Shown: piece by piece, positions 1 to 49,403 of the stretch
How the letters are laid out: the number at the start of each line of letters is the position of its first letter
How positions within the stretch are numbered: position 1 is the first letter of the stretch
Virus record (IMG/VR): IMGVR_UViG_3300030116_004629
Location: 1-49,403 of that record
DNA from: a virus
Length of the DNA: 49,403 nucleotides
Reading direction: 5' to 3' (one strand)
Notes under the pieces: model-generated
The model's input: the letters and a program-made list of their open reading frames with translations, nothing else
Told to the model about the DNA's origin: nothing
Databases searched by the model: none
Program-made: the position numbers and the translations under genes

Positions 1-30
1 TTTCGCGGTGTGGTGGTGGGTGTGTATTTG

Positions 31-44
31 CTACAAATTTGTAG
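31..44. repeat. Palindrome CTACAAATTTGTAG
   Basis: First full copy in this window of the TGCTACAAATTTGTAGCA palindrome family. The 14-bp core is perfectly self-complementary. It lies at the left edge of the window, outside any gene. The same sequence separates the small minus-strand genes to the right, so it is probably a protein-binding operator or a cassette boundary rather than chance. Confidence 0.8.
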
Positions 45-47
45 TAG

Positions 48-59
48 GTCACGGGTGAC
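48..59. repeat. Palindrome GTCACGGGTGAC, copy 1
   Basis: The sequence GTCAC-GG-GTGAC is an inverted repeat that follows the GCTACAAATTTGTAGC palindrome by a few bases. An identical copy lies at 473-484. Both are non-coding and sit next to the other repeat family, which suggests a second DNA-binding protein site. Function unknown. Confidence 0.6.
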
Positions 60-98
60 GTTGTTTCGCAGCAACAAGAGGCGTTTTGCTACAAATTT

Positions 99-131
99 TA
101 AAGAGCGAAAGAGGAAAGGGCCATAAGCCCT
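99..131 (-). terminator. Hairpin and pyrimidine-tract terminator after the 144-359 gene
   Basis: Read on the minus strand just after the stop codon, the sequence AGGGC-TTATG-GCCCT folds into a short hairpin. It is followed by a T/C-rich run (TTCCTCTTTCGCTCTTT). All five minus-strand genes between 144 and 2211 end in the same way, which argues that it is a real terminator. Confidence 0.65.
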
Positions 132-143
132 AACCTTTTACGT

Positions 144-359
144 TCACTCTACCTCTATGTTCGTGACCTGCATCTCGCCCCTAGAAGTCCTCTTACTGAC
201 CTTCTTATCGTGAGGACTCCACAGGGTGACATTCAGCCTACCATTATACCCAACGAAGACGTTAATTATCCCCTTTGGGGTCTTAACCCACAAGTGCGGG
301 TCATCCTCGGTCATGCGTATGTCGGCGTATTCGTATTCGTCTTTCGTAAGTATTTCCAT
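144..359 (-). CDS. Small hypothetical protein, 71 aa
   Basis: Acidic N-terminus (MEILTKDEYEYADIRMTEDD) followed by a short beta-rich stretch (PKGIINVFVGYNGRLNVTLW). I do not recognise a family. The start at 359 is supported by a TATA-like CTATTAAGGG block centred 26.5 nt upstream on the minus strand, which is the same spacing seen in the neighbouring genes. A hairpin terminator follows the stop. It is one of five separately transcribed small cassettes. A role in early host takeover is only a guess from position and size. Confidence 0.75.
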   Translation of the reverse strand: MEILTKDEYEYADIRMTEDDPHLWVKTPKGIINVFVGYNGRLNVTLWSPHDKKVSKRTSRGEMQVTNIEVE

Positions 360-380
360 GACCCTCCGAGGGGGACTGCC

Positions 381-390
381 CTATTAAGGG
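381..390 (-). promoter_or_regulatory. TATA-like box for the 144-359 gene
   Basis: On the minus strand the sequence reads CCCTTAATAG, with TTAA at 384-387. Its centre is 26.5 nt from the start codon, so the transcript should begin at or next to the ATG (leaderless). A half site ATTTGTAGCA at 403-412 lies directly upstream and could be bound by a regulator. Confidence 0.65.
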
Positions 391-430
391 TTGTGGTTGC
401 GTATTTGTAGCATCGTAATTAGCGGTATTT

Positions 431-446
431 GCTACAAATTTGTAGC
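431..446. repeat. Palindrome GCTACAAATTTGTAGC
   Basis: Perfect 16-bp palindrome between the promoter of the 144-359 gene and the terminator of the 544-789 gene. A further half site GCTACAAATTTTT lies at 488-500, next to the pyrimidine tract of the following terminator. Confidence 0.8.
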
Positions 447-472
447 CGCGTGCGGTGTTAGTGCGTTTTGCC

Positions 473-484
473 GTCACGGGTGAC
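473..484. repeat. Palindrome GTCACGGGTGAC, copy 2
   Basis: Identical to 48-59 and in a comparable position, a few bases from a GCTACAAATTT site. Two identical 12-bp inverted repeats in equivalent intergenic positions support a shared regulatory or structural role. Confidence 0.6.
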
Positions 485-503
485 TTTGCTACAAATTTTT
501 TTA

Positions 504-531
504 GGCATAAAAAGAAAGGGCTATTAACCCA
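504..531 (-). terminator. Hairpin and T-rich terminator after the 544-789 gene
   Basis: On the minus strand GGGTTAATAGCCC forms a short hairpin (three G-C pairs plus T-G and T-A) followed by TTTCTTTTTATGCC. It begins a few bases after the stop codon. Confidence 0.6.
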
Positions 532-543
532 ATCCTTTTACGT

Positions 544-789
544 TCAGTAGTCAGAAGCCGCCGCGACCTCGCGGTTATGAATCCGCCTCTCTTCGGCATC
601 CTCCGGCTCACGGAAAACCGCATCAACGCCGAAACCGCACGCATCCCGAAATCTATCAAGGTCAAAGTTAGGGTTTCCGTCTTCAACCGCCCACTTCCAA
701 AACTCAATATAGACCTCAACCTTGCTGTCGAAGTCCTCTACCTTGTTCACTATTTCTGCCATCTTGTTGTAATGCTTCCTTGTTAGCAT
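544..789 (-). CDS. Small hypothetical protein, 81 aa
   Basis: The reading frame extends further upstream, but the start at 789 (MLTRKHYNKMAEIVNKVEDF) is chosen. A TATA-like CCTTAAGAGG block is centred 27 nt before it, the spacing shared by its neighbours. The protein is helical and charged, with FWKWAVEDGN in the middle, a CGFG motif near residue 53 and the C-terminus ASDY. No family recognised. Three of its neighbours also end in DY or YY. It has its own promoter and terminator. Confidence 0.75.
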   Translation of the reverse strand: MLTRKHYNKMAEIVNKVEDFDSKVEVYIEFWKWAVEDGNPNFDLDRFRDACGFGVDAVFREPEDAEERRIHNREVAAASDY

Positions 790-810
790 GATTAGAGCCA
801 AGAGGCTTAC

Positions 811-820
811 CCTCTTAAGG
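811..820 (-). promoter_or_regulatory. TATA-like box for the 544-789 gene
   Basis: On the minus strand the block reads AAACCCTTAAGAGGGTAAGCC, with TTAA at 815-818, about 27 nt before the ATG at 789. A half site ATTTGTAGCA lies upstream at 836-845. The arrangement is near-identical to that of the 1458-1766 gene. Confidence 0.7.
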
Positions 821-875
821 GTTTCTATTATTTTTATTTGTAGCAAACTCTACTGAATTAATTAAACGTGGTACT

Positions 876-891
876 GCTACGCATTTGTAGC
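876..891. repeat. Imperfect palindrome GCTACGCATTTGTAGC
   Basis: A degenerate copy of the GCTACAAATTTGTAGC palindrome with both arms intact and two central differences. A closer copy, CTACAAATTTGTAG, lies at 967-980. The two flank part of the duplicated element at 891-1035. Confidence 0.7.
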
Positions 892-1035
892 ATTTCTTCA
901 ATTCTTTCAATAGTAGTTTAGGTAAAGAGACTATTCTAAAACATATAAGAAGGAATAAATTAATTACTACAAATTTGTAGCAGTCTAACGTTTTATTCTT
1001 TCAGTAAACGCACGAAAGGAATAGAATTAATTGCT
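891..1035. repeat. Diverged intergenic element, copy A
   Basis: About 145 bp of non-coding DNA that aligns with 11935-12080. Shared blocks in the same order are TTCAATT-TTTCAA, GTAGTT-AGG-AAAG, CTAAAACAT, CGTTTT-TT-TTTCAG and AGAATTAAT. The intervening bases have diverged. Copy A also holds a palindrome copy at 967-980. In copy B the final block is the TATA-like box of the 12097 gene, but no open reading frame follows here. It could be a shared control region, a small RNA gene or a dead promoter region. Confidence 0.6.
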
Positions 1036-1050
1036 ACAAATTTTTGAGGG

Positions 1051-1090
1051 TTAAAGAATGTGGGGCGGGGGGCTACCACCTCCCCCGCCC
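1051..1090 (-). terminator. Strong GC hairpin terminator after the 1114-1308 gene
   Basis: GGGCGGGGG at 1063-1071 pairs with CCCCCGCCC at 1082-1090 (9 bp, loop of ten). On the minus strand it is followed by a pyrimidine-rich run, ACATTCTTTAACCC. It is the strongest of the five terminators in this block. Confidence 0.75.
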
Positions 1091-1113
1091 GCAGCAATCA
1101 AAAACACGTAAGT

Positions 1114-1308
1114 CTAATAGTCGTTGTCTATCTCGTAGCCTTCGGCATCGAGGAAGTCATTGAAGCCGCACCTGTACGCTATAGGGTCTACTTCCTTCAA
1201 GACCCTTGAAGCGCGGTAATGTAAGCCGCACACTTCAACCTCTCCCATCGAGTCTAACCACTCGTCATACATCTCTTCTGCATCATATTCATTTAGGTAT
1301 CGCACCAT
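1114..1308 (-). CDS. Conserved small phage-type protein, 64 aa
   Basis: The frame is open further upstream, but the start at 1308 (MVRYLNEYDAEEMYDEWLDS) is preferred. A GTTCATAAGG TATA-like block lies about 25 nt upstream and the flanking bases match those before the 789 start. The motif VLKEVDPIAYRCGFNDFLD near the C-terminus resembles a small protein of unknown function common in tailed phages; this is from memory and not tested by search. The protein ends in IDNDY. It is a single-gene cassette with its own promoter and terminator. Confidence 0.75.
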   Translation of the reverse strand: MVRYLNEYDAEEMYDEWLDSMGEVEVCGLHYRASRVLKEVDPIAYRCGFNDFLDAEGYEIDNDY

Positions 1309-1391
1309 GATTAACGCAACAGGCTTGACCTTATGAACCCTTCGGTTGGAAATTTGTAGCATAGTTAGACACGCACCGCACACCTTGTTTT

Positions 1392-1407
1392 GCTACAAAT
1401 TTGTAGC
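1392..1407. repeat. Palindrome GCTACAAATTTGTAGC
   Basis: Perfect palindrome between the promoter of the 1114-1308 gene (half site at 1352-1361) and the terminator of the 1458-1766 gene. Here the full palindrome directly adjoins the terminator tail. Confidence 0.8.
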
Positions 1408-1410
1408 GGT

Positions 1411-1445
1411 GAATCATAAAACAAAACGAAGGGGTTATAAGCCCC
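1411..1445 (-). terminator. Hairpin and T-rich terminator after the 1458-1766 gene
   Basis: On the minus strand GGGGCTTATAACCCC forms a hairpin (four G-C pairs extended by T-G and T-A). It is followed by TTCGTTTTGTTTTATG, a classic U-rich tail. Confidence 0.7.
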
Positions 1446-1457
1446 AACGTTCTGCGT

Positions 1458-1766
1458 CTAGTAGTCGTGGTTGTTCTGCGCCCTCATGCTTGAGGCAATT
1501 ATCTCAAGTGCCTCTTTGCGAGTAATGCCGAAAGTTTCAAGGTTATAGTCATCGCATATCGCTTGGCACTCTTCGTCTGTGTTCCCCCAATACCACGGCA
1601 TAGGGTCGTTTATCGTTCTCTCGCCCATCATGCCGTTCTGTGGCTTACCCATAGGGGTGTAGCCCGCCACGTTCTCGGTCACGCTGCATGGTATGAAGTG
1701 AAGCACTCCGTCTATCTCATCGCATATGTGTAGGCTCGTCAATATTGTTCTCGGTTGGTTTTCCAT
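1458..1766 (-). CDS. Conserved small phage-type protein, 102 aa
   Basis: The C-terminal half has the pattern ECQAICDDYN, FGITRKEALEII, ASSMRAQN, which I recall from small proteins of unknown function in many tailed phages; this has not been searched. The N-terminal half (ICDEIDGVLHFIPCSVTENV) is beta-like. The start at 1766 is supported by a CCTTAAGAGG TATA-like block centred 26.5 nt upstream. The protein ends in HDY. It stands alone with its own terminator. Confidence 0.8.
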   Translation of the reverse strand: MENQPRTILTSLHICDEIDGVLHFIPCSVTENVAGYTPMGKPQNGMMGERTINDPMPWYWGNTDEECQAICDDYNLETFGITRKEALEIIASSMRAQNNHDY

Positions 1767-1786
1767 GTACCCTCCACTAAGCCTCC

Positions 1787-1797
1787 CCTCTTAAGGG
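1787..1797 (-). promoter_or_regulatory. TATA-like box for the 1458-1766 gene
   Basis: On the minus strand it reads AAACCCTTAAGAGGGGAGG, with the TTAA centred 26.5 nt before the ATG. It shares AAACCCTTAAGAGGG with the box before the 789 start. A degenerate half site (ATTGTAGG) and then the full palindrome at 1817-1834 lie upstream. Confidence 0.7.
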
Positions 1798-1816
1798 TTT
1801 CGATTGTAGGATATTT

Positions 1817-1834
1817 TGCTACAAATTTGTAGCA
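1817..1834. repeat. Palindrome TGCTACAAATTTGTAGCA
   Basis: A full 18-bp perfect copy of the repeat. A half site GCTACAAATAT follows at 1860-1870, next to the tail of the next terminator. Confidence 0.85.
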
Positions 1835-1869
1835 GTATATCGTGGCACGGCTTTACTTTGCTACAAATA

Positions 1870-1904
1870 TTACGGTAAAAGAAAGAGAGGGGGTCAAAGA
1901 CCCC
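1870..1904 (-). terminator. Hairpin and pyrimidine terminator after the 1912-2211 gene
   Basis: GGGGTC at 1890-1895 pairs with GACCCC at 1899-1904 over a three-base loop. On the minus strand the tail is CCTCTCTTTCTTTTACC. It begins a few bases after the stop codon. Confidence 0.7.
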
Positions 1905-1911
1905 GACTCAA

Positions 1912-2211
1912 TCAGTAATACGGTCTATCGTAGGCGTGCCTATCGTCATAATCCCTCTCGGCCTTAATCTCGGCTCTCTCAATCGCTCGGTCTGCCTCTA
2001 TCTCGGCGGCATTCTCAACCACGCTGTCACCACGCATAATGGTGAACATCCACGAAGGGGGACACCATGAGCCGTCTTCCTCTGACTCAGGGTGAAGGGC
2101 GAGGTACATACTCATTGCACCTATGAAGAAATCCGCCTCACATTGCATTGAGCCTGCGTCTATCCTCTCACCTGCGGTCTTGTGTATTTTGTCCATTATT
2201 TCTTGCTTCAT
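1912..2211 (-). CDS. Small hypothetical protein, 99 aa
   Basis: The long upstream extension of this frame runs through the repeats and is not believed. Starts at 2217 (MAMKQEIM) and 2211 (MKQEIM) are both possible. The second lies 25.5 nt from a TTGATAAGC box and fits the leaderless spacing of the neighbours. The segment EADFFIGAMSMYLALHPESE is helical; PPSWMFTIMRG follows, then an acidic and basic tail ending in RPYY. It vaguely resembles small phage proteins of unknown function. It is the fifth cassette in the tandem series. Confidence 0.7.
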   Translation of the reverse strand: MKQEIMDKIHKTAGERIDAGSMQCEADFFIGAMSMYLALHPESEEDGSWCPPSWMFTIMRGDSVVENAAEIEADRAIERAEIKAERDYDDRHAYDRPYY

Positions 2212-2261
2212 AGCCATGCCACAGGGCTTGTGCTTATCAATCTTCCGGTTTAGCCCCTTTT

Positions 2262-2279
2262 TGCTACAAATTTGTAGCA
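2262..2279. repeat. Palindrome TGCTACAAATTTGTAGCA
   Basis: Perfect 18-bp copy upstream of the 1912-2211 gene. From here rightward the repeat continues only as half sites in one orientation. Confidence 0.85.
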
Positions 2280-2310
2280 TTTTGGGGTTTTTCGGCGTTT
2301 TTCGCGGTTT

Positions 2311-2590
2311 TGCTACAAATTTTACCGAAAGAGAGGCTTTGCTACAAATAAAACTAAAAAATCGAGTGCTACAAATAAAAGGTAGTGTAAAAATCGCACT
2401 TAGTGTGATGCAGGGGGTAGGTGTTTTGGCCCACACTTAGTGTTTGCTACAAATGTCAAAAAACGTAAGTATTATAAGGGAGGTATTTCTGCTACAAAGA
2501 CTGAAAGAGGCCGACCCTACATTCCCATATGCTACAAATACCCTCGTACTTTCCGACCTTGCTACAAATAGTGCGTGGGTTGCTACAATT
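2311..2590 (+). repeat. Array of GCTACAAA half sites
   Basis: Eight copies of GCTACAA(A), all in the same orientation, begin at 2312, 2341, 2368, 2446, 2491, 2531, 2561 and 2582. The spacing shrinks towards the right. No convincing gene covers them; a weak plus-strand reading frame with a repeat-derived sequence was rejected. Direct repeats of this type are typical of protein-loading arrays at origins, partition sites or operators. Confidence 0.7.
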
Positions 2591-2924
2591 TATAAGGGTG
2601 GTAGGTCGCATACGAAGTCACGATTACAGGCACGCCCCCGCGTGTGAGTGAGAGATAGGGTACTCTCGGCATATCCGGCATATGCGCTCTCAAAACATAT
2701 CCCCTACCTCTTGCATAGGGCCACTAGCGAGACTTATATCAGCGAGAATGCCGCCTCCTTCTTTTTACAGGACTTTTGTTTATACCTCAGAATCGGGGTT
2801 ATTGAAGGTTATCTCCTTTGCACCTCACGGCGACATATCACTATGATTGCGTGTGCGAAGTGGCCGCTAAACCAAGACCCACACACAACGCTAAAGACAC
2901 TTCTCCAACACTACCCGATTCTTC
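2591..2924. other. Non-coding stretch with no recognised feature
   Basis: A plus-strand reading frame of 145 codons runs through here and on to 3085, but its composition (rich in H, S, R and L) is unlike the acidic, lysine-rich proteins of this virus. It also overlaps a better minus-strand gene. I see no tRNA, promoter of the classes found elsewhere, or clear hairpin. It may be the untranslated tail of the minus-strand transcript from 3407. Confidence 0.4.
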
Positions 2925-3131
2925 TCACGAAGTTTCAGGGTTATATTTCCACACCTTCCCACCATGATGAGGGAAGGGAGTGGTTCGTATGCGACCACCA
3001 AACCAAGCGGGTAAGTCTCCGCTTAAGAACCTTTCGCTACCAATCATCACCATCCCCTGTCCACCACGGACTGTCTCTAGAATAGCCCCAAATGCCCGAA
3101 TACGGGCCTTTCTCGTAGTTATCTTGCTCAT
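2925..3131 (-). CDS. Small hypothetical basic protein, 68 aa
   Basis: The start at 3131 (MSKITTRKARIRAFGAIL) is preferred over an upstream one at 3176, because the added residues look random and a CAAGG precedes the ATG. The protein is basic at the N-terminus, then glycine-rich (VRGGQGMVMIGSERFLSGDLP) and ends in GGKVWKYNPETS. No family recognised. It follows the 3210-3407 gene on the same strand and is probably cotranscribed with it. Confidence 0.55.
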   Translation of the reverse strand: MSKITTRKARIRAFGAILETVRGGQGMVMIGSERFLSGDLPAWFGGRIRTTPFPHHGGKVWKYNPETS

Positions 3132-3209
3132 CCTTGCCCCGCTTGAAGACGGGTAGCCACGTTGTTTTAAGGGCATATTTATTCCATGCTCTTTGCCACC
3201 ACCGAAGCA

Positions 3210-3407
3210 TTATTCCTCACCCCATGAGGCCCATGTTAGGGCTATCGCAAGCCACAGGTCTTCAACGTTCTCAGACCAATCCTCATAGAATCCCTCGGCC
3301 TCTAATTGGTCTATCGCACGGTTGTAGTACGCTATCCCTGCGGGGTCTTCTATCACGGCGTTCACTATTATTCTCGCTACTTTTCTGTCAAGGTTTTTCC
3401 TGTCCAT
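3210..3407 (-). CDS. Small hypothetical helical protein, 65 aa
   Basis: Charged helical N-terminus (MDRKNLDRKVARIIVNAVIE) followed by acidic and tryptophan-rich segments (FYEDWSENVEDLWLAIALTW). A TATA-like AAATTATG lies 22-25 nt before the start, in the divergent region shared with the 3512 gene. No family recognised. Confidence 0.65.
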   Translation of the reverse strand: MDRKNLDRKVARIIVNAVIEDPAGIAYYNRAIDQLEAEGFYEDWSENVEDLWLAIALTWASWGEE

Positions 3408-3479
3408 CTATGTAGTGCCACGGGCATAATTTGTGGTTCGAAACTCGCTATCTCACTTTCGAAACTGCCTACCGAAGTA

Positions 3480-3490
3480 GTTATAAGCAG
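3480..3490 (+). promoter_or_regulatory. TATA box TTATAAGCAG for the 3512 gene
   Basis: TTATAA at 3481-3486 is centred 28.5 nt before the ATG at 3512. The TTATAAGCA sequence is shared with the promoters at 7122 and 9365. The transcript should be leaderless or nearly so. Confidence 0.7.
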
Positions 3491-3511
3491 AGTCGGAGTG
3501 GCCTATTCTAT

Positions 3512-3943
3512 ATGCGCAGGTGGGAAGACGGCACATTCAAACCCTACGATAAGCAGAAGCAGGCCGCAGGCCGCAAGGGTGGCAAGACCACCGGAGATTC
3601 AAAGAGGCGCACAGGCTCAACCAACGGCAGATATTCAGAGGGGCGAGAGCGTCACGAATGCTGCGGCGCAATTAAGGGGCGCAGTCATAAGAAAACCTGC
3701 CCCAACCACAGGTCAAACAAGATAGCGCGAGCATTGAGGAAAGAGGGAGTAGTTTCACCCGTAAAGAAAAAAATACCTTCCGAGGATTTCATTGAAGTCG
3801 CCCCTGTCGTTGCTATGATGCGCGGGTGTGATTTGACCTGCGTTGTATGCAACAGCAAGAAAAATACTGCCCAAAGTAAAAAGGTTCATAAGGATGACTT
3901 CACTCGACCAACCATGCGCGTGATTTGCGATGAATGCGCTTAA
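3512..3943 (+). CDS. Basic two-zinc-site protein, 143 aa
   Basis: Start at 3512 (MRRWEDGTFKPYDKQKQAAG) is chosen from the TATA box; an in-frame upstream start at 3431 would lie upstream of that box. The first half is very basic and glycine-rich, resembling AT-hook or nucleic-acid-binding tails. Two metal-binding clusters follow: ECCGAIKGRSHKKTC near residue 48 and CVVC near residue 111 paired with CDEC at the C-terminus. Probably a nucleic-acid-binding early regulator. It is the first gene of the rightward block, divergent from the minus-strand cassettes. Confidence 0.8.
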   Translation: MRRWEDGTFKPYDKQKQAAGRKGGKTTGDSKRRTGSTNGRYSEGRERHECCGAIKGRSHKKTCPNHRSNKIARALRKEGVVSPVKKKIPSEDFIEVAPVVAMMRGCDLTCVVCNSKKNTAQSKKVHKDDFTRPTMRVICDECA

Positions 3944-3989
3944 TCCAAGCCCCCGTGCTTACTCGCCTTCCGAAATGGAAGAGGACAGG

Positions 3990-4011
3990 TAGGCGCGGGG
4001 CAATTTTTTTT
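3990..4011 (+). terminator. Poly-T terminator after the 3512-3943 gene
   Basis: GGCGCGGGGCAA is followed by eight T residues at 4004-4011. Archaeal transcription stops efficiently at such T-runs, and this one lies about 60 nt after the stop codon. Confidence 0.6.
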
Positions 4012-4023
4012 CACGGCTATCTT

Positions 4024-4206
4024 ATTTGTAGCATTTGCGCGTGCGCGCTCGCGTGTTGCTACAAATTTTTGTTGGTTCGCTTGCTACAAATTCACAGGCT
4101 ACAAATTTTTTGCTACAAATATTTTTACTACAAATATTTTTTTAGGTTGGCCTAAATTTTTTGCTACAAATCATTTTGCTACAAAGTATAGGCGTTTGCT
4201 ACAAAT
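4024..4206. repeat. AT-rich iteron-like array of GCTACAAAT, candidate origin or operator
   Basis: One inverted half site (ATTTGTAGCA, 4024-4033) is followed by direct copies starting at 4058, 4083, 4098, 4112, 4127 (ACTACAAAT), 4163, 4178 and 4198. Several are 14-15 bp apart. The array is T-rich and contains no gene. It lies between a poly-T terminator and the first promoter of the rightward operons. The layout resembles iteron arrays that load replication or partition proteins, but a repressor array is equally possible. Confidence 0.7.
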
Positions 4207-4302
4207 CTCATTTTAACGCGATTTGACGGACTTTCTTGCTTTGGGCTACCAAACTACCTATATTTACTTCAACGGCCTACAATAGCCCTTAGAATCGTTT
4301 TT

Positions 4303-4316
4303 TGCTTGCGTGGTCG
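4303..4316 (+). promoter_or_regulatory. Element TGCTTGCGTGGTCG, copy 1 (no TATA box)
   Basis: Identical to the copies at 4363, 5628 and 7096. Unlike the other copies, no TATA-like box occurs 26 nt downstream. It may be an extra activator site for the 4440 gene, whose own copy starts 60 bp to the right. Confidence 0.65.
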
Positions 4317-4362
4317 TTTTTTTGACCTGATTCTCTCCTTATCCTATACGCGCGCGAGGGAC

Positions 4363-4393
4363 TGCTTGCGTGGTCGAAACGATACCTTTAAAG
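4363..4393 (+). promoter_or_regulatory. Promoter of the DUF932 gene
   Basis: TGCTTGCGTGGTCG at 4363-4376 is followed by the TATA-like box TTTAAA at 4387-4392. Transcription is predicted to start about 26 nt further on, near 4415. That leaves a short leader with a strong Shine-Dalgarno, AAGGAGGA, about ten bases before the ATG at 4440. Confidence 0.75.
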
Positions 4394-4439
4394 GCAGAGA
4401 CTATGTAGCCCAATTTACCTAACAAGGAGGACAAAACAG

Positions 4440-5426
4440 ATGACAAGACAGATGAGACAAGAGGCGTGGGGTTCTTTCGGGGATGACGCGCAAGGAGAAA
4501 CAGCAGAAGAAGTATGCAAGAATGCGGGGTTGGGCTTTACAGCCAACCTTGAGCCGCTTTATGACAAGCGCGGCACTATGCTAACACACAAGCACAGGGG
4601 AGTCTTTAGGGATGATACTAATGATTGTATAGGCGTAGTGGGCAAGTCGTACCATGTGAAGCAGCACGTTGATGTGGCTAACTTAGCCCACGAATTGACA
4701 GGCACAGGGCTGCTTGAGTGGAACAAGGTAGGACAGACCAACAATGGCGCAAGGGCATGGTTTAACTTAGCCCTACCTGATGAGGTAGTCATAAACGGCA
4801 ACGAGCCTATTCAGACCTACATGACGCTTATGAATAGCCATGACGGGTCAAGTGGGATTAGAGTAATTCCTCAGACTTTCAGAATGCAATGTGGCAACCA
4901 ATACAACATGATGATTCGTGACGCGAAGGCGAAAAACGGCCTTTTCGTGGTTCGCCACACTAGCCGCATGGATGAGGCTATTGAGCAGATGAAGCAGGCC
5001 ATTGGCATGACTAATGTTATGATGGATGAGTGGGCAAGACAGGCTCAGGGCATGATGGAAATAGACATGGACATTGGTGAGAGGGTACAGTTTTACTTAG
5101 ACCACCTGCCGATTGTTCAGAAGCCTGAGATGATGAAGGGCGGCAAGGACTACGACAAGAATAACCCCTTCGGGCTTGCTACACGCGGAAAAAACATACT
5201 CGATGTGGTTTTAGGGCTTGAGGAACAGGAACAGAACCAAGTAGGCGGCATGGATGGCACGCTATGGCAGGCCGTGAACGTGATTAGCGACTTCATAGAC
5301 CACGATTGGGTCACTACCAAAGACGGTAAGGTGAATGAAAAGAGGGCCGAGTCTGCGATTGTCGGAACAGGACAGCGCATTAAGGGCAAGGCATGGGAAG
5401 ATGCACTAGCAAGGGTGGTGGCTTAA
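4440..5426 (+). CDS. DUF932 / phage-plasmid-like protein, 328 aa
   Basis: The order of motifs matches the DUF932 family of phage and plasmid proteins: an N-terminal substrate-like region with DTNDCIGVVGKSYHVKQH, a middle part with a gyrating beta pattern (ARAWFNLALPDEVVINGNEP), the conserved NSHDGSSGIRVIPQTFRMQC segment (residues about 133-152) and a helical C-terminus. Members occur widely in phages near replication genes; their biochemical role is not established. It has a strong Shine-Dalgarno and its own promoter, so it is probably made in large amounts early in infection. A structured RNA region follows it. Confidence 0.85.
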   Translation: MTRQMRQEAWGSFGDDAQGETAEEVCKNAGLGFTANLEPLYDKRGTMLTHKHRGVFRDDTNDCIGVVGKSYHVKQHVDVANLAHELTGTGLLEWNKVGQTNNGARAWFNLALPDEVVINGNEPIQTYMTLMNSHDGSSGIRVIPQTFRMQCGNQYNMMIRDAKAKNGLFVVRHTSRMDEAIEQMKQAIGMTNVMMDEWARQAQGMMEIDMDIGERVQFYLDHLPIVQKPEMMKGGKDYDKNNPFGLATRGKNILDVVLGLEEQEQNQVGGMDGTLWQAVNVISDFIDHDWVTTKDGKVNEKRAESAIVGTGQRIKGKAWEDALARVVA

Positions 5427-5449
5427 AACAACGGTAAAAAAACACACAA

Positions 5450-5522
5450 GGGGGCGGGGTCTTTTAGCCCTACGGTTCACATTCTTCTAACAGCCGTAGA
5501 GAGGTTAGTCCTCTCCGCCCCC
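5450..5522 (+). ncRNA. Putative structured RNA: three-way junction
   Basis: Three stems can be drawn by eye. P1 pairs 5450-5457 (GGGGGCGG) with 5515-5522 (CCGCCCCC). P2 pairs 5470-5475 (CTACGG) with 5494-5499 (CCGTAG). P3 pairs 5500-5504 with 5510-5514 (AGAGG/CCTCT). P2, P3 and P1 abut with almost no spacer, the geometry of a compact junction. No gene overlaps. It lies between the DUF932 stop and the next promoter, so it would be transcribed as a 3' tail of DUF932 or processed from it. The conserved core of a hammerhead ribozyme is absent. Function unknown. Confidence 0.6.
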
Positions 5523-5531
5523 ACCTACGCT

Positions 5532-5620
5532 CAATGGCGGGATATTTCCCTCCTTTAAGTCGTGGTAGAGAGGGTTTCCCGTCATTGGGTTATCCTTACG
5601 GTTCATGCCTTCTCTACTAC
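5532..5620 (+). ncRNA. Putative structured RNA: H-type pseudoknot
   Basis: Stem 1 pairs CAATGGCGGGA (5532-5542) with TCCCGTCATTG (5577-5587): 11 bp with one wobble. Stem 2 pairs 5562-5574 with 5608-5620: 13 bp with two wobbles. The strands interleave, so if both form together the fold is an H-type pseudoknot with loops of 19, 2 and 20 nt; otherwise they are alternative folds. The segment CCTTACGGTTCATGCCTTCT at 5593-5612 resembles CCCTACGGTTCACATTCTTC at 5468-5487, hinting that the two RNA modules share ancestry. Confidence 0.6.
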
Positions 5621-5627
5621 GCACTTT

Positions 5628-5660
5628 TGCTTGCGTGGTCGGTGTAAAAACGTTTATTAA
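5628..5660 (+). promoter_or_regulatory. Promoter with TGCTTGCGTGGTCG element for the 5682 operon
   Basis: The element occupies 5628-5641 and the TATA-like TTTATTAA 5653-5660. The TATA centre is 25.5 nt before the ATG at 5682, so the mRNA is predicted to be leaderless. The element-to-TATA distance equals that at 7096 and 9339. Confidence 0.8.
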
Positions 5661-5681
5661 CAACAAGAGAGAGGGAGAAAC

Positions 5682-5846
5682 ATGGATGAGATAAGGTTTG
5701 AAATAGGCGACTGTCCCCTATGCGAAAGAGAGGGTCTTCCTCTGCGCATGATTAGAGGCAGAAACGAGATGGTGGCATGGCTATGCGACCTGTGCATAAG
5801 CAAGTGGGAAGAAAGAGGCGGCAACGGCGGGGTGAGGGCAAGATGA
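5682..5846 (+). CDS. Zinc-ribbon microprotein, 54 aa
   Basis: Reads MDEIRFEIGDCPLCEREG near the N-terminus and WLCDLCISKW in the second half. The two CxxC pairs, 24 residues apart, form a zinc ribbon. Start set by the promoter 25 nt upstream. Its stop overlaps the next start (ATGA at 5843-5846), so translation is coupled. First of a run of five small zinc or acidic proteins. A nucleic-acid or protein-binding regulatory role is inferred only from the fold. Confidence 0.75.
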   Translation: MDEIRFEIGDCPLCEREGLPLRMIRGRNEMVAWLCDLCISKWEERGGNGGVRAR

Positions 5847-6058
5847 AGCCCGTAGAGAACCACATGGTCGCTCTCCCTCAACCGGAGTTAGACCACGAAG
5901 AAAAATGCGACCATTCGTACCCGTATGACATTCTTGACATACACGACTACGATGAAGAAACTATAACCTTTGAAGTAAAATGCCCCGACTGCGGAAAAAT
6001 AGGATATGTTGAGGGTTCGATAAAATTAGACTATGAAGTGGAGTGGGATGACGAATGA
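5843..6058 (+). CDS. Acidic zinc-ribbon protein, 71 aa
   Basis: Start at 5843 (MKPVENHMVALPQ) is set by the ATGA overlap with the preceding stop; longer frames upstream encode random basic residues. It contains CDHSYPYDILDIHDYDEE and then CPDCGKIGYVEG, which gives potential metal ligands C/H and CxxC. The C-terminus is strongly acidic (YEVEWDDE). The next gene overlaps by ATGA at 6055-6058. Confidence 0.75.
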   Translation: MKPVENHMVALPQPELDHEEKCDHSYPYDILDIHDYDEETITFEVKCPDCGKIGYVEGSIKLDYEVEWDDE

Positions 6059-6420
6059 GTGATGAAAATTACGATGATACGGGCAACCCGTCAAAGTTTG
6101 AGCATGATACTTTCGGCAACCGTCTAACCGTCTTCAATAGAGACTGTATAGTATGCGGAGAGACATTCAAGGCAAAGAGCAAGGCGCACAAAAAGTGCGA
6201 CAGGTGCAAGCACATTACGATTAGAGAGGCGGAAGAAATACAACAGGTAAATTACCAACAGGGCAAGTTTGGTATTGCTGAGTTAGATGATTTGGGCGAG
6301 GATATGTTTGACGAAGATGACTTTGAGGCAGACACAGGCTATACCCACGATGAGATTTACGAGATGTTTTCCGAGCAAGACGAAGACGATTACTTAGAAG
6401 ACGAAGAGGAATGGGGGTAG
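6055..6420 (+). CDS. Zinc-finger protein with acidic tail, 121 aa
   Basis: The zinc motif CIVCGETFKAKSKAHKKCDRC (residues about 33-53) is of the short phage treble-clef or ribbon type. The C-terminal half is extremely acidic (EDMFDEDDFEAD, EQDEDDYLEDEEE), a feature seen in DNA mimics and histone-like-protein inhibitors, although no such function can be shown here. It is translationally coupled to both neighbours. Confidence 0.75.
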   Translation: MSDENYDDTGNPSKFEHDTFGNRLTVFNRDCIVCGETFKAKSKAHKKCDRCKHITIREAEEIQQVNYQQGKFGIAELDDLGEDMFDEDDFEADTGYTHDEIYEMFSEQDEDDYLEDEEEWG

Positions 6421-6425
6421 AAAAA

Positions 6426-6671
6426 ATGGCACACGAAGAAGATTATGACGATATTTTAGCGGCTAAAGAATTGCAGATAAAAAGTTATGCGATTGCTCTA
6501 AAGATAGCAATTGAAGAGTCTGCTGACTTGAGAAAAGAAAGAGATAGCCTAAGAAAAATAGCGGTAAGAGAACAGAAAGAGGCAAACGAATTGAGGATGC
6601 AGGTTTTGAAGTTAGAAAGAATTATTAGAAAGCACGAAGACCGATGGGCATACAGGGAGTCGGTACTTTGA
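6426..6671 (+). CDS. Coiled-coil protein, 81 aa
   Basis: Starts are possible at 6411 (overlapping the previous stop) and 6426 (MAHEEDYDDILAAKELQ). The latter has GGGGG seven bases upstream and is preferred. The rest is one long amphipathic helix (KEQ-, LRKERDSLRKI, ANELRMQVLKLERII), a coiled coil. No family recognised. Its stop overlaps the TTG start of the next gene. Confidence 0.7.
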   Translation: MAHEEDYDDILAAKELQIKSYAIALKIAIEESADLRKERDSLRKIAVREQKEANELRMQVLKLERIIRKHEDRWAYRESVL

Positions 6672-6808
6672 GAGGCGAGTGCGTCATTTGTAGCAAACCC
6701 TATGAGGGCTACGGCAACAACGCAAGCCCATTGAAAACAGGTAGGTGTTGCGATGAGTGCAATACTTTAGTCATTATAAGAAGACTACAAGGGATAGTGA
6801 GGGAATAA
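6668..6808 (+). CDS. Phage-type zinc-finger microprotein with TTG start, 46 aa
   Basis: Reads, after a TTG start that overlaps the previous stop (TTGA), RGECVICSKPYEGYGNNASP and then GRCCDECN. The pattern CxxC, GYGNNA-P, GxCCDECN is a very common microprotein of unknown function in tailed phages, in my recollection. No ATG is available in frame before the motif, which makes the TTG start necessary. The stop is two bases before the next ATG. Confidence 0.8.
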   Translation: MRGECVICSKPYEGYGNNASPLKTGRCCDECNTLVIIRRLQGIVRE

Positions 6809-6809
6809 T

Positions 6810-7127
6810 ATGACATTGATTGGTAAAGATAAAATTAAAGAAGCATTCGCAAAAATAAGGGCAATAATAAATTCCAAAGCACCCGTTCCCTTCGCACAAA
6901 TAGAGGAACTACTTGCGCCTTTAGATGACGGATATTTGGGTGAATTGAAAATACCTAACTTCGATGGACACGGAGTTTATATTCTCAATATGTATAAAAG
7001 CACCACTACGAAAGATGGAAACATAGAGAGTAAAGTATTCTTTTGTGACAAAGCCCATGAGCAAAAAAAGGTTGAGGTCGAAGAATTGAATAAAGTGCTT
7101 GCGTGGTCGGAAACAAAGACCTTATAA
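6810..7127 (+). CDS. Hypothetical protein, 105 aa
   Basis: Helical N-terminus (DKIKEAFAKIRAIINS) followed by a beta-rich middle (GELKIPNFDGHGVYILNMYKS) and a lysine/glutamate-rich end. No family recognised. The 3' end of the gene contains the TGCTTGCGTGGTCG element and TATA box of the next transcription unit, so the coding and promoter functions overlap over its last ten codons. Confidence 0.7.
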   Translation: MTLIGKDKIKEAFAKIRAIINSKAPVPFAQIEELLAPLDDGYLGELKIPNFDGHGVYILNMYKSTTTKDGNIESKVFFCDKAHEQKKVEVEELNKVLAWSETKTL

Positions 7128-7128
7128 G
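7096..7128 (+). promoter_or_regulatory. Promoter with TGCTTGCGTGGTCG element for the 7151 operon
   Basis: Element at 7096-7109 and TATA box TTATAA at 7122-7127. The TATA centre is 26.5 nt before the ATG at 7151, predicting a leaderless mRNA. It lies inside the end of the upstream gene. Confidence 0.8.
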
Positions 7129-7150
7129 CAAAGGACTTATCGTGATAAAT

Positions 7151-7429
7151 ATGACAATTTGGGAGATAGGACAAACCTATACGAATAAGCACAACGGAAA
7201 GCAGATTGTAATTGAGAGCAATTACATTACTGACGAGGGCTACCTAATGTGGGAAGCCTTCTACCTGCCTAGAAAAGACGGCTATGAGATGGCTAAGATT
7301 CTCAGCGATATGGATGAGAAGCATTGGGAGAAGGTCACAGTAGCACCTAAGAAAAAGGGCAGGGTAATTATGCAGACTCAATTTACTAAGGTAAGAATGT
7401 TGAGAAGAGAAGGAGATGAAGAAGAATGA
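7151..7429 (+). CDS. Hypothetical protein, 92 aa
   Basis: The frame is open upstream to 7103, but the promoter fixes the start at 7151 (MTIWEIGQTYTNKHNGKQIV). The protein is beta-rich at the N-terminus and ends with a basic helical tail (VRMLRREGDEEE). No family recognised. Its stop overlaps the next start by ATGA. Confidence 0.75.
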   Translation: MTIWEIGQTYTNKHNGKQIVIESNYITDEGYLMWEAFYLPRKDGYEMAKILSDMDEKHWEKVTVAPKKKGRVIMQTQFTKVRMLRREGDEEE

Positions 7430-8535
7430 GCGAAGAAAATAACGATGAAAAAACATACCTGTTTGCGATAGGGCTACAACACCTTGTGAGCGCAGACACG
7501 AACCTAAAAGATAGTGAGCGCAGGGACAAGGACTTGATGCTAAAGAATAGAGAGATTTGGGGAGACACAGGCGACTACCACAGCCAAGACAGAAAAAGTG
7601 TGACGAGAATAGGAAGTGGTCAAAGGAACGTTTACGATTGGATTAGGGGTCTAAAATACAATGCTGAGTTTACAAGCGATGAGGGTGTCTATGGTAAGAA
7701 GGGTATTTCTATAACCCTAAAACAATTAGAGGCAAAACTAGGAAATTCCGTTTACGACACTATGCACTTCCTGTGGAGAACAACAAGCAGTAGGTCAAAC
7801 CTAATACTTACCCACAAAACCAAGTGGGACACATGGAGTGATTCACTAAGATACGTCAGAAAACTTAACCACAATACATATTCAGATGCGGCCTACAATG
7901 ACAGAAACAACGCCTACATTCTCAACGGAGAAACGATGCAAACCCTGTGGGAAGAAAACGGTGAGAGATGGTTGGCTGAGAAAAATAACCGTGATAATTA
8001 CAACAAGGAATTACAAAACTTCCACAAGTGCAAAGAAGTTAAGAATAATTTTGAGAGTGACATTAGGAATTTAGAGAGGCAGATAAAGATTGGTGAAGAA
8101 TTAGAGCCTATAACCCGCGATGACATGATTGAGTTTTTCGTGTATAGGCATGAACGCGGCCTGACACACGGCCTTTGCTACCCTGAGGATAACAGGTGGA
8201 GAAGGAGTAAGGTTGGCGAAGACGCTATGCTAAAGGCAGACAAGATAGGTAAGGCCGACAGGTGGATTATAGATGGTATGCCACACCGCTATGACCGTTC
8301 TATAAACATAGAAGATATTGAGCAGGCTAAAAACTTCGTAGTGGCGCAGGGCGGCACGGTGACTTATGGCGGCGTAGACTACAAGATTGACGCGATAATT
8401 TCCTTCCCCGAATATGCGACCTTAGCAGAAAAAAGACAGACTTTGAGGGTTAAACTACAAACCATGCTCAATGATTATAAGGAGAACGTGGTTAAGGAGA
8501 CATGGATGGGAGACTACGGGGGCGAAGAAGAATGA
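7426..8535 (+). CDS. Hypothetical protein, 369 aa
   Basis: A medium-sized soluble protein with no recognised domain. It has a charged N-terminus, many aromatic residues (YDWIRGLKYN, FFVYRHERGLTHGLCYPEDN) and a long helical middle around NLERQIKIGEEL. The C-terminal end (ISFPEYATLAEKRQTLRVKLQTM) is helical. The start at 7426 overlaps the previous stop by ATGA, and the next gene is overlapped in the same way, so it belongs to the 7151 operon. Function unknown. Confidence 0.8.
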   Translation: MSEENNDEKTYLFAIGLQHLVSADTNLKDSERRDKDLMLKNREIWGDTGDYHSQDRKSVTRIGSGQRNVYDWIRGLKYNAEFTSDEGVYGKKGISITLKQLEAKLGNSVYDTMHFLWRTTSSRSNLILTHKTKWDTWSDSLRYVRKLNHNTYSDAAYNDRNNAYILNGETMQTLWEENGERWLAEKNNRDNYNKELQNFHKCKEVKNNFESDIRNLERQIKIGEELEPITRDDMIEFFVYRHERGLTHGLCYPEDNRWRRSKVGEDAMLKADKIGKADRWIIDGMPHRYDRSINIEDIEQAKNFVVAQGGTVTYGGVDYKIDAIISFPEYATLAEKRQTLRVKLQTMLNDYKENVVKETWMGDYGGEEE

Positions 8536-8777
8536 AATACCAAGAGAAGAAATACGACTATTGGACTATGCCCCTCAAGACTATGAGTGGCGTGGCGTGG
8601 ATTGACAGGCGCGATGTTTCCGGCTTCGTCAAGACGGATAGTGGCACGTTAGAGGTTCACATGAAGTCCGGCACGATATTCACCGTCACCGAATGGGATG
8701 AAACGACAATAGACGATTTGCTGTTGAAGTTTAGTCCTTATACTTTAGAGAAGCACTACACGGAGAGAGAAGAATGA
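8532..8777 (+). CDS. Hypothetical protein, 81 aa
   Basis: Start at 8532 (MKYQEKKYDYWTMPLKTMSG) is set by the ATGA overlap; the longer frame adds arginine-rich random residues. It is a small beta-rich protein (GFVKTDSGTLEVHMKSGTIF). No family recognised. Coupled by ATGA to the next microprotein. Confidence 0.7.
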   Translation: MKYQEKKYDYWTMPLKTMSGVAWIDRRDVSGFVKTDSGTLEVHMKSGTIFTVTEWDETTIDDLLLKFSPYTLEKHYTEREE

Positions 8778-8923
8778 GTGACTACAAGAACGTAGGTACA
8801 GACCACAAAATAGAGGCTAAGATAATTCACATTCATACAGCACCGCAGGCGTGGGTAGACTACAAGATTAGAATAAAAATAAACGGTAAATTTTACACCG
8901 GAGAATTAGAATTGAGTGAGTAA
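8774..8923 (+). CDS. Hypothetical microprotein, 49 aa
   Basis: Reads MSDYKNVGTDHKIEAKIIHI, then a beta-hairpin-like lysine-rich stretch (WVDYKIRIKINGKFYTGE). Its ATGA start overlaps the previous stop, and its stop is one base before the next ATG. No family recognised. Confidence 0.65.
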   Translation: MSDYKNVGTDHKIEAKIIHIHTAPQAWVDYKIRIKINGKFYTGELELSE

Positions 8924-8924
8924 G

Positions 8925-9065
8925 ATGGCACGGCAAGTTTGGGAAGACATTGAGTGTTGGTCTATGTCCCACATGGGAACGATGGCACTATGGCGCACGC
9001 TTTTCGGTGCGGTAAAACTAACTCTTGCCACATTAATAACCCTTAAAGTATTTGGTGTGGTCTAA
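8925..9065 (+). CDS. Membrane microprotein, 46 aa
   Basis: A polar N-terminus (MARQVWEDIECWSMSHMGTM) is followed by one predicted transmembrane helix (LFGAVKLTLATLITLKVFGVV) at the C-terminus. It fits exactly between two genes of the operon, with 1 and 3 bases to spare. Role unknown; phage membrane microproteins often affect the host envelope, but nothing here shows that. Confidence 0.6.
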   Translation: MARQVWEDIECWSMSHMGTMALWRTLFGAVKLTLATLITLKVFGVV

Positions 9066-9068
9066 TCT

Positions 9069-9338
9069 ATGAATATAGACGAGAAAGATGTAGAAGAGAT
9101 AAGAGATTTGGTTCTACAAATGGATGAGCAAATAGGCCATTTGGGGGAGACTCTAGGAAAATTATTTTGGGACTTGCATTACGCATACGAAGCAGAATAT
9201 GATTATTGGGAAGAGACAGGAGAGACAGACTGCCGAGTGCTATACGAATTGGTAGCCGTGTGGCTTTCCCTACCCTTTAGTAGAGAGATTATGAGAGAGA
9301 CTTACCGAGATTACGAGAAGCACATGGAAGAAGAGTAG
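9069..9338 (+). CDS. Acidic helical protein, 89 aa
   Basis: Highly acidic and aromatic (EIRDLVLQMDEQIGHLGETL, YEAEYDYWEETGETDC). Probably all-helical. No family recognised. Last gene of the 7151 operon; the next promoter element begins right at its stop codon. Confidence 0.7.
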   Translation: MNIDEKDVEEIRDLVLQMDEQIGHLGETLGKLFWDLHYAYEAEYDYWEETGETDCRVLYELVAVWLSLPFSREIMRETYRDYEKHMEEE

Positions 9339-9371
9339 TGCTTGCGTGGGCGTTAGGACAAAGATTATAAG
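9339..9371 (+). promoter_or_regulatory. Promoter with TGCTTGCGTGGGCG element for the 9393 operon
   Basis: The element (one base different from the others) is at 9339-9352 and the TATA box TTATAA at 9365-9370. The TATA centre is 25.5 nt before the ATG at 9393. A GGAGG sits at 9381-9385 but would be at or before the transcript's 5' end. Confidence 0.8.
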
Positions 9372-9392
9372 CAATTACTTGGAGGCATAGAT

Positions 9393-9932
9393 ATGAACAT
9401 ATTTGTATTGAACGAAGACCCTGTATTAGCAGCACAAGATTACTGTGACAAGCACGTACCCAAGATGGTTGTAGAATTGCTACAGCAATGCGGCTCTGCC
9501 GTCATACGCCACGGTGCTACGCCTGACATGATGCCACTTACCAAGAAGGGTACTCCCCTCAAGGGTGGCTACCACAAGCACCCTTGTACCGTGTGGTGCG
9601 GCGACTCACGCAACAATTTCCTATGGGCTGTCGTGCATGGCCTTGCGTTATGTGACGAGTATAGTAAGCGGTTCGGCAAGACTCACTTCTGCGAGACAGG
9701 CTTAGAGCAGTTATTCACTATGTCTCAGATTATACCCGCAGGCAACCTTACGCCTTTCGCTCTTGCTATGCCCGATGAGTATAGACCCGTAGCCTGTCAC
9801 ATTAAAGACGGCTACCTATTCCACGCCACAGGTTCTACTGCTGTTGCAGCGTACAGACGCTACTACCACAGCAAGACGTTTGCCAAGTGGGACAAGGGTA
9901 CTGACACACCCTCATGGTGGGTGGCAGCATGA
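9393..9932 (+). CDS. Conserved virus protein of the MNIF-DP-CDKH family, 179 aa
   Basis: The N-terminus MNIFVLNEDPVLAAQDYCDK, followed by HVPKMVVELLQQ, matches a family common in cyanophages and giant or marine viruses. The second half keeps the pattern HPCTVWCGDSRNNFLW, LCDEYSKRFGKTH, MPDEYR and a final KWDKGTDTPSWW. Some databases attach a DNA-glycosylase-like label to relatives; I cannot confirm that. The conserved Cys, Asp, Lys and His suggest an enzyme. First gene of an operon with its own promoter. Confidence 0.75.
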   Translation: MNIFVLNEDPVLAAQDYCDKHVPKMVVELLQQCGSAVIRHGATPDMMPLTKKGTPLKGGYHKHPCTVWCGDSRNNFLWAVVHGLALCDEYSKRFGKTHFCETGLEQLFTMSQIIPAGNLTPFALAMPDEYRPVACHIKDGYLFHATGSTAVAAYRRYYHSKTFAKWDKGTDTPSWWVAA

Positions 9933-10159
9933 GAGCGAAGACTGTTCCCCATGTGGAGTACGAGATATTCAACCACATTCTTGATACGATAGATATTACC
10001 ACCGTTAAAGAACAGATGTGTCCTACAGGAGATAAGGTGGCGGAAGAGAGATTCAACAAAGGTGCGGAGTCTGCGGCTAAATTGATAGAAAATTTAATTA
10101 ACAGGCGGCTTCATAGGTTGCCTAAGAACCACGTAGACTACAGGGGGAAAGACGAATGA
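9929..10159 (+). CDS. Hypothetical protein, 76 aa
   Basis: Start at 9929 (MRAKTVPHVEYEIFNHILDT) overlaps the previous stop by ATGA. Helical, with a central CPTGDKVAEERFNKGAESAA. No family recognised. Coupled by ATGA to the next gene. Confidence 0.65.
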   Translation: MRAKTVPHVEYEIFNHILDTIDITTVKEQMCPTGDKVAEERFNKGAESAAKLIENLINRRLHRLPKNHVDYRGKDE

Positions 10160-10380
10160 AGATGCCGCACTTGAAGCACGCGCGCTATGGAAATGCGAAG
10201 ACTCCTATTTGTGGAGACAAGACAGAGTACCGCTACATTACAGAAGAAGAGTGGCGCAAACTTTCGTGGTGCAAGGTGTGTCACGCGGCAGTAGGTAAAT
10301 TCGCCGTGCCAAAATTGGTAGAGCAGAAAAAAGCAGAATTGAAGAGTCCCATTCTAACACTAAGGAGTTATTTACCATGA
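10156..10380 (+). CDS. Small protein with possible zinc site, 74 aa
   Basis: Contains HLKHARYGNAKTPICGDKTE and SWCKVCHAAVGKF, giving a Cys plus CxxCH that could bind one metal. The pattern resembles small phage or archaeal zinc proteins with a CG...CxxC arrangement. Coupled by ATGA to both neighbours. Confidence 0.65.
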   Translation: MKMPHLKHARYGNAKTPICGDKTEYRYITEEEWRKLSWCKVCHAAVGKFAVPKLVEQKKAELKSPILTLRSYLP

Positions 10381-10559
10381 GTAAAATAGAGGATAAAGTA
10401 TGTGCCAAGATACAGGCGCGTGCAGAAGTGGGAGAGAAAAAGTACGGCGTGACAATGGAACGAGAAGATTTAACCCTTAAAGAATGGCTAACACACCTTC
10501 AAGAAGAGATGATGGATGCCATAGTTTACATACAAAAAGTGATGGACTGCGAGGCATAG
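10377..10559 (+). CDS. MazG-like phage protein, 60 aa
   Basis: The segments RAEVGEKKYGVTMEREDLTL and EWLTHLQEEMMDAIVYIQ match a phage family with a MazG-like or nucleotide-pyrophosphohydrolase-like helical fold (EE-x2-D metal motif). If active it would hydrolyse a (d)NTP during infection, but only half of the usual metal ligands are visible. Last gene of the 9393 operon. Confidence 0.65.
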   Translation: MSKIEDKVCAKIQARAEVGEKKYGVTMEREDLTLKEWLTHLQEEMMDAIVYIQKVMDCEA

Positions 10560-10563
10560 AAGG

Positions 10564-10573
10564 TTTTATATTA
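10564..10573 (+). promoter_or_regulatory. TATA box TTTATATT for the 10594 gene
   Basis: TTTATATT at 10565-10572 is centred 25.5 nt before the ATG at 10594, predicting a leaderless mRNA. There is no TGCTTGCGTGGTCG element in front of it. Confidence 0.65.
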
Positions 10574-10593
10574 GACCAACGGGTGGTGTAGAT

Positions 10594-10881
10594 ATGGGTG
10601 TAAGAGGTAAGCGTAGATTTATACAAACAAGGAGGGCTATAGGCGTGATTCTAAACGAGGCACGCGAGCCTATGTCTCCACAGGAGATAGCAGAGGCACT
10701 AAGATACAGACCAACGAGAGCGATAACAGCAACCCCTAACAGGGTTTCGCAATTGCTACGTGGTGCTAGGGGTATAGTTAGTGACAAAGAGATGAGAGAC
10801 TTCGATTCCTCAAGGCAGCAGTCAAAAGTCTATTCTATGGATGAGTATGACTTGTATGAGGATTGGTTAGATAGAGAGTGA
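10594..10881 (+). CDS. Winged-helix DNA-binding protein, 95 aa
   Basis: IGVILNEAREPMSPQEIAEA and the following RPTRAITATPNRVSQLLRGA form helix 1, helix 2 and recognition-helix-like segments of a winged helix. The C-terminus VYSMDEYDLYEDWLDRE is acidic. It resembles the proteins at 12097 and 17232 in layout, so it is probably one of several related small regulators. Own promoter. Confidence 0.75.
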   Translation: MGVRGKRRFIQTRRAIGVILNEAREPMSPQEIAEALRYRPTRAITATPNRVSQLLRGARGIVSDKEMRDFDSSRQQSKVYSMDEYDLYEDWLDRE

Positions 10882-10888
10882 TAAAACA

Positions 10889-11095
10889 ATGGTAAAAGAA
10901 AAAGAGATGAGTGAAAGAGAAATATTGGCGAGAGCGTACAAATGGTTTGGTGTCAAAGCACCTAGAGGCCACACGTTTGCAGTCAGGGATGACTACATGG
11001 CGACTATGAAAGCATATGCGGCATGGGTACGACAGGACAAGATAGATAATGAGGAATGGTGGGCTGATTGGAACAACGGCATGAAGAAAAAGTAA
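10889..11095 (+). CDS. Small helical protein, 68 aa
   Basis: Charged, tryptophan-rich and helical (MVKEKEMSEREILARAYKWF, EEWWADWNNGMKKK). No family recognised. Follows the 10594 gene by seven bases and is overlapped by the next frame. Confidence 0.6.
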   Translation: MVKEKEMSEREILARAYKWFGVKAPRGHTFAVRDDYMATMKAYAAWVRQDKIDNEEWWADWNNGMKKK

Positions 11096-11874
11096 ATTAC
11101 AAAACTTCCACAAGTATAAAACTCAAGAACCTAAAACTTTCACGGCTAAAGAAAAACTATGCTTCGGCATTTAGTAGGAACGAGGATTACGCCTTGATTA
11201 ACAGGCCGGAAGTGGAATTAGAATATAACAATGAGCAGTATACTATTGGTTGTAGAGGGGTAATGTATAATTTCCTCAAGTTTTTAGATAACGATTGGGA
11301 CAAGCAAACTCACGAAAATGCGATGGTAGTTATAGGTTTGCATGAAGTATTAAATGACTTTTTAGAGGAATACAAGATGAAGTCTGTTCTGTGTTGGGTA
11401 GACCAAGACAACAGGATTGTGGGGATTGCTGAAAGAATGGATTCTTATACCAACATAGAGGGCGTGTATGCTTACATTGAAGAAAAACTATGGAGTGGGG
11501 CAGGTAGAGTAGAAAGACAGTCCTTCATACAGGGTGGAATACCACACTTTAGAGTAGCCAACGGCAACATGAATTTAGAGATTGTAGTAAACAAACCCTA
11601 CGTTATAGTGAGAGGCCGCTACGATGTTGGGGAGGGCTACGTGCAGGTTGTCAAACCTAAGAAATTTAGAGGCAGCATAGATACAATAAGGGCTAAAGAT
11701 TTTTACGGTGCTATAGATGCCGCGATAGAAAAATTGATTGACGTTGATAAGAATATGATATGGAATGATACCCAAGTGAGGGCAGTTTGTGACACAAGTA
11801 ATATGATGGCTAAAGAAGTAGACACCCTTGAATGGAATTGGTTCTGTTGGATAACAGGGGAGAGAGTCAATTAA
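11068..11874 (+). CDS. Hypothetical protein, 268 aa
   Basis: No recognised domain. The N-terminus is basic (SIKLKNLKLSRLKKNYASAF), followed by an alpha/beta region with HENAMVVIGLHEVLNDFLEE, then VLCWVDQDNRIVGIAERMDS. The start at 11068 overlaps the previous gene by 28 bases; a later start is possible. It shares with DUF932 a gene-end position before structured non-coding DNA but no obvious sequence similarity. Confidence 0.65.
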   Translation: MEQRHEEKVNYKTSTSIKLKNLKLSRLKKNYASAFSRNEDYALINRPEVELEYNNEQYTIGCRGVMYNFLKFLDNDWDKQTHENAMVVIGLHEVLNDFLEEYKMKSVLCWVDQDNRIVGIAERMDSYTNIEGVYAYIEEKLWSGAGRVERQSFIQGGIPHFRVANGNMNLEIVVNKPYVIVRGRYDVGEGYVQVVKPKKFRGSIDTIRAKDFYGAIDAAIEKLIDVDKNMIWNDTQVRAVCDTSNMMAKEVDTLEWNWFCWITGERVN

Positions 11875-11934
11875 TTCTCTTGATTCGGTTGTTTCGAAAA
11901 AAATAACTGACGAGCAGTATAGCGGTTTTGTTAT

Positions 11935-12080
11935 TTATTCAATTATTTCAAAGGTAGTTAAGGAAAGGGAAACTCTCTAAAACATCTATGAAGAAATTAA
12001 AAAAATAAAATGGCGGCTTGCAGTATCACGTTTTTTTATTTCAGAAGAAATCAAGTGACCGACAGAATTAATAGCGGATA
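11935..12080. repeat. Diverged intergenic element, copy B, containing the 12097 promoter
   Basis: Aligns with 891-1035. Its last block, AGAATTAATAGCGGATA, holds a TTAATA box centred 26.5 nt before the ATG at 12097 and resembles the TTTATAGGCGGATA promoters of the replication block. The rest of the 222-bp gap (11875-11934) shows nothing recognisable. The conserved upstream blocks may be binding sites for a regulator of the large operon that follows. Confidence 0.6.
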
Positions 12081-12096
12081 GGAGAGTAGGAGTATT

Positions 12097-12486
12097 ATGC
12101 CACGGAGTAGTACGCTTATGGAAGAGAGGGCTTATGCCATTGTAAAAGAGCATGGGGCTATGAATACGAGAGAAATATTAGACAGACTGAATGACTATAC
12201 TAATATGAATAAAAGCAAGTCTCAGAAGGGGTATAGTATGCACCAATTGTCTCAGAAACTACGAGTGTCCCCCTTCTTCATTTGTTTGGGTGAAGACAGA
12301 ATGCCTGTGGGTATGGGCGATACAGCCAAGACTACGGGCGTGCTTAAGTATGATGTAATACCCGTTAAAGTAATAGTCCACGAAAAATTAGCAATTGTAA
12401 AAGAGGGGGGACACCTAGTGACACCCGTGAGTAAGATGCCAAGATTCTTCAAGAAAGAGTGGGTTAGACAGGGAGGGGTACTATGA
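12097..12486 (+). CDS. Winged-helix regulator, 129 aa
   Basis: EERAYAIVKEHGAMNTREIL, DRLNDY and SMHQLSQKLRVSPFFICLG give the helix-helix-wing pattern found also at 17232 (LYEHGKMTKEGMADCL, SLSALMSKNPQVKAVG). The C-terminal half is basic with a beta-like VIPVKVIVHEKLAIVKEGG. First gene of a seven-plus gene operon; its leaderless promoter is in the duplicated element upstream, which fits an autoregulator. The next gene overlaps by ATGA. Confidence 0.7.
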   Translation: MPRSSTLMEERAYAIVKEHGAMNTREILDRLNDYTNMNKSKSQKGYSMHQLSQKLRVSPFFICLGEDRMPVGMGDTAKTTGVLKYDVIPVKVIVHEKLAIVKEGGHLVTPVSKMPRFFKKEWVRQGGVL

Positions 12487-20654: not shown

Positions 20655-22154
20655 ATGGTGGAAGAGACACTTTTAATGGGTAAAGAAGCGAGAAGGAAAC
20701 TTTTACAAGGCATTAACAAAGTAGCAGATGCGGTCAAGGGGACACTCGGCCCAAGTGCTAAAACGGTTATAATACAGCAAGAGGATTCATTTCCCCTCAT
20801 ACTTAACGATGGTGTGAGTGTAGCGAGAGCAGTCAATGACCCCGACCCTTATGTGCAGATGGGTATTGACCTGATTAAGCAGGTAGCAGAACAGGCGCAA
20901 GGTATTTCCGGTGACGGTACTACTACGGCTACTGTTATTGCTCAGGCTCTATGCAACGAGGGCTTCAAGGAGATAGAAGACGGAAAGGACAGGCTTGAAT
21001 TGTTTGAAATGATACAGGAGAAGGTAGACGAGATTATTAGAAATATTGAAGGTCACAGCCAACCCTGCGAAACCGTTGATGATGTTTCTTCGGTGGCTAA
21101 GATTGCCGCTAACAACGACCAAGAGTTAGGTGATTTGATTGCCGATGTTATGTTAAACATAGGGTCGGAAGGTGCGATTGCTCTCAAGCATGGGAGTGGA
21201 TTTGAAACCACCTTTGAGATAAAGGATGGGTTAGAGATACAGTCGGGCGCAGCAAGCCCACACTTCTCACAGGAGATGGCAAACGCCAACGTGCTGATTA
21301 CTACTGACAAGATAAATAACTTTGAAAGTCTTGTTCCGGCATTAGAATTGTCGCTCAAAGAACAGAAAGGGCTGTTGATTGTCTGCGCAGACTACAACGA
21401 GTCTGTGCTTCCTAACTTATTAATTAACGTAGTGCAAGGTAAGATAAACGCCTGCCTTGTCAAACTTCCCTCTATGGGTAAGCAACAGGAAGATTGGGCT
21501 TACGATATTCGTGCTGTGACAGGCGGCAAGGTCTTCAACAAGACTTTAGGCGACAGTCTTACAACGGTTAAAGAACATGAATTGGGATATGCTACGCTAG
21601 TGCAATGCGGCAAGGATTCCTGTGTAGTAGAAACAGACACAGGCATTGACGATGCACACTTAGATGACCTATACCAAAAGGCAGATAACGCAGACCACGA
21701 TTGGGACAAGCAGACTCTAACACGCAGAATTGCGAGACTGACGAAGGGTGTTGCTTCTATTTATGTGGGGGCGACAACCGAGATTGAGATGCTAGAGAAG
21801 AAGGAACGCATTGACGATGCTATTAACGCCGTGAGAGCCGCCATGAGAAACGGTACTATTGCAGGTGGTGGTATACTTCTAAACTACTACGGTATGGATA
21901 GCAAGGATGATTTGATTATGAAGGCTTTCTCAGCCCCCATGAGAACCATAGCCGAGAACGCAGGCATTGACCTACCACCGACTATGCACGTTGAGAGAGG
22001 CTTAGATGCTAGGACAGGCAAGTTAGATGCTGACTTAGTAGCGGTAGGAATTATAGACCCTGTAGATATTACGATTAACTCTATTAGGAGTGCAGTTTCC
22101 ATAGCAAAGTTAGTCTTACTAAGTGATGCTTTGGTGGCTCTGCCACAGAGTTAG
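20655..22154 (+). CDS. groEL: Group I chaperonin (GroEL-like), 499 aa
   Basis: Clear GroEL motifs, all with E. coli-like spacing: LGPSAKTVII (31-40), NDGVSVARAV with D52, GDGTTTATV with D87, and near the end EIEMLEKKERIDDAINAVRA with the catalytic Asp, followed by GTIAGGG. It lacks the C-terminal GGM repeat and is about 50 residues shorter than usual. It is a bacterial-type (Group I) ATP-driven folding cage, unlike the thermosome usual in archaea. The Shine-Dalgarno is AAGGTGAAG. Together with the GroES-like gene it may fold virion or replication proteins. Confidence 0.95.
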   Translation: MVEETLLMGKEARRKLLQGINKVADAVKGTLGPSAKTVIIQQEDSFPLILNDGVSVARAVNDPDPYVQMGIDLIKQVAEQAQGISGDGTTTATVIAQALCNEGFKEIEDGKDRLELFEMIQEKVDEIIRNIEGHSQPCETVDDVSSVAKIAANNDQELGDLIADVMLNIGSEGAIALKHGSGFETTFEIKDGLEIQSGAASPHFSQEMANANVLITTDKINNFESLVPALELSLKEQKGLLIVCADYNESVLPNLLINVVQGKINACLVKLPSMGKQQEDWAYDIRAVTGGKVFNKTLGDSLTTVKEHELGYATLVQCGKDSCVVETDTGIDDAHLDDLYQKADNADHDWDKQTLTRRIARLTKGVASIYVGATTEIEMLEKKERIDDAINAVRAAMRNGTIAGGGILLNYYGMDSKDDLIMKAFSAPMRTIAENAGIDLPPTMHVERGLDARTGKLDADLVAVGIIDPVDITINSIRSAVSIAKLVLLSDALVALPQS

Positions 22155-22167
22155 GTTTATAGGCGGA
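22152..22167 (+). promoter_or_regulatory. Promoter TAGGTTTATAGGCGGA, copy 3
   Basis: TTTATA at 22156-22161, directly at the GroEL stop codon and 26.5 nt before the ATG at 22185. AGGTGA lies between, useful for readthrough transcripts but too close to the predicted 5' end for its own. Confidence 0.8.
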
Positions 22168-22184
22168 TAGAAGCAGGTGATAAT

Positions 22185-23174
22185 ATGACTTGGGGACAAG
22201 GAACGACAACCACGAAGAAAACAGTAGCAGAAGCAGCACCAAAGACGCTGTACGACAGAGAGTATTACAGAAACCTATTGACTGCCAAGCAGTCGCAGAA
22301 GACTTCACAGGTTCACCGCATGGCTTTGGTAGCCCATGAGAATGCCTGTAAGACAGGTCTTGCTCTCTCATTCCTAAACAATGAGATAGACGCAGGCAAG
22401 AAGGTAGCAATTATTGACATAGATAACTCTGCTTCCTCTACTGTAGATTACGTCTACCCTGACAAGGATAACATAATGGTGATTCCTATTCTCGATGAGT
22501 CTGATGATTCTGTCTACCACGAAGATAACTCGGTAGACCACCACGCTCTTGTAAACAAGACCAAGTGGTTCATTAACCTACTAGCAGAAGAGATTGAGGA
22601 AGCCCCTGACACATGGGGTGGCATTATATTTGACGGCGGTTCTACTTTCCTAAAGTGGTGCGAGTTTGCCATGAGGCAGTCGCTACTTGAGAAGGGTGTC
22701 ATTGAGAATGAAGATGATTCCTTCAACCAAAAGGAATGGAGAGAGCGCAACCGAATGAACCGTGACGTTCTTGACAGGCTACACGCTCTGCCTGTCGCTA
22801 AGATTTACAACACCTTCCACTTGAAGGCCATACAAGAATACATGGATGATGGCACAGGTAAGAAGGTTCTAATGACTACGGGCGAGAGGCCCGATTGGGA
22901 GAAGGGGACAATGCGCCGATTCTCTCAGCAGATATTCCTAAGTAGATACATGAAGAAAGCAGACTTAGCCGCAGGTGTCAAGGGTGACAAAAGCCTCAAT
23001 GAAGGGGAGTGGTGTGTCCGTGCAACGATTGAAGAGATGAAGGGTCAGAAGATGGAGTACGTTGGCTCGACTCACACGGTGTTGTCTGTTGATAACGGTA
23101 AGGTCACATGGTTTGGCTTGCCATTCATAACAGATGATGAGGTGAAGAGCGATGCAAGCGACACTACCGAATGA
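22185..23174 (+). CDS. RecA-like recombinase/ATPase with altered Walker A, 329 aa
   Basis: The core order is a Walker A-like loop AHENACKTGLA (50-60), a strand KKVAIIDIDN (72-81) and a Walker B-like GGIIFDGGS (145-153). This is the layout of phage Sak4/RecA-type single-strand annealing ATPases and AAA_24 proteins. The Walker A loop keeps KT but has lost the usual GxxxxG glycines. It is coupled to PCNA by a 23-base overlap, which fits a role in recombination-dependent replication. Confidence 0.65.
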   Translation: MTWGQGTTTTKKTVAEAAPKTLYDREYYRNLLTAKQSQKTSQVHRMALVAHENACKTGLALSFLNNEIDAGKKVAIIDIDNSASSTVDYVYPDKDNIMVIPILDESDDSVYHEDNSVDHHALVNKTKWFINLLAEEIEEAPDTWGGIIFDGGSTFLKWCEFAMRQSLLEKGVIENEDDSFNQKEWRERNRMNRDVLDRLHALPVAKIYNTFHLKAIQEYMDDGTGKKVLMTTGERPDWEKGTMRRFSQQIFLSRYMKKADLAAGVKGDKSLNEGEWCVRATIEEMKGQKMEYVGSTHTVLSVDNGKVTWFGLPFITDDEVKSDASDTTE

Positions 23175-24021
23175 TGCTATTACGATTCTTTTAAACAAGG
23201 TCAAAAGAACGCAGATGGTTGCGGGCAAGCCGCAAGACCAAGTGTTGTCCTGTGTTTTAGAGGTTATAGATAATAAGGCTTCTGTCACTTCTCTTGTGAA
23301 AGACGGTCTAACTTCTGTCAGTAGATTTTCCTGTCTTATTGACAACCCTAAAAAGCAATTGTTTAATGCTGAATTTTACATAACTGACATTAATACTTTC
23401 TTGGGTGCGTTGAAATACCACGGCACTAAGTTTACGCTTACACAAGACGGCGACAAACTACGCATTAAGTCTTCTAACAAGCAGACTACTTTGACTGCTT
23501 CCCCCGATGCTCTTGCATTTCCACATAACCCTGCGACACTCAAGGAGTGGCACACTACTTCTAAGAACGTTGCTAACAAGTTAGAGCGTAAGTATTTGAG
23601 AGGGTCTATTGGTGTCTTTGATTGGAATTACTTAGCAGATGGTGGCGAGAAGATACCCACAAAGTTTAGACTCAAGACAGATGCCGTGACTCTCTACGAA
23701 GCGTTGCGGTGCGATTCAATGAACGGTCAGAAGATTAACCGTTATAATTTCTTTTTCGATTGGGAAACAAGTAAGGGGTTTGAAGTAAGAGTCGGCAACG
23801 AATTGAAAGGTCAGACTACTAGCCTACTAGACCTACCAAGTGAGGGCGTGGGTGCTTTCAAGATGGATGCCACCTTTGAGGGTGGATTAGAGCAATTGAC
23901 ACAGCACCTACATGGCGAGATTAACCTAAACTTCCTAGATTTCAGTCAGCACGGACAGGGCTACAAACTGATTATAGATTTAGGTGACAACGACTTTGTT
24001 TTTCAGTCGTCAATAAAATAA
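23152..24021 (+). CDS. pcn: PCNA-type sliding clamp, 289 aa
   Basis: The first domain (MQATLPNDAITILLNKVKRT, then FYITDINTFLGAL and TLTQDGDKLRIKSSNKQTTL) and the second (KFRLKTDAVTLYEALRCDSM, EVRVGNELKGQTTSLL) have the beta-alpha-beta pattern of DNA clamps. The C-terminal LIIDLGDNDFVFQSSI is PCNA-like. It is longer than archaeal PCNA (about 250). It should encircle DNA and tether PolB, which is two genes downstream. AGGTGAAGAG precedes the start. Confidence 0.75.
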   Translation: MQATLPNDAITILLNKVKRTQMVAGKPQDQVLSCVLEVIDNKASVTSLVKDGLTSVSRFSCLIDNPKKQLFNAEFYITDINTFLGALKYHGTKFTLTQDGDKLRIKSSNKQTTLTASPDALAFPHNPATLKEWHTTSKNVANKLERKYLRGSIGVFDWNYLADGGEKIPTKFRLKTDAVTLYEALRCDSMNGQKINRYNFFFDWETSKGFEVRVGNELKGQTTSLLDLPSEGVGAFKMDATFEGGLEQLTQHLHGEINLNFLDFSQHGQGYKLIIDLGDNDFVFQSSIK

Positions 24022-24033
24022 AGGTGAAAAAAG

Positions 24034-24330
24034 ATGGATGAAGGTTGGATGACGTTGATAAGCGACATAGAATATACGATACAAAACATGATTGCGCTTG
24101 GTGTAGAGGGCGATGCTGTTTGTGAAGACAGTAAATATAAGGTGTACCTTACTTTAGTAGAGAAGAATAAGCCCAAGCATTACCGTGACCCTGTTTGGTT
24201 GAGAAACGCATACATAGAAGAGAACAGGTCTATGGCCGACATAGCAATGGAGTTTGACATAACCCCTGCGGCTGTGAACCAATGGCTTAACAAGCACAAC
24301 ATAGAGACACGGAAGCGTGGTGTACGGTGA
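24034..24330 (+). CDS. Helix-turn-helix protein, 98 aa
   Basis: The C-terminal half DPVWLRNAYIEENRSMADIA, MEFDITPAAVNQWLNKHNIE is a textbook helix-turn-helix like those of homing-endonuclease and resolvase C-termini. The N-terminus is helical. A good AAGGTGA Shine-Dalgarno. Between PCNA and PolB, it could regulate replication genes. Its stop overlaps the PolB GTG start (GTGA). Confidence 0.8.
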   Translation: MDEGWMTLISDIEYTIQNMIALGVEGDAVCEDSKYKVYLTLVEKNKPKHYRDPVWLRNAYIEENRSMADIAMEFDITPAAVNQWLNKHNIETRKRGVR

Positions 24331-26570
24331 TTGTCACTAAGGCGCGCGGCAATACTGTCATAGTGCGGGAACGTACCGAAGACGGCAGAAGAAAGGAGAC
24401 TGTGATTTCTGCTTATAACCCTTATTTTTTTGTAAGCACTTCTGATGCCGACCTTGCCCCCGCCATACACAAAGAGGATGGCTACAATTGCATATACGGC
24501 ACGAAACTTACTAAGATAACAGTAGCAGACGCGGGCGACATATACGATTTCAAGAAGCAGAACCCCGATGTTATGACATGGGAGGCAAACATTCCCTTTG
24601 TCAATAGGGTTCTGACCGAGAGATTGCGACATGGCGAAGAGCCTTTCAAGCAATACGAGCATAGGACTTGGTATTTAGATGCCGAGTGGAGTCCCACAAC
24701 CAATGAGATGAGGGTTATAGTAGTTTACGATTCCTTCACCGAGAATGAATATGTTTGGTTTGTGGATAAGAGCCTACAAGACAAAACTATGTCTTCGGTA
24801 GAGTATGTTAAGCACAAAGAATTTGGCGGTTATACTTATGATACTCCGGCTCTTGGATTTAGGTCAGAGCGTGCTATGCTGACTCACTTCTTGAAGCACA
24901 TGGACTTACAAGACCCCGATATTATTACGGGTTGGTTCGTAGTAGGTGCAGACATTAAGACGATAGTAGAGAGGTGCAGAGCCGTAGGCGTGCAGCCTAC
25001 CACTATGAGTCCTATGCGCCGCCTTAACTATTCCTATAGAGATTGGGAACAACCAATTGTGGGTAGGAATTGTATAGACCTTATGTTAGCCTTCACTAAA
25101 CTATGGGAATTGAAGAATGGAAAACTCCCTTCTAAGAAATTAGACGATGTAGCGATGGAGGCTTTGGGCGAAAAGAAGATTGAATTGCCTGACGGCCACG
25201 ACACATACTTGACTAACCTGCCTCTATACATTCACTATTGTAGGCAAGACGTAAGACTTCTACCTAAATTAGACGCTAAAGTAAACGCTCTTGACTACTA
25301 CACTTCCCTACAGCACATTGTCCAATGTGACATACGCTCTACTCCCTTCATTACCAAGATGTTCTCATGCTTGGTGCTTACAGATAAGGATAACAAGGGT
25401 AGGATTCCTACTGACCCCCTCTTCCGCTACGAAGCATACGAAGGCGCAGACGTTATGGAAGTAGATGCGGGCCTGTATAACAAAGTAGGTATTTTAGACA
25501 TTAAAGCAATGTACCACAGCAACGCAGACCTTTACAATATTTCTTGGGACACTTTAGCATTGCCCGAAGAGGGACAGGACTGTGGAAACGGCACGCACTT
25601 TTGCCAAAAGGAGAAGGGTTTGCTAGTCCGTCAAATGGATAACATGACTAACCTGCGAAATAAATTCAAGCGGTTGATGAAGCATGACCCCGATAACTAT
25701 GAGCGATGGGACACAATGCAGTTTGCTTGTAAGTCTTTGGTCGCTTCCATGTATGGGGTTGCCGGAGATTCTAAATATGGTCTTTACCACCCCGCAGTAG
25801 CGGCGGCAATTACCCACACTTCTAGGGCTACCCTAAACAGGCTCAAGATGATAGCCGAGGAAGAGGGAAATAAGGTCATTTACGGCCACACAGACAGCGT
25901 GTTTTGCGAAATAGATAGTCCGGCTAGGGGCGAGGCATTAATACGCTCTATTAACGCTAAAATGAAGCCCATTGAAGTAGAGTTTGAGAAGTGGTGTGAG
26001 AGCATGGTGCTGATGGCTAAGAATAGATACGCCGGAAGGGTGACTTGGACTGATGGCAACGCTCACGAACCCACGCTTTATGTTAAGGGTATAGAATTGA
26101 AGCAGTCTAGGATGCCCCCTATTATGAAAGAGGTCATGTCAGAAACGATTAACATGATACTTGCCAATAGAGAGGAAGAAGAAGTAAACGATATGCTAAT
26201 ACCAATTATAAACAGTATAGTTAATGAGGAAATAAGCGTAGATGATTTGGCTATGAAGGGCAAACTTGAGAAGAACCTGAGCGAATACAAGGTGCTGTCC
26301 GGCCCTAGCGCGGCGGCGGCTTGGGCTAACGAATACTTAGGCAAGGGTTATAGAAGTGGCTCTTATTTTAAGGTTATACTTGACGACAACGGTAAGTATT
26401 TAGCCTTCGATGAGCCGTCAGATTTAGACGGGATTGCTTTGGTTGGGTACAAGACCATGTGCGATAGATTTGTGTTGCAGAAACTAAGACCCTACTACGA
26501 TATGATGGGTTGGTCTACGCAACGACTTCTCAACGCCTACATGGGATTAGGTCATTTGTCTTGGGTATGA
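24327..26570 (+). CDS. polB: Family B DNA polymerase, 747 aa
   Basis: Exonuclease motifs: LDAE (117-120), IITGWFVVGADI (about 197-208) and YCRQDVRLL. Polymerase motif A is LDIKAMYHSN (about 390), motif B KSLVASMYGV (about 468) and motif C YGHTDS (about 518-523). In motif C the first Asp of YGDTDS is His, while the second, metal-binding Asp is present. Motif B lacks the usual Asn. The start is GTG overlapping the previous stop. It should replicate the virus genome with PCNA and RFC. Confidence 0.93.
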   Translation: MIVTKARGNTVIVRERTEDGRRKETVISAYNPYFFVSTSDADLAPAIHKEDGYNCIYGTKLTKITVADAGDIYDFKKQNPDVMTWEANIPFVNRVLTERLRHGEEPFKQYEHRTWYLDAEWSPTTNEMRVIVVYDSFTENEYVWFVDKSLQDKTMSSVEYVKHKEFGGYTYDTPALGFRSERAMLTHFLKHMDLQDPDIITGWFVVGADIKTIVERCRAVGVQPTTMSPMRRLNYSYRDWEQPIVGRNCIDLMLAFTKLWELKNGKLPSKKLDDVAMEALGEKKIELPDGHDTYLTNLPLYIHYCRQDVRLLPKLDAKVNALDYYTSLQHIVQCDIRSTPFITKMFSCLVLTDKDNKGRIPTDPLFRYEAYEGADVMEVDAGLYNKVGILDIKAMYHSNADLYNISWDTLALPEEGQDCGNGTHFCQKEKGLLVRQMDNMTNLRNKFKRLMKHDPDNYERWDTMQFACKSLVASMYGVAGDSKYGLYHPAVAAAITHTSRATLNRLKMIAEEEGNKVIYGHTDSVFCEIDSPARGEALIRSINAKMKPIEVEFEKWCESMVLMAKNRYAGRVTWTDGNAHEPTLYVKGIELKQSRMPPIMKEVMSETINMILANREEEEVNDMLIPIINSIVNEEISVDDLAMKGKLEKNLSEYKVLSGPSAAAAWANEYLGKGYRSGSYFKVILDDNGKYLAFDEPSDLDGIALVGYKTMCDRFVLQKLRPYYDMMGWSTQRLLNAYMGLGHLSWV

Positions 26571-26574
26571 TGCG

Positions 26575-26590
26575 TAGGTTTATAGGCGGA
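26575..26590 (+). promoter_or_regulatory. Promoter TAGGTTTATAGGCGGA, copy 4
   Basis: TTTATA at 26579-26584, directly after the PolB stop and 26.5 nt before the ATG at 26608, predicting a leaderless mRNA. Confidence 0.8.
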
Positions 26591-26607
26591 AATGGAGAAC
26601 GAGTATT

Positions 26608-26943
26608 ATGACGAGAAGTAGGAAGAGTAGTGGTAAGGCGACAGCCAAGCAGAACCAACAGAGTATAGCGCAGATGCAAGGCGTGATTAACGAATTGGTA
26701 AACGCTGTGACGAATGACATGGGCAGACTTAACGGTATTATGTATGCCTTGCTTAAGGATTTAGACAAACTCAAGGAAGACAATTGCCCCCATTGTGGAC
26801 AAGTCCTATTTGAGCCACAGTTAGATTTACTACCACCGTCTACACATTGCCCGTCTTGTGGTGAGGCATTGAATACTGATGAGCAAAAGACCATAGATGA
26901 TTTTGTCAATTGGGATGAAGGAAAGAGTAGTGAGGAAGAGTGA
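26608..26943 (+). CDS. Zinc-ribbon protein, 111 aa
   Basis: Basic N-terminus (MTRSRKSSGKATAKQNQQSI), then a helical part and a C-terminal zinc ribbon with CPHCGQ and CPSCGEAL 22 residues apart, followed by an acidic tail. Possibly a DNA- or protein-binding accessory factor for the nuclease that follows; it is coupled to it by a GTGA overlap. Confidence 0.75.
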   Translation: MTRSRKSSGKATAKQNQQSIAQMQGVINELVNAVTNDMGRLNGIMYALLKDLDKLKEDNCPHCGQVLFEPQLDLLPPSTHCPSCGEALNTDEQKTIDDFVNWDEGKSSEEE

Positions 26944-27794
26944 GAGCAACAGATGAGCAGTCAAAGGCTTCTTCTTATAACCCTAATATTTCCGAGATAT
27001 TACGGGTAAGTAAGTCTTCGTTTATGACATACTTGATGTGTCCTAGACAATTCTATTGGCGTTATGTTGCAGACATTCCCTCGCCCCCACCAACGGAAGA
27101 GGCTATTAGAGGCAGTATAATACACGCCGCTATGGAACATGGTATACTAGGCGAGCCTAAAGACATGGAGAGATTCTTGATAGCAGAGGGGATGGAAGAT
27201 GATGAGGGTGCGTTGTCATTGTCGGAGATGCTACATTCTATTGCTAACGATTTAGGCTCTTTTGACGTAGTGGAAGCAGAGGTTAAGCACCAAGTCTATG
27301 AGGAATTGACTACCGCTAGTGGTATGAAGCCTGTGATATGGGTAGGGATGATAGACGGTGTGCTTAGACACCCACAAGGCGGATTGATACTTGTAGAGTT
27401 AAAGACAGGTAAAATGAATATGGGTAAGTTAGGCAGAACGAGAAAAGAATTGGTTTATTATAACCGTCTTTTAAAGTTAATGGGTTATGATGAAGTGACA
27501 CACTTCCTTTACCTGTGTCCCGACTACAAGGCAGTAGACGGAGATAAACTACTTGATGAATATAAGAAGCGCGGTAAAACCATGTGGCTTCCTGAAAATA
27601 GCGGTTGGGCGTTATTAGAGCCTGTTATGACTCGCTCTATTAATGCCTTTGAGAACAATTTATATGACACTATAGACTCTTTGAAACTCCAAGATTACCC
27701 GATGAATTGGAACGAATATTTTTGTCCGGTTTGGTGTGATTTTCACTTAAATTGTGAGGCAGAATTAACAGGAGAGATGGAAGCATGGCAGTAA
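26940..27794 (+). CDS. Cas4/RecB-like nuclease with iron-sulphur cysteines, 284 aa
   Basis: The N-terminal SKSSFMTYLMCPRQFYWRYV (24-43) with C34, RGSIIHAAMEHG (57-68), MIDGVL, then LILVELKTGK are the motifs of PD-(D/E)XK RecB/Cas4 nucleases (H, D, ExK). Three C-terminal cysteines, at about 262, 266 and 272 (CPVWCDFHLNC), complete the four-cysteine Fe-S cluster with C34. Expected 5'-end or 3'-end resection exonuclease. It is next to replication and recombination genes, with no CRISPR array. GTG start. Confidence 0.85.
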   Translation: MRATDEQSKASSYNPNISEILRVSKSSFMTYLMCPRQFYWRYVADIPSPPPTEEAIRGSIIHAAMEHGILGEPKDMERFLIAEGMEDDEGALSLSEMLHSIANDLGSFDVVEAEVKHQVYEELTTASGMKPVIWVGMIDGVLRHPQGGLILVELKTGKMNMGKLGRTRKELVYYNRLLKLMGYDEVTHFLYLCPDYKAVDGDKLLDEYKKRGKTMWLPENSGWALLEPVMTRSINAFENNLYDTIDSLKLQDYPMNWNEYFCPVWCDFHLNCEAELTGEMEAWQ

Positions 27795-27946
27795 AGACTA
27801 TAGTATGTGCTGCCTGCGGTAAGGATGATGCTTGGGAGGGCTTTGAAGATGTTCTGCGTGTGATGGGACAGGAAGGACAGAAGCCGGAGATGATAACTAT
27901 AGGTGGTTGTGAGTGCGGCCATCAACAAGAGGTGACACTAGAATGA
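27785..27946 (+). CDS. Zinc-ribbon microprotein, 53 aa
   Basis: VCAACGKDDAWEGFEDVLRV and GGCECGHQQEV give CxxC and CxC pairs, a small zinc ribbon. Starts ten bases before the end of the Cas4-like gene. Coupled by ATGA to the next microprotein. Confidence 0.65.
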   Translation: MAVKTIVCAACGKDDAWEGFEDVLRVMGQEGQKPEMITIGGCECGHQQEVTLE

Positions 27947-28068
27947 TAGAAATAAAAACAGATTGGATTAATGAAATAGAGTATGAGTGGGGAGACTTTC
28001 TTCCTCTCTTGGTTGCACAGATAGGGTTTTTGATGTTAGGCGCATACGCCTTTTACAAGTTAAGGTGA
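27943..28068 (+). CDS. Membrane microprotein, 41 aa
   Basis: An acidic N-terminus (MIEIKTDWINEIEYEWGDF) is followed by one hydrophobic helix (LPLLVAQIGFLMLGAYAFY) and KLR. The stop overlaps the Shine-Dalgarno GGTGAAAG of the primase. No family recognised. Confidence 0.6.
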   Translation: MIEIKTDWINEIEYEWGDFLPLLVAQIGFLMLGAYAFYKLR

Positions 28069-28072
28069 AAGT

Positions 28073-29071
28073 ATGTTATTGACTTTCCCTAGGGAGATTG
28101 GGCTACGCCGTAATTTATGCGACAGTCGTAATATCTTTGACGATTATATTACACGCATAAACGGCAAGGCTTCGGTGTATACTTCTCTCTATTCCTTTGA
28201 GCGCAGACACCCTACACGCTCTTGGAAGTATGACCCCGACTCAGTAGTGATGGATAGGGCGTGGTGGGATTTTGACACTACGCCTGAGCATGACATAGAG
28301 CAGGTCAAGCAAGATGTGTATACTTTACTCTCTAAATTACAGGGAGATGTTAGAGTGGTATTCACAGGTAGAGGATTCCACGTTCACCAAATGTTCTCTG
28401 AGCCTGTCAAGGGTCAGGCTATAGGAAGACACATTATACGCTATGAGAATGACGTTGCTAAGGGTCTAGTCACACTTGATGGTGTGGGCAACCCACAGAA
28501 ACTAACAAGAGTACCCGACACATATAATGTCACTCGCAAGAAGTGGGCTGTTAATATTGACAAAGACGCTTTCTTTAGTGACCCTTTCAACTATGAGATT
28601 CCTACTAAGCCGGAGACTTCGCTGCTTAGATTTGACCCATTCAGAGGTGAAAAATTAGCCTCTAATTTTAGTATTACTAAATGGATTGCTACCCACCCCG
28701 TAAACGAGAAGCAGGTAGTAAACGTATTCGATGGAGAAATAGGTACGTTAGACCAAGTGCCTATTCCTCCCTGTCTTGACAAGGCTATAAGACATGAGAA
28801 CCCACGACACCACGTTAGGGTCGCTCTTGTGACACACTTAGCAGATAACCTGCGGTGGTTTGCTTCACCCTCTTCCCTCACCCGTGATGAGAAGATGGAT
28901 ATAAGCACTAAGATTTGCGCATTCATAGAGACTTTAGGTTGGAGAGATTACAACCCAAGCACTACAAGATTCCATGTTAATAGCATGATGGATTACGAAC
29001 ACACTCCTTCAACGGCTTGGTACAAAGCAAGAAATATTTGCACAGGGCCGTGTTGGTTGCACGATGAATAA
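28073..29071 (+). CDS. priS: DNA primase, PriS fused to a PriL-like tail, 332 aa
   Basis: Archaeo-eukaryotic primase motifs: WWDFD with catalytic D66 and D68, FTGRGFHVH (97-105) and TRVPDTYNV. After about residue 225 comes a region (PPCLDKAI, ALVTHLADNL, CAFIETLGWRDYN, TRFHVNSMMDY, CTGPC) that resembles the C-terminal iron-sulphur domain of the large primase subunit PriL, with four cysteines. It would make RNA or DNA primers alone. Start with GGTGAAAG Shine-Dalgarno. Confidence 0.85.
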   Translation: MLLTFPREIGLRRNLCDSRNIFDDYITRINGKASVYTSLYSFERRHPTRSWKYDPDSVVMDRAWWDFDTTPEHDIEQVKQDVYTLLSKLQGDVRVVFTGRGFHVHQMFSEPVKGQAIGRHIIRYENDVAKGLVTLDGVGNPQKLTRVPDTYNVTRKKWAVNIDKDAFFSDPFNYEIPTKPETSLLRFDPFRGEKLASNFSITKWIATHPVNEKQVVNVFDGEIGTLDQVPIPPCLDKAIRHENPRHHVRVALVTHLADNLRWFASPSSLTRDEKMDISTKICAFIETLGWRDYNPSTTRFHVNSMMDYEHTPSTAWYKARNICTGPCWLHDE

Positions 29072-29087
29072 ATGGAGGTTATAATAA

Positions 29088-29228
29088 ATGACGATGACAA
29101 AACAGCAGAAGAGATGCCCCATGTGCGCAAGCACTAAGGGATTCATTGAAGTGCATGGTTCTATGGCTTGTCTAAATTGCCACACCAAGATTGTTTCTTG
29201 TTGTGGCGATGACGGCTGTATAATTTAA
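29088..29228 (+). CDS. Double zinc-site microprotein, 46 aa
   Basis: CPMC and CLNC 15 residues apart form one ribbon; SCCGDDGC at the C-terminus could bind a second metal. A GGAGG precedes the start. No family recognised. Its end overlaps the TATA-like region of the next gene. Confidence 0.65.
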   Translation: MTMTKQQKRCPMCASTKGFIEVHGSMACLNCHTKIVSCCGDDGCII

Positions 29229-29237
29229 AGTTATATG
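29224..29237 (+). promoter_or_regulatory. TATA-like region for the Mom-like gene
   Basis: TTTAAAGTTATAT at 29224-29236 lies 14-26 nt before the ATG at 29250, with AAGGTAA just before the start. A weak, possible promoter that could give separate control of the modification gene. Confidence 0.35.
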
Positions 29238-29249
29238 AAGGTAATCTAA

Positions 29250-29918
29250 ATGTTAGATTATAGTATATCTCTTATTGAGAAGCCGATAGCGAAAGAAATC
29301 ATAGTAGCAAACCACTACACGCATAAGTGGTCTTCTTGTCGTTATGCTTTGGGTTTATTCTTGGGTGATGAATTACATGGGGTAGCGATTTATGGTTTTC
29401 CTGTGGGTAGGCAAGTGGTGAAATCAATTTCCCCACAATTAGAAAACCAAGATGTATTAGAATTGACAAGGCTTTGGCTCAGAGATGAAGCACCAAAGAA
29501 TAGTGAAAGTTTCTTCATTGGGCAGACTTTCAAATGGCTCAAGGAAAATACAGACACTAAGGTTCTTATCAGTTATGCAGACCCTATGGCAGACCACTTG
29601 GGTATCATATACCAAGCAACCAATTGGCTTTATCAAGGTAATAATACCATGTTAGTTAAGGGTTATTTACATAAGATTAACGGAGAGTGGATGCACCCAA
29701 GAAGTGCGGTGGCAAAGTACGGTACGGTTAAGACTTCTAAACTGCTTGAAATAGACCCTGAGTACGAAAGAAAGGAATTGAAGAAGAAGCACAGGTACAT
29801 CTATATCTTGACAGACAAGCGAGAAAAGAGAAAGATACTTGCGACACTAAAGCATCCTGTTTTACCTTACCCTAAAAACAATAAGAATTGTGAATGGCAG
29901 TCCTTAAATAGACCCTAA
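29250..29918 (+). CDS. Mom-like DNA-modification protein (GNAT-type), 222 aa
   Basis: Conserved pattern of the phage Mu Mom family: NHYTHKWSSCRYALGLFLGD (21-40), HGVAIYGFPVGRQVV, LELTRLWLRDEAPKNSESFF (70-89), then LISYADPMADHLGIIYQATN (106-125) and WLYQG. Mom converts adenine to a carbamoylmethyl-type derivative that protects phage DNA from restriction. If this homologue does the same, the virion DNA may be hypermodified. The C-terminus is lysine-rich. Family recognised by motif memory, not search. Confidence 0.7.
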   Translation: MLDYSISLIEKPIAKEIIVANHYTHKWSSCRYALGLFLGDELHGVAIYGFPVGRQVVKSISPQLENQDVLELTRLWLRDEAPKNSESFFIGQTFKWLKENTDTKVLISYADPMADHLGIIYQATNWLYQGNNTMLVKGYLHKINGEWMHPRSAVAKYGTVKTSKLLEIDPEYERKELKKKHRYIYILTDKREKRKILATLKHPVLPYPKNNKNCEWQSLNRP

Positions 29919-29935
29919 AGCAAACCACTACTAAG

Positions 29936-30652
29936 ATGTTAGTGATAGACGACAGAGAGAATGAGAAGGTTCAAAATAAGATACTTCTGCGCATGGGTCT
30001 TTGGCCCGATAACCCAAAGGGGTTAGCAAAGGTAGCAAGACTCAAGAGCGCAGACTATGTTATAGGGCAATGGGGTATAGAGGCTAAAGAAATCAATGAC
30101 TTGTATAGGTCTATCATGGGTTTCGGAAGAACGAGGACTATAGTAGACCAATTGCGTGACTTAGAGGAAAACTTTGACAAGCCCTTCCTCATAGTGTACG
30201 GTACTAAACTAAAGCCCTATGTGCAGGGGAGGCCAAACGCACAGCGCATGGCTATAGAAATGGCTAGGATGGTAAAGGTGATAGAGAAATTCAAACTTAC
30301 CTTCTATCAACGCTTCCCTAAGATAAAATTCATGCAGTTAGATAGCATGGATGCTTTCGTAGATTATTTAGTAGTCAATCACACTCAATTATCTGTCAAT
30401 GGGCAATCGGGCGTGGCTAACATTCCTGACTTTGTGAAGAAAGCAGGTCAGGAAAAAAAACAAGATGGTCGCGTCAAAGTATTAACAAGTATACCGGGTA
30501 TAACACCTGCTATGGCAGTAGATTTGCTACAAAAATTTGGCAGCCTTCCACAAATACTTCACAGCAGACGCACTCAGAAAGACCTTATGGAAATCAATGG
30601 CATTGGTAGAACTAAAGCGAAAAAAATCCTTGATTTGAGAACAAAGTTTTAA
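29936..30652 (+). CDS. XPF/ERCC4-type nuclease with helix-hairpin-helix, 238 aa
   Basis: IDDREN (4-9), ADYVIGQWGIEAKEINDLYRS (39-59) with the GDxV...ERKxxxD-like motif, where Arg is replaced by Ala (EAK). The C-terminal SIPGITPAMAVDLLQKFGSL and GIGRTKAKKILDL are two helix-hairpin-helix DNA-binding units. Members (XPF, Hef, Mus81) cut branched or flap DNA. Probable recombination or packaging-intermediate nuclease. It ends tail to tail with the hub gene; their stops share TTAA. Confidence 0.85.
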   Translation: MLVIDDRENEKVQNKILLRMGLWPDNPKGLAKVARLKSADYVIGQWGIEAKEINDLYRSIMGFGRTRTIVDQLRDLEENFDKPFLIVYGTKLKPYVQGRPNAQRMAIEMARMVKVIEKFKLTFYQRFPKIKFMQLDSMDAFVDYLVVNHTQLSVNGQSGVANIPDFVKKAGQEKKQDGRVKVLTSIPGITPAMAVDLLQKFGSLPQILHSRRTQKDLMEINGIGRTKAKKILDLRTKF

Positions 30653-33600
30653 CGATAAGGCAAAAACACATTGCTTCTGTTGTCTGCGTTAAACGCCGCA
30701 CGCTTAAAGTTAATGTCCATGTTTGTCACGGATAATGTAGAGTAATTTGCTGAGTCATTTCCTATTCCGGGTGTCCTACTAAATGTAAAGACTAAAGTAT
30801 TGCCGCTTGTGCCTGCCCCCGACAATGATGTTGTCGAAGATAATTGCATATTTGCTTTCTTAGTACCTGTAGGAACAGAAAGTGTTTCTGAAAACTCTGC
30901 GCCTGTCTCAAGACATTTAGCGTGTATTTTTAACAGGGCCGCCCTATCAGTATTTGCAGAGGAAGGCAGTTTAACATCGGCCATAATATTTATTTCATCG
31001 CTTATAGCATCTTTTGGTGTTTTAATTTCTACTTCTACTTGATGCTCTATTTCTTTCTTGCTAAAGGCTATTTCTCCCGCACCTACTCCTTCATCTTTTC
31101 CTTTGCCGGGTAGGTCAAACCCGTTGCCGTTGCTTGTTGCTGAACCCTGTGTAGGGTGAACTCTAAGTGGGCCTGTCATACCACGCATAGAAGAAGGGGT
31201 AGTAGACGTTTTTGTTTGCCCTAAAATGTTATTGGCATACTGCGCTGTGAATTCACTTCCACCACCTATTAGATTCTTCATTATAGCCATGTAAGTACCC
31301 CTGTCAAACGAATTCATGTTTATAGAATCAGGACTAAAAGAGCCGCCGCTACCACCGCTACCTCCATCAGCCTCAGTCCAATTATTATTCACAGGGTCGC
31401 CCGGTGAATACTCACTACCCGGCTCAGTAGTTAGATTATCTTGTGGTGAGGGTGCTATAGCAGAATTATTACCACCACTACTTGTCGTGGGGTTGGGTAG
31501 TTTTGGGGGCGCAAAGATGTAATCCATAATACCTTTACTGCTTGTAGATTCGTCTTCGCTTAGTCTTAGTAGCACACGCTCTTTACCCATTTCTACTTGC
31601 CAATCTACGTCAGTCACAACCATAGTCAGGTTGTCAATATCAAGCCCCGCGTCTGTGTATTTAACAAACGTACCGGGTACATAATTTAAGTCGTCTACAA
31701 TATGTAATGCGGGTGCATACCACAACGACCTATGTGCGCCCATACCTCCTTTCAAACTCGGATAACTTCTACAGCCTAATGGGAAAATAGATTTGTTATT
31801 ATATTGTCCGTTAGTAATCATAAGACTTATTTCACTATCGCTTTCTGCTGTAGCACCACCGATTTGTGTTTGTCCGTTTGTAAGAATAGTATACACTCCG
31901 CTTGATTGAGCATTTATATCTCCACATCTTGTCCTAAGAAGGTCACGACAATAATCAGCGTTAAAAGAAATTACAATTTTGCCTGATGAATGATAAGAGG
32001 AAGGAACATCAATCTCGTAGAAACCGTTATGCTTGCATTCCACAGAAGTATAATGGTTGTTAGAAGATATGTAGCCATTTAGGGTGACAGAACCGCTTGC
32101 AGATACTTTGTCGTAGCCTGCATCAATAAGATATACTTGAAAAATTGCGCTATCAATATCTGTAGTTTTATCTGCATCAGCAAGAGTTTTTAGAGCAACT
32201 ACTACACGTAGTTTTTCTCCTGTGTCGGCACTTACTTTTGGTATGTCTTTGCCTACGTGGACTACCTGTACCGCATAAGAAACTGACCTTGCGCCATAAG
32301 TAGTGTAGTTATCATTGTGCGCTACTGTACCTGTATTTATATCGCTGTCTCCGTACCTTGTGTGCATAGTGCTACTTGTGACTGTATTACCCATGTTGCC
32401 GTCAAGCCCGCTTACCATGCCGGGGAAAATAACACCGCCCGTACCCTGTATTGTCCAACACCACGCTGTGTTTGCACTATCATCACCATCACCCTGAGAG
32501 GCTACTTGTGCGTCTGCTATGTAGCCGTATTTTCCACCGTCTAGCATTACATCTTCGTCTTGCGGTGCAAAGAGAGGCAACGGCTCTATTTGTAGGCTAA
32601 TTGGGTTTTTCTTTCTTGAGTTATATTCTTGCTCTGCCAATCCCAAAGCCTCTACTCTGCTTATTACATTATCATGCTCGATTATTTTCCACGTAGTAGT
32701 ATCTCCTATCGCGGGCGAGGGGAAATCAACGAATTGCTTGCCGTTATCAAACAAGCATCTGACATACTCTACTCTTTCTTTTTGAGACATAGCAAAATCA
32801 GTCACATTTACGTTGTTTCTAGTAAAACTATAACCGCTATTATACTTGGGCCTAAACTCAAGCCTGTTGTCTCTACCAACTAACCAAGAGAAAGATGTAA
32901 ACAAAGAATTGTTAAAGCCGACTCCGCCCGCTTTTTGTGTATCAACCACGGTTCTCATCAAAGTCTTGCTGTTAGTCTCAAGCACACTACCGTAAGAGTC
33001 TTGTTCGCTGTTGGTGTTGTATGTAGTCATTTTATCTGTAATGGGTATGTTATTTATATCAAACATATTTGTTATCTTAGTTTTGGCAAGCCAATTCTCC
33101 ATTATTCCCATGTTCCACAAGGCTCTCATTTTGTCAGAGTTATAGAAAGTACCGCTATTTAGATTTAGATATTTACCGTCTATTTTCATCATTAATCTGT
33201 AGGCGTATTCGTTGGCTACAGAATTGTATAGTGTCAAAACAGGCCATACTGATTCGTCTATGTTGGTTTTTATATGTGGGTGCGCAGTACCACCGGAAGA
33301 CACAAAGGCTCTCATTTGGTCTACTAATGCTGACTCTATTCCGCTTTGTGTCCACACGTTATCTGTAGTCGCTATTGTCACAGAATCTAGCATTACATTA
33401 AATAATTGCTTAGGTATTTTTAGGTTATGGCCGGTAGCCCACCCGTCTGTTATTTCATCAGCAGTCAAACCGGAGTCTCTAACTCGCAAACCGCTTGTTA
33501 GTCCCTCTGAGTTTTCTTCTGTGTTTAGAGCCTTCTCAAATGAGTAATAGATTACTCTTTCTATGTGTAGTACGGTTTCACTAACTACTTTTTTAACTCT

Positions 33601-36600
33601 ATAGTAGTGGTCTTGCGCATCTCCGGTTCTCCAAGAATTACCAACGCCTCTAACTAGAGGCTTAGATGTGTTTTGGACATACGCGCCTTTCTTTACGCCA
33701 TCAGAGATAAACGTAGCCCCGGATTTAGTAATTACAAAGTGTTGGTCGTTTTCTGCGGGCGTTGTGACTGTGACGCTTGAAGCAGTTATGTCACTTGCTA
33801 TCTTACCGTTCCATTGGAAGAACCACTCACTTCTGTTTTCCGTTTCTATTTTAGAGCCTAGTAATCTTCCTATGCCGTTGTCGTCAAAGATAGTAGTATC
33901 TAGTGGTTCTAACCAAAACTCTCCTTTGTTAAGACCATCTGCTAAAGAAGTCTTGCCCGATACTAACTTGTTTAGGTTAGTGTGTTTGTGGTAATCGTTG
34001 TCTGTCGTAAGAGAAGTAGAAGCGGCGTTTCTGTAGTAAGAATCTATCAACACCGGGTCGCCAACACCTACTGCGTAGTAATCTCCCAAGTCTGTCTGCC
34101 CACCACCCTCTTGATTAACCATACCTTTGTTAGCAATAGTATTAAGGTTAAAGAATTTGCTTGTATCAACAACCATAAGCGCACCTCCTTTGTTTTCCCA
34201 ATCTTGATATTGTGCGGGGGCAACATCAGAACCCGTAGTCTTAGCGAAAAAGTGCTTTTCTACTGTTCCGCTTGCTACGGGGCTTGCAGAAAGTGTGGTT
34301 TCTATTCCAAACCCTACAGGGCTGTTGCCCGTTATACCTACTTTGTATACTCCATCTACTGTACCAAAATTTATTAAACCAACATAGTCTCCTACAGACA
34401 GGCCGTGGTTAGCATCGGCTATATAGATGTAGGACTTACCACTAGCAGTAGTAATGCTAACATCATTACCCGCAACGGCAATCATGTTGTCATAGTCTAA
34501 AGGTTTTGAATATGCGCCTCCTGTAGAGGGGTCGTTTGTAGAATCCAAAGTCCACAAGTCATAATCGTCATTCATTTTTAGTGTAGTAAAATTCTTGTAG
34601 TTTCCGCTTTCATCTACTTGGTCGTCAAATTGAATTTGTAGGCTATAATTGTCTGTCACGGGAGATTTCAGACCAAAGTTTTTCTTTCTCAATCCGCCGT
34701 CTGCATCTGCTGTGCCATCGTTTCTCATGTCTGCCCACAAAAGCCACAAGTGTTTGTAAGCGTCACGGTTTTGTATAACGTGTATTTGTGTAGGAACAGC
34801 ACCAAAAGAGCCTGCGCTACTCCAAGCATTAACGGTAAGGGGGTGTCTAAGGGCTACATATTTGCATCCTCCCATCCACCATTTACTACCGTCATAATAC
34901 TTACATCTGTAGATAAAGAAGTCTCTAAGATTTTGCTGTGCCTCAAAGGTTAGTGCTGCCTGTGCTTGGTCTAATACTGCCACACCCGCGTTAGGAATAG
35001 CGTTGTATGTAGCCTGTGTTATCTCAATATCTGTAGCCCCGGCATCTACTTGGGCAACCAAATCAAAAGACCTTTGTGGAGTGTATTGTATCTGCGCAAA
35101 GTGGTATCTAAAGTATAGAGAGTGTGGTAAATCTTGCATCCACTTAGCGTGGACAGGTCTTTCTTTTATGCTTTCAGTATGTGAAGCGGGAGTAGGGGAA
35201 GTAATAATCATTTTTCTTTCTTTACTCCAAGACAATTGTTGGTTTGTACCTCCCCAATAAGAAGAATTTAATAGCCCTTCTTTCAAATCAAAATCGCCTA
35301 TTGTCCCATCTGTCCAACCGTCAGGTAGGGGCGTATAGGTTTGCACTTGCCATAGGAAACGTTGTCTTTTGTCAGCAGCAAGTGGGTTGCCGTGGTAGTT
35401 AATTACCTTTCTAACAGTCTTGGCTATATGTCTGCCTCTTATTGCCTTTTTAGCCCCTGCGCTTGTGGCTAAATTAGTGCTTGTTTCTGTATTGCTGATA
35501 ACAAACCCGTCACCGGGGTTTATGGGGAAGGTAGTGTCTCCGCTTTCTGTTGAGAAAAAGAATGTTAGATAGTCTGTGCTTGCTTGCTGTGCGTATTCAA
35601 ACTCTGCATCGAAATCTGAGGCTATTGCTGTCACCCTTAGAGTGACAAAGCAGAAATGCCCATCGCCCGATGATGTTTCTTTAAAGGCAAGCCTACACTT
35701 AATAACGTCATCTATGGCATATCCATGCCCACCATTTATTACCGTGGCTACTACAGTATCAGTAGTGCCTCCCGTAAATTTTAACTTAATAACTAAGTTA
35801 TTACCTGTTCCGCTTGCGTTTGTCTCGTTAGTAATAATGTTATCGTTGCCGTTGGTAGGCATAGAGCCATCGCCGGGGTCATAAGAATCCGGTATTTGTC
35901 CATCTACCCACGGCAAAGAGCAATGATATACACCATCACCGTTGGGTGATTGCGCCACAAGGTCATCGTAGTCACCACCTACCAAATTATCTAATGTTTG
36001 TGTACCTGCACCCCAACCTTGCTTTTTAACAGTTTGAAGAGCAAGACCGGAAGTAGGGTAGGATTGTATACCATCGTTGCTTTTACTATCAGCGTTATTT
36101 ATTCTATCTGTGTTAAACCAATTGTCTAACAAAGTTTCGTTTGCGCCCGTAGCCCTGTAGCCCTTGCCCGGATTGGTAATTGTGACTTTGCCTATGTTGC
36201 CGTAATACCAAGAAGACCTTGATTGATTTACAAAGGGGATATTTTGTGCATTAAGACTATAACTTGGTGTTATTCCTTCCCATTCTGCTGTTGCAGTTTC
36301 CCCTTCCCAATGTGGGTCTGAACCGGGGTTAGCGGTGTTTGGATTTTCGGGGGCAGGCATACTAATCGTACCCTTGCTTACTTTTTCCCCATCAACAGTA
36401 GTGTAATAACCGTTTGCTACAGTATAGCCCCACCCGTGATTTGTCATTCTTATACCCGATATAGAAGCACGCCCGTTTTCGTAGGTAGCGGGGTGATTCG
36501 CAATAAAATCAGCATAATTATTCCAATGCTGTACGTTGCTTACGGGGTCAGGGAAATTCCAAAACTCAAACTCAGGATAATCGTGCGGAATAGACGGGCC

Positions 36601-38868
36601 TACATATTTACCTACATAGCATAGGTTAGAGTATTCGTCTGTCCAATTTAGTTGGCCGCTACCTGTACCGATTGCTACAGTTAGCACTTCATAGGGGTCG
36701 GTAGCACTATAAGTCACTATTTCTCCCGCGCTGTTAATGCTGTGGTGTGCCGTTATAGCCACAGTAGTACCATCTAATGCGGCTCTACCGGAATAATTAA
36801 GGGTTATATTTCCACTAGAACCCATGTTGGGGTTGCCTGACAAAACCAAACGAAGTCCGGTGTTGTCCTTGTAAAAATAATCAATACCCATGCCTTCGTA
36901 GTCTTCCCAAATACTATTAGGGCCAAAGGAATCTTCATTGTTATACATCTGTATAGGCATACCCGAACCTAACTGTGTTCTTTGGTCTGCTATGTTCTCG
37001 TAATCATTAGAAAACTCTCTGCCTATCTTGCTTGTGAATTGTTTTAGGACAGACGTACCCATGTCCATGACCTCCATGAGTCCTTGTGCATCGTAAGCCC
37101 AATACGCTTGTTGATTCTCAGTAGATTTGTCCTTGTTTTGCCCTAACTCCCACAACGGTATTTGCTTTTCCATTGCTGTTAAAGTATCTGTTGCGTTTAT
37201 GCTAATTACTCTACCTCTTCTTTTTTGATTTATGTTTATACTAGAAACAACGCCTCTCCATATTGGTCTGTCAATATGTGGCACATCAACGTAGCCTGTT
37301 CTACCCCCACCTGCGAAGAGAATTAAGCCCCAATCGTTAAGTTTGTTGCCTCTCATTACGCTTGTAAAATTGTGAGCGTAATCTGTCGTGTTAAATCCGT
37401 AGTCATCTATACTGTCGTAATCATCAGCATCGTCAATTAATTCTATCTGACAATTGCTGAAACCATTGATAGTAGTTTGCATTTTCATGTTAGTCAAAGG
37501 AGGAATGTCTCTTTCCGTAGGGTCGTCTGTTAGGGGTCTATACAACGCCGCCCTGTCTAGTAGCAGCGTAGAAGATACGTTGTTGCTTCCGCTTGTTGGG
37601 TGCATAAAAATCTGCCACCCGTACATATCTTCTGCTTTGATATTAGAGCCTGTAAAGGATTGGTTAGCAAGTATCTTAGTGCCATCCCTGTATACTTCAA
37701 ATTTTTGAGTGTCGTAGTTTAGATGCACATCAACATCTAACCAAGAGTCGTTATTGTTGTAAGCCAACCGAGTAGAAGAGTTTTCATATAGCAGGGGACA
37801 AGTATCATAAGTAGAGCCTAAAGCCAAATCAAATGAAACAACGGGATTTCCTGTTAATCCGTTTTCAAAAGAGCCTAGTGCGGGTGATGATGTGCTACTG
37901 TAGCCCGCCTTTATTGTGACTTTGGGTGTGACTTTACCTGCGCCGTTAAAAGAACGGACAGCCAACCTAAATGTAAGTATGTCATGCGTGTCTCTTGAAT
38001 GTAAATCACCGTCATAATAAATTGTAGGTAGGTCAGGCGTACTGTCGCTACCCGTTCTGTTGTATTGCTGCACGCACAGAAAAGGCATACCCGAAGGAGA
38101 CTCTAAGGGCGCGAAAATATTTTTTGGCCTGCCGTTGCTAATACCTGCATCAGTATACAAGTGGGTTTCACCCATCCATCTACCTGCTAGGTGCGCTCTG
38201 CGAACCATTGTCAGAGTAGAAGTGTTTCCGTTGATACCACTACCGCTACCTTCCATAGTAGCAAGCCTAACCCATGAGTTTTTACCTGCTGTGCCTGCTT
38301 TGTAGGTAGTGTTGTCCCCATAACCCGTCATACTCTGACGGCCAAACGAAGAATCTATATCGCCTGTAGGTATGACATATCTTCCTAAAGTATTATGCCC
38401 GTTGCATATAATTTGTGCGGCATCGCCGGGTTGTGGGTGTGAGTTTGTTCTCGGAAATGTCCTAAAAAAGTTAGTGTTTGTATGCCCATCAGGATATTGT
38501 AGTTTTGCCCTGCCCATTTGTTTAGCAGAATAGTTTCTATTACCGTCATAAGAAAGCCATTCGAAATTACCTTTGTTGTGGAGAAATCTCATAGTGTCAG
38601 GCGCAAACCCATATGGTTGCGTGGCCGCATTTGCCGCACCATAAGCACTTTGAATTGTCAATCTATCGTAATAAGACCATCTAAAACGAGGGTTAAGAGT
38701 AGCCTCTCCGTTTAGTGGGTTGCCGAAATGTGTATAAGCGTGCGTGTATACACCCGTAAAAGTATTATCAGGGCTATTGAAATCGCTAGGCACGGCTCTT
38801 GCACCGTTAAAGTCATCGTAGTAGCCCACTAACCATGCGCCGTACTTGTCTTTGACTGCTCTTACCAT
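30649..38868 (-). CDS. Giant tail hub/receptor protein, 2739 aa
   Basis: The middle part (QTTINGFSNCQIELIDDADD, RPIWRGVVSSININQKRRGR) and the C-terminal part (AQEYNSRKKNPISLQIEPL-like, GLDIDNLTMVVTDVDWQVEM) resemble phage baseplate hub proteins (gp27/gp44 type), here split by very long insertions. The N-terminal ~450 residues are LamG-like beta (FEVYRDGTKILANQSF). Repeats of the form IxxITNPGxGY occur near residues 810, 895 and 1050. Position next to the tape measure and the size suggest a fused hub, spike and receptor-binding protein. AGGTG precedes the start. Confidence 0.7.
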   Translation of the reverse strand: MVRAVKDKYGAWLVGYYDDFNGARAVPSDFNSPDNTFTGVYTHAYTHFGNPLNGEATLNPRFRWSYYDRLTIQSAYGAANAATQPYGFAPDTMRFLHNKGNFEWLSYDGNRNYSAKQMGRAKLQYPDGHTNTNFFRTFPRTNSHPQPGDAAQIICNGHNTLGRYVIPTGDIDSSFGRQSMTGYGDNTTYKAGTAGKNSWVRLATMEGSGSGINGNTSTLTMVRRAHLAGRWMGETHLYTDAGISNGRPKNIFAPLESPSGMPFLCVQQYNRTGSDSTPDLPTIYYDGDLHSRDTHDILTFRLAVRSFNGAGKVTPKVTIKAGYSSTSSPALGSFENGLTGNPVVSFDLALGSTYDTCPLLYENSSTRLAYNNNDSWLDVDVHLNYDTQKFEVYRDGTKILANQSFTGSNIKAEDMYGWQIFMHPTSGSNNVSSTLLLDRAALYRPLTDDPTERDIPPLTNMKMQTTINGFSNCQIELIDDADDYDSIDDYGFNTTDYAHNFTSVMRGNKLNDWGLILFAGGGRTGYVDVPHIDRPIWRGVVSSININQKRRGRVISINATDTLTAMEKQIPLWELGQNKDKSTENQQAYWAYDAQGLMEVMDMGTSVLKQFTSKIGREFSNDYENIADQRTQLGSGMPIQMYNNEDSFGPNSIWEDYEGMGIDYFYKDNTGLRLVLSGNPNMGSSGNITLNYSGRAALDGTTVAITAHHSINSAGEIVTYSATDPYEVLTVAIGTGSGQLNWTDEYSNLCYVGKYVGPSIPHDYPEFEFWNFPDPVSNVQHWNNYADFIANHPATYENGRASISGIRMTNHGWGYTVANGYYTTVDGEKVSKGTISMPAPENPNTANPGSDPHWEGETATAEWEGITPSYSLNAQNIPFVNQSRSSWYYGNIGKVTITNPGKGYRATGANETLLDNWFNTDRINNADSKSNDGIQSYPTSGLALQTVKKQGWGAGTQTLDNLVGGDYDDLVAQSPNGDGVYHCSLPWVDGQIPDSYDPGDGSMPTNGNDNIITNETNASGTGNNLVIKLKFTGGTTDTVVATVINGGHGYAIDDVIKCRLAFKETSSGDGHFCFVTLRVTAIASDFDAEFEYAQQASTDYLTFFFSTESGDTTFPINPGDGFVISNTETSTNLATSAGAKKAIRGRHIAKTVRKVINYHGNPLAADKRQRFLWQVQTYTPLPDGWTDGTIGDFDLKEGLLNSSYWGGTNQQLSWSKERKMIITSPTPASHTESIKERPVHAKWMQDLPHSLYFRYHFAQIQYTPQRSFDLVAQVDAGATDIEITQATYNAIPNAGVAVLDQAQAALTFEAQQNLRDFFIYRCKYYDGSKWWMGGCKYVALRHPLTVNAWSSAGSFGAVPTQIHVIQNRDAYKHLWLLWADMRNDGTADADGGLRKKNFGLKSPVTDNYSLQIQFDDQVDESGNYKNFTTLKMNDDYDLWTLDSTNDPSTGGAYSKPLDYDNMIAVAGNDVSITTASGKSYIYIADANHGLSVGDYVGLINFGTVDGVYKVGITGNSPVGFGIETTLSASPVASGTVEKHFFAKTTGSDVAPAQYQDWENKGGALMVVDTSKFFNLNTIANKGMVNQEGGGQTDLGDYYAVGVGDPVLIDSYYRNAASTSLTTDNDYHKHTNLNKLVSGKTSLADGLNKGEFWLEPLDTTIFDDNGIGRLLGSKIETENRSEWFFQWNGKIASDITASSVTVTTPAENDQHFVITKSGATFISDGVKKGAYVQNTSKPLVRGVGNSWRTGDAQDHYYRVKKVVSETVLHIERVIYYSFEKALNTEENSEGLTSGLRVRDSGLTADEITDGWATGHNLKIPKQLFNVMLDSVTIATTDNVWTQSGIESALVDQMRAFVSSGGTAHPHIKTNIDESVWPVLTLYNSVANEYAYRLMMKIDGKYLNLNSGTFYNSDKMRALWNMGIMENWLAKTKITNMFDINNIPITDKMTTYNTNSEQDSYGSVLETNSKTLMRTVVDTQKAGGVGFNNSLFTSFSWLVGRDNRLEFRPKYNSGYSFTRNNVNVTDFAMSQKERVEYVRCLFDNGKQFVDFPSPAIGDTTTWKIIEHDNVISRVEALGLAEQEYNSRKKNPISLQIEPLPLFAPQDEDVMLDGGKYGYIADAQVASQGDGDDSANTAWCWTIQGTGGVIFPGMVSGLDGNMGNTVTSSTMHTRYGDSDINTGTVAHNDNYTTYGARSVSYAVQVVHVGKDIPKVSADTGEKLRVVVALKTLADADKTTDIDSAIFQVYLIDAGYDKVSASGSVTLNGYISSNNHYTSVECKHNGFYEIDVPSSYHSSGKIVISFNADYCRDLLRTRCGDINAQSSGVYTILTNGQTQIGGATAESDSEISLMITNGQYNNKSIFPLGCRSYPSLKGGMGAHRSLWYAPALHIVDDLNYVPGTFVKYTDAGLDIDNLTMVVTDVDWQVEMGKERVLLRLSEDESTSSKGIMDYIFAPPKLPNPTTSSGGNNSAIAPSPQDNLTTEPGSEYSPGDPVNNNWTEADGGSGGSGGSFSPDSINMNSFDRGTYMAIMKNLIGGGSEFTAQYANNILGQTKTSTTPSSMRGMTGPLRVHPTQGSATSNGNGFDLPGKGKDEGVGAGEIAFSKKEIEHQVEVEIKTPKDAISDEINIMADVKLPSSANTDRAALLKIHAKCLETGAEFSETLSVPTGTKKANMQLSSTTSLSGAGTSGNTLVFTFSRTPGIGNDSANYSTLSVTNMDINFKRAAFNADNRSNVFLPYR

Positions 38869-38876
38869 TCTAACAC

Positions 38877-41723
38877 CTAATTCGCTACTACGGAAGCGTT
38901 TAGACCACTTAGCCCCGCCTTCCTTTCAATCATCTCTATAATCTCTTCCGCTACTTCTTCGGTAGTCATACCATTAAAGTTATTGTTCATTATAATCTCC
39001 GTGTTAGCGACAAAGTTTTCTACTCCGCCCTGTTGTACCTGCTTAACCAAGTCACCTGTGACAGCACCCGCCTTGAATCCAAAGAACATTTCTTCTCTTG
39101 AAGAAGAGAAGCGTTCCATAGCATCTGTACCTTCTTCAAAGGCTGAGAAATCAATGCCATCCATAGCAAATTGCATTTGAGCAGCCGCGTCTGTCATATC
39201 GAATGATACGTCATCTATAGCAGCAGCAGCATCGTAAGTCACATCAGTCACTTCTTTCATCTTAGGCACTAAGAATTTGTCTACTGCGTATACTATTGCT
39301 AATGCGCCCACTAAAAACATACCCCCCGATATTATACCTGTCATTATAGTAAAGGCCGTAGTAGCAGAGATAGTAGCAGCAGTTTGCGCACCTAACGCAA
39401 GGGTTAAAATTCCGCTTGCTATCGAAGCAGCAATAGAAGCACCCGCCTCTGCGCCCTTAGCAGCCGCCAATTGATAAGTAGCACCCATGCTGATAATCAT
39501 TTCTATCGTCATAAGAGCCATACCCGCAGCCATTAGCCCCATCGCTAATTGCGCTGCGTGTGTCTCATCCCTAACACCGGGTATTGCATCCTTAAACATC
39601 ATAATAGCCATTTCTGCTATCATTAGAATACCACCTAGTTTCATAAAACTCATAGAAAGTCCCATTACAGACATATGGAATCTTTTAGTAGAGTCAGTAG
39701 CAATATCAGTCACCATTGCATCTATCTGCTTCTGTGTAATACCCATTTTTATAAGGTCTATATTCATTTCTCTTGCCAAAGTAGTAGCACTTATGGCTCT
39801 GCCTTCTGCCTGTAGGATTCTGATTTGCTCTTTGACTGCTTCGTTTAAGCGGTCTACGGCCACAGCCGATTCTTGCTCTAGTCTTGCTAGTTTCTTCTTA
39901 GTGGCATGGTGCATTTCTCCCGCCGCAGTACCGTTTTTAACTGCTCTATTGGCTACCTCTTGTTTAAAATTACTCTCTGTTAGTAAGGCAAGATTCATCT
40001 GTTCTGCGGCTCTTCTTACGTTAGCAGACTCGCCCGCATATTGACCCCCCTGCCTTATTTTAAAATTTAATTCCTCAAGCCCCATAATTTCTCTGTTAAT
40101 ATCTTCCATTCTAGCGGTGTTTGCTGTCGCTTGTGTTTGGAATAATTCTAACTCTGCCTGCCTTTCTTCATGTGTTAGACCTACAATTCTTTTAGCGAGT
40201 ATAATTTTTTGCTCTTGTTGCGCTACTTCATTTGCTGTTGCTTGCGCACTTCTTGTGACTCTTCCAATCTGCACACCACTCAAAGCCCTAGAAATTTGCA
40301 TCTGTGTAGATAGGGCTACGTTCATAGCCTTAACGTTAATTAGTGCTGTAAAGAAAGGTGCGAAAGTGCTTGACATAATTTGTTGGAAAGTCACAAAGCC
40401 CTGTAGTACGTCACTCGTTTGGCCTAAATTGTTTAACATATTTAGCATGGCTATATTAAATTCTTTTTGAAATTCAGTAGCCTCTATAAGACTAGGAACA
40501 AAAATGTCACCGAATTGAGCATTGACTATATCCAATTCGTTCTGTACCCTTTCTAATGTCACAGCGTTGCTATTCATCATTGTATCTAAGAATCCTACTG
40601 CTTCGCCTGCTTCGTTGTAGACTGCCGCAGTTTGACCTACTGCTTCTTCGTTGAGAGAAATAACCCTATCGAAGTTTTCCGCTAACTTTAGGAATCGCAC
40701 ATAGTGTCTGTTGCCTGCTACCTGTTGAGCCAATGCCTGCTTTTGACCGCTATTTAGTCTACCGTAGATAGGCTGTAGGTCTTGCATAATAGATGAAAGC
40801 GACCTAAGAGAGCCGTCAGCATTAGTAGTCTCTACGCCCAAGTTTTTCAAAGCATCAGCAGCACCCGATGTATTAGCACCCAATCGTGCGTAAATCATTC
40901 TAAGCGCACGACCACCCTTACCTTGCTCTTCACCTGCCTCGATAAGTGTAGCCGACATAGCAGCCATCATGCCTATGCTTTCACCCGTTAGAGCAGCCTG
41001 AGAAGCAAACTCATTCATTACACCCGTTATCTTAGCCATCGTTGCTGCCGACCTATCTTCAACAGAGTTAAGTTGGTTTAGCACTACAGCCATCTCTTCT
41101 CTAACGTGCAATTGTCTTTCTGTCGCTGTTAGTTGTGCGTACTGAGATTGTGTAGTTTCTTGGAATAGGAAATTTGTTTGCTGCTGTAAGTTAATGAGTT
41201 TTCTCATAGAATCTTCGGGAGACATATCACCAATAAGACCAAAGGCCAACGCCATTTCCGATGCAGCAGGCACGGCTTCTTGCGTTATTATAGTAGACAA
41301 TTGTGCCATTCTAGCACCTGCGTCTAGTGATTCTTGTGCGGTAAAACCAAACTGTAGACCTACTTGCTGTACCTCTTTAGCAATTTTACCGGAAGCATCT
41401 CTGCTTGTATCAATAAATTTCTCAAATTGAATTGTTGCCATCTCTATTTCGTTGGCAAGTGGTGTAGTAGCATCTACAACCGCTTGCATCTGCTCTGCTA
41501 TCAAAGCACCCGCTTCTTCTATCCCCGAAAGACCGTCTACCGCTAACGCATTCAGCGTAGTCATAGACGCGCTTGCGTCATCCAATAGTTTCTGAGATTG
41601 AAACGTTCCCACTACATCGAAGAAAACTCTTGATGCGCCCGCACGGAGAACAATAAGTAATACGCCGCAGAAGGCGAGCATTATAGGGTTGCCGAATAGT
41701 GGCAAATCAAAGGGCGTTATCAT
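38877..41723 (-). CDS. Tape measure protein (TP901-like), 948 aa
   Basis: The conserved TP901 core is visible: MATIQFEKFIDTSRDASGKI, VQQVGLQFGFTAQESLDAG, ELTGESIGMMAAMSATLIEA-like, GRALRMIYARLGANTSGAAD. A hydrophobic second half carries several possible membrane helices (LALGAQTAATISATTAFTIM, GGMFLVGALAIVYAVDKFL). It sets tail length and may help DNA cross the membrane. Start overlaps the gpT-like stop (TAATG). Confidence 0.9.
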   Translation of the reverse strand: MITPFDLPLFGNPIMLAFCGVLLIVLRAGASRVFFDVVGTFQSQKLLDDASASMTTLNALAVDGLSGIEEAGALIAEQMQAVVDATTPLANEIEMATIQFEKFIDTSRDASGKIAKEVQQVGLQFGFTAQESLDAGARMAQLSTIITQEAVPAASEMALAFGLIGDMSPEDSMRKLINLQQQTNFLFQETTQSQYAQLTATERQLHVREEMAVVLNQLNSVEDRSAATMAKITGVMNEFASQAALTGESIGMMAAMSATLIEAGEEQGKGGRALRMIYARLGANTSGAADALKNLGVETTNADGSLRSLSSIMQDLQPIYGRLNSGQKQALAQQVAGNRHYVRFLKLAENFDRVISLNEEAVGQTAAVYNEAGEAVGFLDTMMNSNAVTLERVQNELDIVNAQFGDIFVPSLIEATEFQKEFNIAMLNMLNNLGQTSDVLQGFVTFQQIMSSTFAPFFTALINVKAMNVALSTQMQISRALSGVQIGRVTRSAQATANEVAQQEQKIILAKRIVGLTHEERQAELELFQTQATANTARMEDINREIMGLEELNFKIRQGGQYAGESANVRRAAEQMNLALLTESNFKQEVANRAVKNGTAAGEMHHATKKKLARLEQESAVAVDRLNEAVKEQIRILQAEGRAISATTLAREMNIDLIKMGITQKQIDAMVTDIATDSTKRFHMSVMGLSMSFMKLGGILMIAEMAIMMFKDAIPGVRDETHAAQLAMGLMAAGMALMTIEMIISMGATYQLAAAKGAEAGASIAASIASGILTLALGAQTAATISATTAFTIMTGIISGGMFLVGALAIVYAVDKFLVPKMKEVTDVTYDAAAAIDDVSFDMTDAAAQMQFAMDGIDFSAFEEGTDAMERFSSSREEMFFGFKAGAVTGDLVKQVQQGGVENFVANTEIIMNNNFNGMTTEEVAEEIIEMIERKAGLSGLNASVVAN

Positions 41724-42094
41724 TATTCATCCACTCCACCTTCTTCCCGTACAGGCACGCCTGCTTTCTCTACGGCACTAAAGAAGTCATCGGTGTTGCT
41801 TAAATGTTGTTTTCGTGCGGCTCTTCGTCTGTTGCGTCTGCCTACCATAGCAGCAGCGTCATTAGCATTAGCACCGCTACCGCTTTTAGCCTGTTCGTGC
41901 GCTTCTGATACCTTGTCGTTTATTTCATTAGCCACTTCAATGTCTAACATAAGGCGGTGAAACCCATCCTCACGGTCATACCTGTCCCACAAATCTGAGG
42001 GAAGCACCCCCTTAAAGGCCATGCAAAGAGAGGGGGCTACTCTTGCGAAGAGTCCAAAGGGATTGAAGCCTCTTCCGTGTCTCCCCTGACCCAA
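41723..42094 (-). CDS. gpT-like part of the tail assembly chaperone, reached by frameshift
   Basis: This frame lacks a Shine-Dalgarno and overlaps the upstream gene in the -1 frame. The useful part begins after the slippery site at 42055-42061: GLFARVAPSLCMAFKGVLPS, then a helical charged end (LDIEVANEINDKVSEAHEQ, VGRRNRRRAARKQH). By analogy with lambda gpG/gpGT it is the C-terminal extension made on the fusion product that binds the tape measure. Ends by overlapping the tape measure start. Confidence 0.8.
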   Translation of the reverse strand: MGQGRHGRGFNPFGLFARVAPSLCMAFKGVLPSDLWDRYDREDGFHRLMLDIEVANEINDKVSEAHEQAKSGSGANANDAAAMVGRRNRRRAARKQHLSNTDDFFSAVEKAGVPVREEGGVDE

Positions 42095-42393
42095 TTAAGC
42101 ACAAGCATAATCTCTTGTGTAGTAAGGTCATCTAGGTCTACTCCCTCTGTCATAATGCAGTCAGGAAGCCAAGCCTCTACTTGAGCCTCTATACCTGCGC
42201 CCGCTTCGTCTAGCGCATCAGAAAACTCTTCGTGGACTGACACATCCCAATCTGTAGGGTCGCCTTTGTCCCTAAACTGCCTAAAGACTTTGGCTTGTAG
42301 TGCCTCTATCTTTAGTTTCTTTCTACCGGATGCTTGCTTAACAAGTATCTTACTTCCATCATCTAATTCAATTTCTTTTTCTGCTACAGGCAT
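42037..42393 (-). CDS. gpG-like tail assembly chaperone, 118 aa
   Basis: Acidic protein with the general form of tail assembly chaperones: EIELDDGSKILVKQASGRKK, LKIEALQAKVFRQFRDKGDP, a long acidic helical end EQVEAWLPDC-like, TTQEIMLVLNWVRGDTEEAS. Between tail tube and tape measure genes, the canonical position. Most ribosomes stop at 42037; a fraction should slip -1 into the 41723 frame near the end. Confidence 0.85.
   Translation of the reverse strand: MPVAEKEIELDDGSKILVKQASGRKKLKIEALQAKVFRQFRDKGDPTDWDVSVHEEFSDALDEAGAGIEAQVEAWLPDCIMTEGVDLDDLTTQEIMLVLNWVRGDTEEASIPLDSSQE
42039..42061 (-). promoter_or_regulatory. Programmed -1 frameshift site
   Basis: The heptamer C CCT TTG (42055-42061, minus strand) matches X XXY YYZ in the gpG frame. 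One base later the stem ACTCTT-CGC-AAGAGT begins, a six-pair hairpin at 42039-42053. The -1 frame runs on to the tape measure. All elements are where a gpG/gpGT shift needs them. Confidence 0.85.
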
Positions 42394-42505
42394 ATCTTTT
42401 CACTCTCTCACTCTTCTCGTTATCTATTTTCGCTGCTCTAATCAGACGTATACTTCCGTCTTCCTGAATTTCCCAAAGCCCTATAGAGTTAATAAAAGTT
42501 TTCAT
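42368..42505 (-). CDS. Small hypothetical protein, 45 aa
   Basis: MKTFINSIGLWEIQEDGSIR continues to a basic end (RVKRYACSRKRN) that overlaps the gpG start by 26 bases. No Shine-Dalgarno. It fills an otherwise empty gap in the module, which is the main argument that it is real. Confidence 0.4.
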   Translation of the reverse strand: MKTFINSIGLWEIQEDGSIRLIRAAKIDNEKSERVKRYACSRKRN

Positions 42506-42524
42506 ATTAACTTTACTCGTTAAT

Positions 42525-42620
42525 TTAATCTTTCTTAGGTGCGGCCTTTTTCTTGGCCTTCTTTTCAGGGTATGGGTTGCCGTTTTCGTCTAAGCAAATT
42601 ATTTGTATCTCTTTAGCCAT
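42525..42620 (-). CDS. Lysine-rich microprotein, 31 aa
   Basis: MAKEIQIICLDENGNPYPEK followed by a run of lysine and alanine (KAKKKAAPKKD). AGGTGATTAAG precedes the start by a good Shine-Dalgarno spacing. The basic tail could bind DNA or the acidic gpG. No family recognised. Confidence 0.6.
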   Translation of the reverse strand: MAKEIQIICLDENGNPYPEKKAKKKAAPKKD

Positions 42621-42631
42621 TCTTAATCACC

Positions 42632-44263
42632 TCATGCGCTGTAAGCGGTAGTGCTGATAGCCCCGCCTGTTGCACCTACAAGAAGTGCTTGCACAGCCTT
42701 CTGCGCACCGCCCCTCTTTGCATCGTAGAAGCATTGGAATCCTACAGACATTCTGTTTGGGTCACGCCCGCTAACCGATGCTTCGGGTGCTTCGAACCTT
42801 ACGTTGTAAAACTCAAACTCCATGTATTCTGTCCCTGCCTCGTTCTTGAATTTGATGCGTATAGCACCTGCACCCAAGTCAGGCTGTAGAATCTTAACAG
42901 AAGAACCTGTCAATTCAGCGTAAGTAGGCTCGGCAGTAGTAGTAGTGTGGATAACCTCGTTAAACTCCATCGTTCCGGTAATCTCCCTAGTCCTCGTTGG
43001 GGGCGCGCGGGTGAAAGACCTGTTTCCTACAGCGTAAGCAGAGTCGTTATCTCTGTTAATGTTTATCTCAAAGGAAATCTGCTGCACCTTGATAGTCTTG
43101 TTAGCGTTGTTAGCAAAGTAAACCTCTGCGTCAGCGAAGTGAAGTGCGTCTGTGTTTAGACCGGAGAAAGGAACGTTGGTTTGTAGAGTAGAAGGAGTCT
43201 CTTCGTTCTTACCTACCCAATCAACGGAAGCCATCACGTACTCGTTTAGGTTTGCACTAATGGCGAGTTTAGTAGCCACCATTCCTGTGAAGGTGTGTTC
43301 CTTACCCTCACGACCAACCCTCATCGTGTATGATGGGTATGCGTGAGTATCAAGAGTAGGCTCGTTGAAAACGTGTGAGTTAGCACCTGAGCCATATCCA
43401 AGAGTAAGGCTTGGGCTTCCGGTAAGTCCGGTTGCTCTTCCGTCTTTGTCCTTAGTGAAAGACACTACTGAAAGTGTACCTGATAGGTTCTTGCCCGGAT
43501 TAATGATGTTTATTGCTGTCATGCCGCTACCACTTGTCACAGTAATTGCTACCTGCGCATTTTCTGTAGCGGTTGTTCCGGCTGTCACCTCAAGAATGTA
43601 GTTTCCGGTTGTTCCTCCACCACCTGCTGCGTTAATTGCAGCACTACCTAGTGTCTTAGGTAGCATTTCCTCGATTGGAAGGAAAGCGTAGATTATGTTG
43701 CCCATGAAGTCATCCGGCTGTACGGCTAGGTTGATTGTCCCCTCACCGTATTGGGTGTTTGTCACAGCCTTTGATGCTACCTGTCGGCTCATGTCCGACC
43801 TGCCTAGCAATTCGAAAGTCTGCTTCATGGACTCGTCATCTGCCTCACCGTAGATAATACCGTTGGTGTTGTTTCCGCCATTAGTAAGACCTGTGGTTCT
43901 GCCTGCGGTTGTGGTGTCATCTCCGGGCTGACCGCCAATGTAAAGAGTAATGCAGTCGTCTGTTAGCGTTCCACTTCCAATTCCTGTCATTGTAAATGCT
44001 ATGTCGTCATTGTGGGAAAACTTCTGCCCACCGTCAGTCACAGTTATTTCATCAATAACTCCCGAACCGTCTGTACCGACTGTTCCGGCACAGCCCGAAC
44101 CGCCTGCTGCGGAAGTCATAGTAAAAGTCCCGCTTGCGTTATTACTCCAACCGCTATTTGTCGTTCCGCTTACTATTGCCATCTTGATTACTGTACCCGG
44201 TTCTACGCCGTAGTTATCTTCTTTTTCGAGAGCCACATATCTATTTAGCCATTCTACACCCAT
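42632..44263 (-). CDS. Tail tube (major tail) protein, 543 aa
   Basis: The N-terminal RYVALEKEDNYGVEPGT and ADDESMKQTFELLGRSDMSR, then QYGEGTINLAVQPDDFMGNI and a C-terminal beta region ITGTMEFNEVIHTTTT, GAIRIKFKNEAGTEYMEFEF, match phage tail tube proteins. An insertion carries glycine-rich VIDEITVTDGGQ-type repeats, making it larger than usual. It polymerises around the tape measure. A TTTATAGC box about 35 nt upstream suggests its own promoter. Confidence 0.8.
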   Translation of the reverse strand: MGVEWLNRYVALEKEDNYGVEPGTVIKMAIVSGTTNSGWSNNASGTFTMTSAAGGSGCAGTVGTDGSGVIDEITVTDGGQKFSHNDDIAFTMTGIGSGTLTDDCITLYIGGQPGDDTTTAGRTTGLTNGGNNTNGIIYGEADDESMKQTFELLGRSDMSRQVASKAVTNTQYGEGTINLAVQPDDFMGNIIYAFLPIEEMLPKTLGSAAINAAGGGGTTGNYILEVTAGTTATENAQVAITVTSGSGMTAINIINPGKNLSGTLSVVSFTKDKDGRATGLTGSPSLTLGYGSGANSHVFNEPTLDTHAYPSYTMRVGREGKEHTFTGMVATKLAISANLNEYVMASVDWVGKNEETPSTLQTNVPFSGLNTDALHFADAEVYFANNANKTIKVQQISFEININRDNDSAYAVGNRSFTRAPPTRTREITGTMEFNEVIHTTTTAEPTYAELTGSSVKILQPDLGAGAIRIKFKNEAGTEYMEFEFYNVRFEAPEASVSGRDPNRMSVGFQCFYDAKRGGAQKAVQALLVGATGGAISTTAYSA

Positions 44264-44312
44264 ATTGATACCTCTATGCTCTCCGTAGTCCGTAAGTGTG
44301 CTATAAACATAA

Positions 44313-45374
44313 CTACCGCGTAGTCATTTTAATCCTACGCCTATAAGTGATAGTTAATTGATGGGTGCAGGTTATTTCGTCATCATCTACGCGCGTATCT
44401 AATCTTGCTTCGTGGGACTCAAGGCTATCGGTTGTTCCGCTTAGTCCCGTAGAAGTATACAATTCATCGAAGATTTCCCCTAAGATATTAAGGGCAAGCA
44501 TATAGGCATTCTCATAATTAGTACCTTTTGTGGTGACAAATATATCCACATCGTAGTTTTGCTCTATAGAAGTGCCGCCTAAAGCGTCAAACTCAGGCGA
44601 TGCTATGTTCTCAACATACACATGGATAGAAGGCGTTTGCATGGTTCTTAGATTATCAGGGGATATATCGTAGGCAAACACTATGTTAGCATCGTCTACT
44701 TGCGTCTTAAGGTATGGTTTTTTGCTGTCTTTTAGGTGTTCTACTATAGCCAAAGCCATTCTGACATGAATATCCTGAGCAAAGTTAGAGGGTATCAATT
44801 CTCTAGGGCCAAAAGCACCAAACTTGCTGTAGTAAATGGTGTGCCACTTGACATTTCCGCTTGTGTTGCCCCACTTAACAGCGCGAGCAGAACCGCTTGC
44901 GCCCGTTATACTAATATAATCAATAACAGCATCATCGTTTTCCTCTATCTCGTAGCGATAACACTTAACTGCGCCGCCTTCTGCTAAAGTAAGGCGTAGC
45001 ATAATAGGAACAGAAGTGTTGTCAGCAAGGTTTAAATCTAAATCCGAGAATGTCTGCGTGGTAGCACCCACTACTTTAAGCCCTGTAGTAGTGCCGTCAG
45101 ACTGCACCTCTACTTTATGCGTGCCGTTGTCGAGAGAAAGCAAGACTGCGCCATCATCCGGTGCTGTGGTGTAAGTAAAACAAGCAAAGAGAGTATAAGA
45201 CAAATCCGTAGCATCAGGGCTAATAGTCCATGTGCCGTTAGTAATAACCCAATCTCCACCGCTTGCAGAACCACTACCACCTGCCCAAACATCGTTGCTG
45301 TTTCCACCGGGATTAGCCGGGTCTGCGCCTGTCATGCGTGCGTTCCAAAATTCATTTTTTGATGCTATACCCAT
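44313..45374 (-). CDS. Tail-completion-like protein with N-terminal LamG-like domain, 353 aa
   Basis: The C-terminal third (DIHVRMALAIVEHLKDSKKP, TPSIHVYVENIASPEFDALG, EQNYDVDIFVTTKGTNYENA, CTHQLTITYRRRI) resembles tail terminator or completion proteins. The N-terminal 180 residues are a concanavalin-like beta sandwich (YTLFACFTYTTAPDDGAVLL, GTHKVEVQSDGTT). The start at 45374 (MGIASKNEFWNARM) follows GGGGAAG; the previous stop is one base away. It caps the tail tube while perhaps displaying a sugar-binding domain. Confidence 0.6.
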   Translation of the reverse strand: MGIASKNEFWNARMTGADPANPGGNSNDVWAGGSGSASGGDWVITNGTWTISPDATDLSYTLFACFTYTTAPDDGAVLLSLDNGTHKVEVQSDGTTTGLKVVGATTQTFSDLDLNLADNTSVPIMLRLTLAEGGAVKCYRYEIEENDDAVIDYISITGASGSARAVKWGNTSGNVKWHTIYYSKFGAFGPRELIPSNFAQDIHVRMALAIVEHLKDSKKPYLKTQVDDANIVFAYDISPDNLRTMQTPSIHVYVENIASPEFDALGGTSIEQNYDVDIFVTTKGTNYENAYMLALNILGEIFDELYTSTGLSGTTDSLESHEARLDTRVDDDEITCTHQLTITYRRRIKMTTR

Positions 45375-45375
45375 A

Positions 45376-46029
45376 CTACTTCCCCTTTTCAATATCTATT
45401 TGTGAAAATACTTTCTTTATCAATGGCGGTAATTCTTTTACTATTTTTCTCTCGATGTTTATCATACTTTGGTCTAGGAAATAGAAAGCACCGCCAAACT
45501 CTGACCTACCTTTTATTTCTTCGCTTACCCCGTCTTTCGGTTTAGTCCTAAACTTTCTAACTATGGGTTTTATACTAGGCCAATTGCCAAAGAAGATAAA
45601 GTCTCTACCTTGCTTTTTTGCTAGTGCTGTGAGTTTAGGTTTCTTACCTTTTTCTTTTCCTTCCATAAGCATTTGAGCCATATCAAAATTTTCTCTTCTA
45701 CCATAACCTCTAACCGGGCGTTTCACTCCAAGAGATAAAGCACCGTAGTCACCCGAATCTCCACTCATTGACAAGTCTTCTTTCACGGCTCTAGCAATCT
45801 TTCTAGCATCTCTGCCACCCATCAATTTCTTACCTTTTATTCGACCATTGTTTCTAATGATTCTGTCTTTCATATTGGCCTTTTCTTTTATCCCTATTTT
45901 TCTTAACTGCTTGGCGACTTTTCTTCTATGCTCACGGTCAAACTCATCGAAGTGCTTCTTTACTTTCTTAGAGAGAAGCCTTCCGGCTTCCTGTTGAGTC
46001 ATGGTTTTGCTTGCGCCTGCTCTTGCCAT
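45376..46029 (-). CDS. HK97 gp10-like neck/tail protein, 217 aa
   Basis: Basic protein with the HK97-gp10 layout: helix KVKKHFDEFDREHRRKVAKQ, then KIGIKEKANMKDRIIRN and a C-terminal ERKIVKELPPLIKKVF. Start at 46029 (MARAGASKTM) uses AGGTGA at a better distance than the ATG at 46032. It lies between connector and tail completion genes, as in siphoviruses. Confidence 0.65.
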   Translation of the reverse strand: MARAGASKTMTQQEAGRLLSKKVKKHFDEFDREHRRKVAKQLRKIGIKEKANMKDRIIRNNGRIKGKKLMGGRDARKIARAVKEDLSMSGDSGDYGALSLGVKRPVRGYGRRENFDMAQMLMEGKEKGKKPKLTALAKKQGRDFIFFGNWPSIKPIVRKFRTKPKDGVSEEIKGRSEFGGAFYFLDQSMINIERKIVKELPPLIKKVFSQIDIEKGK

Positions 46030-46037
46030 CATATCAC

Positions 46038-47045
46038 CTAATGAGCCGTTCCAAGATGGGCAAGCCTCTTTAGGTTGAGTGTACCTCTGTCTCTCAGGAC
46101 TGTTCCCCCCTGCTCGCTCACTATCGTTCCTCCTTCGTCTTCCATGTAGAAGGCAGCAGCCAAGTCAGCGCACACTTCTCTTAGCACATGAGCCATATCA
46201 CCCTCTTGGACTGTAGCCCCGCTTGCATGGTCTACAGAAACATTGGTGACTCCTGTTAGACGATTAAATGTGAATGCTGATGTGACAGAACCACTACTGC
46301 CGCTACCATCTGATATGACTATCGCGGTTGGTGCTACTGAGTATACTCCGCCCGAAGTTATGGCTACGCTAGAAATAACTCCCGTGCTTGCTAATACCGC
46401 AGTTAAAACGTTATCACCAAAAGATGTGCTATTGCTTGGTGCTACTGTGGGCGCAGAAGAAAACTTAGTAGTGTTTGTGATTTGAATGTTAGATATTACC
46501 CCGTCAGCAACCGTAAACGTTCCGCCTGCCGCACCGTTTAGAGTAAATGTACCCGGCCCATGTAGACCGCCACTTTGGTCGCGTGCGTTTTGATTAGAGC
46601 CACCTAGAGAAATAGAAGCAACGGTAGCACTTACTACATAAGTCCCCGCGAAGGGACTAATTTCTGTGCCACCTGTAGCCGTCAAAGTTTTACTAGCACT
46701 CATAGAATAGCCACTACCTGCGTTGGCAAGAGTGATGCTTGTGATAGCCCCATCCTTGCCTGTCCACTTGAATGTATCTCCGTTAATATTTCCACTACCG
46801 GAAACTGCGAAGTCTGCCCCGTTAGTAAGGGGTAGTGTGGTTGCACCTACGCTGACTGCACCTGTAGTAGTAGTTTCACCGCTTTCAGCACTAGGGGCAT
46901 CTCTGCCGTAATCCCTAAACTCTTGGTCTATCTCAATAGACGCTCTGCGTATAGCAGCCTCTATTTTGCTAGACGCTTGAGTACGCTGCGCGTTGTTTAA
47001 TCCTAATCTTGAGCCTACATCACTTGAAGAACAATAATACACCAT
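46038..47045 (-). CDS. Head-tail connector with inserted beta repeats, 335 aa
   Basis: MVYYCSSSDVGSRLGLNNAQ, then IEAAIRRASIEIDQEFRDYG at the N-terminus and HVLREVCADLAAAFYMEDEG at the C-terminus are the two halves of a gp6/gp15-type connector. About 190 residues in between are glycine-rich beta repeats (ITSITLANAGSGYSMS, ISNIQITNTTKFSSAPTV, ISSVAITSGGVYSVAPTAI). The connector should join portal and tail; the insert probably decorates the neck. Start has GGTGG upstream. Confidence 0.65.
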   Translation of the reverse strand: MVYYCSSSDVGSRLGLNNAQRTQASSKIEAAIRRASIEIDQEFRDYGRDAPSAESGETTTTGAVSVGATTLPLTNGADFAVSGSGNINGDTFKWTGKDGAITSITLANAGSGYSMSASKTLTATGGTEISPFAGTYVVSATVASISLGGSNQNARDQSGGLHGPGTFTLNGAAGGTFTVADGVISNIQITNTTKFSSAPTVAPSNSTSFGDNVLTAVLASTGVISSVAITSGGVYSVAPTAIVISDGSGSSGSVTSAFTFNRLTGVTNVSVDHASGATVQEGDMAHVLREVCADLAAAFYMEDEGGTIVSEQGGTVLRDRGTLNLKRLAHLGTAH

Positions 47046-47193
47046 AAATAATTACCACCGTTATAATACCATAAAGCATACGCTTCTGCGATTGACGATA
47101 TGAGGCGAGTGTTTCTTCAAGGTTTTTAATCTTGTCACGGCTACGCAGGGTTTCTTCTTGCATCCAAGCATACCAATTATTGGTTTTACTCAT
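47020..47193 (-). CDS. Membrane protein with coiled coil, 57 aa
   Basis: MSKTNNWYAWMQEETLRSRD and a heptad-like KIKNLEETLASYRQSQKR are followed by one transmembrane helix LYGIITVVIIYGVLLFF. The start at 47193 overlaps the upstream stop (ATGAGTAA). The layout is like phage spanin or holin-type helper proteins, but no such function is shown. Confidence 0.65.
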   Translation of the reverse strand: MSKTNNWYAWMQEETLRSRDKIKNLEETLASYRQSQKRMLYGIITVVIIYGVLLFFK

Positions 47194-47548
47194 TGGACTC
47201 AAGCCTAGCAATCAGGTCGGCTTTCTTGCCGCCTACAGGAAGACCCTTTTCCTTGAGCATGGCCTTCAATTCGGACACGTTGTATTTATCGTAAGCCTTC
47301 TCAAGAACCTCTAAATGCTCTTCGGCTTCCTCTACTTTGTCCTTAGCCTCATCTACTGCGTCAAGCAATTCATCGAGAGTAATCTTGCCGTCTGCCATCA
47401 TTGATTTGTATTTCTTGTAAGCCCATGCGCCGAGAGCGAGAAGCGCACCGCCCGCTACTAGAACCATCTCAATGTCATCTAGTAGGCCGGAAGAAGCCTC
47501 TACACAGTCTACTACGCATTCCGCTACTGTTGTATTATTTTCACTCAT
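47186..47548 (-). CDS. Membrane protein with C-terminal SAP domain, 120 aa
   Basis: N-terminal MSENNTTVAECVVDCVEASS, then one hydrophobic helix IEMVLVAGGALLALGAWAYK, a long coiled coil (LDELLDAVDEAKDKVEEAEE) and a C-terminal SAP motif (VSELKAMLKEKGLPVGGKKA, DLIARL). SAP domains bind AT-rich DNA. AGGTGA precedes the ATG at 47548; a GTG at 47557 is less likely. A membrane protein reaching DNA is unusual and may tether viral DNA to the envelope. Confidence 0.75.
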   Translation of the reverse strand: MSENNTTVAECVVDCVEASSGLLDDIEMVLVAGGALLALGAWAYKKYKSMMADGKITLDELLDAVDEAKDKVEEAEEHLEVLEKAYDKYNVSELKAMLKEKGLPVGGKKADLIARLESNE

Positions 47549-47553
47549 TTTTT

Positions 47554-47721
47554 TCACCTATCATATATTATTTGTTTTACTGCTGAGTAAGGGATTACTG
47601 TAAATGCTCTTTCGTCACCTTCTCTGTATATCTTATACCCGTGGGGTGTTTCTTCAATGTTTACCTTTGTGAAAGACTTTTCCGGGGGTTGATACACTAT
47701 TTTTCCAAATCTTTTAGCCAT
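47554..47721 (-). CDS. Small hypothetical protein, 55 aa
   Basis: MAKRFGKIVYQPPEKSFTKV, then GYKIYREGDERAFTVIPYSA and VKQIIYDR, an alpha/beta small domain. Its stop codon TGA overlaps the Shine-Dalgarno AGGTGA of the SAP gene. No family recognised. Confidence 0.65.
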   Translation of the reverse strand: MAKRFGKIVYQPPEKSFTKVNIEETPHGYKIYREGDERAFTVIPYSAVKQIIYDR

Positions 47722-47743
47722 AATATCGCCGTACCACTATGAT

Positions 47744-49403: not shown

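What the first reader, a model, noticed from the sequence alone, without database searches (positions are those of the whole stretch)
29250..29918. Mom-like enzyme: candidate DNA hypermodification in an archaeal virus
The YAD...GH-GIIYQATNW signature is that of Mu Mom relatives. Mom adenine modification is known for phage Mu; an archaeal tailed virus with it would extend anti-restriction by momylation to archaea.
Basis: partly seen in the sequence, partly recalled or inferred. Interest (0 to 1): 0.7.

Follow-up and report, generated by a model that had tools for sequence, protein, structure and literature searches.

The report
Mom DNA-modifying gene in archaeal virus
A marine virus that probably infects archaea carries a gene, acquired from bacteriophages, for a Mom-type enzyme that most likely masks adenines in the virus's DNA from host restriction enzymes; the enzyme family is known, but its presence in tailed archaeal viruses and the way it moves between them are new as far as I could find.

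Summary
Window 29250-29918 (+) encodes a 222-aa Mom protein: Pfam Mom E 1.7e-57, PHROG 'Mom-like' E 2.3e-63, and a predicted structure that matches phage Mu Mom (8bv8) far better than any other GNAT (Z 20.7 against 12.8). Mu's catalytic S124 aligns with S87, invariant in the alignment. The gene lies in the replication module of a tailed virus with an archaeal-type replisome (RFC-S, PolB, AEP-like primase, ERCC4 nuclease, GroEL), magrovirus-like; the host is inferred, not shown.

In two related viruses a nearly identical mom (88-95% aa) sits in another slot, after PolB; viruses 92-94% identical differ by its presence. (2) The closest non-archaeal Mom genes are in bacteriophages (Polaribacter phage, 69%). 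A second archaeal virus carries a Mom from a different clade, so there were at least two acquisitions. (3) The same slots hold DNA methyltransferases and an SspD-like protein in other viruses. (4) These viruses show extreme restriction-site purging (window: AGCT, GATC, CCAG all zero).

Best reading: a mobile anti-restriction gene. Modification of virion DNA is untested. Mom-like genes were already noted in Charybdis elements, one clade of which integrates in Poseidoniales. New member of a known family in a new setting.

The parts
29250..29918 (+). mom: Mom-family GNAT, 222 aa; S87 aligns with Mu catalytic S124; H22, E71, R74, D111, Y121 and N125 invariant in 18 homologues
29088..29228 (+). small CxxC zinc-ribbon protein (46 aa) just upstream of mom; belongs to the virus backbone (also in the mom-less junction of L009 and in other kin), no match to Mu Com
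28073..29071 (+). archaeo-eukaryotic primase-like protein, left edge of the slot that holds mom
   Evidence: AEP / prim-pol folds, Foldseek E 1.1e-4; conserved in kin
29936..30652 (+). ERCC4-type nuclease with helix-hairpin-helix, right edge of the slot that holds mom
26571..26607 (+). PolB / zinc-protein junction: empty here; the slot occupied by mom in L003, L005 and L068 and by an SspD-like gene in L065 and L067
24327..26570 (+). family B DNA polymerase; best E-values among isolates are haloarchaeal tailed viruses
18161..19117 (+). replication factor C small subunit, archaeal type (2chg E 5.7e-29; T4 gp44 only 1e-10)
20655..22154 (+). GroEL-type chaperonin, as reported for Aoguangviridae
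   Evidence: PMC10768690
23152..24021 (+). putative sliding clamp (weak profile match only)
   Evidence: E 0.0028; not confirmed by profile search
26940..27794 (+). PD-(D/E)XK (RecB-like) nuclease

Best explanation
The gene encodes a Mom-type GNAT that modifies adenine bases (probably at N6, by analogy with Mu Mom) in the virus's own replicating DNA, so that the host's restriction enzymes no longer cut it. It is an exchangeable anti-restriction cassette: it came from bacteriophages and sits in one of a few insertion slots in the replication module of a magrovirus-like tailed archaeal virus, where other viruses of the group carry DNA methyltransferases or an SspD-like DNA-sulfur-modification homologue. 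SHOWN by sequence or computation: family membership, fold, conserved catalytic serine, slot swapping, presence/absence between near-identical viruses, transfer between archaeal viruses, at least two separate acquisitions, severe restriction-site purging. INFERRED: enzymatic activity, chemical identity of the modification, that it acts on viral DNA and confers protection, and the archaeal (probably Poseidoniales) host.
For: Mom family by profile and structure: AlphaFold model pLDDT 86.4, Foldseek rank 1 is 8bv8 'phage Mu protein Mom inactive mutant S124A' at E 1.2e-15, next GNAT 3.8e-5; VIA Z 20.7 over 190 residues against 12.8 for the next. Mu S124 = S87 here, invariant. Slots: Prim-ERCC4 holds mom here and an N6/N4 DNA methyltransferase in L086; PolB-Zn holds mom in L003, L005 and L068 and an SspD-like protein in L065 and L067; Nuc-Prim holds methyltransferases in L086 and Dam in L106. 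Mobility: window and L005 mom agree at 80% of third codon positions where backbone genes agree at 36-50%; L003 and L112 are 92-94% identical but only L003 has mom; empty sites read directly. Phylogeny: (single archaeal clade rejected, p-AU 6e-89). Restriction pressure: 0 AGCT, GATC and CCAG in the window against 246, 140 and 344 expected; AGCT is zero in every related archaeal-virus locus listed, while bacteriophage loci carrying mom have near-normal AGCT.
Against: No activity data. Mom-bearing viruses still lack AGCT and GATC sites, so Mom has not replaced site purging (either it came recently or it covers other sites). Only 5 of 76 viral records examined (including the window) carry Mom, so it is dispensable. 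No Com-like regulator was found. The host is inferred from gene content only: no tRNA was found, no spacer test was possible, and clamp and MCM-like assignments were not confirmed.
Confidence: 0.78

Rival explanations
1. The enzyme is a DNA modifier of the Mom family, but its product is not the Mu modification (another acyl or amide group, or another base), or its role is something other than anti-restriction, for example marking virus DNA so that a viral nuclease spares it.
For: Family-wide chemistry is known for few members; jumbo-phage Mom domains fused to nucleases are thought to spare modified phage DNA while attacking other DNA (PMC7824862). Here mom lies beside nuclease genes (ERCC4 type, PD-(D/E)XK).
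Against: Those nucleases are backbone genes present in nearly all mom-less relatives, so no pairing with mom is seen. Catalytic residues match Mu Mom.
Confidence: 0.15
2. The virus infects bacteria, not archaea, so the gene is an ordinary phage mom.
For: No direct host link; GroEL is of bacterial type; the closest Mom genes outside the group are in bacteriophages.
Against: Archaeal-type RFC-S, PolB with best E-values in haloarchaeal viruses, AEP-like primase fold, two oppositely transcribed gene clusters and GroEL as described for Aoguangviridae (PMC10768690). Three backbone proteins have no match in 50,697 phage records. Complete loss of palindromes is described for haloarchaeal viruses (PMC7230728).
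Confidence: 0.07
3. The gene is a metagenome assembly chimera: a phage mom stitched into an archaeal virus contig.
For: Its closest named relatives are bacteriophages and its position differs between related contigs.
Against: The same arrangement is in a second contig (L002, 99.97% over 20.7 kb). The archaeal-virus mom genes form their own clade (100/99) and lack AGCT, which P12002L and L192 mom contain 5 and 4 times.
Confidence: 0.02

Closest known systems
Phage Mu Mom (PDB 8bv8; Pfam PF25680)
   Same: Same family and fold over the full length, catalytic serine and 18 other residues conserved
   Different: About 26% identical; no N-terminal extension; no Com homologue found; sits in the replication module of a probable archaeal virus rather than at the end of a transposable phage
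Mom-like protein of Polaribacter phage P12002L (NC_028924 gp53)
   Same: 69% identical over 97% of the protein, same length; there it sits next to a DNA methyltransferase gene
   Different: Bacteriophage; keeps AGCT sites in the gene (5 copies) and has 27% G+C against 39% here
MOM-like genes of Charybdis elements (PMC12324425)
   Same: Mom-like genes in the accessory module of marine elements, one clade of which integrates in Poseidoniales; that module also holds methyltransferases and PAPS-reductase-like genes, the same kinds as found in the slots here
DNA methyltransferases in variable regions of HF1-group haloviruses (PMC7230728)
   Same: Tailed archaeal viruses with exchangeable DNA-modification genes and complete loss of palindromic sites
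   Different: Methyltransferases, not Mom

Membership tests
Mom family (PF25680 / PHROG 1384) | Full-length profile match above the curated cut-off | tested here: met
   194.8 bits against cut-off 27.1, profile positions 2-202 of 202; PHROG E 2.3e-63
Mom family (PF25680 / PHROG 1384) | GNAT-like fold of Mu Mom | tested here: met
   Foldseek E 1.2e-15, TM 0.71; VIA Z 20.7, rmsd 3.4 over 190 residues, next GNAT 12.8
Mom family (PF25680 / PHROG 1384) | Catalytic serine (Mu S124; S124A is the inactive mutant crystallised) | tested here: met
   8bv8 has NSEA where Mu has NSES; this serine aligns with S87, invariant in 18 sequences
Mom family (PF25680 / PHROG 1384) | Modifies adenine in DNA | not testable with these tools
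   Needs mass spectrometry, SMRT or nanopore data on virion DNA or on DNA from an expression host
Mu com-mom operon | Com zinc-finger regulator overlapping the start of mom | tested here: not met
   No Zn_ribbon_Com (PF10122) match at E <= 1 in the window, L003, L005 or L068; the small zinc ribbon at 29088-29228 is a backbone gene also present without mom. The gene is filed as Mom, not as a Mu-type operon.
Magrovirus-like tailed archaeal virus | Own archaeal-type replisome (PolB, RFC-S, AEP primase, clamp, MCM) | tested here: inconclusive
   PolB, RFC-S and primase fold supported; clamp only weakly (not); MCM-like gene not confirmed
Magrovirus-like tailed archaeal virus | GroEL and opposite replication and structural gene clusters | tested here: met
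   GroEL; replication genes on +, tail tape-measure and other structural genes on -; compare PMC10768690
Magrovirus-like tailed archaeal virus | Phylogeny with classified Magrovirales | not testable with these tools
   Reference accessions PP497040, ON649702 and OR863078 are not held
Magrovirus-like tailed archaeal virus | Infects Poseidoniales | not testable with these tools
   No host genome could be searched by name; no tRNAs found

The most novel reading that the evidence does not exclude
Marine archaeal tailed viruses draw on a mobile pool of DNA-modification genes (Mom, methyltransferases, SspD-like) that move in and out of a few fixed slots in the replication module and cross from bacteriophages into archaeal viruses repeatedly. 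They use these together with near-total purging of restriction sites, so that some archaeal virus genomes carry Mom-type hypermodified adenine.
Probability: 0.6. Interest if true: 0.7.

Novelty: new member of a known kind. Interest (0 to 1): 0.55.

Why it matters
It carries a hypermodifying anti-restriction enzyme, studied mainly in bacteriophage Mu, into tailed viruses of archaea, and shows the gene crossing the bacterial/archaeal virus boundary at least twice and then spreading among archaeal viruses. The same viruses record, by missing words, which sites their uncultured hosts probably cut. That makes the restriction arsenal of abundant marine archaea readable from sequence, and gives a testable prediction: Mom-carrying virions should show modified adenines in long-read data.

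Tried and rejected
Chimera: rejected (second contig, AGCT-free mom genes, own clade). Upstream zinc ribbon as a Com homologue: rejected. Broken mom in L005/L009: the gap is a run of ten N, not a frameshift. Archaeal Mom in a Methanobrevibacter bin (L183): the neighbours are phage genes for bacterial hosts (peptidoglycan-amidase-like protein, gyrase-like subunits, NAD-type ligase), so probably a misbinned bacteriophage; no other of 152 genomes of that phylum has Mom. Confirming clamp and MCM by profile against PDB: no useful match. PADLOC: no match for Mom. Host by tRNA: none. Link between Dam and tolerance of GATC: L106 has Dam and normal GATC, but L046, L072 and L099 also have GATC without a detected Dam, D12 or N6/N4 methyltransferase, so it stays an anecdote. 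Original papers on Mu Mom biochemistry (gkaa319) and Poseidoniales viruses (PMC11706807) are not held.

Full report
WHAT IS THERE. The ORF at 29250-29918 (+) is intact, 222 aa. It is a Mom protein by every test available: Pfam Mom E 1.7e-57 over residues 4-209, PHROG 1384 'Mom-like DNA modification protein' E 2.3e-63, and Mu Mom (PDB 8bv8) as the only credible PDB sequence match (E 1.8e-19). An AlphaFold model from a 17-sequence alignment (pLDDT 86.4) finds 8bv8 first (Foldseek E 1.2e-15, next GNAT 3.8e-5; VIA Z 20.7 over 190 residues against 12.8 for the next entry). The PDB entry is titled 'inactive mutant S124A'; comparing its sequence with wild-type Mu shows which serine that is, and it aligns with S87 here, invariant in 18 homologues together with H22, E71, R74, D111, Y121, N125 and others. 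The roles of residues other than the serine are not tested here.

WHERE IT SITS. On the + strand the window carries RFC small subunit, GroEL, a putative clamp, PolB, a zinc protein, a PD-(D/E)XK nuclease, a primase-like protein, a 46-aa zinc ribbon, mom and an ERCC4 nuclease. Tail and other structural genes run on the - strand. RFC-S is closest to archaeal proteins, PolB has its best E-values in haloarchaeal tailed viruses, and the primase model matches AEP/prim-pol folds (moderate). GroEL and two opposite gene clusters are described for the Poseidoniales-associated Aoguangviridae (PMC10768690). I therefore read the window as a magrovirus-like tailed archaeal virus. The host is inference: the classified exemplars are not held and no tRNA or spacer link was available.

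THE GENE MOVES. A scan with PolB brought 69 loci. In those that span the region the backbone order is nearly invariant. Mom is found in 4 of 75 related records besides the window; one of the four (L041/L002) is nearly the window itself. In the window lineage it lies between the zinc ribbon and the ERCC4 gene. In L003 and L005/L009 a nearly identical mom lies directly after PolB or just downstream of it, and L009 shows the window's slot empty, with about 36 bp between the zinc ribbon and ERCC4 genes. Third codon positions of window and L005 mom agree at 80% (first part) while backbone genes agree at 36-50%: mom passed between these viruses long after their backbones split. L003 and L112 are 92-94% identical over about 7.6 kb and differ by mom. 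In L005 a copy of the sequence that ends PolB in L003 (AGGTGGTTATAGA) stands just before mom although L005's own PolB ends about 100 bp upstream, which suggests that the gene came from an L003-like virus with a scrap of its flank.

WHERE IT CAME FROM. The three mom genes form one clade (100/99) next to Polaribacter phage P12002L and other viral contigs, some of them about 200 kb (92/88). L068, another virus of the same archaeal group, carries a different Mom (33% identical to the window's) that groups with Mom of Lactococcus, Aeromonas and Elizabethkingia phages; a single archaeal clade is rejected (p-AU 6e-89). So Mom entered this virus group at least twice. Archaeal-virus mom genes lack AGCT, which P12002L and L192 mom have 5 and 4 times, consistent with residence in a host that cuts AGCT.

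SLOT MATES. Inserts over 500 bp occur at three junctions: PolB-Zn (spanned in 62 loci), Nuc-Prim (57) and Prim-ERCC4 (52). Occupants: Mom (window, L003, L068, and in two pieces L005/L009), a PAPS-reductase-like protein that matches SspD, a DNA phosphorothioation component, at E 3e-12 in PADLOC (L065, L067), DNA N6/N4 methyltransferases (L086) and Dam (L106). One further insert (L074) is uncharacterised. Nearly all of the large inserts are thus DNA-modification genes. Charybdis elements, one clade of which integrates in Poseidoniales, are reported to carry the same three kinds of accessory gene (PMC12324425).

THE PRESSURE. The window has 0 AGCT, 0 GATC and 0 CCAG/CTGG where shuffles give 246, 140 and 344 counts on both strands; asymmetric words such as GTAAC and CACTG are missing too. 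AGCT is zero in every related archaeal-virus locus listed, and other tetramers are zero lineage by lineage, while four of the five bacteriophage loci tested as controls show little or nothing of the kind. Haloarchaeal HF1-group viruses show the same phenomenon, explained as avoidance of restriction (PMC7230728); MGIIA methylation at CGCG and GGTAG has been reported (PMC9516812). The viruses therefore appear to face many restriction systems, which is the setting in which a broad base-modifier would pay. Mom has not removed the need for purging: mom-carrying viruses still lack AGCT and GATC.

MECHANISM. By analogy with Mu Mom (named 'methylcarbamoylase' in the PDB), the enzyme most likely adds a small group to adenine in viral DNA so that restriction enzymes fail to cut. 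The chemistry, the sequence context and the protection are inferred; the genetic behaviour of the gene is shown.

KNOWN OR NEW. Mom is a known and common phage family (at least 590 IMG/VR stretches). I found no paper in the held library that reports Mom in tailed archaeal viruses; the main paper on Poseidoniales viruses is not held, so priority cannot be claimed. New member of a known kind, in a new setting and with clear evidence of recurrent cross-domain transfer.

Noticed in passing
window 1-49403; L038-L113: Complete absence of many short words: window lacks AGCT, GATC, CCAG, GTAAC, CACTG, GGACC, GCTCC, CGACG and CGTCC; AGCT is zero in all related archaeal-virus loci listed, and others lack GTAC, CTAG, CGCG, ACGT, TCGA, GGCC, GCGC or CCGG lineage by lineage. 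A possible readout of the host's restriction sites.
   Followed up: partly
L065 10683-11504; L067 3317-4138: PAPS-reductase-like / SspD-like gene with an upstream 95-aa ORF in the PolB-Zn slot of two archaeal viruses: candidate DNA sulfur modification or decoy.
   Followed up: partly
L086 7109-10888: Three DNA methyltransferase-like genes in two slots of one archaeal virus.
   Followed up: no
L106 13954-14550: Dam-family gene in a virus that, unlike most kin, keeps normal GATC numbers (114 seen, 137 expected); three other GATC-keeping loci have no detected Dam.
   Followed up: partly
L005 9880-10010: A short CxxC-containing ORF and a duplicate of the sequence that ends PolB in L003 stand between PolB and mom, perhaps a scar of how mom arrived.
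   Followed up: no
L183 (CACYVR010000001.1): Mom in a contig binned as Methanobrevibacter, but the neighbours look like a bacteriophage; probable misbinning in a reference genome.
   Followed up: yes
L204-L271 (e.g. L208, L212, L216): Many T4-like marine phage contigs carry two or three Mom paralogues, often side by side and near PolB and the clamp loader.
   Followed up: no
window 9393-9932 and 4440-5426: Pyrimidine-dimer-glycosylase-like protein (just under cut-off) and a DUF932 protein in the early region.
   Followed up: no
window 30649-38868 (-): A 2739-aa ORF without Pfam match at the end of the structural cluster.
   Followed up: no
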